Shown: positions 1 to 64,000 of the stretch, piece by piece
How positions within the stretch are numbered: the stretch's first letter is position 1
How the letters are laid out: the number at the start of each line of letters is the position of its first letter
DNA from: Catenaria anguillulae PL171
Taxonomy: Eukaryota; Blastocladiomycota; Blastocladiomycetes; Blastocladiales; Catenariaceae
Length of the DNA: 64,000 nt
Assembly: GCA_002102555.1 (NCBI GenBank)
Contig: MCFL01000008.1
Coordinates: 593,269-657,268, forward strand
Direction of reading: 5' to 3'
Translations under genes and position numbers: made by a program
Notes under the pieces: model-generated
Databases searched by the model: none
The model's input: the letters and a program-made list of their open reading frames with translations, nothing else
What the model was told of the DNA's origin: nothing

Positions 1-525
1 CGTGTGGTCTACCGCGCGGCCCTGCCCGACATGACCTGGGACTACTTTGCGCCCTTTTCCCGCCACAACGACCGCGACGTCCAATGGCGCCTGTATTCCA
101 AGACGGGCCGCAATGACTCGAAATGGTGGCACCCTGAGGACCTGGACAACCACATTGGCATGGGATGGGGAGACAAAAATGTGTGGACTCCATTCATTTC
201 CTTCTCGTGCGATCTCGAGTGGGCCATTTACTACACACTCAAGCAAGAGTTTGTAGGCGGCCAGTTTCGCCAGTTGTACCAAGTGCAGGTTCCCGAGGAG
301 CACATCTTTGGGTACGGCGGGGACAATGCCACGCTCAGGTCGTTTGTCGACAGTGCGAGCGAGGTGTTTGCGCATCGGTTTGTCGATGTGTATTCGTACC
401 AGGAGCTACAGATCAATGGGAGTGCGTGGCAGGCGTCTGAGGATTGGTTTTTCGACAGGGCGGACATGTATGACCCGACGTATCCGTTTGCCGAGTGGAG
501 CGATTACATGAGAGATGTGTTGTGA
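1..525 (+). CDS. Compact ART/DUF7587-like family protein 1 (5' partial)
   Basis: The reading frame is open from the first base, so the true start lies outside the window; 174 codons plus stop are visible. The protein shares an ordered motif set with the two genes that follow: VYRA near the start, PFISFS then a DLEWAIYYTLKQEF helix in the middle, a QVPEE segment, SASEVFAHRFVDV, and a terminal TYPFAEWSDYM. I do not recognise a named family. The order Tyr-Arg, (F)ISFS and a late Ser-x-Glu recalls the R-S-E ADP-ribosyltransferase layout and fungal DUF7587 proteins, but that is inference. By analogy with the next gene a short 5' exon is probably missing. First of three tandem paralogues on this strand. 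Confidence 0.7.
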   Translation, partial: RVVYRAALPDMTWDYFAPFSRHNDRDVQWRLYSKTGRNDSKWWHPEDLDNHIGMGWGDKNVWTPFISFSCDLEWAIYYTLKQEFVGGQFRQLYQVQVPEEHIFGYGGDNATLRSFVDSASEVFAHRFVDVYSYQELQINGSAWQASEDWFFDRADMYDPTYPFAEWSDYMRDVL

Positions 526-775
526 CGGTCGTTGAGGTGTACATGTTGCAGATTGATTTGTTGCCATAAAGTTGCATGTGCACCAATGCATACATCAATT
601 CAGGAGTGTGTGTCGGGCCGATTTAGGACTTGTCGCGGACAACCGCGAATCGCACGCGCATCACTCCTCCCCTTTGTCTCGCACCCCATACACCGATACC
701 TACGCCAGCTAGCTGCAGCAGCCAGTATTTGAATTCTTGTCCGTTGGTACCTTTCTACGAACACACAGCGCAATC

Positions 776-1601
776 ATGACCTGGCATCGCGGCTCCTACT
801 ACAATGACTCCGACTCGGACTCGGACAAGTACGCCACCCGCCCACCCTGTGAATGAAATCTGTCCTCAATCAATTAAAGGCATACAACTGACCCGTCCAC
901 ATTGCACACTCGTGCACATCCTATCAATTCATGTCCATAGTGAAACGTGCCCCGGCTGCGACGGCGAGTGCGGCGAGTCCAGCTGCAACGATCACCACGT
1001 CGCCCGCTTTCTCCTTTCGTCGCCTTTGACCGAAAACGCGCTCGCCTCGCCCAACTCCCCGGCAACGATCGTGTACCGCGCGTGCATGGCCGACATGCCA
1101 TGGGACCGGTTCACGCCGTTTAACCGGCCAACCGACCCGGATGTTGCGTTTCGTCTGTGGGCTGCTGGCGGGCGTCACGCTCGCAAGTTCTGGGATGTCG
1201 ACGACCTGGATGACCATATCCAGATGGGGTGGGACGAAGGGACGGATTCGCCGTTCATCTCGTTCTCCAACGACCTTGAGTGGGCGGTGTATTACACCCT
1301 CAAGCAAGAGTTTGTCGGCGACGAGTCTCGCCGGCTGTTCCAGATCCAGGTGCCCGACGACCACCTCTTCGAGTACGACGGCGACGACGAGACCTCGGCC
1401 GCGTTTGTCGAGAGCGCAAGTGAGGTGTTTGCACATCGATTCGTCGATGTGTATGCATACGAGGCACTCGAGATTTGTCCACGTGCCCGAGGCGTGGCTA
1501 AGGCGTGGTTTGCGGAGCGTGCCGAGATGAGTTTCCCGACGTATCCGTTCTTGGAGTGGAGCGAGCACATGAGGGATGTGCTGGATTCGGGGTGCGAGTA
1601 G
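776..1601 (+). CDS. Compact ART/DUF7587-like family protein 2
   Basis: Two-exon model: 776-828 and 941-1601, with a 112-nt intron (GTACGC donor, CATAG acceptor), giving 237 residues. The ATG at 776 encodes MTWHRGSYYNDSDSDSD, and phase 2 closes exactly on an Asn codon at the junction. After a Cys-rich stretch (CPGCDGECGESSC) come the family motifs: VYRA, PFISFSNDLEWAVYYTLKQE, QVPDD, SASEVFAHRFVDV and TYPFLEWSEHM. The predicted product is small and soluble with no evident signal peptide. If the ART-like reading is right, the Arg of VYRA, the Ser of ISFS and the Glu of SASE would be the catalytic triad. That is inference; family membership itself is clear from the paralogues at 1-525 and 2122-2844. 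Confidence 0.75.
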
Positions 1602-2121
1602 GGCAGCGGGGGATGCAGTGGGAACGACAATGTGTTGACGATTCAAGTGTCATTTGGTGTGTGCCTGCCTCCCCTTTTATGTTGTATTGTCGCATTTTTT
1701 CGGTCTCTTTGCTCATTCGCAAGCTCATCGGCACAGTTGTAATCATAGTGTTACAGGTAGTGACATCTCTTGGCCTCGCAAAAACACATTCCTTTTGGGC
1801 CACAACAATGTGTCAAACTTGGATCGGAGTCCGCGAAGGCGTCAGTCCAAAATGTCCTGTCGACACAGATCACATATGTATGAAGTGGACTGACGTGAAC
1901 TTCGTCAATGGACACCTGATCTTGTCCATGTATGTAGCTGTCCATTGCTCGTCGCCGCGTGTCCATTCGCCCAGCGTGGACTCATTGTGGGCAGAAACTC
2001 TCTCATGACGCAAAGCTATAAAGAGGCGGCATCGCCCTTCACTTGCAGGTCACTCCTGTATCCAAACCCCAGCTCTGGAGTCTTATTCGCCTTGACAACC
2101 TACTCGACACGCCACACAGAA
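1602..2121 (+). promoter_or_regulatory. Intergenic stretch with TATA-like box at 2017-2023
   Basis: This 520-bp gap separates compact family genes 2 and 3. A TATAAAG box at 2017-2023 lies 99 bases before the ATG at 2122, a plausible core promoter position for the third gene. Open frames here have no resemblance to a known family and no supporting splice structure, so nothing else is called. Confidence 0.45.
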
Positions 2122-2844
2122 ATGTCTCTCGTCCGTTCCTCCGTCACAGTGGACTTTCTCGTCGATCGACTTGCCTCCACCACAATCACCGAAGATTCAG
2201 AGCCCGCATGCGAGACTGTGTACCGCGCCGTGCTCAGCGACAAGCCATGGGATCAGATTGAATTCGTGGGCACGACCGCTTCTCGCAAGAAGCAATACCG
2301 CCTCCATGCGCGTAGTACCGACAGGCAAAGCGACGTGACCATCGAGGAGCATCTCAACCTTGGGTTCAACAAGAGTGCCGCCAGGAATAGGCCTGCGGAT
2401 CCGATCGACTCGCCGTGGATTTCCTTTTCCAAGAGTCGCGGTTGGGCCGTATTCTATACGCTCAAGCAGGACGTGGTTTTCAACGAGAAGCGTGTGCTGG
2501 TTTGCTTGCGCGTGCCAAAGTCGCAGCTGCAAGTGTACAATGGCGCCGACCGCAAGGCCAAGGCATTTGCGTCGAGCGCTCAAGAGTGCTTTGGCCATGT
2601 CTTTGTCGATGTGCATGAGTATTCCGAAATCAAGATTGACCAGAAGGTGCGCGATGCCTTTGTGCAGTGGGTTGCGTTGCGCCGCGATGTTGCCCAGTAC
2701 GAAAGTGGCCATGCTCAGCATGGAGGCCATCGTGGACGCAGTCGAGGTCGGGGTGGCAACGGATACGCATACAGGCGCCAGCAACCGACGTATCCGTACA
2801 CGAACTGGACCGACTACTTGGACAAGATGCGGTTGAGCGTTTGA
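2122..2844 (+). CDS. Compact ART/DUF7587-like family protein 3 with RG-rich insert
   Basis: Single exon, 240 residues from the ATG at 2122; the frame is open further upstream but the TATA-like box at 2017 favours this start. Family motifs are present in order: VYRAVLSDKPWDQ, PWISFSKSRGWAVFYTLKQD, RVPKSQL, SSAQECFGHVFVDV and TYPYTNWTDYL. It is more divergent than the two upstream copies. Before the last motif it carries an insert rich in His, Gly and Arg (GRSRGRGG), of the kind that often contacts RNA. The putative catalytic Glu (SAQE) is kept. Function is not known from sequence. Confidence 0.75.
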   Translation: MSLVRSSVTVDFLVDRLASTTITEDSEPACETVYRAVLSDKPWDQIEFVGTTASRKKQYRLHARSTDRQSDVTIEEHLNLGFNKSAARNRPADPIDSPWISFSKSRGWAVFYTLKQDVVFNEKRVLVCLRVPKSQLQVYNGADRKAKAFASSAQECFGHVFVDVHEYSEIKIDQKVRDAFVQWVALRRDVAQYESGHAQHGGHRGRSRGRGGNGYAYRRQQPTYPYTNWTDYLDKMRLSV

Positions 2845-3245
2845 AGCGCTCATTCATTGTCATTAAGTGATGTGTGAAGTGAAGGTCCTTGTGATGTCTC
2901 GCGCTATGCATGTTCCATGAGTCGTTGCTATTTTTTTGTGTATGCTCAGTTCAAAGTCTTTATGCAGTCTCCCAAACGTTCGTTTTCTAAATATCCGTGA
3001 GGCAGCAGCATGAATGTTAATGGGCAAATGCCAGTTTGGAGTCGGACTCAAAGTGGACATGGATCTGTTCCGATTTAGCGCACCGTCACCGTCAAGCGAA
3101 ACGTGATGAAGCATGTGATTGTGCCACCGCACAACCGCAGAGGCACCCAATCGCAATCGAGTGCGGCACGCCGACTTCCAAACCTTCAGCGTCACATTTC
3201 ATCGTAAGGTTACGGCATTAGTGTCATGCATTCAATCGCACCTGG
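2845..3245. other. Intergenic region, nothing recognised
   Basis: About 400 bp between compact family gene 3 and the BTB gene. Short open frames on both strands overlap each other without family resemblance. It probably holds the terminator of one gene and the promoter of the next; I see no clear motif. Confidence 0.4.
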
Positions 3246-5276
3246 ATGGTCAACGCAATAACCATGATGAGTGCCGACCCCATGAACCAAAGCCAAACCC
3301 CAAATCAGCCAATCACGGTCGGCGCCGCCCTAGGCCTCGACACCTCTGCCGCCGCCACCTCGCCGGCCTCGCCCAAGTCCCCAATGTCCCCGCTGTCGCA
3401 CACGCATGCACAAGCGCAGGTTCCGGCACAGTCACAGTCACAGTCACAGGCAACTCCCGGTTCCCCCGCGGCCGCGGCCGCTGTACAGCCGCCCTCCCGT
3501 ACGGGGTCCACAACCACGCCAGCCGGTCCGGGAGCGGCACCAGCAGCAAAGCCCATGGGTGTCCGCCTGGAACGTTGCCGCCAGTGTAAAGACGTGTTTG
3601 GGTGCCAACTCGACTTGCGCTCGTCCGACCTCTTTACCGACATTGAGCTCGTGTTGCCCTCCGGCCACAGGCTGCGTGCCCACAAACTCGTTCTCGCCAC
3701 AGCCTCGCCCGTCCTGCGTGCCAGACTCAGTGAACAGCCCGATATCACCTCCCTCGACCTCAAGGACTTTTTGCTCGTCGACCCGCACAATGTTGCACCC
3801 GCCGTGGTGGATTTTATGTATTCTCGCCAGGCCGTTGTCCACGCCGGCAATGTGCTCGGCATGACCCGCGCTGCCCGGGATTTGGGTATTGTGGATCTGT
3901 TCCAGCTGTCTTCGGGCATTCTCTCTCGCTTTGTGGTTGCCGACCCGCACGCCATGCTCCCCACGGCTGTCCAATTCAACTTGCACGATCTGACGGCACA
4001 AATCGTGGACGTATTGCTCGCCCCCGGTCGCACGCTGGATCAACGTACCTGGGACGCTCTCGCGCATTTGCCCGCTGCTCAATTCTCTGCCCTGCTTGCC
4101 TCGCCGCAATGCCCGCTCACCCCGAACCAGCGCTTCGAGGCTGTGCGCGCATTTGTTGATCGCAATGCCGAGTCGGGCGATCACCGCAAGTGCCTCATTC
4201 ACCCAGACGCTCCTCCCGCATCTCCATCGGGCCAAGTCGAGTCGGATTTGTGCATCTGCTCGTCCATCCGCCCACTCACGCCCGAAGAGATTCGCGCCAT
4301 TTGGACCGTGGTCGATTTTTCCGCCCTCGAACCCGACGTGCTGTCCATGGCGTTCACCATGAAACATGTCCCTCAAGATCTCGTGTTCGGTGCCGTCATG
4401 TCCAAGCTGATGCAAATGCAGTCGAGCGCCGCAAGCATTCATTCGGCCACGTCGCCCGCGCCTTCGCATGTTGTGCAACACCCGCATCACCCACAACCTC
4501 AAGTCCAACAGCAGCCTCAGCAACAGCCGCAGGCGACGGGCAACATGTCGCAAGCCGAGCAAATGGCATTTGTTGCCTCGACGCTTTCGCGTATGAAGCT
4601 TGCCCAACAACAGCAACAGCAACAGCAGCAGCAACCGTCCGTGGACCCGAAACCCATGCCGCCCACGCCCATGTCGCACCCGCCACAGCCGCCGCAGCCC
4701 GCATCGCCGACTGCTTCCAACCACCCGCAACCGCTTCCGCTCAACCAAATCCGGACTGTTCCCCAGCAAACCGACTCTATGTACTCACCGCACGCCACCC
4801 CGCAAGCGCGGCCTGCGCCCACGCCCGTTGTGGTCCAGGTGCAGACGCAACAGCAAGCGGGACATAACCAGTATGTGCCCCCGCAACAGCAACAAGCCAG
4901 TCATGCCAACGCCAACGCCAACGCCAACGGAGGTGTGTGGACACCGCAGGGTTTCCCGCAACAGCAGCAACAGCAACAAGCGCCCGCACATCCGTCAGGC
5001 CCACCCCCTGCCCAGCAGCAGCACCAGTATGCGCAGCAGCAGCAGTACCAGCAACAGCAACAACAGCAGCAGCAGTACGCGCAGCAGCAGCAAATGTACC
5101 AGCAGCGGAGACAGTCTGCGAGCGGCCAAGGCTCGTCGTCGTCGCTGACTGCCCCGCAGCAACCGCACGGTGGCCAGGATGTCGATGGGCGGACCATGAG
5201 CCCGAGCTCATCGAGCGACAAGATCAATAAGGGTGGGAGCAAGGTCATGAGCCGATTGAGTAAGTTGCTCGGGTAA
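3246..5276 (+). CDS. BTB/POZ-BACK domain protein with poly-Gln C-terminal half
   Basis: Single exon, 676 residues; the ATG at 3246 is followed by two further Met codons within seven residues, so the exact start is uncertain. Residues about 1-110 are Ala/Pro/Ser/Gln-rich. A BTB fold follows at about 115-225: DLFTDIELVLPSGHRLRAHK, then LVLATASPVLRARL. A BACK-like helical region follows to about 320. The second half is disordered, with repeated Gln tracts, short Asn-Ala repeats and Pro-rich runs, ending in a basic tail (SKVMSRLSKLLG). BTB proteins commonly dimerise and act as Cullin-3 adaptors or chromatin factors; which applies here cannot be read from sequence. Several long antisense frames across it are shadows. 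Confidence 0.85.
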   Translation: MVNAITMMSADPMNQSQTPNQPITVGAALGLDTSAAATSPASPKSPMSPLSHTHAQAQVPAQSQSQSQATPGSPAAAAAVQPPSRTGSTTTPAGPGAAPAAKPMGVRLERCRQCKDVFGCQLDLRSSDLFTDIELVLPSGHRLRAHKLVLATASPVLRARLSEQPDITSLDLKDFLLVDPHNVAPAVVDFMYSRQAVVHAGNVLGMTRAARDLGIVDLFQLSSGILSRFVVADPHAMLPTAVQFNLHDLTAQIVDVLLAPGRTLDQRTWDALAHLPAAQFSALLASPQCPLTPNQRFEAVRAFVDRNAESGDHRKCLIHPDAPPASPSGQVESDLCICSSIRPLTPEEIRAIWTVVDFSALEPDVLSMAFTMKHVPQDLVFGAVMSKLMQMQSSAASIHSATSPAPSHVVQHPHHPQPQVQQQPQQQPQATGNMSQAEQMAFVASTLSRMKLAQQQQQQQQQQPSVDPKPMPPTPMSHPPQPPQPASPTASNHPQPLPLNQIRTVPQQTDSMYSPHATPQARPAPTPVVVQVQTQQQAGHNQYVPPQQQQASHANANANANGGVWTPQGFPQQQQQQQAPAHPSGPPPAQQQHQYAQQQQYQQQQQQQQQYAQQQQMYQQRRQSASGQGSSSSLTAPQQPHGGQDVDGRTMSPSSSSDKINKGGSKVMSRLSKLLG

Positions 5277-5811
5277 GCAGACATGCATGTATAGATGTGT
5301 GCGAATGCAGACTGGATTTCATTTGTGTCGTTTTCGTCATTCTTTTCCTTTGGTTGGGGCCAGTGTGTTTGTTTGTTTTCTGCGCCTCCTTCATGCACAC
5401 ACGTGTTCTTGTGTCTTGTGTTTCTTGTCTATTTGTTTTCATTTCCACGGGCCCAGTTCGTAGATACAGATTCACCGTTCCTGTCATCGTAAAATCTCGG
5501 GGTTCTGCAAAAGTATTATCGTCTTGAACGGAAACCTGTGAGCCCACTGGCTTGCCATCAAATATCATACACGCATAAGCATGTGCTGCCCACTTCGGCT
5601 CTTCGTCTTGTCAACATATCATAAGTGACGGGCAGTTGCTTTCGCGTCAGCTGCAATGTTCACGGGCGTGGGAACGCGTCACGTGAGGGCGGATGAGCAT
5701 GCAAGCAAGCGTGGCTTCCTTGCCCCACGCGGTTCGGCAGCGGGTGCCGGCAGAACGCGAGACAACGACGTTGTATCGCATCCATGCACAGCCGCATGCC
5801 AGAAAACAAAA
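5277..5811. other. Intergenic region between BTB and ZPR1-like genes
   Basis: About 535 bp. The first 150 bases are T-rich on this strand, consistent with a 3' UTR. The frame of the ZPR1-like gene is open back to 5656, but that extension is unlike ZPR1 proteins and is treated as 5' UTR. No other feature recognised. Confidence 0.4.
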
Positions 5812-6699
5812 ATGACCAAGAAGAACTCGACCCCGCGCCGCCCCACGCCCCGCCACAAGCTCGCAAAGTCTGCCGCCGCCGCCGCCAAGCCCGCCTCCAC
5901 TTCCACCTCCAGTTCCACTGACGCCACCGCCGTTGTTACTCCGACATCGCCCACCACCACCGAAACCGCAAACATGACTGCCGCCGTCCCCGAACCCACT
6001 CTTGGCGCCGTACCCATGTCTCTCGCTCGCCCGTGCCCAAACTGCGGCGTCACGACCGAAGCCATGGCGGTGCTGACCCGTCTTCCGTTCTGGGACCGCG
6101 ACCTGGCGGCCACCCGGCACTCGTGCCACGCATGCCGCAACGTGTGCACCAAGTACACGGTGGGCACGCAGCCCACCCATCCTAAGGGCCAAAAGACCAC
6201 GCTGCGCCTGCGCCGCCCGAGCGACCTCGATCGCGACTTGCTCAAGAGCGAGTTTGCGACCTTATCGATTGCCCGGCTTGGACTTACGTTGAGCGAGGAT
6301 GCAATGTGTGGCACGCTGTGCACGGTGCGTGAGCTGCTGACATTTGTGCGCGGGGACGTTGCGGGCAACTATGCTCGTGCCTTGGCCCAGATGGACGAGC
6401 AGAGCAAGGCCAGTGAGGATCCGCAGATGCAGGCGCTCGAGCACTTTTTGAGCATTCTGTCGGGCATTTTGGCGCTCGAGGCGGGTGCCGATGCCGCGGA
6501 TGCGGAGGCCAACGAGGATTTGTTTATCGCGGCTGGATTGGCTACCGAAGAGGAACCGTTGACGGTCGAGTTGGAGGATCCAGCGGGCAACTCGTTCATC
6601 AAGCCAAAGGTTGCGCCGCCCGCCCTGGATCAGGATTTGGTCGTGGTTGAATTTGAGCGGACCGAGGAAATCAAGGCCAAGTTCGGTTTCGAGTCATGA
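5812..6699 (+). CDS. ZPR1: ZPR1-type zinc-finger protein with a single ZPR1 domain
   Basis: Start placed at the ATG at 5812 (context ACAAAAATGACC), giving 295 residues. After a basic, Ala/Ser/Thr-rich N-terminus comes a four-Cys zinc ribbon, CPNCG at about 75-79 and CHAC at about 109-112. The ZPR1 alpha/beta domain follows: a TTLRLRRPSDLDRDLLKSE segment, a TLCTVRELL motif, a helical insert, then LEDPAGNSFIKP and FERTEE, which are signature motifs of the family. Eukaryotic ZPR1, an EF1A folding and binding factor, normally has two such domains in about 450 residues; only one is present here. It may be a shortened paralogue rather than the main ZPR1. Confidence 0.82.
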   Translation: MTKKNSTPRRPTPRHKLAKSAAAAAKPASTSTSSSTDATAVVTPTSPTTTETANMTAAVPEPTLGAVPMSLARPCPNCGVTTEAMAVLTRLPFWDRDLAATRHSCHACRNVCTKYTVGTQPTHPKGQKTTLRLRRPSDLDRDLLKSEFATLSIARLGLTLSEDAMCGTLCTVRELLTFVRGDVAGNYARALAQMDEQSKASEDPQMQALEHFLSILSGILALEAGADAADAEANEDLFIAAGLATEEEPLTVELEDPAGNSFIKPKVAPPALDQDLVVVEFERTEEIKAKFGFES

Positions 6700-6788
6700 C
6701 ATGTGTTCGATGTGCCTCTTGTCAAGTGAATTCGGAGTAGATTTTCAATGTACAACGACTCTTTATCGTGTTTGTCCATTGTCTTAGC

Positions 6789-9291
6789 CTATCGCTTCGC
6801 ATCACCCGCAACCTCGTCTTGAACCGCACTCCACACCTCTTCCGGATCGGCGACAAATCCACTCTCCAGCACACCTGCCGACGGCGGTCGATGTGTTGGC
6901 TCCAACGGGCCAGCAACAACAACCTCGGCACTCTCGACCCGCTGCGCAACCGTTGTCGTTGCGGCGCTTGATGCCCTACTGGGCGCCTTGGTGCTCTTTC
7001 CGAACGCCTTCCTCCAACTCACCACGGCCTCGCCCTGCGCCTTGCTTCCGTAAGGCGCTCCTAACTCGACGGCCCTGGACTCTTGCGTCTCGCGTCTCTC
7101 ACGCACTCTTCGTCGTCGCGCAAGACCGACAATCATGGCAACCACCAATAACGTGCCCACGGCACCTCCTACTGCAGCAAACAGCGGCGACACCAGTGCA
7201 CTGCTTGCGCCTGATCCCGATGCTGTACTTGAGTCGCCTCCCGTCACTCCAGCCTCTTGCGACCCACAAACGGGCAACTTTGCCGCCGCAATTTCCCGCT
7301 GGCACGCTGGGTCCCAGCCCAGGTATGCGGTTTTGGGCGCGTCGGCTGGTAACGGCGTGTGGCATGTGAACCGGTTGGCGCCCGTGACTTGGCATTCGAA
7401 GAAAACGTACATTGGCGGGAAGCCGCCACTGAGTTGGTTGTGGTGCAGGTTTCTGCGTGACATGACGCCGCAAGCGAGGCCGTAACCCGGAAAGTGAGTA
7501 AGAGACCAAAAGTGGGAACAAGATCAAGGAACTAGCACACGTACAGATGGGTCAAATTGGCAATGTTGGCGAGGTTGGGCGACAGAGAGCCCGTGAATCG
7601 GTTGTTTGCTAGGTTCCTAGACGACAATGGAGTGTGAGACACGCACGCAATCTTGAGCTTTGTTGTCGACGGTCAATGGCGCGAAAGGCGTACAGTTCCC
7701 GCAAGGTGCGGATGTCGCCCAAACTAGACGGAATCGTCCCCGACAGCCTATTGCCCGATAGGTTGCTACATGCGATGCGATCGAGTCGAACGTGGGTGAG
7801 ACAAGTTTGTTTGTTGAGCAGCCGCGCCGTGTGCATGGGCAGTGAAATGGGTTTATGTACAACTCGATGAGGGCGGTGAGCTGACCAATGGCAGCGGGAA
7901 GCGGGCCATCAAACTGGTTATCAAACATCCTCCTGCGGACACACACAATTGCACAAGACGTTAGACAAAGTGATGAGACGACTGTTTCGAGTCAGAAAAT
8001 AGTCTGTACAGGAACCGAAGTTTGATGAGGTTGGTCAACGACTCGGGAATCGGGCCGGTAAATGCATTCTTGCTCACATCGCTGGCCAGGGAAGTCAACA
8101 TGAGCAGTCCGAGCAGATGAATCACTGAGAAAAGTCTGAGGCGGATAGCGTACAGTCCCGTCAAGTCCGTCAGCTGTCCGATAGCCTCGGGCAGCTTGCC
8201 GGTAAACTTGTTGTCAGATATACCCCTGCCCCAACAAGTTTGTCAGCATGATCAAGGACGCCGAAACGAAGGAAACACATAGCCCGAGGCGGCGTACAGG
8301 TAGGTGAGCCGCTTGAGCTTGGTGATAGCATCGAGGTTGAACTCGGTAAATTTGTTGTTTCGAATGATCCTTTTGATGGAACCTCAGGGTTAGCGAGCCA
8401 TTCGCGGGAACAAGGCAAGTATGGGAATCATTACGCATACAAGTCGCTCAACTGGGGCAAATCCGAGAGGTCGGGAAAGCGACCACCCAGGTTGGTATTT
8501 TGAATGGTCCTATGATACCAGCCTCAGGTGAGAATGAGGAAAAGGAGCACACATGGAACTTAAAGACGTACAACTCACGCAAACTGGACATGCCCCGCAA
8601 CGAGGCCGGTAATGATCCATCGAGCAAAACGTCGGAAATGAACCTAAGCAAGGCATAAACGAGAATGAGAAGACATCTCGACCATTGCAGGGCTCAAGGA
8701 CGTACACTTTTCGCAACTGGGAAGCAGTGTTGAATCCATCGGGTATTGGACCGGTGGTCGGATTCTCCATCAGCCAACTGTGTTGCGCACAGGGTGAGTT
8801 TTGACCGTCTGTGTCAGCATATCAAAAGCCAGTAATGAGATGTTCATACAATTCGTCGAGTTTCGGGAGTTTGAAGAGGTCCTTTGGCAGTGGACCAGAC
8901 GTGTTGGTGTTGTGCAAACGCCTAAACAGCCAAACGGAGGTCAGAATGGACAATGGCGCCAACAAGTCAGACGAGAGAAAGTGAAAACAGACAGTCGGGT
9001 GAGCTCGGTCAGCTTGGCGATATCATCCGAAAGCGGGCCGGCGAGTGGAATGTCGACAAGGGAGCTAGGTAGTTGTCGCGATGAATCGATTGAGTCAGAA
9101 TTTTCCCGAAAGTCAATTGGCTGGGCATTAGACCATCCATACAGATGATAGATTCGGCCGAGGACACAGTAAATGGCGTCTTTCCTCCACCCACAGCAGC
9201 CGGAGGCGGGCGGCGGGTCGACTGCCCTGGGCGACCATGGGAGGCCGGCGACGATGGCACAGTCGTTGGGCTCTGAAGCCGAGGATGACAT
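6789..9291 (-). CDS. Leucine-rich-repeat single-pass membrane receptor-like protein, one exon per LRR
   Basis: Thirteen exons, 533 residues. Exons (minus strand order): 9291-9143, 9064-8993, 8921-8850, 8777-8706, 8643-8572, 8509-8441, 8369-8298, 8225-8154, 8081-8010, 7932-7861, 7765-7694, 7616-7545, 7452-6789. Exon 1 has a CCGW cap like plant-type LRR N-termini. Ten internal exons are exactly 72 nt and one is 69 nt; each codes one 24-residue LRR of the xLxxNxFxGxLP type. All introns are phase 2, splitting the same Leu codon. The last exon holds a final LRR, a Ser/Gly linker, one membrane helix (SALVSPLFAAVGGAVGTLLV then an RRRR stop-transfer) and a cytoplasmic tail of about 120 residues with no kinase. 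No signal peptide is visible at this start, so an upstream exon may be missing. Confidence 0.85.
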
Positions 9292-9565
9292 TGTTTGGTT
9301 GGGACTTGCGGGATGGTGTCAAAGTCTTGTCTTGATGGTATTCAGGGTGCATGCATTGAGTCTGAGTCGTGGCCGTGGCATCATGATATTACCCTATAGG
9401 TGATGCAGACTCGAAGAGACAGATGAACGGACAGATGGATGGACTGTGAAATGTGTGCAATGTTTGCAGAGCTGTCTCGCGCACTGATCCTCTCATCGGT
9501 CTCTCCAACATTGCAAACTGGACGATGACGAATAATGATGCATGAATCCTTGAATTGCATTCACC

Positions 9566-10642
9566 ATGGAACACTCTGCAACACCTTCCGCCACGGCCCA
9601 TCCGGCACACTCCCCATCCTCTGATCCGGCCCCACCATCCTGCAACCACGCTGCCCCCGCCGCCACAGACAACGACGACCCGACCACTCAGCTCACGACC
9701 ATCACCAACCCTTTGCTGACCCTCCCACACCTGCCGACCCTCTTTGACGTGCACGCACACCTGACCGACACCCCCACCGTGCTGCCTCACCTCGCCACCA
9801 AGGCCCACACCACAGGCACAGTCGCGCTCATGGGTACGCGCCCCAGCGACTGGCTGCTCGTTCTCGACGCACTCGCAACACACCCGCGCGCGCGCATCGT
9901 GGGCGGACTGGGGATCCACCCGTGGTTTGCGCACACGATCGAGGATGTGCCCGACATGATTGCCCAGCTCGAGGCGCATTTGATGGCGGATCCGGCCATG
10001 TTTGTTGGCGAAATTGGCGTGGATAAGGCCGCAAAGAATCCCGAAACGGGCGAGGTGTATGATTGGGACACACAGGAGCAGGTGTTTATGGCTCAATGGG
10101 AGGTGGCGGTGAGGATGCAGCGGCCCGTGAGCATGCATTGTGTGCATGCGCAAGGGTGGGTGTTGCGGTTCATGAAGGCCCAGGCAGACAAGGCCAAAGG
10201 CATGGATAAGAGGGAGGTGGCGACTGCAAAGTGTTGGCCACCAGCTGTGAGTACGTCCCCCCACACTCTTGCTACTTCTACAAGAGAACATGTGCTCACC
10301 GGCTCTTGTGCATCTGATGATGACTTAGTGCTGCACTCGTTCAATGGTTCACACGACCTGATTGCGCAACTCGTCAAGCTCAAAGGCATCGGATCCCGGC
10401 TCTACTTTTCGTATTCCATGTTTGTCAGCTCGCGGTCAAACAAGGTGGCGGATCGCATCAAGGCCACCCCTGACGGCCGCGTGCTGCTCGAGTCGGACGT
10501 GCATCGTGCCGACTGGGTGGATGCAAGTATGGCCAATGTGCTTGAGCTGGTGGCAGGTGCCAAAGGGTGGGATGTGGCCGAGACGGCAAGGAGGGCCGGG
10601 AGGGAGAATGCCGAGCGGTGGTATACAAGTGGACGGGAGTAG
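9566..10642 (+). CDS. TatD-family metal-dependent deoxyribonuclease
   Basis: Two exons, 9566-10250 and 10329-10642. The 78-nt intron (GTACGT donor, CTTAG acceptor) is itself in frame, so the unspliced frame is also open, but splicing joins PAV directly to MLHSFNG as in TatD proteins. The product has 332 residues. Metal-binding motifs are DVHAH (Asp61, His63, His65), GEIGVD (Glu), SMHCVH and LLESDVH (Asp). These fit the amidohydrolase-fold TatD nucleases that act on DNA in repair and apoptosis-like breakdown. The N-terminal 50 residues are Pro/Thr/Ala-rich and probably disordered. It diverges from the LRR gene across about 270 bp. Confidence 0.88.
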   Translation: MEHSATPSATAHPAHSPSSDPAPPSCNHAAPAATDNDDPTTQLTTITNPLLTLPHLPTLFDVHAHLTDTPTVLPHLATKAHTTGTVALMGTRPSDWLLVLDALATHPRARIVGGLGIHPWFAHTIEDVPDMIAQLEAHLMADPAMFVGEIGVDKAAKNPETGEVYDWDTQEQVFMAQWEVAVRMQRPVSMHCVHAQGWVLRFMKAQADKAKGMDKREVATAKCWPPAVSTSPHTLATSTREHVLTGSCASDDDLVLHSFNGSHDLIAQLVKLKGIGSRLYFSYSMFVSSRSNKVADRIKATPDGRVLLESDVHRADWVDASMANVLELVAGAKGWDVAETARRAGRENAERWYTSGRE

Positions 10643-10652
10643 CAATGATTAT

Positions 10653-11840
10653 CTACATTTTCTTCATGTCATGTTTCATCATCCATTCACGACCAATTTC
10701 GCGCCAAGCGTTTCGCCAACCTTGCGACTCCCATGTCGTGTTGTGCATCCCGCCCGCTACAGGGTACCACTTGACCTTTTGTGCTCCAAGCTGGCTCGTC
10801 AGCTTGTCCCTCAACTGCTTCATTTGAGCATGCGGCACCATGTCATCTGCCTCGCCCGCAATCAGTGCGACCTTGAGTGATGAGTCTTGTGCCTCCTCGG
10901 CCGTGCCACAAGGCAAGGCGTCAATGGCAGCAAGCGAGTCCCACCGCGATCGCAGAAACGGGTGCAAGTGGTGAAAGGGCGACGAGCGAGGGTACCAATG
11001 CTGGAGCATGTCCTTGATGGAAGTGAAGGTGTTTTCAAGCACCACCAACTTGACTATTGGCGACGCCTTGGTCGATGGTGAAGTCGAGGCGGCAACAAGT
11101 GACAGTGCGACAGCGCCTCCCAACGAGTGACCATACGCAATGACGCGGTTGGATTCACAGGGCAAGTGGTGGATCGCATAGTCGAGAAACCGTTGGGCAT
11201 CTCGAATCAGGCCATGCTCGCTTGGCCGGCCGCGGGAATGGCCGTATCCACGGTATCCAACAGCGAGCACTTGTGGAGCTGGTACTCCAGCAAGTGACAG
11301 AGTGTCTAGCAGGGATCGAAACTTTGCGTGGCGATGCGCAATGTTGCCGCCATTGCCTTGGAGGTACAGGATGGTTGTTTCCGGATGTGTTGAGGGCTGG
11401 TAAGCATCTTGTAATCGGCGCACAAGCAGGCCGTGCAGCTGAGGATCGCGACCATGCCCATTTGCCTCGCTTGGCAAGACAATATCGCTGGCGATGAGGC
11501 CATGAGGCTGTGGAGATGGGAAGGGCTGATTGCGAGAACCAGGCGGGAGACGACGCAGGTACACGAGCTCGTGCTGAAATAGGATGAGGGAGGCACACTT
11601 GTACAGATAGACGACGAGCGGGGTAGCGATTGCAATGGAGGCGACTTTGGCAGGTAAAGGCCACGACTTGAAGTCAGAAGTCGTGCCTGTCCAACGAAAC
11701 CATGACACCTGCTGTTGCGCTTGGGCGTTGGCTTGCTGGTCGCTGGACGCCATGAGTGAGTTGATTGGCTGGCACTGGCAGTGTTGGTGGATGCTTTTTG
11801 CACACTGGCTCAACTTGAAGGGTTCGTATTGGTTGGACAT
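10653..11840 (-). CDS. Alpha/beta hydrolase of the ABHD13/Bem46 family
   Basis: Single exon. Start placed at the ATG at 11840 (395 residues, context GCCATGT); a second candidate is the Met at 11753, and the frame stays open to 11933. A membrane-anchor-like helix (KVASIAIATPLVVYLYKCAS) precedes the hydrolase fold. Family motifs are in order: YLQGNGGN (oxyanion region), GYRGYGHSRGRPSE, the nucleophile elbow GHSLGG, ENTFTSIKDM, GEADDMVPHAQM with the acidic residue, and GGMHNTTW with the catalytic His. Bem46-type proteins are membrane-associated serine hydrolases with poorly defined substrates, linked to polarity in fungi. It converges on the TatD gene, 10 bases apart at the stops. Confidence 0.88.
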   Translation of the reverse strand: MSNQYEPFKLSQCAKSIHQHCQCQPINSLMASSDQQANAQAQQQVSWFRWTGTTSDFKSWPLPAKVASIAIATPLVVYLYKCASLILFQHELVYLRRLPPGSRNQPFPSPQPHGLIASDIVLPSEANGHGRDPQLHGLLVRRLQDAYQPSTHPETTILYLQGNGGNIAHRHAKFRSLLDTLSLAGVPAPQVLAVGYRGYGHSRGRPSEHGLIRDAQRFLDYAIHHLPCESNRVIAYGHSLGGAVALSLVAASTSPSTKASPIVKLVVLENTFTSIKDMLQHWYPRSSPFHHLHPFLRSRWDSLAAIDALPCGTAEEAQDSSLKVALIAGEADDMVPHAQMKQLRDKLTSQLGAQKVKWYPVAGGMHNTTWESQGWRNAWREIGREWMMKHDMKKM

Positions 11841-11890
11841 GGCTGCAAGCCTTGTCGGGATGAGCATCCAACGAGCAACGAGCAGAGGTG

Positions 11891-11922
11891 AAACACGAAA
11901 ACACGAAAACACGAAAACACGA
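11891..11922. repeat. Four-copy AAACACGA microsatellite
   Basis: Four exact 8-bp units in the 5' flank of the Bem46-family gene. It lies inside the upstream open part of that frame, which supports treating this stretch as untranslated leader. Confidence 0.8.
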
Positions 11923-12447
11923 CAGAGAGGCAAAGAAACACGACCGGTGACCGTGGACGAGGAGACGGATCGGCGGCCCGTTTACACAATACATGACACT
12001 GATTCAAGAATAAATTATCACATGACTGTTCAGTTGATTGTCGCATGTATGTATGTATACATATAACAGGCTGCCCATCGTCAACGGCACCAAAGCCCAT
12101 GCAATAGCTCCGCAGACACACTTTGCACCCATTCCAGGCGAATAGGTACAATTCTCACAACCTCGCGCGAACAAGCCTCCCAACGGCCAACCTTGGCACC
12201 ATTTCTTGGCCGAAACCCATCAGTCATCAGTCACCTCAGTCAGCCACCCTTCGCTTTGCTTTGCTTTGCGCGCAGTTGGGTTCCTTCATCGAGTCAACAT
12301 TTCGATTTTCGTTGGCATTCACACTTCCTCATCCTTGGCACTCACTCAAGCGCCCATTGCAATTGCAAACAAAGCATCCTCTGTTTTGCCAACTTGCCAA
12401 GCTGGCACACCATCATCCTCCACCATCTCACTCATTATTCTCAAGAC
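11923..12447. other. Divergent intergenic region (Bem46 gene / RING gene)
   Basis: About 525 bp between two divergently read genes, so it should contain both promoters. An A/T-rich patch lies around 12000-12065. The frame upstream of the RING gene start is open but Phe/His-rich and judged untranslated. Confidence 0.4.
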
Positions 12448-14407
12448 ATGTCTCCATCGGCACCCTCATCTCCAACGCGCGAGACGCGCGATACTATCGA
12501 GACCATGCCACAACCACAACCACGTCTTTCGCAACCACCCCAAGCACTCGACCCGACCACTATCCCCCTCCCGTCTTCATCACGTCGTCGGGCATCCATT
12601 GCCTCTGTCACTCACGCTCAGCAACAACCACTGCTGACTCGCCAGTTGTCGACATCCACCTCGATGACAACAGCAAGCTCCTCCACGTCGCATTCGCGTG
12701 AAGCCCTCGTCGCTGCAACTGTCACACCTGCCTCTGCACTCCCGTCGCTTCCAACCATTTCCCAATCCACCAAGTCACCCCAGTCCCGCAACATGGGCTT
12801 GGAAGCAAACGATGACGACGACGATGACAATGCGCCCATCATGCTCCAACCCTTGCAACCGTCCATGAAACGCTCCAATCTCCATGCCTCATTTGAATCG
12901 GAATCCAGTCTCCCCAATTCTTCATCACTCAACTCGCTGAGCGCAACCGGGTCAAGTGATGCTCTCAACACGGCAACATCCGCCTCGCAATCTAACCCAA
13001 ACCAGCGCATCACGCTCCCTCGCAACAACACGTCCGGCAGCCATCGTGCAGCACCTACCCATGGTTCACGTTCACATTCGCGCCAATCCAGCGTTGCATC
13101 CTCCAATGTCCACTCGACCTCACGATCGCGCCCAACTTCTGGCACATCCACACGTACGTTTTGGTCATGCGTCACTTGTCAATTTTTCCTTCGATTATGC
13201 GTTCAGTTTACCCACCATCCATGTTAAACCAAAAATCAAAACAGTCCGCACACGCACCCGCCGCGCCCACCAAGCGCGGTCGACCATGGCCTCGATCCTC
13301 TTCTCGTCCTGGACTTCGCTCCCGCTCTGGACAAAGCTGCGCATCTACTTTGCCACGCTCTACACGCTGGCTGAGGCAGCATTGCCACTGGCCGCCGCCA
13401 TCGTATCGCGGCTTGAGCCCCCACAAGAGTTTTCGCCGTGCGCCGGCTATGTCCGGTTGAATGTGTCGACGGCCATCGTGGCGTGTGGCTTGCTTGTCTT
13501 GTTGCCGGCAACCATTCGCTGGGAGGTGATTCAGCGGGAACAGACACGGTGGGATCGCATGGATGAGGGCCAACAAGCGGGGGCAAATGGCGAGGAGGGC
13601 AGGGATAGGGGAGAGAGACCAAAGTTGAATTCGATCGATCAAATGCTTTCATTGTACGCTCGCTGCTCATGTCGCTCTCATTTGCTTGTTTGAGTGCATG
13701 AACTGACCAACTTGCCATGGTCGTGTGTGCAGGCTTCGGTCGTTGCTCAACATTGCCCATTTCGTCCTGTTCATTGTTGCCAACCTCCAACTCTTCCGCA
13801 GTACGTCGCTTTGCTCCCTTCACTCCACCCCTACCATGACTTAACCGCATGGTTGTGTCCTTTAACAGTCCGCCCGGGCATCCAACAATGCCCCGAATCG
13901 CCCGCCATCTTTTCGCTGACGCTCGCCTGGATCATCCTCTTTTACTGCAAAATGTTTTTGCCTGTGACACTCATGATGCTCGGGTGCCTGTGCCTGCCGT
14001 TCCTGCTCTTGTTTGCCACCCACCTCAACCGCCGGTACGCCGAGCAACAACGCCTGGCAAACAAGATGCCCGAAGACACGCTCGACAAATTGCCCGTGGT
14101 CAAGTACCTAGGAACATTTGACGCGCCCGAAGCAGGCGCGGACGCGGACCTTGGCAGACAAGACGAGGCACAGCATTCAAGTACACGCGTGGACGCCGAG
14201 GCGGGCGGCGTGCACGTGCGGAGCGAGGACGCACAGTGTGTCATTTGCTTGGACGAGTATGCGCGCGACGAGGCTTTGTACTTGTTGCCGTGCAAGCACC
14301 ATTTCCATGAAAAGTGTCTCAAGGATTGGTTCGAGTTATCGCGGTTGTGTCCAATGTGTAAGCGGGACCTGGTCGATATGGCCAATGGTGGGAGTGGCGA
14401 GAGTTGA
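12448..14407 (+). CDS. Multi-pass membrane RING-H2 E3 ubiquitin ligase
   Basis: Four exons: 12448-13153, 13245-13653, 13733-13800 and 13869-14407, giving 338 residues. All introns begin GTACG and the codon phases close. The first 235 residues are Ser/Thr/Pro-rich with an acidic DDDDDDN run, so probably disordered and cytosolic. Exons 2-4 add several hydrophobic segments: around FATLYTLAEAALPLAAAIV, STAIVACGLLVLLPATI, LLNIAHFVLFIVANLQLF, and FSLTLAWIILFYCK with VTLMMLGCLCLPFLLLFA. The C-terminus is a RING-H2 finger: CVICLDEY, then CKHHFHEKCLKDW, then CPMC. Topology and RING place it as an endomembrane ligase; substrates are unknown. Confidence 0.85.
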
Positions 14408-14637
14408 GGGAGGGATGGAGGTTTTGTACATATTTGATCGAGGGTGGTGCTGGACGACAGGTCAATGCTTGCTCGTCCGTTGATGATGATGTCCATACCC
14501 AACAGTGCATCTGGAGTCCTTGGTTTTTCTTTTCTGTACTTGTATTGTTTGTTGCATTCAATGTACCTTTTGTTCCACGTTTGCGGTTTGTGCCGGGAAT
14601 CTGGGCCCGCATGCATTTTTGACCCGAGAACATACAT

Positions 14638-17202
14638 TTAATGACGCAATGTCTGTTCAAAGGCAACATGCTCAGTCGACATCCACTCTTCTCCATCATG
14701 CCCTATCTCGAATCCAGCTTGCGCCGATACGGCTGCCGACGCCGTCTCGCGGAGGGTACGAGGTTGGTTGACTTGGTATACGACAACACGCGTTTGGTCC
14801 CTGGAAGAATACACTGGTGAGAACACAGTATCGACAGCAACAAGGAGAAACATCAACAGGACATACCAATGTACAAGTACCGTCCATCAAACCCCCACTC
14901 CAATCCCATCACCGCACAACTCATGCTCCCAAGCCTGATTGCCAGCCGCGGCTTGTCCACTCTCGCACGCTGTCTTTTGTCACCTCCTCGCCCTGCTCGG
15001 GCCATGCACACGCCTGGCCGCCACTCGGCACCGAATCCACATGAATCACCTGGACATAGCCAGCGCGATTGCCGACCGCCAACATCGACCCAAACCGTTC
15101 GCTCGGGTTGAATGCAATCGCAAACGTCGGCTGGCCCGTGTAAATGAGCTTGTCCAGCTTGGCCGACACCGAATTGTCGTCGTGCGCCTCGATTGCCCAA
15201 ACAAGCACGTACGGGTACGACGTGCAACTTGCTGCAAATTGCCGCGAATCCGCCGACCAGCTCACAGATCCAAATCGCCAGTTGACCGATGCAAGGACCG
15301 CACGGACCCAATTGCGTGACCCCGCCGTCGGCGACAGATCATGTTCTGGGGCAAGCGTGGACGCAAGCGCACGCATGAGCGGATGCGTGACACAATCGAG
15401 ACGAATCGGTTTGTTGACGGCAACGCGCGGTGCTGGCCGCTGGTCGTTTGCACTGTGTTGTTGCCAATCGAGGGGAACCAGCCATGCATTCCCAGAGTCG
15501 CCGACGCAGGCCAGCAGCGACAGGTCCCGGCTGACTTTTGCGTCGTTGACGAGGCCTTCAAATGCCGTTAGCGCAAACACATGCTGCAATTTCGGGTCGC
15601 GAGCGTGTGTAGTGTGCTCTGGAAGCAGCCATGCATCGACTTGGCTGCGGTTCAGGTCAAAACTGGTTGTGCAGGAAGCAAGCAGGATGGGACCTGGCAG
15701 GAACGAGATAGACGTATACTGGAAGGCCTTGTGAAACATGGCGGCCACGAGTTGGGCATTGGATTGTGTTGTGGATCCGCCGGAACCGACAAGGTCGACT
15801 TTGTGTTGAGTGCAAAAGAGATACATGTCGCCCGAGTCGCCTGCGGTCGCCACATATCCATACTTTGCGGCAATGCACAGGGGAAAGGTGCGGTGTGCAG
15901 CAGATGTGCGCGCACCGCGTCTGCCCCTTGTCTTGTGCAGGTCAAATGGGCAAGGTTCGAAATGCGTGCGAATGAGCATGTTGTCAATAGTGAATGGCTG
16001 CTGGAGCCAGGGTTTGCCAAAAGATGGAGTCCGGGGCAAGAAACGTGGCGTATTCGTAATGTGCCATGTACGAGGGGGAGAGTGGATTGCGCAACGGGCC
16101 AAGAAATGAGAGCCGTATTGCCCGACATGAATGACGAATCGCAGCCCAAGGATTGAATCGAGCACAAGAAATCTGACGAATCCAACAAGGACCAGGCTTC
16201 ATGGCCGATAAGGTCAACATCATCCACCTGCACGTCGTGTACGACAAATCCTGCATCCGAGCCTGCGCTGAGATTGTGCCACCACTGACCATCACCATCC
16301 ACATTGACATCGCCATCGGTCGACTCTTCCACGTTGTCATTGCTTTTGCCTCCTTCTTCGTCGTCACGATTATTCGTAGGCGAATCGTGATGGTCCTCGA
16401 GCGTCTTCTGCATGGTCATGTGGTAGCCTTCTGCCTGCATCGCAATGGTCCCAAACGCCACCATAGCTTCGATTCCTCCGTGGCGGAAATCCAACCCATG
16501 CGAGGCAACGTCATCCGCAATTAAATCCAATAGTGAGCCAGGATTCTTATTGCATACGTAATCGACCACAGCAAGCTGCGCGCGGCGCCACTCGCCGGAT
16601 CCGGAAGGCTGAGGGTATCGACGGGGAGGTGGGGAGCTAAAATCGACGAGAAAAGTAGTCGATAACAGCCGATTGGATAGGATGTGGCAGTCGAGAGGAC
16701 CGCAGGCGCCGTTCCAGGATGGGTGAAAGCACATCGCTCATGTCGGCTGGGCTAAGAAAGTCTTGGCCGCCAAGCGGGTGCATCACGTTGAGCTTGACGT
16801 TCGAGGAGGTGATCGTGACCGGTGCAGGCACTGGTGTCCGAAGGGGATGTCGGCGGCATATCGTCCACGATGCTCTGCTCTTCATTCAAGTGGGCGTCGT
16901 CCTCGCCGTCCTCGTCGCCCTCGGAACCATAGACGGTCATTTCGACGTGGATAGGCGCGCCCGAGGACAGGTAACGGATCCGCATGGCGAGACACTTGTT
17001 CGATACCCTCGAAGTAGACGGCTGACAAAGTCGAGCCTGAGTCGAGCCTGGGCCGTTTGACGGGCAACGGTGTGATCATGATCAAATGCGACAGGGAGTC
17101 CTCATCCCCATCGCTGATTCTGGCATCAGCATCGTGAAGGGAACCGTCTCGGCTCTGTTCGTTGTCGGATGAGCTCTGCGAATGATCATGCGAGCGCTTC
17201 AT
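14638..17202 (-). CDS. Beta-propeller (WD40-like) protein, possibly DUF2415-type
   Basis: Seven-exon model: 17202-17062, 16994-16928, 16830-16667, 16608-16072, 15997-15012, 14934-14875, 14800-14638 (705 residues). Phases close at every junction. The last four exons are well supported; the first three are less certain because other acceptors fit. The N-terminus is acidic and basic-patterned (KRSHDHSQSSSDNE). The middle exon has an Asp-rich stretch. The large exon carries propeller-like blades: FPLCIAAKYGYVATAGDSGD, LLACVGDSGNAWLVPLDW and SVSWSADSRQFAASC. The next begins with a GLEWGFDGRYL blade, and the last resembles the C-terminal segment of fungal WD proteins with DUF2415. It shares a 277-bp divergent promoter with RSA4. 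Confidence 0.6.
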
Positions 17203-17479
17203 TGTGATGTGAATCTGGCCTTGTCATCGTTCGAGACAAAAATCAAATCAACGCTGCCGACTCGTGCGGACGTGCGAGACAGACAAGACGAGAGACAAAC
17301 TTTGCTCAGATACGCATCACGTGATGACGTTGCGGCAAGGGATGCTTTTGTCGCGTTCCTGTTCGCAGCAGCGCGACCATTCATCCATCCATCCATCCAT
17401 CCATGCGAGACGGGATTTCTTTTTGTCAAGCACATGTAACCATCAGTCGTATCTATCAAAAACGGACCCAATTCCCACA
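17203..17479. promoter_or_regulatory. Bidirectional promoter with CATC microsatellite
   Basis: A 277-bp interval between the divergent starts at 17202 (beta-propeller gene) and 17480 (RSA4). It contains a CATC repeat of about five units at 17382-17403. Its small size implies shared control; no factor site is recognised. Confidence 0.5.
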
Positions 17480-19035
17480 ATGAGCAACAAGCCGCGCCAC
17501 AAGCTCAAGAACCCCGCCGTCATCCTCGGTGACCAACCGGCGTCTGCCCCGGCGCAAGTCGACGAAAATGCCCCCAAGCAAGTCCTCGCCCAATTCAAAT
17601 CCAAATCCGACGGTACCCCTGTCGGCCCACCGTGGCGCTTCCCTCATCCGCCACGCCCGCCGACCTCGAACTGCTCCTCAACCAACTGCTCGAAAACCCC
17701 GCCGACGAACCGCTCAAGTATGCCTTCTCAGTGACGTCGGCGACAACCGCGGCAACCATTGACATCTCGACATCGATCGCACACGACCTTCTCTCAAAAT
17801 CCGAGTACGCATCGGGCGAATCGCAGCTTGTCATCGAATACCTGCCGCTCGCCACGTTCCGCGTGCGCGCCGTGACCCGATGCGGGGCCACCATGCCGGG
17901 ACACACAGAAGCCGTGCTCTCTGCTCACTTTGCACCACGCGGCGACGTGGTGGCCACGGGCTCGGGCGACCACACGGTGCGTCTTTGGGACACGGCCACG
18001 GGCACAAGCAAGGCCGTGCTCAAGGCACATGCCGGATGGGTGCTGTGTGTTGCGTGGAGTCCCGATGGTGAATGGATTGCGAGCGGCGGCATGGATGGCA
18101 AAGTGTGCATTTGGAATGCCGCCAGTGCAAAGGGGCAGGCCGTTGCCCCATCGGCCGTGCTCAAGGGCCATTCGGATGCTGTGACCAGTTTGGCGTGGGA
18201 GCCCATGCATTTGGCCGATGGCGGGTATTCACGGTTGGCAAGTGGTGGGCGCGACGCGACCGTGCGCGTGTGGGATGTGCGGACACGCAGGGTCGACTAT
18301 GTTTTGTCGCAGCATACGCGGGCAATTACCTGTGTCAAGTGGGGCGGCGAGGGGTTGATTTACACCGCATCAAGGGATTGCTCCATCAAGGTGTGGGAGG
18401 CCAAGGACGGCAAATTGGTGCGCACATTGGCCGGGCACGGTCATTGGGTCAACACCATGGCCGTGTCGACCGAGCTTGTGCTGCGCACCGGCGCGTACGA
18501 CCACCACCAGGACGGCGGCAGCAGCAAGAGCAAGTCGTGGTCCAAGGAGGAGCAAGTCAAGCGCGCAAAGGAGCGGTATGTCAGTGTGCACAAGGGACCC
18601 GAGCGCATGGTTTCTGGATCCGATGACTTCACCATGTACCTGTGGACACCCGCCACCGCCAAGCAACCCGTCGCGCGCATGACTGGCCACCAGGCGCTCG
18701 TCAACCACGTGCAGTTTTCGCCCTCGGGCGCCAAGATTGCCAGCGCCTCGTTTGACAAGTCTATCAAGATTTGGGATGGATTCACGGGCGGCTTCTTGTT
18801 TGCGTTGCGCGGCCATGTATCGGCCGTGTATCAGGTGGTTTTTAGCGCAGATGAGCGGTTGGTCATGAGTGCAAGCAAAGACTCGACGTGCAAGGTGTGG
18901 GACATGCGGACAAAGAAGCTGAAGAGCGATTTGCCAGGGCATGCCGATGAGGTGTATGCGGCGGATTGGTCGCCAAGTGGCGAGCGGGCCGTGTCGGCGG
19001 GCAAGGATCGGATGGTCAAGGTGTGGTGTCAATAA
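17480..19035 (+). CDS. RSA4: Rsa4/NLE1 ribosome-assembly WD40 protein, with an apparent 1-nt frameshift
   Basis: The ATG at 17480 opens an NLE N-terminal domain (QVLAQFKSKSDGTPVGPP) but that frame breaks near 17626. The expected continuation, VALPSSATPADLELLLNQLL, is in the next frame from about 17629 and runs to the stop at 19035, so one base seems missing in a run of C. No intron of credible size removes the problem. Downstream are eight WD40 blades, e.g. GDHTVRLWD, GMDGKVCIWN, GRDATVRVWD, SRDCSIKVWE, SFDKSIKIWD and SKDSTCKVWD, with the Lys-rich insert typical of Rsa4 before blade 6. Rsa4 binds the AAA ATPase Rea1 through the N-terminal UBL/NLE domain to release pre-60S ribosomes. Because the gene is essential in yeast, an assembly error is the likeliest cause. 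Confidence 0.85.
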
Positions 19036-19327
19036 CTCATCGTGTGCATTGTCTGTTTTCTTTTGCAACCTTCATGTACACACTGTCTATCAACCATATC
19101 AACGGTGCAACCGCGTCCTTCACCTCTTGTCAGGAGCGCCGTTGTGTTTCCAATGGCGAATTCAAGCAAGATGGATGAAGGAAGCGGAAGAGTGAATGTA
19201 TGCTACTCGTGGATGGGACACGCATAGCGAGAGCAACAACAGAACTTGAATCGTCATGTCGACAGCCTATCGCACTTTCAGAACTCTTCACCCACTGGTT
19301 TCACGCAAGCTCGTCTGACTCCCTCGT
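19036..19327. other. Intergenic, RSA4 3' flank
   Basis: About 290 bp between the RSA4 stop and the end of the ankyrin pseudogene. Nothing recognised apart from the expected 3' flanks. Confidence 0.35.
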
Positions 19328-20241
19328 TTAGCTGCTCGTGTCAGTAGTGACAGTCCAATCACTTTCGTCAGTTTCCTCTCCACCCAAGTCTCTGCTCGTC
19401 TCCGAATCGCCGTCGCTGTCGACAGTCTCCTCTCCGAACTCGCTACTTGTCTGGGAACCGTGGTCATCCTCTTCAAACTCCGAGTCTGAAATTTCAAAGA
19501 CAGATTTCAGATCCTTGAGCGATCCTGACTCGAGCCACCACGCCCACTTTTCCGCATCGCCCTGGCACAATTTGAAAACGCATGTCGCACTGGGAATCAC
19601 GGGCTTGACCTCGTCGACATGTTGCAGCCACCAGCCAAGCACATCCAAGTGTCCTTGTTGGGTCGCAGCTTGCATTGCTGCCGACTCTTGAATCCGCACC
19701 CCATTCCTACGGCCCCATTCAAGGACCCGCGTGGCACCCACGTATGAAAGCTTGTCCCCATTGATCTGAATGATGCCGTTGCAGTACGGCCAGCACGCGC
19801 TCATCATGAGCGGGTTAGCAAGGTACATAGAGTGGAGTGTTCTGCATCCTTGCCTTGAACCTTGGCTGCCAGTCGATCTCGAAGAACAAATCACCGTCGA
19901 GTGGCCAACTTAAGCAGTATCCCATTCGGAAAGTGGTTGTACCAAGCCGTGCTGGTTGGCCCAATCGAGAAATTCAACACCCCCACGGTCTGCAGCGACC
20001 ATCACCTAGCCATCGCAACACCTACGACTTGGGAAACGCGTTTTCGTGTTCTGGGAGCCATTCGTACTCTCCGAGCAAACACCCCGCATGGCCGCGACCC
20101 GGAATGTAAATACTTGAAGTTCTTGTATGAAATGGGCAGCCCAGCCGCTTCCCACCATTGCCAGACTTTGCGTGGCGCAACGGAAATGGTCAGACAAACA
20201 GCTTGATACTTGTATCCCATCTCGCTGCGAACAATCTCCAC
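19328..20241 (-). pseudogene. Truncated ankyrin-type paralogue
   Basis: This stretch is a broken relative of the C-terminal third of the ankyrin gene at 20390-22504. Matching pieces occur in order but in different frames: APRKVWQWWEAAGLP (cf. APLKVLEWWEAAGL), a GLVQPL piece, then from 19894 an open 188-residue C-terminus with RVLEWGRRNGVRIQESAAM and HLDVLGWWLQHVDEVKP matching the functional copy, ending in an acidic Ser/Asp tail. Stops and frame changes separate the pieces and the N-terminal two thirds is missing. It lies in tandem behind its paralogue, which suggests tandem duplication followed by decay. Confidence 0.75.
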
Positions 20242-20389
20242 GGCTTGCCAACATCGATGAAAAAAGTATACGAATAGGTAAACATATACACATACAAAAG
20301 CAAAAGCACATTTTCTTTGACACTATCAAGGATACGAGGATAGACTTTAGCGATGCCTTTGTGATTAAATGTGGATATTGAATCACAAG

Positions 20390-22504
20390 TCAATAATCCC
20401 AGTCGCTATCATTGCCCAACTCGGAGTCGGCATCAAAGTCGCCATTCTCTCCAAACTCGGCCATAAAGTCCCCAACTGATTCGACATCGTCCAGCAAACC
20501 CGACTTGACCCACCATGTCCACACTTGCACATTCCCCCGGCATGCTTTGGCGACACTGGTCGCACTGGGAATATGCGGGCGAAGCTGCTCGGCATGCTGC
20601 CGCCACCATTCCAACACGTCCAAGTATCCTTTCAGAGTGGCGAGTCGCATTGCCGCCGACTCATGAATCCGAAAGCCGTGCTTGCGACCCCATTCAAGAA
20701 CGCCAGTAGCTTGCCACTTTGAGAGTTGGTCGCCATCCAGTTCAAAGATGCCATCACAATACTCGAAGATCACTTGCATCATGAGCACGTTTGGGAAGTA
20801 GAGTGGCATATGTTGCAACCTTGCCTTGAGCTTTGGCCCACCATTCTCAATCCACCACAGGAAGGTCGGCCAATCTTGCTTGAAAAACTCGTAGTCGAGG
20901 AGCAGCCACGTCCCAAACATGGGCTGCACCAAACCATTTGCATGTGCCCAATCAAAGTAGGCGACGTTACCCTCGCGGAATGCTTGACGGATCCAGTGAC
21001 CAAATTGCTGGTCTGCAAACATGTCATCTTTGTGCCTCAGAAGCCATGCACACACTTCAATTGAGGGGAGTGAATAGGAGGAAACTGAGCGAAATAGCCT
21101 GCGCTTCAATTCAGAATCCATGCAAAGCCCGGCAGCTTCCCACCATTCCAACACTTTGAGTGGCGCATCTGTGATGCAGACGGATTTTGCTTTGGCAAGC
21201 AGGCGTTCCTTGCTCGCATGCGAGCGCCACCAATCAAGAACAGCAATATTGCCAGTGTGAGAGGCACCTTGCAGGCTCTTTCGCATGGAGATCTTGTCAA
21301 TCAGGTCGGGCGTCTTGGCTTGCATCCAGTTCAAGACGTGTGCGGGCGCTAGGGAAAGTGGCGTCTTTTCGGTATTGGCGTTGAATGGAAATGAATGGCT
21401 GAGGAGCCAGTCCAGCACTTGAATTCGACCGGCGATAATGGCCACGCTGGCGGGTGTAGGCGAACGAATGGGGTAAAATGGAATCGCAGTCGACTCAACA
21501 CCTCGGTTTGTAATGTAGCACCAGTGATCCTGGTCTAGCGCCTTTCCACTACTTTGCAAGACGCAGCCGTTACTCAAAAGCCAGTCCAGCACATGCAAAT
21601 GACCGCAATAAGCCGCCACAATTGAGCACATTCCATCCACCTGTCCACTGACCCGTTTGTGGCAATACTGGATAAAGTCCAAGTCACCAGTTGCACAGGA
21701 AAATGCCGCCAATTCGGCCGTGAATCGCTTTCGGAATGCTTTCAATGCCAGCATTTGATCCAGACTAGGGCGGTCACCCTTGGCCATGGCAGCAACTAGC
21801 GACATTCGAGCCGTGCGCTTGGGCATTTTGGAAATGGCAGCTTGCTTGATCCACCAATTGACCTTATCGGCTTGGCCAGCCGAAATACAGTCAGGGAGTG
21901 GACAGTCCTCCAGCGAGAGGGGAAATCCATTTGCCTGCAGATACTCGAGAATGGCCAAGTCATGTGTCCTGCTCGCCATGTAAATCAGGCCAGTGTCATT
22001 CCAAAGCTTGTTCTTGTTGCCGTTCGCAATAAACCACTCAACAACCTTCCGATGACCAAGCTCGCAGCCAGCAACGAAGAGCTCCCGCACCAGATATGCA
22101 TCCGAGATTTCGCCCAAGTTTGCGAGCCACCAATCAAGAACAAAGACGTGGCCACCGTCAACGGCCGCTTTCAAAGCCGATCGAGGATTGAAGTGCAGCG
22201 GGCGATACCACGGTTCGCGGACGAGGCGAGTGTGGAGCGTGTCGAGCAACCAAAGGTCGCCAGCTTTGCAAGCAAAATTGGTATCGATCCACGGCATAAC
22301 CATGATGACCGTCTCCGAGACTGCCGGCAGACAAGACCGAGAAAGCACATTGAGAATTGGTACAAGTGTGTGGGAGCGGTGAGGATGGCGTGGGCGGGTC
22401 AGGCGAATCGCCGAGCAGAGGATCGGACCAACGACGTCAAGGTGAAGGGTCGGCGGTGTTGGCATGATGTAAGTACGTATTGCTTGATGCGTGGGGTTCT
22501 CCAT
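20390..22504 (-). CDS. Ankyrin-repeat-like protein
   Basis: Single exon, up to 704 residues from 22504; an internal Met at residue 14 (22465) is an alternative start. After an N-terminal segment that loosely resembles an F-box (LHLDVVGPILCSAIRL) come many degenerate ankyrin units marked by a recurring hydrophobic-Asp/Glu-Trp-Trp/Leu signature: VFVLDWWLANLG, KVVEWFIANGN, HVLDWLLSNGC, QVLDWLLSHSF, AVLDWWRSHAS, KVLEWWEAAGL and YLDVLEWWRQHAE. The C-terminus is acidic (DFDADSELGNDSDWDY). Such lineage-specific ankyrin proteins usually mediate protein binding; no partner is inferable. Confidence 0.8.
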   Translation of the reverse strand: MENPTHQAIRTYIMPTPPTLHLDVVGPILCSAIRLTRPRHPHRSHTLVPILNVLSRSCLPAVSETVIMVMPWIDTNFACKAGDLWLLDTLHTRLVREPWYRPLHFNPRSALKAAVDGGHVFVLDWWLANLGEISDAYLVRELFVAGCELGHRKVVEWFIANGNKNKLWNDTGLIYMASRTHDLAILEYLQANGFPLSLEDCPLPDCISAGQADKVNWWIKQAAISKMPKRTARMSLVAAMAKGDRPSLDQMLALKAFRKRFTAELAAFSCATGDLDFIQYCHKRVSGQVDGMCSIVAAYCGHLHVLDWLLSNGCVLQSSGKALDQDHWCYITNRGVESTAIPFYPIRSPTPASVAIIAGRIQVLDWLLSHSFPFNANTEKTPLSLAPAHVLNWMQAKTPDLIDKISMRKSLQGASHTGNIAVLDWWRSHASKERLLAKAKSVCITDAPLKVLEWWEAAGLCMDSELKRRLFRSVSSYSLPSIEVCAWLLRHKDDMFADQQFGHWIRQAFREGNVAYFDWAHANGLVQPMFGTWLLLDYEFFKQDWPTFLWWIENGGPKLKARLQHMPLYFPNVLMMQVIFEYCDGIFELDGDQLSKWQATGVLEWGRKHGFRIHESAAMRLATLKGYLDVLEWWRQHAEQLRPHIPSATSVAKACRGNVQVWTWWVKSGLLDDVESVGDFMAEFGENGDFDADSELGNDSDWDY

Positions 22505-23109
22505 GTGTGTTGAATCTACATTGGGTGCCTAGTTTGGCGTCAGGACTCTCGGAGACGTCAACTGTGTGCCGTCAGCAACCGTTGAACTTCGGAAGGGCGT
22601 ATTGATAGCGATTCGCATCAATGCAAATCAATGCATCAAGACAAATGTGTTGGCCATTGTGAAATCGAATGGATTGGATGGTACAATATACAGTGCGCAA
22701 GCACCATCGGTGGGAAGGGCACCTGAAGACCATCACCATGCAGTCCTCTTGGTACAGTGTATACTGCTGGACCTGTCTCCGTCCGCAACGCTGAGGAGAA
22801 TTCTTGGAATGGGCTCGGCGCTCGACCCGTCAACACATATGTAGAGTTTTCGATTTGCCGCAACGAACAATGTCGATGTGCCGCGTCCGCGATAGCTTTT
22901 GCGCAGTTGGCCAGCGCTAGCACGGCTGGCCACGGGCTCAGCGAGGCAAATGATGAATGAGCTGGATTGGCTTGAGCACGAAGAGGCCAGACCAGGCGCC
23001 TTCGCTGATCAACGTGAATCACTCAAAAGCTGCCAGCTGTCCTCCCATGACAGTCCAAGAGGAGGAGGGCCGTGAATAGCATGTCCATGTACATCCACAT
23101 CGCGAAAAC
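22505..23109. other. Divergent intergenic region, nothing recognised
   Basis: About 600 bp between divergently read genes (ankyrin, minus; membrane protein, plus). It must hold both promoters. Overlapping short open frames on both strands show no family resemblance. Confidence 0.4.
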
Positions 23110-24309
23110 ATGAATCACCCAGACGACATTCCTTCTGCCCTGGGGCATCCGCCGCCGGCACATGTTCACGAGCCGGCAGACCCTCGGCCATTCGAGTCTG
23201 GCTTGTCCCCTACTGTGCTTGCCAACCCACAAAACATTGACCTGGGCCAACCATATGCAGTCCCACCGCTGATTGAACCGGTTCATGCTGATGCTCCAGG
23301 TTTGGACCCAGACCCAGAAATCGACGAAGGGGCAATGATCCAAGCCGACCACGCGCTCGCGTTACAGCTTGCTCAAGAGCAACAGGCTGAGCTTGAGCGG
23401 AACGATAACATTTCATATGTGAGCGTGGACGGACCACACAGTACATTTACGTACACATTGCAATGGAATCGAGCAACAATCTCTGATTCGTTCCAAATGT
23501 GTAGCTCCTTCGCGATTCAAAGTGGGCAAGTGGAGCATGAAAGACGAATTGTGGGACAACAAGACCATTGCGTTTTTCAACTTGCTTTTTCTGCTCGTCT
23601 CACTCGCCTCGGTCCTTGTTACGAGCATCCTGGCACCCTCTTCGTCATTGGTTTCTTCGGCCCACGAATGTCAATGGATCCCACGCGTCAACGCCGCCAT
23701 GCTCACACTTGAATGTGTGTATTTTGTCCTGCTCGCGTTGAAAGCGTGGTTGGGGATCAAGGGAGCAAGGATTGTGCGGCACCCGCTGTATTCATCAAGG
23801 CGGGTGCGCAGGATTCGACGAGGGGCGAATGGGTGCGTTTTTTGCCATATCTTTGCGGCTGCTCGTATCGGATGATGACCTCACGGCGCTCACTACTTCA
23901 CATGTTGCAAGATTGTATTACTCGATAATCGGCATTCAGTTTACCCTTTTCTGCTTTGCTCTTGCGGTAGCCATACCTGGTTCGTGTTCTAGTTCTCTTC
24001 AAGTTGACCCCAATCATTGTTATTTAATTACGCCTGGAAAGCAAAAACACATGCTGATCCGTGGATACAAATCCAGTCTCATCAACTTTCGAGACCGCCT
24101 GCCCGGAATTACCGCCCATGACTCTCAGGCTCACATTGACTTGGGTCGCCCTCGTTGGAGCATGCATGTCGCCCGTTGCTGCGCTCATTGTCATGGGCAT
24201 TGGGTACCTCGTTTGGCTTGTCGGCGTTGCGGGGTGGCAGTGGTGCACGAAGCGGATGGGAATTCCATTAAGAGGTCACATTGACTTGTCGGCGGAGATG
24301 GAACTGTGA
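23110..24309 (+). CDS. Four-segment integral membrane protein, unrecognised family
   Basis: Four exons: 23110-23440, 23505-23832, 23912-23979, 24077-24309, giving 319 residues. Introns are 64, 79 and 97 nt and the phases (1, 2, 1) all close, which strongly supports the model although no single frame is open throughout. The N-terminal 120 residues are Pro/Asp-rich and soluble, with an acidic Gln/Glu-rich helix (LALQLAQEQQAELERND). Hydrophobic segments follow: AFFNLLFLLVSLASVLVTSI, AAMLTLECVYFVLLALKAWL, LYYSIIGIQFTLFCFALAVA and LTWVALVGACMSPVAALIVM extending into GIGYLVWLVG. A four-pass membrane protein with a long cytosolic N-terminus is likely; I do not recognise the family. Confidence 0.7.
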
Positions 24310-24663
24310 CAGAATGAGTGTACATATTGACGACTTTGAGGGACGTGGAGTTTGGAAAGAACAAAAAAAAATTAAACGGAAACGGTCCAAGAATGATTTC
24401 TGAGAGGGAACAAGTGACAACAGTGACAATGAAAGTACAGGAGCGAGGCAAGTGAGATTGCAGACAAAGGAGTGCCAGCCGAGCGAGTGGCCAACACGAC
24501 AAGTGGCAAATAAAACGGGTCTGAGAATACACAACCAACAATCACGTCATGTCATTTGAAAAACGTTGGAAGGGAAGAAGTCGCCCGCAAAAGGAGTATC
24601 TTGAATAAGAAACGAAACGAAAAGGCAGTGATAGCGACCTTTGGGAATCCATTTTGAACATTT
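24310..24663. other. Convergent intergenic region
   Basis: About 350 bp between the stops of two convergent genes, with A-rich runs near 24360. Presumed 3' UTRs; no other feature seen. Confidence 0.4.
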
Positions 24664-28207
<3,544 letters not shown>

Positions 28208-28663
28208 GAATCGGTACGGTTCAACAAGAAAGTGAGATGTGGGAATCAAGAGCCAATTCAAGGCCGAATCGGTGCCGCAACGGGCTGTTCCAAGATGGGT
28301 CAGGAATCGGATGCCGGCAAACTGGCGGGGAATGTGACGAATGGGAGGATGGAATGGGATGGAATGGAATGCGCTGGATAGCACGTCTCACAAGTCTGCG
28401 AGATTTCGATGAATGCATTGGCTCTAATGCACCTACATATAGCTATCGACCATCGGATAAAGTGAACGAAAGTGGTCAGTTGACGTTGGCCGCCGCCGAT
28501 GCGTGTACCATTCTAGAAGGCTTCGAGAAGCTTGAGTCGGTCCACACTCCCTTGCGACTTTGTATGTTTCTCATGTCGTCCAAAGTCATGAAAACGATAT
28601 GCACGCTGTCCATGAAATCGCAATAGCCAAGAAACCCAACGCAATTGCGCCAAAATCATCATC
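28208..28663. promoter_or_regulatory. Divergent promoter region, KDM4 / CNB1
   Basis: A 456-bp interval between divergent starts at 28207 and 28664. It includes a GGGATGGAATGGAATG-type degenerate repeat around 28350-28372. No specific factor site is recognised. Confidence 0.4.
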
Positions 28664-29441
28664 ATGTCCTCGCTCGAACATCAGATTGAGGCCGACGCGG
28701 CGGCTCAGGACTTGTCGTCGCCCATGGACTCGAAGGGCGAACCCATCTGTCCGTGACACCCCCATTTCGCTTTGCCATCATCGTCATCGTTGCCACTATC
28801 GCTCCGGCTCGCTCACTCACTCACTCACTCTTTTCCTCTCGTTTGCTGCTTGACATGATATCCTTCTCCAATAGTCACAAAGGACGAAATCAAACGTCTC
28901 CACAAGCGCTTCATGAAGCTGGACAAGGACGGCAATGGATCCATTGATAAGGACGAGTTCCTCCACATTCCGCAAATCGCAAACAACCCGCTCGTTGGCC
29001 GGCTCGTGTCCATCTTTGATGCCGATGGTGGTGGTGACGTGGACTTCGCCGAGTTTTTGGAGGGACTCTCGGTGTTTTCGGGTCGCGGTAACAAGGAGAG
29101 CAAGATGCGATGTACGCCACCCTTCTTCCTCTCTCATTGTCCGACTGTGTCAACCGTCCTCTCACTCACTCACTCACTCACCATTTTCACGGTTTCATAA
29201 CGCAGTCGCGTTCAAAGTCTACGATATGGACCGTGATGGCTTCATTTCCAATGGAGAGTTGTTCCTGGTGCTCAAGATGATGGTCGGCAACAACCTAAAG
29301 GACCACCAGTTGCAGCAGATCGTGGACAAGACGATCATGGAGGCCGATTTGGATGGCGATGGCAAGATTTCCTTTGACGAGTTTTTGAACATGGTCGAGT
29401 CGACCGACATTGCCAAGCAGATGATTTTGACGGGTGTTTGA
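28664..29441 (+). CDS. CNB1: Calcineurin regulatory subunit B
   Basis: Three exons, 28664-28748, 28875-29111 and 29206-29441 (185 residues). Both introns are phase 1 and each junction makes a Phe codon, restoring FTKDEIKRL and [13 protein letters not shown] as in fungal calcineurin B. Four EF-hands are visible: [39 protein letters not shown] and [13 protein letters not shown], plus the invariant MMVGNNLKD linker. It binds Ca2+ and activates calcineurin A phosphatase. The N-terminus ([11 protein letters not shown]) lacks the usual Gly2 myristoylation signal and is longer than normal. Both introns contain CTCA repeats. Confidence 0.95.
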
Positions 29442-29837
29442 AGGCGATCTCGACTTTCAAGATTGCCATGGCGGGATGTTGATGTTGCTTTTGTTTGCTC
29501 TTCGATGCTTGTCGCCACTTTTGTTTTTTTCTCCTCTCTACATGTACATACATTCTTCTCTCTCCACACACTTCATTGCCTTGCTTTGTTGCGCAGGGAC
29601 AGAGGGACAGACAAATAGATTGACACTTCAATTTGGAGGCCAGTCATCTCTCTATATGTACTGTTTGTTTCCCGTCCCTTTTTGAGAGCGAGTGCTCGGC
29701 TCATTCATGTTTTCTTGAGGTTTTGTCGGGATCGTGTCTGTCGTGTTCACAACACTCATCCAATCGCATCAAAGAAATGGACCATTGTTTTTCCTCGAAA
29801 CCCAATGCAAACAGCCCACATGCTACTCTAAAGCATC
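29442..29837. other. Intergenic region, CNB1 / SEC2
   Basis: About 400 bp. The first half is T-rich and resembles a 3' UTR; the rest is presumed promoter of the Sec2-like gene. No gene recognised. Confidence 0.4.
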
Positions 29838-32656
29838 ATGCCAGTGCCCACAAGTACATTGGAATCCACGGGTGCCGACCCTGGAGTGCCAACGTCCCCA
29901 ATCAAACAATCGGGAGGCGATGGGGCCAATACCTACGCGTCTTCAACCGCCTTTGAAATACAACCTGGTGCGAGCCATGATGATTCGGAACGCACAAAAA
30001 AGACGACAGCAGATCTGTCCAAACGAGTACAAGAGTTGGAGCTTCAGCTGGCTGCTGTCACGTCCAGATCAAAGGTTCGCCCATGCCTCGATCGGTTCAC
30101 AGGTACCGTGTTTGCAGTTCAGCCATTCACACCTTTTACACTCGTTCGTAGACAATGGAATCGGACTACTCTGACCAACTGCGTACCCTGACCGAAGCCC
30201 TTGCACGCAAATCTGCGACCCTCGAATCGACCCGGCTGCGCGCGTCCCGCCTCGAGTTTGCCCAACGCGAAGCCATCCACTTTCTCGCCAAGCCGCTCGC
30301 AAACTCACAAGACGCCATTGCCGCCGCACAACACTCGCAAGTCGACATTCAACTTACTGAGTGTGTCCGGTTTGCGCTGCAGTACCTCAAGGCTGCTCAC
30401 AAGGCCGTGCTGGACCAGCAGCCTGTGAGTCCAATCATGGACACGAAAGGTGCACCGGGCCCGTTGGGGGTCGCGATTGAAAAGGCCACAGGAGGTGCGT
30501 CGGCCGCGCCGCCAGCGACCCCCTTGGAAGACAATATCCCATTGAGCCGGCTCGCAACCGCCAATGCAGCCGCACCGGCTTTCACCAGTCCCAACTCGCC
30601 ACCATCAGCAGGAATGGTCAAGGGTGGTGCCAACAGTCGGTCCATGTCGACCCCGCCAGGCATGTCACTCGCATCTGCCATTCTCGAAGCCACACACGAA
30701 GAGCCCGCCACTGCTTCAGAATCCCCGCAAGTCAACATCTCGCCCGCCTCGCCAAAGTCACCAGCAAAAAGCCCGCGCCCGGGCCACGGCCACGGAAAGT
30801 CGCGTGCCGCGCACTACCATTCCCAGGCGTCGCTTGCTGGCTCTGGGCTCGGATCGCCGTCGACTGCCGTCACTACCGTCACGGGCACGTCTGGCTTATC
30901 TCTCTCGTCCACATCGCCGTCGCACGCACGATCGCTCAGCATGTCTGCCGCCGCACACCTGCTATCGCGCAACGTGGCCGTGGTTGCGAGCGACCCGATG
31001 GGCTTGTCGCCACGTGAATCCGATCTGGGTGTTGTTTCTGAACTCGCGTCGACGTCGGCGTCGCCCAATTCAGGCGGTCAAGGAGGCAAGTGCGGGCATT
31101 GCAGAACACTCGCCCTGCAGCTTGACGCGATCAAGGACGCACTGGCTTCGGCAACGTCCAAGTTGACGGACGTGGAGCGCACGCTCGACTATGAGCGCGT
31201 GCTCCGGTCTCGCGTGCAGATTGCAAAGGATTTGCTTGAGACGGAGCTCGAGGAGCTCACGTCGCAGCTGTTTTCCGAGGCCAATCGCATGGTCGAGGAG
31301 GAGGCCAGGCGGAGGGATGCGCTTGAGAGTGTCAACAGGGGGTTGGCGAGGCAATTAGAGAGAATGCGGGAAGAGGAGGTGAGGAGGACGCTGGAGAGAG
31401 CGGCTAGGACAAGGAAGGTGAGTGGGGCAGGCGGCCAGCCACCCGGGCAGGGGTCGCTCGGGAACTTGTTGGCTGGTGATGGGCCTGGAGTATCAAGTGG
31501 AGCAGCGAACGAGATGATGGGTGCTGCTGGCGTGGCGGCGGGAATGGTTGTCGATACACAAGTGTATGTGGATGCCGTCGAACTCAACGCGTTCCAAGAC
31601 TTTGTCAGGCGCGTCACTGCGTTTTGTCCGCCAGCCGGCCCAGGACATGGCGTCAGCGCAGGATCTGCGGGCAATAGTGCAACTTTGCTTTCAACAACCA
31701 CGATCTCGTCTTCCTCCTCTCACATTTTGCCTCACCCAACGCTGACAAGCTTTACGTCGTCGTCTACATCGTCCGCTGGCGCCATCGCTGCAGCCATTGC
31801 CACCACCGGCTTGATTCCATGGACCGCCATCGACTCTGATCCACTTGTCAAGCGCTGCATGACAGAAGACATTGAGCCATGTCTATTCGCACGCACACCG
31901 CACTTGCACTCGTCAACCAACGCCGCCGCTACTCTTGTAGGCGTCGGGTCGTCGTTCAAGAAACGGTTGATGGAGGCATTGGCCGGTGGGAATGTGGATA
32001 TTGTACCTGTGTCGAGGCCCGGGTCGCCCGCAACCAAGGACAAGGAAAAGGACAAGGTGACAACAAAGGTCAAGTGTTGCGTGTGTGGGGTTGCGAGGAC
32101 GTGTGGGTACTCGCTTCGATTGAATGCACAGCCCAGCAACTTGCAGTCGGCTGGTGCGAGCGGGAGCAGCTCATCGTCCAGCTCGTCATCCACGTCTTCG
32201 CCCACATCGACATCCAAGCAACCTGGCACATCGTCGCTCTCCCTGGCCGCCAGCTTCTCTGGCTTTTCCTCCAAACTCACGTCCGCTTCATCCACCACCT
32301 CACCCGTGACCACTCCTGGCACATCGACCGATCCTGCCTACTCGAGCAACAGTAGCAGCAGCACCTCGGACGCATACCCGATTGATCTCTTTTGCCGTGA
32401 CCGCGTTCTCGCCACGCGCGACTTTTACTGTTGGATCCGACGACTTCCCACAACCATGCAGACGGGCAGCACGCCAACGCCGTCGGGTGGCACAGGCGCA
32501 GGCGCAAGTCATCGGCCGCCCATTGTTGAGCTATTCCGAGTGTATTTGGCGCATCGCAGACGGATGGCTGAGGTGAGGGTAGGGAGTGCTGGCTTGTTTC
32601 GGGATGGCGGGTACGGTGGGGTTGGAGATTACGCCAACATTCTGATTAGCCATTGA
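29838..32656 (+). CDS. SEC2: Sec2/Rabin-type Rab guanine-nucleotide exchange factor
   Basis: Two exons, 29838-30074 and 30152-32656, joined by a 77-nt phase-0 intron (913 residues). A first coiled coil (LSKRVQELELQL) crosses the junction. After a long Ser/Pro/Ala-rich region comes the Sec2 core: CGHCRTLALQLDAIKDALAS, then the long coiled coil LETELEELTSQLFSEANRMV that contacts Rab GTPases in this family. The C-terminus matches the conserved Sec2 tail: MTEDIEPCLFAR, IVPVSRPGSP, CCVCGVARTC, FCRDRVLATRDFYCWIRRL and a final LFRVYLAHRRRMAEVRVGSAGL. It is expected to activate a Sec4/Rab8-like GTPase in exocytosis. The family usually binds membrane or exocyst via the C-terminal half; that is not testable here. 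Confidence 0.85.
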
Positions 32657-32821
32657 GGTCTACTTGGACAGAGAGAAGAGTACTGTTCCTTTGTGCTTTT
32701 CTTTCACATTTTGCATTGATGAGCATGTTAGCAGTAAACACAACAGTACATTTGCGGTTGGCAGTGTATACACACAAACCCGTCAGGTCGACAGGAAAAA
32801 AACAGGAAGCGCAAGAAGGAA

Positions 32822-34027
32822 CTAACCAAGAAAATCAGAAGCCGGTCGATTATTGGCCTCCAGACCCGCCGCAATCACTTGTCCGCAAACCTCGTCCGAC
32901 TTGCCCTCCTTCCACATTGAAACAGGATCCATTGCAGCTTGAAGGTGCTCCTCCACACGCGCAATGTGCTCCCGCCATCCCTTGTACGGATACTTTGCAT
33001 CGAAACCGAACGTGTCGAACTGGTGCTGAAACCAAGCCATTGCCATCTTTCGCAATTGGTTGGGAATCACCACCCGCTCATGACGAAGGATGCGGACTTG
33101 GAGGCGCCCAAGCAATAATTTTTGTGTGTTGGAGTAGTTGACGGCCGTACTGTCCGTGAATTTGGCCTCGTCAAGTTCCTCGTCAGGGATGACAAGCGCG
33201 TACAGATCTCGCCATTCCATGGCCTCCGCGTATCGTGGCTTGTGACTCAACGTGAAGTGGAAATACTCGTGCTTGAGCTAATTGTAAATGGCCCAAGTGA
33301 GGTCGAGTGAAAAGGAAATAAACAACGATGGGTCGGTTCGGTACCACTTGAGAAGGACATGGTCTTGCTGTTCGCGAATCGTGGCAGACGCCTCCGTTCC
33401 GCTTGAGCGAAGCGTGCAATGCGGCCCAAATCGCTTGAAATCGGCACCGTCAGCAACTGGAACAAATCGGTCCCAATCGGGCTTGGTTGCGTAAACGGAT
33501 CGGTAAACAAAGCGTGTGAGAGGAGCTGCATTTTGCTCGCATCCGCTGCCGGTTACTGCTTCAATGGGTGGCTCTTGCTTGACATCCATCGGCTCGTCCT
33601 TTACGCCACTCGTCGCCACCTTGGCATCACCGTTCGCCTGTTGGACGTCCCGAATGGCCGCATCCACATCGTCGACTGGTTCTTGCTTGACGAGTACCAG
33701 TTCCATCGGCACGCCCACAGCTCCAGGCTCCCGTTTCACAACCGGTCCTGGAGCGACAACGTGCGTATCCCCTCCAACGACTCTCGACAGCGCCACGTCG
33801 GCATGATCTGCATTTGTACACACTCGCTTATGCGGAATCGCGCTTTGGTCGTCCGAGCCGCCATGGCCGTCTTCAGCATCGACGTCTGAGTGCAAATGCG
33901 GGATCTTGATGTGCTTTTGCTCCAGCGAGTGAGATGCGTCTGGCGTCGTCGGTGAGGCAATTGTCAGGGCCGCAATGTGGCGGCTTGGGCTCGGTGTTCG
34001 GCCACGGCGGGGCGAGGGCGGATTCAT
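32822..34027 (-). pseudogene. Long-form ART/DUF7587-like paralogue B with an in-frame TAG
   Basis: The frame starts at 34027 and runs 249 codons to TAG at 33280-33278, then stays open without shift to 32822; 402 codons in all counting both stops. The intact relative at 42324-43496 has CAG (Gln) where this copy has TAG, so a single C-to-T change explains it. The N-terminal half is disordered, with four ψKxE motifs (VKREP, VKQEP, VKDEP, VKQEP) that resemble SUMO-acceptor sites. The C-terminal half is the family domain: FVYRSVYATKPDWDRFVPV, LFISFSLDLTWAIY, ALVIPDEEL and YPYKGWREHI. The position of the putative catalytic Glu is Gln (NTQ). Very recent inactivation, readthrough or a sequence error are all possible. 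Confidence 0.8.
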
Positions 34028-34640
34028 GATGGATTCTGGGTGGACAAGTGTTTGTCAAATTGCATGGAGTTATTTACATAGGAGGGTTCATTGAGTTGGT
34101 TGTGTCCAGCACGGGGAATTGCACATAACATTACCTCATCCTGCGTTCCCTTGTGGAGTAAAAGAGGGAAATGAAACGACAGAATCGAATATTACAGAGA
34201 CTCAATCAAGGTATCATAGTCGGAATTAAGCGGGTTTCGAATGCACTCTCAATCCATCGCCCACCATCTTGTTCACCTCCTCGTCCGATTTTCCCTCATC
34301 CCCACATCGCCAAGGGATCCAGAGCGGCAAGGAGGCGCTTTTCGGCATACAATTCAACGTAGCTGCGCCAGTCTGAGTATGGATACGTACCGAAATCGGC
34401 ATGGCGGTCCTTGCACCACTTCCTTGTATTTAATGCGCTGGAGCTAGTTGGGAATGACGACGCGCTCGTGGCGCATCACACCACGCGGACATTGCCGTGT
34501 CTGAGCAGCAATTGATGGCAGTGCGGTCCGTGAATTCGTACTCGCCAAGGTCGTCGTCAGGGATGTGAAAAAGTCGGTACAGGTAGCGGAATGGACAGTG
34601 GGTGGACAGAGCTTGAGTCTTGACTCTTGAGTCCAAGTTT
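33540..34640. repeat. Inverted segmental duplicate (copy 1)
   Basis: Read on the minus strand, the 3' end of A, the A-B spacer and the 5' half of B here match 43.1-44.22 kb read on the plus strand with few differences, including the spacer TTCCCTCTTTTA[C/T]TCCACAAGG and the CAAACACTTGTC before the B start codon. The limits are approximate. Confidence 0.75.
34210..34640 (-). pseudogene. C-terminal remnant of long-form paralogue A
   Basis: On the minus strand this stretch matches the last third of the intact gene at 42324-43496, including IPDDDLGEYEFTDRTAIN (frame at 34636-34430) and, in another frame, the segment around YPYSDWRSYIE and the VHSKPASDYLD end. Internal deletions and frame changes, including a stop just before the HERVVIP segment, rule out function. 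It sits directly upstream of paralogue B, in the same A-then-B order as 42.3-44.2 kb on the other strand. Confidence 0.75.
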
Positions 34641-34885
34641 GGTTGTTTTTCCAGTCAAGTGAGTCAGCGATCGACACGATGATCCACGTCAGTACATTAC
34701 ATGACATTAGCGATCTATTTACAGTGTCGATCCAATATTGATTTCCCAAAAAAAAAAAATGGTCTGCTTAAGTTCAGGTTAAGATTCGCAATTGCAAGCG
34801 GCCACCCTACGCAATCGACATCGACCGTATCTTTACGTAAACACCCAACCCACCCACCCAATCAACCAACCATCAAAAGCCAAGG

Positions 34886-37800
34886 ATGGATACCGTTTCA
34901 ACAACACCACCTGCCAGCGGTCCTGGTCCTGGTCCTGGTTCTGGTCCTGGTGTACCGGCCATAGGTGATAGCAACGTGTCGCTCTCAGCCGTCCCCGGAC
35001 CAGAACCACCTGCCAGTCACACCTTGCCCTCGAGCCAGTCGTCCTCTCAGCTCCCACGCTCCCAGTCGCGTTCCGCCGGGCTACAGGCCGTGCTCAGCGA
35101 CCCTTCCCTGCTCGACAACCTGCACGACACGGCTGACCCGGGCATTGACCGCGACCACCAGCAAGCGCGTGCTCGCTTTGAGCAGCACGTCCGCCGCTAC
35201 TACTACCAGCTCACCGTCGGCTGCAACGACCCGGCCGCCTGCACCACCAAACTGTGCCGCTCACACCCGGCCTGCCAGCGCTTGCTCCCCGATGCCGCGG
35301 CCGTGCTCGCCGTCCAGCTGGCTGCCCGCCCGCGTCCGCTCTTTTGCCCGCGCTGCCCCGTCGACCCGGACGTGTCTGTCCCTCCTGGTGGCGCACTCTT
35401 TGGTGGCTTGTCTGGCGGCGCTGCTGGACCCGCTGGCTCTGCAAGCAACAGCCCAAGTCACCACCAACACCATTCTCATGTCCAGAATGGATCGGGTACT
35501 TCATCTCCAACGCCCGCACAGCTCTATGGCGCATCCATGTCGCGTGGCAGCTCAGCCCCCGGGTCGCCGTCCATGGCCCGCCTCGGCCGACCGACCCGCC
35601 AAGCAAACGGATCCAACTCGTCCATCAACGCAAACTCGCCCTCTCGCGGGCGGTCACCATCGCCCACACCCTTCTTGCATTCCATGCTGGCGTCATCGGC
35701 TTTTGCCAACATCTTTTCGCCGCCCCCATCTGCTCCACCTGTGCCACCAATCCCTGAAGCTTCCAATTCACCTGCTCGGACCGCCAACCCTGGCGCCACG
35801 AGTGCTGCTGCTGCTGCTGCTGCTGCTGCTGCAGGCACCGGCTCGGCCGCATCTCAGGGCATGTCCAAATCCCCCTCCTCGTCGGCCCTGTTTCTCGACC
35901 CTTCCACTCCCGACCATGCAACCAAAAATGCTGTACTTGCAGCCGATGAAGCCATGTCAGCATCAGCTACAACCACGGGTCTTGGCCGCGCCCTCTCACG
36001 CTCGCGCTCGTCCCTGCTCGACCTGCCCACGGCCCTCTTTGACATGACGTCCCGCTTGACCCGGTCCATTTCCCAACAAATCCTCGGTCAAACTCCCGGC
36101 TCGTCCACCCCAACGGGCCAATTGCCCGCATCCGACTCGTCTGCACACTTGCCCTCGTCCTTTTCAAACGCGTCACTCGCCACCACCACCATGGACGACG
36201 ACGAGCGCAACGGCCTGCAACCGCCCTCGCCGCCCTCGGTGCAAGTCGGGCGCGTCCTCAAGATGATGAGCTTGCCCCTGTGGCAGGACACGGTTGCGCG
36301 GCTCACGCTGCCGATTGAGGACGAAGACACGTCTGCGGCGCCATCGCCTGCTGCTCCCGACCACCTTGACACGCCTGCCGACAAAGACCAAGACGACGAC
36401 CAACAAGGGCACGATGACGAGAGCGCCTTTTCGTCGTCGTCGCCGTCGGCAACACCTGCACCGAGCCGCCGCCGTGGCCGCGACCCCTCACCCACAATCA
36501 CCACAACGAGCGGCCTCGACCCGGACGCGCATGCGTTTTTGCAAGCCTCCATCCGGCACGTCTTTTCCACGCCTTCTGCCTTGGCCCACTCGTTCCGCGT
36601 CGTCACGCCCACACCTTCGTCGCCCGACGACCACGGCGACCCGCCCGTGCAACCACCCCCGGCCAACCCACACCCGTCGGGCCTCGACCTGGCCTCCATC
36701 CGCACAACCTACGACCTGATCCTGTCCATGTCGCCCGCCGCCGACTACCGCCTGGCCCTGACCGAAGCACTCGAACTGCTGCTTGCGCGCCTGGCCATGA
36801 ACCCGTCGCACGCGTTCGACTCGCGCGGCAAGCTCACGCAAATCCCGATTCTGCTGGCCAACCCGCTGCTCGACGACCCAAGCTACTACGAGTCGCTGTT
36901 CCGCCCCTTGCTCACCCTCCTCACACGGCTCCGCCCAAAGGCCAAATCCGTGCTTGTGGCATGGCTGTCAAAGTACCCGCCGCCACTCATGCAAGAGCTT
37001 GTCGACCGCTTGCACGAGTACATTTCCGCACACTATTACCCGAGCCCAAAGCCAGAGGATGGAGTTGTGGCTGCGGTGCGCGCCCTGGGGCTCGTGTATT
37101 CTGCCAACGAGGCCGCGGCCATGGTTCCGGGAACGGGCGGCCAAGGCGTTGTGCCGTACGCGGCTTTTTACAATGAGCGCATCAATCGCGAGGTCAACTT
37201 CAAGGACGAGTACCGGACGTGGCGCCGTATCTTGGAGCGAGCTGGCGCAGGTGCCGCGGCCGCAGGCGGGGCAGCCACAGGGGCAGCACCCAACTCGGCC
37301 ACATTGGGATCCGGGGCGACCAGTTCCGCATCTGGATCGGGGCCATCCACGACGGCCGCAGCGGCAAGCACGGCGCTCGGCACGCCCAAACAAGCGTCGT
37401 CGGTCGACACCTTCTCGTACTTTTCCTACCCGTTCCTGTTCGACCCCTCGTCCAAGACGCGCGTCCTGCACATTGACGCCATGGTCCAAATGGCGCAAGA
37501 GTACGAGGACGCTTGTGTGTCGCAGGCGCTCGTCGTCCACACGCAAAAGATGCTGTTGGCCGATGCCGCACGATCGTCGGCGCTCGAGCACTCGCTCAGG
37601 CACGTGACCAACCCCTACTTGGTGCTCGAGTGCACAAGGCAGAATTTGGTCGAGGATGTCATGCGCCAGGTCGCGGGAAAGAAGACGAGCGAGTTGAAGA
37701 AGCCGTTGAAGGTCAAGTTTCGGAATGAGGAGGGCATGGATCAGGGTGGAGTGCAAAAGGAGTTTTTCCAGGTGCGCCATTTGCTTTTGGCCGCTTGAGC

Positions 37801-38840
37801 GCACGATTTTGCGATGCGATCAAGTGACTGACCTTTTTTTTTTGCATTGCATTTCTTGAATCTCAGGTTCTCATTCTGCAACTGCTCGACCCAATGTACG
37901 GCATGTTCACGTACGACGACTCGACCCGGTACTCGTGGATCAGCCAAACATCGCTCGAATCGTCGCGCCATTTCGAGCTCATTGGCATTGTGCTCGGACT
38001 TGCCGTATACAATGGCGTCATTGTGGACGTGCGGTTCCCCAAACTGTTTTACAAGCGGCTGCTTGGCGAGCAACCGACGCTTGACGACGTCAAGGACACG
38101 TGGCCCGACTTGGGCCGCGGGTTGCAGCAGATGCTGGATTGGGACGAGGGCGATGTCGAGGATGTGTTTTGCAGGTCGTTTGATGTGTCGGTCGAGGCGT
38201 ATGGTGAGGTCAAGACAGTCGAGTTGGTGCCAGGCGGGAGCGACATTAGCGTCACCAACATGAATCGGAGAGAGTATGTCGAGTTGGTATGTTGATCTTC
38301 TTTTCACTGCTGTGAGCTTCCCTTTATGGTCACTAATTGTGCATGCCTGCATGCACATAGTACGTGGAATGGATATGCAAGAAATCGGTTGACAGGCAAT
38401 TCCGTGCCCTGCGCCGCGGCTTCCACCAAGTGTGCGGCGGGTATGCCGTGTCCATGTGCCGCCCCGAAGAACTGGAGCTGCTCATGTGCGGCCAGGAAAT
38501 CGACATGGACTTGACGCCGCTCGAGCAAGCGTGCAAGTACGACGACGGGTACCATGCGGGCCACCCAACCATTCGCGCCTTTTGGTCCATTGTGCACGCG
38601 CTGTCCATGGAGCAAAAGAAAAAGTTGCTCGAGTTTGTGACTGCGTCGGATCGCGTCCCGCTCAAGGGGCTCAGCAGTCTGACGTTTGTGATTCAGCGCA
38701 ATGGCCCGGATTCGGAACGCTTGCCAACAGCGTTGACGTGTTTTGGGCGGCTGCTGTTGCCAGAGTATGCAGACAAGGAGAAGTTGAAGCGGTTCTTGTT
38801 GACGGCGGTCGAGAATGCCAAGGGGTTTGGATTGGTGTAA
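34886..38840 (+). CDS. UBE3A: UBE3A/E6AP-type HECT E3 ubiquitin ligase with AZUL zinc domain
   Basis: Three exons, 34886-37771, 37867-38286, 38361-38840, all phase 0 (1,261 residues). The N-terminus has a GPGPGPGSGPG repeat. An AZUL finger follows at about residues 95-155: YYQLTVGCNDPAACTTKLC, SHPACQRLLPDAAAVLA and LFCPRC; this domain marks UBE3A orthologues. A Ser/Pro/Ala-rich spacer with an 11-Ala tract and an acidic patch leads to a helical region (DLILSMSPAADYRLALTEAL). The HECT domain spans about 900-1261: KPLKVKFRNEEGMDQGGVQK, MFTYDDSTRYSWIS, HFELIGIVLGLAVYNG, and the catalytic Cys (about residue 1229) in LPTALTCFGRLLLPEY. It transfers ubiquitin from E2 to substrates. Confidence 0.93.
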
Positions 38841-39322
38841 ATTGAGCGTATCCCTGTCCTCCTTTTTTCTTCTTGCTCTTCTCTTGTGTACATACCTTGA
38901 TCTGTTTCGTCGGCTATCCCTCTCCCTCTTTTCACTATCAAGATTCTCGTTTGCTTTGGTTTTACTTGTCGATTTGTGCACTTTACATATTGCAGAGCCC
39001 CTCCCAAAGTCACGGCAAGTCTGGCAATCATGGCAATGTGAGGTAAGACATTGTTCATTGAGGCAAGCTTCGTTAAGCCACCAAGAGCTTTCTGCGAATG
39101 TTCTTCCGTGCTCCATTGCTATCACTTAAGTACATGGTACTTTCGTCCAACCCCGACATGTTTATACAAATGGTGCAAGAGGTTTGCGACCAAATCAGTC
39201 GATGCAATCGCTCATTCATGTCCATTTTCGTTCTTCTTGAGCCTTCACATTAAGCATCGCATTCGATTTGGCCGTCCTCCTTTCCATTCTGACGCCCATC
39301 ACTTCAACCAGCCGCCATCATC
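38841..39322. other. Intergenic region, UBE3A / RNF121
   Basis: About 480 bp, T/C-rich in the first third (3' UTR-like). Nothing else recognised. Confidence 0.4.
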
Positions 39323-40555
39323 ATGTCGGCCGCACCAGTCCCCATCGTCGGGGGTAACGCCGGCACCGGATCCAATTCCAATGCACCACCGGCACCCATT
39401 GTCGACGGCACTTCTGAGCTCGACTACGCTGCCGCGGGCCTCGAGCCACTCACACCAGAAGAACAAGAGTACTTGCGCAAGCATGCGGGCCACGAGGGCC
39501 AGCATCTCGCCATGATCCTCATTCTCATCACTGCCCTTGTCCTCGCCCAAGTCGCACTCATCGAATGGCGCAGGCGCAGGCCAAAAAGCTATGCGTACAT
39601 TTCACTTGCCGGATTGGCGCTCGTCCCGCTGGCCCTGGCCATCAATGCCAAGTTTACCCGGTTCCTGTGGATTTATGCGCTGTTCGTGTTGGCAAATTCC
39701 TGGGTCGTGTATCGGGCCACGCGCAGGCCAATGTCGAGCCGGACGCCTCGGGCAGTGTATCGGTGGTTTGCGGCGGTTTACCAGATTTGTTACTTTTTGG
39801 GAATCGGTACTGGCTTTGCCGTCACTTCATCGCATCGATTGATGCGCTTGTCGAGTCGACTAAACCGCTTCTTTCGCAATCTCAACAGCGGGCTACGTCG
39901 TCGTCATTCTTTCACTCCTCGGCATCTCCAACCTTGTGACCAACGGACCCGATGCCTTCTCGTTTGGCTTGCTCGTCATGTTCTACGGACTTTATTTCGG
40001 GGTCCTGAGTCGCGATTTTGTCGAAGTCTTGTCAGACCACATGGCGCAAGCAATTGGATACTATTCCAAGGACGGGTTACCGCAGAAATACGTATGCCAG
40101 ATACCCTTTCACACTTCTGATTTTCAATTTGTTTGTTTGTCCTCACCTTGTACTCGCACTGTACAGCTCCGCGAAAATGTCTGCGCCGTATGCGGTGACC
40201 ACACGTTGGGCGACCCTGACGGCGACTCGCCCAACCCGACTCACCAGCTCAATTGCGGCCACGTGTTCCACGAATCGTGCATTCGCGGGTGGTGCATCAC
40301 GGGCAAGAAGCAGTCGTGTCCGTATTGCAGCGAAAAAGTGGACTTGTCGGCATTCTCGGAGCATCCGTGGGACAAGGCGCAGATGTACTATTTGCAGGTG
40401 ATTGATATGTTGCGGTACTTGGTCGTGTGGCAGCCGTTGATCTTCATTGGCGTGCATGTACGTTGGATTATTTCTTTTTCAGTGCTTCAGTTGATTTATC
40501 TAACTCAACGCTTGTTTGTACATAGGGACTATACAAGGTTATTGGCCTCGAGTAG
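39323..40555 (+). CDS. RNF121: RNF121/RNF175-type ER/Golgi membrane RING ligase
   Basis: Four exons, 39323-39806, 39889-40091, 40167-40457 and 40526-40555 (335 residues). The last exon codes only GLYKVIGLE, matching the conserved end of RNF121 proteins. The family signature is clear: GHEGQHLAMILILITALVLA, WRRRRPKSY, YRATRRPMSSRTPRAVYRWF, then after the first intron GYVVVILSLLGI, FGLLVMFYGLYFGVLSRDF and IGYYSKDGLPQKY. The RING-H2 is CAVCGDHT, LNCGHVFHESCIRGWC, GKKQSCPYC. RNF121 is a multipass ligase of early secretory membranes in animals, acting in ER quality control. Spliced order and length match the family. Confidence 0.93.
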
Positions 40556-42323
40556 CAGCATCGAACGTCGTGTTGTTAGTCATTGGTTTCGGCGCTTCCT
40601 CAACAAACTCCTGCTTGATTTTGTGATTATGAATACACTTACTCTAAACGACTCAACCATGTGAGGTTGCAGGCCCCTACGTCGTTGCCGAGCTGGGACT
40701 TGCACAGCGTCATTATTGGGCGTCCCGCCATGGTGTCGCATTTTGTCTCCATGGCCGTTGCAACTGCGCTTGTCGGAATCCATTATTCTGCCTGGAAATC
40801 CACCCATGAGCTTTTGGGTTTGGTGTGTATGGATCTGTGCATAGATGGTTTGGCTTGCCTCACCGTTTGTTCCTGAGTGACCTCTGAGCCGGTGCTTGTG
40901 CCATTGTCTCTACATCATTCTGGGCCGGGGTGGTTAACAGCCATGGCGTCTCCGTTCCCAGCATGTCGGTGACGACTGGTTTCGTACAAGAACGAATGTG
41001 CTTCCATCCATCCCAAGTTCCCAACCCTTTTTCAAATTCGAATGCCTTCCCGACTCCTTCAAACCAAACACCAGAGCTCGATAACTGCTTGCTTCCACTC
41101 ACTGCAATCGCTGCCAAACTGCTCCGACAAGCCAGCACATCCAAGAAATCCAGCCAACGGCCAACCACTCTCAACACTGCAACAAAAGCTGTCGCGACCA
41201 CAAGCATCACGCCAACCAATTGACCTTGATCCGGGCCGGGATGCGGGACCTTGGGACTTCAATGGCATCTGGAGCTTCAAAGTGCACCTGTCTTGTCCTG
41301 TGTTTGCCCTGGGCTCGGTCATTTTGGGGCTCTCTTATCACAAACCTATCCCGCTGGCGTCCCACCTTCAACAAAGGTCGCTTGGTCTTGCCGTGTCATC
41401 ACCTTGACCTGACGCTTGTGTTTTTTTCGGGAGAGGGGCATGCATCTCACCGGTTGCTCCAACTTTGTTTTGGAGGTGGTCAGTGCTGCCTGTGGCAGTT
41501 TGCCCGGCAATTCGCTTCACGACTCAATCATCAACACAACACGGTCGGTCCGAGTTTATTGCGTGACCGACCGACTCAACTCGAGGCTCGAGGGCTCGAG
41601 CAGTTTGCCAACAGACGGAACAGACTTGCAAGTGCAGCTGGCTTGCATTCCCATACATGTACGTAACTTGAGCTCTGGGTGGTGGTTTTGTGTGATCGTC
41701 CAGTTCTACTTTGCTACCGGCTTTTTACGCATAGCCGGCGAGACAATTGGATCATGCGATCATCTTGCTATTTAATTATTGGACTCCTCTGTTGGGCACA
41801 TGATATGAATGGCAATTATCCTTCCGTCGCGTCGCTCTATCACAGCAGGCGTAGTACCGCACGACACAAGCCCACTCCTTACCGACAGACGCACCTCATT
41901 CGCCGTGCCGTGCCATACTTCAATCGAACGATGTCCTTGTGCATGCGTCCGTTCGACATCTTGACTTTACCCCGCTTCATGTGCTGTATCTTATTCATAA
42001 ACGGATACGCAAATGGACGTTATATCATGTCTTTTGTCGGCCACAATCCCTCCAATCACAACGACCCGTTGCTCGCGCATGATGGAATGGACAATGATAA
42101 CTGGCTGTCACTCTGGCTGTACATGTAGTTTGCATTCAGGGAAGAATTTGTCGCAGCTGCTTTGAAGAGGTATAGAAGTTGTCCAGAACCCAGCCTCACT
42201 ACTCTCAGCCCACCGGTGTCGAACTCAAAGGTGTGAGCTTCCGCCGTTCACGCAACAGTTCCCATGCCCTGATGGGAAAGCAGCCTACCCTTACCCTCTG
42301 CAATCAAGCCCGAAACCAACACA
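40556..42323. other. Long gap with coding-like fragments, no gene resolved
   Basis: About 1.77 kb. Three plus-strand stretches look protein-coding in composition but lie in different frames: around 40963-41220 (FHPSQVPNPFSNSNAFPTP), 41222-41400 (DAGPWDFNGIWSFKVHLSCP) and 41440-41670 (CSNFVLEVVSAACGSLPGNS), the last ending at a GTACGT donor-like site near 41660. They could be exons of an unrecognised gene or remains of one. I could not join them with phase-consistent introns. The final 400 bp should hold the promoter of the gene at 42324. Confidence 0.3.
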
Positions 42324-43496
42324 ATGGACCCTCCGGAATCCCCTCAACTAATGCAGAGCCCGAGCGGCCACATTGCCGCTTTGACGCTCAACTCATCTCG
42401 CCCATCAAGCCCGACTCCTCAAGAACGCGTTATCAAGAGTGCACATCCTCGCCCGGATGATTCTGACCAAGCCGCCGCAGACGACGATACAGTCCCACAT
42501 AAGCGGCAGTGCACGAATGCTGACCACGTCGATGGCGGCCAAGTTATTCGCAACAAGAAGGTGCCCGGCCTGTCTGCTGTGAAGGAGGAAAGAGGGATCG
42601 GTGAAGCATTTGTCCCATTGACGGCTGTCAAAACGGAGCCGCGCGACGTGGCCATGGCTGACGTCAAGGATGAGCCGGGGGCGGTCACGTCAGTCGCTGT
42701 GGAATCCAGGGAGTTCGAGCAAGGGCCGAGGAATGTCATCAAGAAAGAGGCTGCGAGCACGGAACAGTCGACGAGCGCTGCAGCACATCCGGTCAAGTTG
42801 CCCACTCAATACGTTTACCGGTCCGTATACGCCACCAAGCGCGACTGGGACCGCTTCGTTCCTGTAACCACTAAATGCGACGATTTCCACGAGCTGGGAC
42901 CTCATTGCGCGCTTCGCTCGAGCGGGACCGAGGCGACCGCTACCATTTGTGACGCACAAGCCCACGTCCTCCTCAAGTGGGATAAAACAAACTGCACTGA
43001 ATTCATTTCCTTCTCCCTCAACCTGGCATGGTCGATATATTTCCAGCTCAAGCACGAGTTCTTTCACTTTGAGCTCGGGCATCTGGCGAAATACGCCGAG
43101 GCCATGGAATGGCGGGACCTGTACGCGCTCGAGATCCCTGACGACGACCTTGGCGAGTACGAATTCACGGACCGCACCGCCATCAACTACTCCAACACGC
43201 AACAACTGCTGCTCGGACACCTCAAAGTCCGTGTGCTGCGCCACGAGCGTGTCGTCATTCCCAACGAGCTCCGGCGCATTACAATGAAGTGGTGCAAGGA
43301 CCGCCATGCCGATTTCGGTACGTATCCATACTCAGACTGGCGCAGCTACATTGAATTGTATGCCGAAAAGCACCTGCAGGCCGCTCTGGATCCCGTGGCG
43401 ATGTGGGAAGAGGGAAAATCGGACGAGGAGGTGAAGAAGATGGTGGAGGATGGATTGAGAGTGCATTCGAAACCCGCTTCCGACTACCTTGATTGA
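42324..43496 (+). CDS. Long-form ART/DUF7587-like family protein A (intact)
   Basis: Single exon, 390 residues. Residues about 1-165 are disordered, with Pro/Ser motifs, a conserved VPHKRQCTNADH element shared with the B copies, and four ψKxE motifs (VKEE, VKTE, VKDE, IKKE) of SUMO-acceptor type. The C-terminal domain is homologous to the compact genes at 1-2844: YVYRSVYATKRDWDRFVPV, EFISFSLNLAWSIYFQLKHE, WRDLYALEIPDDDLGEYEF, YSNTQQLLLGHLKVRVL and TYPYSDWRSYIE. In the ART-like reading the late Glu of the compact members is Gln here, so it may be non-catalytic. It is followed by the B-derived chimera 170 bp downstream. Confidence 0.8.
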   Translation: MDPPESPQLMQSPSGHIAALTLNSSRPSSPTPQERVIKSAHPRPDDSDQAAADDDTVPHKRQCTNADHVDGGQVIRNKKVPGLSAVKEERGIGEAFVPLTAVKTEPRDVAMADVKDEPGAVTSVAVESREFEQGPRNVIKKEAASTEQSTSAAAHPVKLPTQYVYRSVYATKRDWDRFVPVTTKCDDFHELGPHCALRSSGTEATATICDAQAHVLLKWDKTNCTEFISFSLNLAWSIYFQLKHEFFHFELGHLAKYAEAMEWRDLYALEIPDDDLGEYEFTDRTAINYSNTQQLLLGHLKVRVLRHERVVIPNELRRITMKWCKDRHADFGTYPYSDWRSYIELYAEKHLQAALDPVAMWEEGKSDEEVKKMVEDGLRVHSKPASDYLD

Positions 43497-44220
43497 GTCT
43501 CTGTGTATTCGATTCATTTCCCTCTTTTATTCCACAAGGGAGCGCAGGATGTATACAGAGGTAATGTTATGTGCAATTACCCGTGCTGTACACAACCAAC
43601 TCAATGACCCGTTCCTATGTAAATACCTCCATGCAATTTGACAAACACTTGTCAACCCAGAATCCATCATGAATCCGCCCTCGCCCCACCGTAGCCAAAC
43701 ACCGAGCCCAAGCCGCCTCATTACGGCCCTGACACGCCGACAACGTCACACGCATCTCACTCGCTGGGGCAAGAGCACATCAAGATCCCGCACTTGCACT
43801 CAGATGTCGATGCTGAAGACGGCCATGGCGGCTCGGACGACGAAAGCGCGATTCCGCATAAGCGAGTGTGTACAAATGCAGATCAGGCCGACGTACATAT
43901 GATAACGCTGTCGAGAGCCGTTGGAGGCGATACGCACGTTGTCGCTCCAGGACCGGTTGTGAAACGGGAGCCTGGAGCTGAGGTCGTGCCGTTGGAGCTG
44001 GTACGTACAAGTCAAGCAAGAACCAGTCAACGATGTGGATGCGGCCGTCAGGGACGTCCAACAGGCGAACGGTGATGCCAAGGTGGCGATGAGTGGCGTA
44101 AAGGACGAGTCGATGGAGGTCAAGCAGGAGCAGCCCATTGAAGCAGTAATCGGTAGCGGATGCGAGCAAGATGCCGCTCTTTCTCACACGCTTTGTTTAC
44201 CGATCCGTTTACGTAACCAA
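43110..44220. repeat. Inverted segmental duplicate (copy 2)
   Basis: Plus-strand counterpart of 33.54-34.64 kb: 3' end of A, spacer, and 5' half of B. Similarity on the B side stops abruptly near 44220, where the chimeric pseudogene switches to zinc-finger-family sequence. The boundary at 43110 is where the A remnant in the other copy begins and is approximate. Confidence 0.75.
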
Positions 44221-44835
44221 TGCGCTCATGGCATCGAGAGTCGTCCACGCGTCGTTCCTGTGCGCGCAAGGGTACTATGACAAGTTGGACATGTGGTTGG
44301 CGGAGCGCAATGCCGCCTATCTCACGATGCGCGCGGGCCAGTCTGTCAAGGACATCAAGCCCCTGGATGCAGCTTGGCTTGCCAAGTATGTCAAGGCTTG
44401 GTTGGGGAGAATCGGATCAAGGTGCAGGATGAGGACAAGCCTCAAGATGTCCAAGTGGATGAGGTGCAAGGTATCAAGGTTGGCGACCGTCCCTACGATT
44501 TGCAGCTGCACTTTGCCAAGGGAAACCCGTGGCCGCGGCTGTATCCCGGCACGCGCGTCGTTCCGTTTGGCGCGGCCGATTTGCTCGACCAGCTTGAATT
44601 TGACAAGGGTGTGACATCAAGGACATGCGTCGATTGCCAGGAAGAGTTTACCGAGGCGCACAAGTGGAGGGAGCATATGCTGACGACAACCGATCACGAA
44701 GTGCATCTGTGCTGCAAGCAGCAGTTTGCTGATTTGGAGGCAGTGCTGAAACATCTGGTCGAGGACCATGGAGGTCAGATGGGCGAGCTGGATCCGTTCG
44801 TCATGCGCTCCAACCCATTCATCAAGGACATTTAG
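43669..44835 (+). pseudogene. Chimeric pseudogene: paralogue B N-terminus fused to zinc-finger-like family C-terminus
   Basis: From the ATG at 43669 to about 44220 the sequence matches the first 560 bases of paralogue B (HSDVDAEDGHGGSD, PHKRVCTNAD, VVKREPGAE, FVYRSVYVTN), but small deletions and insertions break the frame at least three times. At about 44220 it switches to sequence related to the genes at 47030 and 49135 (CAQGYYDK, GIKVGDRPYDLQLHFAKG, VVPFGAADLLDQLEF, CVDCQEEF, WREHMLTTTDHEVHLCCKQQ, LDPFV). One further frame change lies near 44405; from there to the stop at 44835 the frame is open. Not translatable as one protein. It records a recombination between two local gene families. 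Confidence 0.75.
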
Positions 44836-45244
44836 TCTAGTTACCGTCGTTGCTTTCATTCCGTCGCTTGTCGCCTCTGCGTTACCCGCACTGTACATAC
44901 GTGGGCTGTTTAGCGTAATCAATTGTCTGCCCCTTTCACATGCATGTCTGCCGTTCTCATGAATATTCTCCTTTTCCCATGAATGGATGCTTCGATGCAC
45001 CATCAATCCCATCATCTATTTCACTTTTTGCATCCATTGCTGTCTGTATGTACCTACAAGGCGATAGAAATATGTAATATGACCAACAAAAGCGGCAAGG
45101 GCAAGGGCACGGTATCGTGGCGGCCACATGTGTGGCGGCGCTTCGGGAGCACCGTGATCGATGCGGCCGTGACTTCGCGTGAGGAGCAATGACAAGTATG
45201 ATTTGATCTTAACAATCGGAGATCCGACGGACAGAGAAATACAT
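44836..45244. other. Intergenic region, nothing recognised
   Basis: About 400 bp between the chimeric pseudogene and the 131-bp tandem repeats. No family resemblance in any short frame. Confidence 0.4.
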
Positions 45245-45637
45245 CTATACAGGATGGGAAACCCCCAAATGGATTTGGGTCACGCGTGTCACGTTTTTTT
45301 CGTGCGCGGGCCCTCGATCCGCCCTCCCTCTTTCCTTTTGGCCCTGACCTGCTTTGCGATCGGCACTGCAACCTTCTATACAGGATGGGAAACCCCCAAA
45401 TGGATTTGGGTCACGCGTGTCACGTTTTTTTCGTGCGCGGGCCCTCGATCCGCCCTCCCTCTTTCCTTTTGGCCCTGACCTGCTTTGCGATCGGCACTGC
45501 AACCTTCTATACAGGATGGGAAACCCCCAAATGGATTTGGGTCACGCGTGTCACGTTTTTTTCGTGCGCGGGCCCTCGATCCGCCCTCCCTCTTTCCTTT
45601 TGGCCCTGACCTGCTTTGCGATCGGCACTGCAACCTT
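45245..45637. repeat. Three tandem copies of a 131-bp unit
   Basis: Units begin at 45245, 45376 and 45507 (CTATACAGGATGGGAAAC) and are practically identical. Each contains the inverted repeat CCCAAATGGATTTGGG, the palindrome CACGCGTG, a TTTTTTT run, GGGCCC and a pyrimidine-rich tract. Because 131 is not divisible by three and few stops occur, frames on both strands stay open through all copies, giving spurious repetitive ORFs. No spacers between units, so it is not CRISPR-like. Function unknown; a minisatellite or a regulatory array are both possible. Confidence 0.9.
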
Positions 45638-45769
45638 CTGGACGGATGCCTGTCGGCATAATGCTCCCCAATTTTTGCTTTCGCCCCAGCCTTGCAATGA
45701 TACGCACCATGACATGCGCCATGTACCATGAATGAATTGTTAATCTGATTAACCCTCCTGATCGCCGTC

Positions 45770-46738
45770 ATGTTCCCTTTCGTGCCGCTGTTCGCGCCTC
45801 CAGATGCCGGCCCGGGCGTCCGCCCTGCCTTTGCCGGACCGTTTCCGCTTGCAGGGGGCCGCCCATTCCCTGGGCCCGGCGTACCCGGGTATTGTTCGCA
45901 ATTGCTTCATGTGGCCAAGTTGCATGTGTGGGATGAGGCGGCCATGGTTCATCTCCATGTTTTGGAGGCATTCGAGCGGACCTGTCGTTTGATGTGGGGA
46001 GAGCGAGCAAGAGGAGCTGAGTTCTCGCGATCAAGCAGCAATGACCTTGCATTGAAGGTACGTGCGGACCGTGCATCCTCGGGTTTGACAGATCCCTGGT
46101 GGTGGCACGTAGGGATGCGAGCAAGCTGGATCGAGCGAGGCCAAGCATTGCATTGCCGTGATCCATGCAGAGCGTGGTTGGGTGATGTGTGGCAGATTGA
46201 TGGACTAGGGCCTGGCGGCGCGAGCCTGCTATCGCCCGGTTGGGCATCCCCGCATTGTGTAGAGGCGGGCACATTGTGCGCGGGTGATGGCATTGGTTGT
46301 GCGGTCGATTCAAGGTCGCGATGTGCGCACGAGCCGCATCTCTGTCGCCTGGGATCGGTGTGCGCGTTGGCGAGCGGGGTTGCGGGCAAGAGTCGGATGA
46401 CTGCAGCCATGGTGGCCGACACGCGGTACGCGACGAGAAATGGGTGGGCGAGGATCGCGGGATTCGGTCCTCGCTGGAATCAAGACTCGGTCAGCATTTC
46501 GGGCGGAATGCAGGGTACGTTTCGCGGTCGCCATGCGTCGCATATGAGACGTGTGGCCATGGCGAGGGTAATCTGTTTCCCGTGTCATCCCTCTACATGT
46601 ACTCCCAATGTATTTCTTGCCGTTTCGCATGTTTTTCTTGCCATTCTCCGTTCCGATCCGTGGTTGACATGTTCAAGCTCAGTGCCAGCAGGTCAGCAAG
46701 GCAATTCAAATCACGGCCGATCCGTCACATGTAAATAA
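45770..46738 (+). other. Long uncharacterised ORF, coding status doubtful
   Basis: A 322-codon frame opens after the tandem repeats, with a Pro/Gly-rich start (VPLFAPPDAGPGVRP) and a Trp/Cys-containing middle. There is no domain I recognise, and overlapping antisense frames of 157-181 codons are nearly as good. Its GC-rich composition may keep frames open by chance. Listed so the interval is not read as empty. Confidence 0.25.
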
Positions 46739-46778
46739 AGACAAAGAGCCCGCCGCGATAAGACCCATCGCAATAGGG

Positions 46779-46794
46779 GCCCGTCATGACGGGC
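46779..46794. promoter_or_regulatory. Perfect 16-bp palindrome
   Basis: GCCCGTCATGACGGGC is a perfect palindrome about 235 bp before the start at 47030. Such a site could bind a dimeric factor; no known site is matched. It could also be chance. Confidence 0.35.
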
Positions 46795-47029
46795 GGTGCA
46801 GTCCCTAGTGTACATATCATTGGCACGGCGGCCGAGCGAAATCATGCCCATGACGACTGCGATGGATTTGCACTAAGGTCAATGCACTCTTGGCATTCAA
46901 TTCAGTTCACCACCCGTTGCTCATAACCGACACCGCCGCCACCACAGCCGCACACGCCGGAGTCAGTCCGACGCGCAGCCCGCTGTCCATCATTCCGCCA
47001 GATCCCATCAACAACACTCGACGATACCA

Positions 47030-48664
47030 ATGACTAGCAGTGGAAAGAACAAGAGCCGGTACCGCGCCAGCAAGAAGCGCACCGGCGGCGCCGCCCCAGC
47101 CGCCCCGGCTGCTCGCGCACAAGTGCCGCGGGCCGTCGTCGCCCAGCACAGCACGCCGGCACCTCCCGGTTGGTCTCAAGGCGCTTATGATGCCTTGATG
47201 GGCGTTGGCATGTCGCCCGAATCACACGCTGCCATGCTGGATGCTGCCCGATCCTTGGCGGCTAAGTTTGGATTGGGTGACGACGTCATGATCAAGATGA
47301 TGCTCCATTCGCTCTTCGCCCCTGAGGATGGTGTTCCGCAATTCGGTTTGGACGCAGGCTTGGGCGGATTGGGCTCCAGGGACGTGGTGGATAGCACTGC
47401 AGCAATGCTCGAGCAAATGACGCTGTCCCAGACTGCCCTCAACGGCTCACCAGCCACAATCATGGACGTTACCGCTGCTGCTGGTACGCATCCTGGGCCT
47501 GACAAGGACGCCTGTGAAGCCACTGACAAGTCGCCTGCTGAAACCGCCACCGATGCCGCGCACTTCAGCAACGCTCCCGCCGACGCTGATGCCGTTGCTG
47601 TGGATGGAGCCGATTCCGTTGCAGGCGATCGCCAGTCTGCTGCCACCGACAAGCGTGACTCGACGGAAAGTGACGACACGGCCGTCTCAACCCAGACTCA
47701 TCCTCTCACGCAGTCCGCCACTTACGATCATGCTGATGTCATCATGCAACCCGAACGCCACGGCATGCTCGTGGAACTCTGTACTCTCAAGCAAGCCCGT
47801 ATCCTCGTCTACTTTGCGTTCTTCTTCATCTGCGCCACGATCCGCCGCAACAACAAATCGGACGCCATTCCGCCAACCGCATTCGTCAACCGACTTCACA
47901 AGCTCGTACGCATCCGCGGCGACGCACTCTTGCGCGCCAACGGCCCTTTTGCTGATGACTACTCGCGCGACAAGTCCATCATGCCATCCGTGATTGCGCA
48001 TTCAGCCATGTTGTGCGCTCAAGAGTACATGAAGGTGTTCTTGCTTGATACCGTGATCGCGATGCGGACGTTGAATATGGCTGTGCAACAAGAACAGGGG
48101 TCAGATGCGGATCACAAGTTTCTTGATGGTTTCATCAAGCTGTGGTTGGACGAGCACTCGGCCGATCAGAACAACGTGCACATTCACGAAATGGACGGGA
48201 TCAAGGTTGGCGATCGCACGTTTGATTTGCAGGTGCACTTGGCCAAGCCCAAGCCGTGGCCGCGGACGATTCACGGGACCCGTGTCATGCCGTTTGGCGT
48301 CGTTGATTTGCTCGACAAGACGAGGTTTGACGAGGGCGAAAAGTCGAGGTCGTGCCTCAATTGCCGAGCAAAGTACAAGACCACACGCGCGTGGCGCGAA
48401 CATTTGTTGACGGATACCAAGCACGAGGTGTATCTGTGCTGCGGCCGCCAGTTTGCAAATTCGGTTGCGGTGCTTGCGCACTTTGTAGCGCAGCACAATG
48501 GAGGATTGGGCCGGTTGGATCCCTTCATTTCGTGCGTACCCGCCCATGCAGATGTGGGACGAGTGATTTGGAATGTATTGGATAGTATCGCGCTGTGTTT
48601 GTCTTTGTGGATTTATGTAGGTTTTGCCGATGTATCCGCAATTCACCGCCGGTTGTCCACTTGA
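47030..48664 (+). CDS. Zinc-finger-like family protein Z1, C-terminally extended
   Basis: Single exon, 544 residues from the ATG at 47030. The basic N-terminus (SSGKNKSRYRASKKR) resembles a nuclear signal. An acidic, Ala/Asp/Thr-rich linker follows to about 250. The helical middle (LCTLKQARILVYFAFFFICA, then MLCAQEYMKVFLLD) leads to the conserved block GIKVGDRTFDLQVHLAKPKP, HGTRVMPFGVVDLLDKTRF, a CLNCRAKY with W-x2-H and later His, then VYLCCGRQF with two spaced His. These look like two C2H2-type fingers, the second with vicinal Cys. The copy at 49135 stops shortly after its LEPFI motif; here an indel after LDPFIS shifts past that stop and adds about 40 unrelated residues. Function unknown. 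Confidence 0.7.
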   Translation: MTSSGKNKSRYRASKKRTGGAAPAAPAARAQVPRAVVAQHSTPAPPGWSQGAYDALMGVGMSPESHAAMLDAARSLAAKFGLGDDVMIKMMLHSLFAPEDGVPQFGLDAGLGGLGSRDVVDSTAAMLEQMTLSQTALNGSPATIMDVTAAAGTHPGPDKDACEATDKSPAETATDAAHFSNAPADADAVAVDGADSVAGDRQSAATDKRDSTESDDTAVSTQTHPLTQSATYDHADVIMQPERHGMLVELCTLKQARILVYFAFFFICATIRRNNKSDAIPPTAFVNRLHKLVRIRGDALLRANGPFADDYSRDKSIMPSVIAHSAMLCAQEYMKVFLLDTVIAMRTLNMAVQQEQGSDADHKFLDGFIKLWLDEHSADQNNVHIHEMDGIKVGDRTFDLQVHLAKPKPWPRTIHGTRVMPFGVVDLLDKTRFDEGEKSRSCLNCRAKYKTTRAWREHLLTDTKHEVYLCCGRQFANSVAVLAHFVAQHNGGLGRLDPFISCVPAHADVGRVIWNVLDSIALCLSLWIYVGFADVSAIHRRLST

Positions 48665-49134
48665 CGAAACGCTCTGCTTGTCGATTTACATCAGCTACAT
48701 TTGTTCCTCACGGAAAAGCCGCGACGGTCGAATCGGATTCCACCGGTGCCACGGCCGGAACGTTCGCCCGACCGCAGCTGGGAAGTCGAGCATTCGCCTC
48801 TGCACGTATTTACGGTCTGCCCCATTCTTCACTGCATCAGTTGTCATCACGTAGGCGGGGATGCACTTATTTCGGACACACAGCGAACCGATGAGACGCG
48901 ATGTATTTATACTCGTGCCAAAACCGAGCATCTCACGAGCTGCTCGCGCGGTCAGTGGATTGCTTCTCTCTCTCATGATCCAGTCACACTCAGCTTGGGA
49001 CTGTCCATGGACGTAAGCATATCTACCAGTCAGACCAGCCCACCCCTCTCGTTCTCACCGATCCAGCCCGGCCACCACCAGATCACAGCGCAATTGTCAC
49101 TCCCACCTTACCTCCCGGCACGCACACAACAACC
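48665..49134. promoter_or_regulatory. Upstream region of Z2 with TATA-like element
   Basis: About 470 bp. A TATTTATA element near 48903 lies about 230 bp before the Z2 start. No other feature recognised. Confidence 0.3.
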
Positions 49135-50535
49135 ATGACGACCAACAGTATGCCCAAGAGTACCGTCCGCGGCGGGGTACGTCGTAACGGCCCGAAACCA
49201 AAGCCCAAACCTAAACCCAAGTCCGCAACCGCCGGTAGAGCGGCGCCAACTGGGCGCCTGATCGGCGGGCCGACGTCCAGTTTCAGGGTTTTCTCGTCTG
49301 CTCCTGTGCCTGAGGACCTGTTGAATGGCAATTTAGGGGTGGACTTGGAGGAGGTGACCAGGGCCATGTTTGAGGAGATGCGGTTGGTGCGCGAAGGGGC
49401 CAATGGCGAATCACCTGAGGCGTTCGCTGCGGCCATGGACGTTGCCGCCGCTGCGGCCGAGGGTGCATCAACCGGCGAATCTGTTGCCAACGACAAAGCG
49501 TCGGCTGACACCGACGAGACCAAGGATCAAAGCGTCGACTTGGCTCAAGAAGAGACGTTCTGGAAGTGCGAATCATTTTCGGCCGAGGATATCTCTCCCG
49601 AGTCCATTGCCCTCGGCACCACCACCGACCCCGTCACTGGCCTGCGCCGCACGGCCATTTCCGGTGCAGAACTCATCCTCAAGCACGATCAGGGCCTCCC
49701 CGTTGCGTACTGCCCGCCCGAAAAAGTCGGGCTAGTCATCTCGTACGCGCGCTCCGTCATCGGCAATGCCATCATCTACCACCACTGGACCGACGAATCC
49801 TCGATCCCCGCCGAGCCGGCGCAAGCGTGGGAAGATCAAGTTGACGGGCGCATGCGCGATCGCGCCGCTGCCATTTTCGAGGCACACGGTCCCATGTGCA
49901 ACCACTACGCCAGCCAAGAGGAAGTTGTCGCGTCTGTTCGTTCGTACGCCGCGCTCAGCTGTGCGCAAGAGTACGTGAATGCGAGTGGCCGGTTTTTTCG
50001 TGCCAACTTGCTTGAAATCGCGACGCTTTCGGCAGAAAAGTGTTGGAAGGCTTCGGCTGAGGAAAAGGCGTGGCTCGTGGAGTTTGTAGATGCGTGGATT
50101 CAAGAACATCCGTACCAGTTGCCAGCCGCCGCAAAGCAGGCCGAGTCCCGGGGCCAGGACGACGGCACCAAGAAGGACAACCGCCTGTTTGACTTGATTG
50201 AGCATTTTCGCAAGGGAAGGCGCTGGCCGCGCACGTTGCATGGCAATCGCGTCATGCCATTTGGTGCTCCGGATTTGCTTGACAAGGTCCGGTTTGAGGA
50301 AGGCGAGTCCAAGCGCGCTTGTCTCAGCTGTCGCAAGGAGTTTGATACCAGTCGCGGGTGGAGGGAGCACTTGTTGGTTTCGGCTGAGGAGCACGAGGTG
50401 TACTTGTGTTGCGGGCGCCAATTCGTCGCCCTCGAGGGGGTGATTGAGCATCTCGCCGTCGAGCACAAGGGCAAGTTGGGCATGTTGGAGCCATTCATTT
50501 TGCGCAAGCACCCGTGCATGGACATGTGGGAGTGA
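49135..50535 (+). CDS. Zinc-finger-like family protein Z2 (intact)
   Basis: Single exon, 466 residues. The N-terminus is basic with a KPKPKPKPKS repeat. An acidic/Ala-rich linker follows (about 95-150). The middle helical region contains CPPEKVGLVISYARSVIGNA, MRDRAAAIFEAHGPMC and LSCAQEYVNASGRFFRA. The C-terminal signature is HGNRVMPFGAPDLLDKVRFE, ACLSCRKEFDTSRGWREHLL, EEHEVYLCCGRQF and EHLAVEHKG, ending with LEPFILRKHPCMDMWE. The pattern C-x2-C-x12-H, then CC-x3-F-x8-H-x4-H suggests paired zinc-binding fingers. It is the best-preserved of four local family members and the reference for judging the others. No known family is recognised. Confidence 0.75.
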   Translation: MTTNSMPKSTVRGGVRRNGPKPKPKPKPKSATAGRAAPTGRLIGGPTSSFRVFSSAPVPEDLLNGNLGVDLEEVTRAMFEEMRLVREGANGESPEAFAAAMDVAAAAAEGASTGESVANDKASADTDETKDQSVDLAQEETFWKCESFSAEDISPESIALGTTTDPVTGLRRTAISGAELILKHDQGLPVAYCPPEKVGLVISYARSVIGNAIIYHHWTDESSIPAEPAQAWEDQVDGRMRDRAAAIFEAHGPMCNHYASQEEVVASVRSYAALSCAQEYVNASGRFFRANLLEIATLSAEKCWKASAEEKAWLVEFVDAWIQEHPYQLPAAAKQAESRGQDDGTKKDNRLFDLIEHFRKGRRWPRTLHGNRVMPFGAPDLLDKVRFEEGESKRACLSCRKEFDTSRGWREHLLVSAEEHEVYLCCGRQFVALEGVIEHLAVEHKGKLGMLEPFILRKHPCMDMWE

Positions 50536-50872
50536 TTTCGTGCTGTATGATTTCCGAATGGGCCTCCGCATCAGGCGCTCGACACTCACGGGTGAGAATC
50601 GGTGCCCGGGTGCAAGAACTTGTTTGAGTGGTGAATGAAAACAACAACTCGTGTACGATATTTATCAATTTTGGTCCAGTCAGTCGTTTTCACGTGGTCG
50701 AGGATGCACTTTTGCGGAACGAAAAGCGCGGAGGGCATCATGACAGCGGCCATGCTCGCATCGCGCTCCACTCTCTCTGCCAATAAATATGTATAACATG
50801 TAGAGACCAGACGATGTACATGACAACCATGCCACAAGATCAGCAGGCTTCAATCATTTCAACCCAATCGTA
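50536..50872. other. Intergenic region with TATA-like element
   Basis: About 340 bp between Z2 and the dead copy. A CCAATAAATATG element near 50778 lies about 90 bp before the ATG of the pseudogene, as expected for a decayed gene with its promoter still present. Confidence 0.35.
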
Positions 50873-52269
50873 ATGACCTGCAACGGCAAACCCAAGAGCC
50901 AAGTCCACAGCGGCCAGCGCCGCAATGGGTCAAAGCCCAAGAACAAGCCCACAACCACGGGTACCGGCTCGACCGCTCCAAAGACTCCAGAATGTCCGAC
51001 CCCCCCCTCCCTCAATTAGCTCTGCGACACCACGCGCTCCGCTTCCGCCGTCGCCATCGACACCCGCGGGCCTCTAGTACTATGTCGAGCAAGCGACCAT
51101 GGTGCTGGAAGCGGCACGCAATTTGGCTGGCCGGTTGGGCATGGACGAGATGGTGGTGGCCAGGACCATGTTGGAAGATAGCGATTGTGTGAGATGATGG
51201 GGCCGATGGGCGGCGCAATGGCGCCTGCCGAATCAGCCGAGTCCATGCTTGCAATTGCGTCGAGGATGCGTCGACCATGATTTACGGCGCCAAGGACATG
51301 AACCACGACCATTCGGCCGCTGATGGCGACAATTTAAGCTCAGCGGCTTCAAAGTCAGCGACAAGGTTACTCCCGACTTGCCTAGGGATCCAAGTACCAG
51401 CACCACGCCCGAAGGGTCTCGCTGGGTCTATGACGAACTTGCACCGAACGCCGCCAGCGCCCCCGACGACAACAAGCCCAGTTTTACGATCCCATTCTCG
51501 GAAATCATCATGGTCCAGCAATACTCGATGCCCATTTCCATGTGCCCCGCAGACAAATTGCATCTGGTCATCACTACGTTATCTTCAGCGTATTGACAAG
51601 CATCACGGGTCGACTGCGCCGCCACCACCGAAAGCGTTTCTCGACCCACTCGACCAGCGCGTTCAAGCGCGGGCCATTGCCATGCTCGATGCGCACGGCG
51701 CTCTCACCCGCTGATTTGCCGGCGACCCTCAGATCGCGGCGGCTGACGAAGCGCTTATTGCTGCTACCCTACGCTCAAGAGTGAGTACATGGATGTGGGC
51801 CGACAGTTTGACCGCTGCCGAACGATTCTGCGATGCGTCCAATGCCAAGCAAGCTTGGCTCGTTGAGTTTGTCGACGAATGGGTTCGGGATCACCCGGCC
51901 CAGGTACGGAATGTGGTGCAGGTCGGCGCCATAGACGGCATCAAGAAGGGCGACCACTTGTTGATTTCTTGGAGCATTTCCGCAAGGGGCATGCTTGGCC
52001 ACGCATATTGTACGGCAATCGGGTCATGCCGTTTGGCGTCGCGGATTTGCTTGACAAGACACAGTTTGGCGAGGGCGCGGAATCGGGGGTGCCAAAGGCG
52101 TCACAAGCGGTTTGACACGACTCGCGGATGGAGGGAGCACTTGTTGATTTCGAGGGAGCATGAGGTGTACATGTGTTGCGGCTGGCACTTTGTCTCTCTC
52201 AAGGGGGTGCTCGAGCATCTGTTGCGTGTGCATGCGGCCAAGCTGGACATGCTGGATCCGTTCATTTAG
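50873..52269 (+). pseudogene. Zinc-finger-like family pseudogene Z3
   Basis: The ATG at 50873 opens a basic Asn/Lys/Pro-rich N-terminus like that of Z2, but the frame stops at 51019. Recognisable pieces follow in shifted frames: YSMPISMCPADKLHLVI (51520-51575), RVQARAIAMLDAHGAL (51660-51705), KQAWLVEFVDEWVRDHP (51849-51899), VMPFGVADLLDKTQFGEGAE (52024-52083), then KRFDTTRGWREHLLISREHE and VYMCCGWHFVSLKG to the LDPFI stop at 52269. At least five frame disruptions. Gene order and spacing match Z2, so this is a decayed tandem copy. Confidence 0.8.
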
Positions 52270-52379
52270 CTCGTGCTTGCATTTATCTGTATTCTTTGGG
52301 TCAGTTGGTTTCTCTGCCACATATGTCGTTCATTCTTGCCAATACACTGACACCCTTGTGATGGTTGCCATTTACTTAC

Positions 52380-53777
52380 TCACGCCGCTGGCATCCGGGT
52401 GGCCTCATGGCCGGCCAGCATTAGATGATGGAGACTCTCAGGGGGCCGGCTGCTGGCGCAATGTAAACATAGTGAGAAGTCAATGGAGGACCAGGAAGTA
52501 CAAAGGTCTAAATTATCTAAATGGGACACCCAGTACAATAGCATCGAGAGGTAGAAAGCGACCAGTTGTTGAATAGACTTGAACGGAAACCGATGCAACC
52601 ATGTGACCAGAACTACACCTGCACGCACATCCACTGGTTGCGCACGACTTGCTGGCACAGCTGTTGTGGGCGGCGGGCGTGAGGCTTGAGAAAGCGGCTG
52701 GCGTGCAGGTGCAGCTTTTTTTGCCGCCCTTGCCGCGCTTCGGAAAGATGCTGCCTGCGACGGCGTCGAGTGTGTTGGAGGGGGTGGAGGAGGCCGAGCG
52801 GAAGAAAGCGGTGCCGTCCGGGGTATCAGAAAGCCATGATGATTTGGAAATCCGGCCGCGCGAGGCGTTGCATGTTGTGGTGATGATGATGGTGCATGAT
52901 CTGAAGAGAGGGTTGATGGTGCGGGCGCTGTCGAGGGGGATGATGCATGCCCTGCAATGCTGGATGACTGTGGTGATTGCACCAAAAAGAGCATACCATG
53001 AGTCGATGATTGAATGAGTGGTTGCGCGGGACGAGACGTGTTGATCGCCAAGGCTTGAATCAGAGTGAGTGCATCCGACGCAACACCATTTCAGAAGTAC
53101 CACCAGCTGGCAGTTGTGGGAAACCACCGATCTCTGGAACAAATCGAGTCATGGCGACATGGAGCTTGTTGCGATAGCCTTGATGGACAAAGGCATCAAT
53201 GAGGTCGCGTTCCATGTCTGCCGCGAGCTCCTTGGCGATATGGGTAAGGCGTTTCTGTTGGATATTGGATGAGAACATGGAGGAATTAGTATGAATGCTG
53301 ACCCCGGACAATGATGTGCTATCAATGGTTGTACCACAACGGAGTCCGCCTTCTGGTTGCCCGCTCTGCCTGGTACCAGGTCAAACGCATTCAGCGCAAA
53401 AAGAATGCAGCGCACGCCCTTGATCCGTGATGGCAACGTTGCACGGAATTGGACCCATGTTGGATCAGATTGAAGAAGTGGTGCAAGGCGAAACTGCCGG
53501 GGGCGCATAGCCTGGCACAAAACACGGGATGTGTCGATTGTCATGGAGCTGAAAAGATTGTCAAGTAGTGAAGGAATGTACCATTCTGAAACATGTACGT
53601 CACGAGAATGACGCCCACATCGGGAATTTGTCGCTTTGACCCAAGTGCCACGCGGAGCATCTCGCGGATCTGGAAAATGTCGGCCCCAAAGCCCGCATTG
53701 CTTGACTCTGCCCGTGCCATCGAGTCTGCAACCGTCAGCGTAACCCGTTCAAATGCGTCCCGTGTTGGATAATCCAT
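52380..53777 (-). CDS. Unrecognised four-exon protein with Pro/Ser-rich C-terminal half
   Basis: Exons 53777-53599, 53548-53377, 53254-53101 and 53053-52380 (392 residues). Donors are GTACAT, GTACCA and GTACTT, introns 50, 122 and 47 nt, and phases 2, 0 and 1 all close, which is unlikely by chance. The first 170 residues look folded and helical (DAFERVTLTVADSMARAES, ADIFQIREMLRVALGS, LPSRIKGVRCILFALNAFDL, HIAKELAADMERDLIDAFV). The rest is Ser/Pro/Ala-rich with a PPPPPP run, and ends in a hydrophobic stretch (FYLSMLLYWV). The start may be further upstream: an acceptor-independent frame from an ATG at 54226 could be a 5' exon. Domain not recognised; a cyclin-like fold was considered but not supported. 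Confidence 0.5.
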
Positions 53778-56700
53778 GTTCAAGGCGGGCGTTTTGCGAG
53801 AGCGCCTGCTCGGATCTCTGCAGACGGCGGCCAAGGCCGTAGACTGCGTCTTCAATCCGGGCGAGTGCCGCACCAATGTCGGCTACGCCGCCCGAGTGGT
53901 GTTGCGGGCGGGTGCTGGTCTGGTGGTGGTGTTTTTGCTCATGGGCGAGCCGGCTCATGGTGCTTATGCCAGGTTGCATTTGAGCGGTCGTCGGTGCGGC
54001 CGTGGGCGGCGTGGAGGGGGCTGAGCGGGCGTTGGGTCGGGTGTGGTTGTGCGTGGGCGGTCGGCGGTTTGGGGTTTGGCGGGCTGTGGGAGTTCCGGAA
54101 AGTCGGCAGCTTCGGCTTCTGCACGGGCGGGATTGTTTTAAATGCCGCCCCATGTGGCCGTGGAGGTGGAGGGGAGGTGGTTGCGCTTGATGGTAAAATG
54201 TCGTGCGACTTGTTGGCAGCGTCCATGATGGCCTTGCGTTGTGTGCAAGAGCAGGAGCAGGGAGCAGACACGAGGCAACAGATGACGACGTTATAAGTAG
54301 TAAGGAACTTCGAATGATATGTAATAAAGGGAGCGAGCCGAGAGCCTCGCCGAGAGTTCTCGAGTGAGTGCCGACCTCTCGTGAAGCTTCTGAAGACTGA
54401 AGCGACAAACCACATTGTTGATGTCCGCCGATCCGGTCATGTCTATGTGTCTTGCGCCTCGCCTGCACCAACATTGGAAATATACTTTTGAATGAGCACA
54501 GAGACCACAAGCAAGCCGACATCTGCACCAACACACCCAACCCACTCACCCACCGGTACATACCAACCCCCTCCAACCCCCAAGCCATTATGACGGCGAC
54601 GCGACTCGGAGTGATACGGGCCACAGCAACACAATCCCTCGCCGTCCACACTGCCGCCATCAGTGCCTGTTGGGCGCACATGCCCGCCCGTCTCGTGACT
54701 CTCATCGTTGTCGCCGGCATGGCATGGTGCCCGCCATGGGCAACACCTTTGTTTGGCTTGAGCGTGCGACATAAATCTTGACGTGGCTACAAGGACTAAC
54801 TCGCCAAAGGAGCTGGTGCGGCCGACTGTCCAGATCGACGAGCGAAGAGACAAGATGACGAGCCACATGTTTTGGCGGCGACGCTTGCATGCCTCGTCAA
54901 GTGGATCCGGTCGCGCGGGCAGCAATGCACGGTGTGGCAATGCACGGTGTGGGCGAGCGTGACTGTAGAGGAGATGGTGATTGGGGAAAAGGACGGAAAC
55001 GATTGCACAGCGTCGTCCACACTCTGAGTGCGTTGTAGGTCGTGGTCGTTTAAGGGCCAACACCCGCGATTGCGGCATGGACTGGCAACGAGCAAACGGC
55101 ACCAAATGGCTCCACGGCGGGCGAAAGTTGAGTTGGACGTCAATACGAGCGAGCGAGCGGAAGTTGTGGACAAGGCGTCACTGGCGGTCATGGACATGAT
55201 CACGGATCCTGGCCACGGGTGGGGCTGGCCATGGTCAAGGTGGTGAGCTTGTCAGAGCGAGGGCCGCCAATACGGCGCACGTGCTTGTGTTGCCGTGCTG
55301 CTGCACAAAGACGGTACCGCTCGTGGAATGGGTGCGGCTATTGATGCCGCAAGGAATGCGGTGGAGAATGGTGCGCAGAGCACAACGGCGGCGCACTTGT
55401 GCTGGGGCAAGGCAAACTTGACGCTGGTAAGACACAGATTGCGCACGCAATATTGGTACGTTGTGCTGGACATGGTGCACATGTTGGGCGGGGTGGAGGC
55501 GCAAAAAGGGTTACTTGTTGTTCGCCTAACCTGGCGGCCTGCTTGATTTGGACAGAGGAACGAATGGTCGCTGATACAATAGCGGTTAACGGTCCGCGCA
55601 GAAAGACGTTGCATGTCGATTGTGTTGGGTGGTAGGCTCAAGGGACAGGAGGGAGAACATGTACATGAGAGGGCCGACTGCTAGAGCATGAAGCGAAAAG
55701 GGCCATCGATTTGACAAAGCCTGTCAACGAGTATGTACGGATCCACAGCCTCAATCAGCGGCTGAGGCCATGCCGGTCGCTCAGCTCGATTTGATCGGTA
55801 GGCGACCCGACAACGACGAGGCCAACCAACGAGCCAGGATGACGGGCACCAACATCGACGAGGTGCAAGGTCGCAGCGGAGGAGGCAGAGTGGCTTGACT
55901 GGAGCATGATTGTGCGGCGCTCACGGACCCGAGCACCCGATACTCGATGAGCGAGGGAGAGGGCGGCGGGCGGGCGATTGGGCGGGTTGCGATGTCCCCG
56001 TCAGTCTGACAGGTTACCCTGCTCTGCCCGGCAGTTATGTCGGCGGGCCGGAAGGGACGGCTGGAGGACAGAGCCTATCCTACATGGGCTTCATGGTTCA
56101 TGGAGGGGAACTGAATTGAGCCAGTGGATGTAGGAGAGAGAGGGAGCGAAATGCCAACCGCGAACTGACACGATCACCCCACCAAACCACCAAGGAACAG
56201 CAGTCGCTCCAACATAAATCGATTCGGTAAAGTCATCGATCGTATGTAGACAGAGCCCGGTGCTTTCCACCCGTGCCGCTGGATCCAAGCTTGCTGTTGA
56301 GGCATGGGGCCCTCATCTCAATAGACTTGACGTGGAGGGTGACAGCTGTTGACGGTGGAATATGGACGGCGGGATGCTGGGTTCGTGACCGTGGCATTGG
56401 GCAGTCCTTGGCTGTCAAGGATATGTTGCTCTTGCGGGCGGAGAGAATAGACTGGATCGACCTGGAAAGAAAGCGAGGTGTGTGCCAACGATGTGTGTTG
56501 ATTGGCGACAAGTGACGAGGGAGGGGTTGAAAAAGTCACCGTGGGCTTTCGGGAACATGATATTCGAATTCGGACGGAAAAAAAACGTCGGATACATATT
56601 TTGGAGCATCATTGACAGACATACAGGGCTTCCAAGTGAATGATTGACACGATATACACGAACATTAGCGGTTGTGAACCGCGTCTGGGGGGATATGCCG

Positions 56701-57001
56701 GGTGCTGGCGTAGTTGTCTCACCAACAGCGAAAAAATTGAAGTCCGAAATAAGGATGGGCCTGCGCAGCACGCGTTTGCTCGCGTTTTTTCGCGTTTTCG
56801 ACGCGTTTTTACTGATCAAATCGGCCAGTGTTTCAAAGTTTTTTAACAGCCCATTTCTCAAGGAGAGGTCGGATTGAAAAACGGCTAGTGCCAATCGATA
56901 GAGCGGTTGGGGTATGAGAGTACGACATGGGGGTCAAAAGGGGTATAAAGCATAGAAAAATTCGTCAGGATCACGCGAAGAAAATTCTGAAACATGGACT
57001 T
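53778..57001. other. 3.2-kb region without a resolved gene, left of the tRNA array
   Basis: Open frames here are short, overlapping and unlike known families. A minus-strand frame starting at an ATG at 54226 (MDAANKSHDILPSS, then Pro-rich) may be a leader exon of the gene at 52380-53777. A minus-strand piece near 53850 (IGAALARIEDAVYGLGRRLQ) also looks coding. From about 56,500 the composition becomes A/T-richer, with runs of A and TTTTTCGCG-type repeats near 56780. I see no telomeric repeat. Confidence 0.35.
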
Positions 57002-58669
57002 AGCGTATTTTGTATAATTTGCTAGGAGAGCGTGTGGTGTGTGATGCGTGGGTGAGACTCACACTCACTCATGCAAATGTGGGGTACATACAGTATGTGT
57101 GGACGCAACGCAACGGAAGAATGAAATGCATGCACACCAAGGTACATGCATGTTGTATGTATGTGGTGTGGGCAGCAGATAAATAGGTACAAGTAGAATG
57201 AGCAATGGTTGTGACTTGTGTGTGCGCGATTATGATTTTGTGTTTTGTGGTGGTGTTTTTGACTCAAAACAGGGGTACAATATCAAGCCGGGTAATGAAT
57301 ACAATGCTGTCAAGTATGTATGTGTGTGCCCAAGGTGTGTATGTCATGTGGAAAGAGTGAGAGTGATGTGTGAGAGTCGGGCGCGCGCTTTTTGCGTTAA
57401 AAAAAGTGCCTATAAATTGCCCGTGACCGCTCTGGCGGGTCGAAAACTGTATTCTACGCATGCGATTGTGGTACTGTGAGAATTTGGAGCGGTTTTGATG
57501 AATCCAAGGGGTAGTTTTTGTGGTGAAAGCTCGTGTGGATCGGATCAACATGAGACAGACGCGTCCAAGTAAACATGGTTGAGCGATTCTCTCTCTCTCA
57601 AGTCAGAAACGTGTTGAGAGGAGGGCGATTTATGCAACTCTGACGATGGTATGTTGAGTGCATGTGCAGAATACAGCTTTTTGTTTATTATGAAGTGAGA
57701 ATATCTGACTTGTTTGAGTCGAAATGATGCGAAATGTGCACAGACTGAGTGACATGTTGGCAAACATGAGCTGTTTCTCGGCGTTTTAACTATACAATCA
57801 ATCAGAGAAAAAGCTTCACTCAAATGGTGTTCTACAAAGCGTATTTGTGTACCTACGTAAAGAAACAAAAGTGTTTGTGAGTAGTGTATAATGCATTGGA
57901 TGACAATGACCACATGGTGCTCGTGAAATCAGTGAAATCAGAATCGCGTGTTGCTGATCTGCGAAAACGATGATCGAGCAAAAGCGAGGCCATATGGACG
58001 ATTCTCACTACATGGCGCACTATTCTGACTCGTTGACGTGATAGAGCATGCTCAAATACATAATCTAAATGAATCAAACATGTTCCCATGTGCTCAAAAC
58101 ATGGACCAATCAACCAACGAGTTGGGATTGTCAGAACACAGGACGCGATTTGTTTTTGTTTGGTGGGCAAATGAGCACTCGTTTATGTCGTTTGGAGCAA
58201 ATAAAAGCAGTGTAGAGTGTCACAGAGGGTGGTAACAAGATATAGCTGTATTGAAGTGCCATTTTGGGTAAGCACAAAGTCAGGATCGTCCAGCATTGCA
58301 CATGGATCGATGGATGGACACTTTGACTGATTTGTCACGATTCTTGTTTGGTTGAGCCTTGCTCTTGCTGCTAGACAAGAACAAGAATCATCGCAAACGA
58401 GTGAAATGAGTGAAAGCAAAAGAGAACATAAGTTATTACAGACTGAATGGCCATTGTACTCACAAGAAACTCTCAAACATGCTCAATCACTACATGAAAT
58501 CTAAATGTGTGAGTGGAATTGAGTGCTCTGAGGGACTTTTTCACGGGCCACAGCGTATAAAAGAGGCACAAAATCACTCAAGTGTACCGAAAGGCTGAAA
58601 AGAATGGCCAATAATTGAAAAACTCTCACAGAAATCGACAAAGTCACCTGTTCAAAAAGTGCAAAAAAT

Positions 58670-58741
58670 GGAGAATCCGGGCATCGATCCCGGTGCCTCT
58701 CGCATGCTAAGCGAGCGCTCTGCCACTTGAGCTAATTCCCC
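58670..58741 (-). tRNA. tRNA-Ala (AGC)
   Basis: Cloverleaf on the minus strand: acceptor GGGGAAT/ATTCTCC with one G-U pair, D arm TAGCTCAAGTGG, anticodon loop with AGC, T arm GGGATCGATGCCCG. First tRNA of the array. Confidence 0.9.
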
Positions 58742-58926
58742 GTGCCATTTGAGAGGGGTTTCTGGAGTCTTGGACCGAAAAATGGGTACTCCTTTGCAGT
58801 CTATGCTTTGAACTGGGTGATAAATGATCTCTCCATCCTAATTCACACACAGTCCATACACAGGGGACATGTGCTGCTGCATAGAATGCTCACAATAAAG
58901 GCATTCAAAACAATGAAATCAACAAG

Positions 58927-58998
58927 TCTCCTGTAGTATAGTGGTTAGTATCCGCGCCTGTCACGCGCGAGGCCCGGGTTCGATTCCCGGCGGGAGAG
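58927..58998 (+). tRNA. tRNA-Asp (GTC)
   Basis: Acceptor TCTCCTG/CGGGAGA, D arm TAGTATAGTGGTTAGTA, anticodon GTC in CGCCTGTCACGCG, T arm CCGGGTTCGATTCCCGG. Confidence 0.93.
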
Positions 58999-59060
58999 TA
59001 TCCTTTTTGTTGCTCGAAAAAGTGTAGTTCTTGTAAAGAAAGGGCAAAAAACGTTACAAT

Positions 59061-59132
59061 GCCTCCTAGCAGATTTGAACTGCTGACCTTCCGCTTACTA
59101 GGCGGACGCTCTGCCAACTGAGCTAAGAAGGC
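59061..59132 (-). tRNA. tRNA-Thr (AGT)
   Basis: Acceptor GCCTTCT/AGGAGGC with a G-U pair, D arm TAGCTCAGTTGGCAGAGC, anticodon AGT in CGCCTAGTAAGCG, T arm CAGCAGTTCAAATCTGCT. Confidence 0.9.
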
Positions 59133-59217
59133 TTTCTTGTTTTTGTTCATGTTGAATGGGATCCAGTCCCTATTCCCTCCACTCTGGCTGTGCAAATAGG
59201 AGCAAAAGGCACATGTT

Positions 59218-59299
59218 CCGACCACCCGGATTCGAACCAGGGACCTAAAGATTGCTATATCACTACAGTCTTCCGCTCTACCAACTGAGCTATGGTCGG
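59218..59299 (-). tRNA. tRNA-Tyr (GTA) with short intron
   Basis: Acceptor CCGACCA/TGGTCGG, D arm TAGCTCAGTTGGTAGAGC, anticodon GTA, T arm CTGGTTCGAATCCGG. About 10 extra bases (TGATATAGCA) directly 3' of the anticodon position form a canonical tRNA-Tyr intron. Confidence 0.9.
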
Positions 59300-59511
59300 T
59301 GCTAGCAGATTGTTCATTTTGCATTGTACATGAAGGCGTTGTTGGTCAGCAATGATTCATGTCATGTTAGGTTCTGGCACAGAGTCACAGATGAATTGAA
59401 AAACACATAAATCCTTTGATTTGACAGATGCATTGGCCTTCAAGGAGGCTGTTTCCATTGCAAACTGTCGAGAAAGTTGCATGTTTCCTAAGCAAATCAT
59501 TGAGTTTTACT

Positions 59512-59587
59512 TGTGCACATGTGGGATTTGAACACGAGACTAGAGGATTCTGAAAGCAACAGCTTGAGCAAGTCGACCACGCGCGCA
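59512..59587 (-). pseudogene. Decayed tRNA-Leu (CAG)-like gene
   Basis: The T arm (CGTGTTCAAATCCCACATG) and a TTCAGAA loop are recognisable, but the anticodon stem does not pair and the acceptor ends match poorly. No functional cloverleaf. Confidence 0.5.
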
Positions 59588-59672
59588 TTTTTTGTTTCTC
59601 CAAATTCAACCAGCGCCGCCCAACACCCTAGTGTATGATGCAAACTTGGCAAAGACGTCAAAAAAATTAAAT

Positions 59673-59746
59673 GTCTTCGTGGTGTAGTTGGTTATCACGT
59701 CTGTCTAACACACAGACGGTCTCCAGTTCGAATCTGGACGAAGACA
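59673..59746 (+). tRNA. tRNA-Val (AAC)
   Basis: Acceptor GTCTTCG/CGAAGAC, D arm TGTAGTTGGTTATCA, anticodon AAC in GTCTGTCTAACACACAGAC, T arm CCAGTTCGAATCTGG. Confidence 0.92.
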
Positions 59747-59928
59747 CTCCTTTTACGTTTTTGTTTTGCACCCTCTGTGTATTGCTTTCTTTTCCTAAAT
59801 GTGCAATAACAGATGCTGCTTTTGGGGCGATTGGTGGCACAACAAGATGGTTGGGGTGGATCCAGGCACTTTGTGACCGTGCAAACTGCCCAAAAAGGGT
59901 GGTTTCCTCACCTTTTCTCCCTCTGAAA

Positions 59929-59995
59929 TTTTGTGCTTGGTTATCATGTGTGTCTCACACACAGAGCGCCCTTGGTTCGAACCTAGTGGGCAAAA
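59929..59995 (+). pseudogene. Decayed tRNA-Val (CAC)-like gene
   Basis: The D-arm remnant GCTTGGTTATCATG and a CTCACAC loop align with the intact tRNA-Val(CAC) at 61682, and the T arm is TTGGTTCGAACCTAG. The acceptor and anticodon stems have lost several pairs. Confidence 0.5.
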
Positions 59996-60099
59996 CAAGA
60001 GCTTCAAGCCTGCTCAGGTCTCACCATGTCCATTTGGCGCCCGATTGGTGTCTGAAACATGTCCGTTTGTATCCATTTCAGCAAAAGAAACGCAAAAGA

Positions 60100-60171
60100 G
60101 GGCTGATCCGGGGATTGAACCCGGGACCTCGCACACCCGAAGCGCGAATCATACCACTAGACCAATCAGCC
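60100..60171 (-). tRNA. tRNA-Pro (CGG)
   Basis: Acceptor GGCTGAT/ATCAGCC, D arm TGGTCTAGTGGTATGA, anticodon CGG in CGCTTCGGGTGTGCG, T arm CCGGGTTCAATCCCCGG. Confidence 0.9.
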
Positions 60172-60265
60172 TTTATCTGAATTTGTCCTTGAAAAGACTT
60201 GATCCTGTTTCATTCGGTGGTAGATGACAAGAATGTAGCTTGACCAACTACGTCTTGCAAGAAGA

Positions 60266-60338
60266 GTCACCTTAGCTCAGTTGGGAGAGCGTTAGACTGA
60301 AGATCTAAAGGCCCCGTGTTCAATCCACGGAGGTGACA
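60266..60338 (+). tRNA. tRNA-Phe (GAA)
   Basis: Acceptor GTCACCT/AGGTGAC, D arm TAGCTCAGTTGGGAGAGC, anticodon GAA in TTAGACTGAAGATCTAA, T arm CGTGTTCAATCCACG. Confidence 0.93.
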
Positions 60339-60410
60339 ACTCTTTTGCGACTGTGTTGGTGTTTTAGTGTCACTGCTGATGGAGTAAAAGCGTGCCTTGG
60401 AGAACAAAAG

Positions 60411-60482
60411 GGGCTCGACCGGGGATTGAACCCGGGACCTCTCCCACCCTAAGGGAGAATCATACCACTAGACCATCGAGCC
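60411..60482 (-). tRNA. tRNA-Pro (AGG)
   Basis: Acceptor GGCTCGA/TCGAGCC, same body as tRNA-Pro(CGG) 310 bp away, anticodon AGG in TCTCCCTTAGGGTGGGAGA. Confidence 0.92.
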
Positions 60483-60558
60483 ATTTAATTTTTTCAGTCA
60501 TTGAAATCGTCCACAATCGATCAAATGTCACGCAACACAACGACAGAGGGTAAAAGGA

Positions 60559-60640
60559 TGAGGAGAGTGGGGTTCGAACCCACGCCTCCGAAGAGATCAC
60601 GGCCTTAACGTGACGCCTTAGACCGCTCGGCCATCTCCCC
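60559..60640 (-). tRNA. tRNA-Leu (AAG)
   Basis: Class II tRNA with a long variable arm (ATCTCTTCGGAGGC). Acceptor GGGGAGA/TCTCCTC, D arm TGGCCGAGCGGTCTAAGGC, anticodon stem TCACG/CGTGA around AAG. Confidence 0.9.
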
Positions 60641-60730
60641 ATCTTGTAAACGTGTCCACAACAATCGCTCATGATCCACATTCTTGGTGCTCGTGAACTT
60701 GGCCACCAGAAACTCGCAAATGAAAACAAT

Positions 60731-60812
60731 GACAACGTGCCCGAGTGGTTAAGGGGATTGACTAGAAATCAATTAGGCTCTGCCTGCACAGGTTCAAATC
60801 CTGTCGTTGTCG
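60731..60812 (+). tRNA. tRNA-Ser (AGA)
   Basis: Class II tRNA. Acceptor GACAACG/CGTTGTC, D arm TGCCCGAGTGGTTAAGG, anticodon AGA in ATTGACTAGAAATCAAT, long variable arm, T arm CAGGTTCAAATCCTG. Confidence 0.92.
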
Positions 60813-60910
60813 CTTTCTTTTTCTTTTGGGGCCTGATTCTCTTGATGATGTGCACAGATACAGCATGTGGATGGATCAAAGTCGGTCAAAAAGTGCTTCT
60901 TCACAACAAA

Positions 60911-60982
60911 TCCGCGATGGTCCAGTGGTTAGGATTTCGGTCTCTCACACCGACGGCCGGGGTTCGATTCCCCGTCGCGGAG
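60911..60982 (+). tRNA. tRNA-Glu (CTC)
   Basis: Acceptor TCCGCGA/TCGCGGA, D arm TGGTCCAGTGGTTAGGA, anticodon CTC in TCGGTCTCTCACACCGA, T arm CGGGGTTCGATTCCCCG. Confidence 0.93.
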
Positions 60983-61068
60983 ATGTCCTTTTTTTGATTC
61001 ATTTTCGTGCATGACTGTGCAAAAAAATGCAAGCAAGACAGACACTCAACTCAATGAAAAAGAGAGCT

Positions 61069-61141
61069 TGCGGAGTGGGAGGCTTGAACTCCCGACCTTG
61101 AGATTATGAGACTCACGCTCTACCGACTGAGCTAACTCCGC
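61069..61141 (-). tRNA. tRNA-Met (CAT), elongator type
   Basis: Acceptor GCGGAGT/ACTCCGC, D arm TAGCTCAGTCGGTAGAGC, anticodon CAT in GAGTCTCATAATCTC, T arm GGGAGTTCAAGCCTCCC. The body resembles the elongator rather than the initiator form. Confidence 0.88.
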
Positions 61142-61231
61142 ATCTAGTGCTTCAAGTGATTGCATTGAGTCAACAGTCGCGAGGTAACGCGTGGACAACT
61201 TGGCTCCAACAAATCAAAGTATTTCAAAAAT

Positions 61232-61305
61232 GCTCCAGTGGCGCAATTGGTTAGCGCGTTCGACTGTTAATCGAAAGGATGGTGGTTCGAGTCCACCCTG
61301 GAGCG
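61232..61305 (+). tRNA. tRNA-Asn (GTT)
   Basis: Acceptor GCTCCAG/CTGGAGC, D arm TGGCGCAATTGGTTAGCGC, anticodon GTT in TTCGACTGTTAATCGAA, T arm GGTGGTTCGAGTCCACC. Confidence 0.93.
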
Positions 61306-61510
61306 ACTTTGTTTGTTTTTTGTGTGTTCACATATTCCAGGGGAAAGATTTGCCCATCTTTTTGCAATGTTTTGTGGGCTTTTTGTGCATTTTCTGGCAA
61401 TCTGTGCACCCACAAACAGGTCTAGAAGGCGATAACAGGTGAAGACGCCCTGCTGGAGATGGCAAAAGGGTCCCTCTGGCACAAAAAGACAACAAGACAA
61501 CAAAAAAGAA

Positions 61511-61584
61511 TGGTCCCAGACGGGGTCGAACCGTCGACCTTGGCGTTATTAGCACCACGCTCTAACCGACTGAGCTATGGGACC
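61511..61584 (-). tRNA. tRNA-Ile (AAT)
   Basis: Acceptor GGTCCCA/TGGGACC, D arm TAGCTCAGTCGGTTAGAGC, anticodon AAT in GTGGTGCTAATAACGCC, T arm GACGGTTCGACCCCGTC. Confidence 0.92.
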
Positions 61585-61681
61585 ATGTTACTGCATGGAG
61601 TTCAACAAAGACCTCGTTCCACAGATGACAAGGTCACTGTTTTCATTTTTGGATCGAGTCAAATGACACAAAATTCAAAAT

Positions 61682-61755
61682 GTCTTCGTGGTGTAGTTGG
61701 TTATCACGTGTGCTTCACACGCACAAGGTCTCCAGTTCGAACCTGGACGAAGACA
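61682..61755 (+). tRNA. tRNA-Val (CAC)
   Basis: Same body as tRNA-Val(AAC) at 59673; anticodon CAC in GTGTGCTTCACACGCAC; T arm CCAGTTCGAACCTGG. Confidence 0.92.
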
Positions 61756-61831
61756 AAGTTTTGGTTCTTTTTGGAGTTTGAATGCATTGAGTATCACAAT
61801 AAAAAAAAAGATGTCTTGAAAGACAAAAACT

Positions 61832-61902
61832 TGCATGGTCCGGGAATCGAACCCGGGTCTGCCGCGTGGCAGGCGGCAATTATACCACTAAACCAACCAT
61901 GC
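61832..61902 (-). tRNA. tRNA-Gly (GCC)
   Basis: Acceptor GCATGGT/ACCATGC, D arm TGGTTTAGTGGTATAA, anticodon GCC in GCCGCCTGCCACGCGGC, T arm CCGGGTTCGATTCCCGG. Confidence 0.93.
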
Positions 61903-62034
61903 TTGTTGAGATCCAAGCTCTTTTTGAGATCCATGATGTTCCTTGCACAAGAGCCACAAATGAAAACCTCCACTCAATTGACGTTCAGGGCTGTCTGCAG
62001 TCCAAGAACGGTAACAGAGGCCAGCAAACAACAA

Positions 62035-62107
62035 GCCCGGTTAGCTCAGTCGGTAGAGCGTGAGACTCTTAATCTCAATGTCGTGGGTTCGAGCCCCACA
62101 CTGGGTA
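62035..62107 (+). tRNA. tRNA-Lys (CTT)
   Basis: Acceptor GCCCGGT/ACTGGGT with two wobble pairs, D arm TAGCTCAGTCGGTAGAGC, anticodon CTT in TGAGACTCTTAATCTCA, T arm GTGGGTTCGAGCCCCAC. Confidence 0.92.
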
Positions 62108-62183
62108 CTACATTTTTTTGTGTCCATCTGTTTTGATCCTGTTCAAGTCAACCTGGCTCATGGATTTTCAATTTTTCGAAAAG

Positions 62184-62255
62184 TCCGCATTGGTCCAGTG
62201 GTTAGGATCCCGCGCTTTCACCGCGGTGGCCGGGGTTCGATTCCCCGATGCGGAG
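62184..62255 (+). tRNA. tRNA-Glu (TTC)
   Basis: Acceptor TCCGCAT/ATGCGGA, D arm TGGTCCAGTGGTTAGGA, anticodon TTC in CCGCGCTTTCACCGCGG, T arm CGGGGTTCGATTCCCCG. Last tRNA of the unit. Confidence 0.93.
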
Positions 62256-62669
62256 GTTTTTCTTTTCGTTTTGCTTGATGCATTGTTGTGGTGCTCAAAA
62301 TACAGAGTCTTCACATCAAAATCATTGGCGTTGGACGTTTCTCTATCGTTTTTCTGGCCAAATGAATGCCAAAAGCATGCTGAATCCCCTCATTTGGTGT
62401 GATTTCGTATAGGAATCATCATGACATTTCAGCTGATTCAACTGATTTGCCAATACAATGACAAAAGGGCAAAAATTTGAGGACGACTTGGGTTGTGAGC
62501 ATGGCAAAATTGATGGGATGAGTTCTTTTTGAATTTATCCCATAACTTGTATTGCAGAAATGTGTGGTTTTTGCACCGTTCAAGTGCTATTCATGCGCTT
62601 TTTGGCTGTTTGTGATATCGATCGTGATTCATTCTTTCACAGCAATCAAAGAAATGACGACGTGAGAGG

Positions 62670-64000
62670 AGCGTATTTTGTATAATTTGCTAGGAGAGCG
62701 TGTGGTGTGTGATGCGTGGGTGAGACTCACACTCACTCATGCAAATGTGGGGTACATACAGTATGTGTGGACGCAACGCAACGGAAGAATGAAATGCATG
62801 CACACCAAGGTACATGCATGTTGTATGTATGTGGTGTGGGCAGCAGATAAATAGGTACAAGTAGAATGAGCAATGGTTGTGACTTGTGTGTGCGCGATTA
62901 TGATTTTGTGTTTTGTGGTGGTGTTTTTGACTCAAAACAGGGGTACAATATCAAGCCGGGTAATGAATACAATGCTGTCAAGTATGTATGTGTGTGCCCA
63001 AGGTGTGTATGTCATGTGGAAAGAGTGAGAGTGATGTGTGAGAGTCGGGCGCGCGCTTTTTGCGTTAAAAAAAGTGCCTATAAATTGCCCGTGACCGCTC
63101 TGGCGGGTCGAAAACTGTATTCTACGCATGCGATTGTGGTACTGTGAGAATTTGGAGCGGTTTTGATGAATCCAAGGGGTAGTTTTTGTGGTGAAAGCTC
63201 GTGTGGATCGGATCAACATGAGACAGACGCGTCCAAGTAAACATGGTTGAGCGATTCTCTCTCTCTCAAGTCAGAAACGTGTTGAGAGGAGGGCGATTTA
63301 TGCAACTCTGACGATGGTATGTTGAGTGCATGTGCAGAATACAGCTTTTTGTTTATTATGAAGTGAGAATATCTGACTTGTTTGAGTCGAAATGATGCGA
63401 AATGTGCACAGACTGAGTGACATGTTGGCAAACATGAGCTGTTTCTCGGCGTTTTAACTATACAATCAATCAGAGAAAAAGCTTCACTCAAATGGTGTTC
63501 TACAAAGCGTATTTGTGTACCTACGTAAAGAAACAAAAGTGTTTGTGAGTAGTGTATAATGCATTGGATGACAATGACCACATGGTGCTCGTGAAATCAG
63601 TGAAATCAGAATCGCGTGTTGCTGATCTGCGAAAACGATGATCGAGCAAAAGCGAGGCCATATGGACGATTCTCACTACATGGCGCACTATTCTGACTCG
63701 TTGACGTGATAGAGCATGCTCAAATACATAATCTAAATGAATCAAACATGTTCCCATGTGCTCAAAACATGGACCAATCAACCAACGAGTTGGGATTGTC
63801 AGAACACAGGACGCGATTTGTTTTTGTTTGGTGGGCAAATGAGCACTCGTTTATGTCGTTTGGAGCAAATAAAAGCAGTGTAGAGTGTCACAGAGGGTGG
63901 TAACAAGATATAGCTGTATTGAAGTGCCATTTTGGGTAAGCACAAAGTCAGGATCGTCCAGCATTGCACATGGATCGATGGATGGACACTTTGACTGATT
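62670..64000. repeat. Tandem tRNA-array unit 2 (left part only)
   Basis: 1,331 bp that match 57002-58332 base for base wherever compared; every open frame in one copy has an identical twin 5,668 bp away. The window ends before the first tRNA of this unit. Confidence 0.92.

Follow-up and report, generated by a model that had tools for sequence, protein, structure and literature searches.

The tRNA array and its unit

Contig C436 of Catenaria anguillulae PL171 (657,268 bp) terminates in a tandem array with a unit of 5,668 bp (57002-62669, + strand), which holds 18 tRNA genes with 18 anticodons, nine per strand, and serves 15 amino acids. We regard it, with a probability of roughly 0.78, as a functional, rDNA-like array of 18 presumably transcribed Pol III genes per unit, repeated head-to-tail and kept uniform. 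The window, i.e. the whole analysed stretch of 64,000 bp, ends where the contig ends, hence the second unit copy is truncated by the assembly after its first 1,331 bp (62670-64000, + strand). These bases are 100% identical to 57002-58332, which results in the period of 5,668 bp, and such an exact repeat of 1.3 kb is not due to chance. The preliminary description had given this repeat and a cluster of 18 tRNA genes for 15 amino acids on both strands in about 3.6 kb, and both were reproduced, with a gene span of 3,587 bp.

ARAGORN reported 17 tRNAs between 58669 and 62255. Rfam with relaxed filters detected all 18, including the gene at 59217-59299 that is absent from ARAGORN's list, and a faster Rfam scan lists 16 of the 18. 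Each gene has a terminator, a run of at least four T beginning not more than 10 nt from its 3' end. The first half of the cluster consists of tRNA-Ala(AGC) (58669-58741, -), tRNA-Asp(GTC) (58927-58998, +), tRNA-Thr(AGT) (59060-59132, -), a gene that, in our reading, encodes tRNA-Tyr(GTA) and has a 10-nt intron (59217-59299, -; called Asp by ARAGORN in intron mode), tRNA-Val(AAC) (59673-59747, +), tRNA-Pro(CGG) (60100-60171, -), tRNA-Phe(GAA) (60266-60338, +), tRNA-Pro(AGG) (60410-60482, -) and tRNA-Leu(AAG) (60556-60641, -). It is followed by tRNA-Ser(AGA) (60731-60813, +), tRNA-Glu(CTC) (60911-60982, +), tRNA-Met(CAT) (61068-61142, -), which we take from its sequence to be of the elongator type, tRNA-Asn(GTT) (61231-61307, +), tRNA-Ile(AAT) (61510-61585, -), tRNA-Val(CAC) (61681-61756, +), tRNA-Gly(GCC) (61832-61902, -), tRNA-Lys(CTT) (62035-62108, +) and tRNA-Glu(TTC) (62184-62255, +). 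In 11 hand-picked ORFs, taken with no control set, the array tRNAs read 58.5% of 6,181 codons if inosine is assumed to read C and U.

The part of the unit before the cluster (57002-58668) is free of tRNA genes, has no Rfam family above the cut-off and contains ORFs of at most 122 aa; together with 62256-62669 it makes up 2,081 bp of tRNA-free DNA with 42% GC. In the relaxed Rfam scan of the unit only tRNAs reached the cut-off, no 5S gene was found in the unit, and TRF gave no short tandem repeats within 57002-64000. Matches to the Plastid-ycf2 and mascRNA families overlap tRNA genes and fall below the cut-off, as does a single sR12 snoRNA match in the unit (E 0.46).

Repetition and uniformity of the units

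The unit is also present on two other contigs. C341 (17,121 bp) consists of the array alone, with about 3.0 consecutive units, and C178 terminates in about 2.8 units, one divergent and the following ones near-perfect. With the 1.23 units of C436, the assembled total is about 7.1 units provided that the contigs do not overlap, which is possible; copy number means here the assembled count. The preliminary description had proposed tandem reiteration, to be given up if only one unit existed. Consecutive units beyond the window, several on each of C341 and C178, bear this proposal out.

Copies 1 and 2 of C341 match the unit of the window without any difference (4,952 and 5,668 bp, 10.6 kb together), copies 3 and 4 show 26 and 35 differences, and the later units of C178 show 1 and 6. 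Many of the differences in C341 copies 3 and 4 and in the later C178 units are indels beside short runs, and they are possibly assembly errors. The outermost unit of C178 has 119 mismatches to the window unit, so that the array appears near-uniform with a variant at its edge. Between 58669 and 60910 of this edge unit, none of 763 tRNA sites is mismatched vs 59 of 1,457 spacer sites (Fisher P = 1.5e-11), and beyond a sharp boundary it equals the window unit, with no mismatch in its final 1,759 bp. Diverged spacers, invariant tRNA genes and identity past the boundary point to purifying selection combined with homogenisation. The earlier suggestion of recent amplification or active homogenisation is likewise supported.

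The exact agreement of the first two C341 copies with the window unit, and the fact that all three array contigs terminate within the array, would also be expected if one locus had been doubled by the assembler or by haplotypes. We consider such an artefact extremely unlikely. On C178 the unit with 119 mismatches directly adjoins a unit with one difference, which means at least two real adjacent units; C341 contains about three units and nothing more; and the C436 flank showed no second haplotype among its candidates (12 of 12 scored).

We favour the functional array, in which one gene per tRNA species in each unit would give equal dosage and unequal exchange or gene conversion would probably keep the units uniform. 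The unit genes would be transcribed, and the array may serve to supply a core set of tRNAs in high, balanced dosage. The preliminary description had also named a copy-number buffer, a Pol III hub and chromosome-end or boundary DNA as candidate roles.

An apparently exclusive source of tRNAs

In genome similarity searches, copies of 16 of the 18 unit tRNA genes were not found outside the array, a result subject to the limits that such searches may miss diverged copies and skip very common words and that the assembly may lack loci. The queries 60860-62300 and 58600-60520, with all 20 and all 14 candidates scored, respectively, matched the array contigs and relatives of 74-82% identity, and nothing else. 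The array thus appears to be the sole source found in the assembly for these 16 tRNAs, among them those for Asn, Asp, Phe and Tyr, for each of which eukaryotes have a single isoacceptor. Since further copies of most unit genes were not found in the assembly, the fungus seems to base much of its machinery for making proteins on a single repeated stretch of DNA that homogenises itself. For Ser-AGA and Leu-AAG exclusivity is not claimed, because only 40 of 50 candidates were scored in the covering search. Relatives of Ser-AGA have 88-94% identity, and those read are Ser-CGA; relatives of Leu-AAG have about 84%. A dispersed, tRNA-headed element of the SINE type does not describe the unit, which was found on the three array contigs only.

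Outside the array, 65 tRNA genes with 15 anticodons were counted, and the only array anticodon among them is Met-CAT (four genes), of which the two that were read are both of the initiator type. As noted in the preliminary description, Arg, Cys, Gln, His and Trp tRNAs are absent from the unit. Its idea that they may lie in another array did not hold for the four that were located: Arg, Cys, Gln and His tRNAs, as well as initiator Met, which the unit also lacks, are found elsewhere in the genome, the former four in dispersed clusters, and tRNA-Trp was not located elsewhere in the assembly. Several non-array clusters are near-identical inverted-repeat pairs around cores of 2-5 kb; in the four pairs read, the arms differ by less than 0.1% in three and by 0.18% in the fourth.

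Comparison with known tRNA arrays

Fungal tRNA genes are mostly regarded as dispersed. A long composite tandem unit is known from Xenopus laevis, the 3.18-kb tDNA repeat with eight tRNA genes; unlike the Catenaria unit, it belongs to an animal and has fewer genes. Entamoeba, named before as the best known example, remains the nearest famous case, but it is not the only one, as human 1q23.3 (PMC4041453) and Phytophthora infestans (PMC9584435) also have such arrays. Entamoeba species have 20-26 distinct arrays each with nearly all tRNA genes arrayed and few dispersed, the largest unit measures 2,364 bp with six tRNAs plus 5S, and short tandem repeats between genes occur in E. histolytica and E. 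dispar only (PMC2652664). Catenaria shares with them a mixed tRNA unit in tandem, mostly uniform within the genome, AT-rich spacers and the division into arrayed and dispersed tRNAs. However, only one array type was found here, of 5,668 bp with 18 tRNAs, without 5S and short tandem repeats, and many tRNAs (the 65 genes above) lie outside it.

At human 1q23.3, a 7.3-kb unit with five tRNAs occurs in 9-43 copies per allele (PMC4041453). Like the Catenaria unit, it is long and has tRNA genes of several kinds on both strands, but it is GC-rich and CTCF-binding, and tRNA genes are widespread elsewhere. In Phytophthora infestans, about two-thirds of the tRNA families lie on a single chromosome, and monomeric to trimeric arrays with quoted units of 513 and 850 nt are described (PMC9584435). 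Its monomeric tandem arrays have near-identical units with variants often near one edge, as here, whereas the units hold one to three tRNAs, diversity is greater in the dimeric and trimeric arrays, and the host is a non-fungal oomycete. The same passages describe the dimeric and trimeric kinds as 'infrequent in fungi' and cite work on dimeric precursors in S. pombe, hence they are not absent there and smaller fungal precedents exist. The Arabidopsis Ser-Tyr-Tyr (SYY) cluster is also a mixed unit in tandem, but with two tRNA types, silenced in the majority of tissues, and with dispersed Tyr genes (PMC12308677).

Among the papers listed in the literature searches (subscription papers not covered), none with a fungal array of different tRNA genes in tandem appeared. 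Mixed tandem arrays as such are already known, and that of Catenaria stands out by 18 genes per unit, more than in the compared literature passages, by its apparent exclusivity and by its fungal host: a blastocladiomycete packs 18 non-redundant tRNA species into one homogenised unit. If these are truly the sole copies, the fungus relies on one recombining array for its Asn, Asp, Phe, Tyr and other tRNAs, and offers a natural test of array length setting tRNA dosage, of concerted evolution on Pol III genes and of tRNA arrays as chromosome ends. Moreover, assemblies may collapse or truncate such loci, as at the end of the window.

Array edges and chromosomal position

The array of C436 is preceded by a flank (54207-57001) that matches the flank at the C178 array edge in pieces, at about 81-98% identity. 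Both assembled edges run from flank to array in the same direction, and no opposite edge occurs among the unit matches, all of which lie on the three contigs. These features are consistent with arrays as chromosome ends or subtelomeres with tRNA output secondary, as proposed for Entamoeba, where it was untestable at the time (PMC2652664). Furthermore, exact (TTAGGG)4 is absent from the 41-Mb assembly, and TTAGGG tracts with up to three mismatches gave 10 matches, fewer than the reversed control (48). We nevertheless consider this reading unlikely. The tracts may be absent because the assembly is limited or because the telomeres have a different motif, the array is joined to a terminus in no contig, purely structural DNA would not need strictly conserved tRNA sequences, and the first 3.77 kb of C178 are common to the interior of C335 at 100% (rounded). 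In an extended version, to which we give little credence, the composite arrays would form the termini (flank, units, end), unequal exchange between arrays would replace TTAGGG telomeres, and gene conversion in inverted pairs would keep the remaining tRNAs uniform; maintenance of tRNA genes and of chromosomes would then be one recombination system.

In a further reading, the array is centromeric or boundary DNA, comparable to the tRNA clusters at the centromeres of fission yeast, and C436 and C178 could be the arms of one inverted locus. Such a locus would give same-facing edges with homologous flanks, and the inverted repeats of the other tRNA clusters fit its architecture. This reading is very unlikely as well, since the assembled array consists of direct repeats rather than inverted ones around a core, the flanks of C436 and C178 diverge by some 8-20% when compared in steps of 350 bp, far from the values of the inverted pairs, and two such pairs share one contig (C13, 576 kb). 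Schizosaccharomyces has a fungal host in common with Catenaria, but its clusters of up to eight tRNA genes lie among centromere repeats instead of in one long direct-repeat unit, and its centromeric tRNAs are also present outside centromeres, unlike the 16 of 18 found here in the array only (PMC6538654).

Directly outside the C436 flank lies a dispersed repeat (52460-53790) with about 90% identity on C1, C113 and C334; the search with the flank matched this repeat, the homologous C178 flank and, weakly, nearby sites on C436.

Composition and extent of the array

Judged from its sequence, the tandem repeat is most likely a putative working tRNA array that would be maintained in the manner of rDNA, and it would probably supply a core set of tRNAs at equal and high dosage. 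The 5,668-bp unit (window 57002-62669) contains 18 tRNA genes between 58669 and 62255 (ARAGORN, Rfam), nine on either strand and with each anticodon present once. In listed order, they are Ala-AGC, Asp-GTC, Thr-AGT, Tyr-GTA (identified by our own reading of the sequence), Val-AAC, Pro-CGG, Phe-GAA, Pro-AGG, Leu-AAG, Ser-AGA, Glu-CTC, Met-CAT, Asn-GTT, Ile-AAT, Val-CAC, Gly-GCC, Lys-CTT and Glu-TTC. Each of the 18 has four or more consecutive T beginning at most 10 nt from its 3' end. The rest of the unit (2,081 bp) has a GC content of 42%, compared to 51 to 62% in 2-kb steps of window 1-56000; an Rfam scan of this rest gave no family above the cut-off, and the ORFs listed for window 57002-58668 are all at most 122 aa long. 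The array genes for tRNA-Met(CAT) (61068-61142) and tRNA-Lys(CTT) (62035-62108) are 87% alike over 63 nt; one may be derived from the other via an anticodon change, or they may have undergone mutual conversion.

The following copy starts at 62670 and is exact across 1,331 bp, up to the end of contig C436 (657,268 bp; the window represents bases 593269-657268). The source assembly comprises 41.07 Mb in 457 contigs, and an ORF at window 17632-19035 matches a Catenaria anguillulae PL171 protein with 100% identity across 94% of its length, the next hits being in Allomyces, Blastocladiella (two), Sorochytrium and Paraphysoderma, all of which we take to be Blastocladiomycota. In whole-genome searches the unit was found on three contigs only: C436 with 1.23 units running to the contig end, C341 (17,121 bp), which is array throughout with approximately 3.0 units, and C178 (34,163 bp), in which non-array DNA up to approximately 18.2 kb is followed by approximately 2.8 units to the contig end. 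Summed over these contigs, the assembled array spans approximately 40.1 kb or 7.1 units, with 122 tRNA genes. ARAGORN accounts for 115 of these; the other seven are Tyr genes, one per unit in seven units, four of them detected in ARAGORN intron mode and three deduced from the alignment. If the contigs overlap, the true minimum lies below approximately 7.1 units; since all three end inside the array, the real number is probably higher than assembled. Copies 1 (4,952 bp) and 2 (5,668 bp) of C341 show no differences to the window unit, its third copy shows 26 (10 of them substitutions) and its 847-bp terminal piece 35; units 2 and 3 of C178 show one and six, respectively. The small indels located close to contig ends could be assembly errors.

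Divergence at the array edge

The outermost unit of C178 adjoins the non-array flank. Aligned with the window unit by MAFFT, it shows 119 mismatches plus 115 columns with gaps (99 mismatches by BLAST, from unit position 32 onward). Its 18 tRNA genes have neither mismatches nor gaps over 1,356 sites, 593 of which belong to a segment without any divergence. Within the informative segment (58669-60910), mismatches occur at 0 of 763 tRNA sites versus 59 of 1,457 spacer sites (Fisher P = 1.5e-11, gap columns excluded). From 60911 to the unit end, no differences occur over 1,759 bp, and such an abrupt switch from diverged to identical sequence would be expected where recombination or conversion at the array edge had its boundary.

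The flanks of the C436 and C178 array edges are homologous from window 54207 on (80-92% per ungapped 350-bp window), interrupted by a stretch of approximately 6.9 kb on C178 without counterpart; beyond the homologous flank, C436 and C178 showed no match further out. C178:1-3769 is 100% (rounded) identical to C335:183608-187377 in reverse, and the first 3,684 bases of C178 match C335:210373-214027 with 95%. Given these two matches, C178 starts on its left side either with a repeat or with a junction made in assembly.

tRNA genes outside the array

Genome searches with 60860-62300 (eight tRNAs; all 20 candidates scored) and 58600-60520 (eight tRNAs; all 14 scored) returned only the array contigs and weak relatives. 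Relatives of the array Lys (80-82%) are located on C246, C248, C334, C15, C124 and C431 and were read as Lys-TTT on all except C124, and the Thr region gave one 74% match on C447. In the search covering Ser-AGA and Leu-AAG (40 of 50 candidates scored), Ser-AGA has 88-94% relatives outside the array, those read being Ser-CGA, and Leu-AAG has relatives of approximately 84%, the one read (C45) being Leu-CAG.

Outside tRNA genes were gathered by similarity to known clusters and from top Rfam hits (63 of 1,333 candidates scored), which gives an incomplete census of 65 genes representing 15 anticodons: Arg-ACG (9), Ser-CGA, Gln-CTG and His-GTG (6 each), Lys-TTT and Arg-CCT (5 each), Cys-GCA, Leu-CAA, Met-CAT and Gln-TTG (4 each), Thr-TGT, Ala-CGC and Ala-TGC (3 each), Leu-CAG (2) and Arg-TCG (1). 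Outside this count, C133, C167 and C319 add 15 genes, three each for Leu-CAA, Gln-TTG, Cys-GCA, Ala-CGC and Arg-ACG. Among these 65 and 15 genes, no array anticodon recurs except Met-CAT. The outside Met genes C319:2950-3021 and C45:30983-31056 read A1-U72 and have GATCGA replacing TTC in the T arm, both of them initiator features; the array Met is of elongator type. The third (C45:39050) lies within an inverted arm of 99.96% identity, and the fourth (C319:1265-1354), predicted with a length of 90 nt, is absent from the Rfam list above cut-off. Eukaryotes have one isoacceptor each for Asn, Asp, Phe and Tyr, hence the array is on present evidence the only source found for them.

The preliminary description suggested that the missing Arg, Cys, Gln, His and Trp tRNAs may lie in another array. 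As to form, this did not hold, as outside tRNAs are often grouped in mixed clusters built as inverted repeats; part of the remaining set does likewise occur in near-identical copies. Within the stretches read, beyond which the arms may reach, the inverted arms measure 2,665 bp (99.96%) around a core of approximately 4.6 kb in C45:30001-40000, 3,236 bp (99.97%; core approximately 2.0 kb) in C165:13501-22000, 2,565 bp (99.92%; approximately 4.8 kb) in C456:33001-43000 and 566 bp (99.82%; approximately 3.1 kb) in C13:471501-477000. These clusters contain His, Leu, Met, Gln, Arg, Ser, Cys and Ala tRNAs; genes for Lys-TTT, Ala-TGC, Thr-TGT, Arg-CCT and Arg-TCG were covered in short individual stretches, and no Trp tRNA was seen among the genes collected. 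The layout resembles that of palindrome-type gene conversion or of the fission-yeast centromere. Coordinates indicate a second inverted pair on C13 (approximately 518.5-529.6 kb), and two pairs on one contig argue against all of them being centromeres. Schizosaccharomyces centromeres have 17 clustered tRNA genes for 14 amino acids, none of them centromere-unique (PMC6538654).

tRNA genes of equal Rfam score also lie 15.6 kb apart on C128 (18438 and 34025) and C279 (29197 and 44803), the first of either pair being read as Cys. The stretches read from the two contigs are approximately 97% identical over 7.1 kb and share a long ORF, by eye presumably IMP dehydrogenase.

Comparison with known tRNA arrays

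In Entamoeba, each species has 20-26 types of array, the largest unit (2,364 bp) containing six tRNAs and 5S; their function is called obscure, and a role at chromosome ends was proposed (PMC2652664). A 2010 survey stated that tRNA tandem repeats had till then been reported only from Entamoeba and that large tDNA clusters arose independently in other groups (PMC2888827). Human 1q23.3 has a 7.3-kb unit with five tRNAs in 9-43 copies (PMC4041453), and the Arabidopsis SYY cluster is a further known case (PMC12308677). The tRNA genes of P. infestans number about eight thousand, and many of them form monomeric to trimeric arrays, the monomeric ones often with variants close to one edge; in fungi, such arrays are termed infrequent (PMC9584435). 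Among the matches listed in our literature searches, none described a tandem array of mixed tRNA genes from a fungus.

Further observations

5S rRNA genes recur every approximately 13.5 kb on C437 (four, one a weak, partial match) and C219 (two), probably marking an rDNA repeat with linked 5S; part of this stretch consists of N. Exact (TTAGGG)4 is absent from the whole 41-Mb assembly, which has 10 near matches versus 48 for the reversed control. At window 45244-45639, a 131-bp sequence is repeated in tandem, its three copies being perfect. Two stretches (82 and 72 nt) are present twice at a distance of 1.77 kb with 76-78% identity (50224-50382 versus 51996-52152), probably as parts of adjacent paralogous genes.
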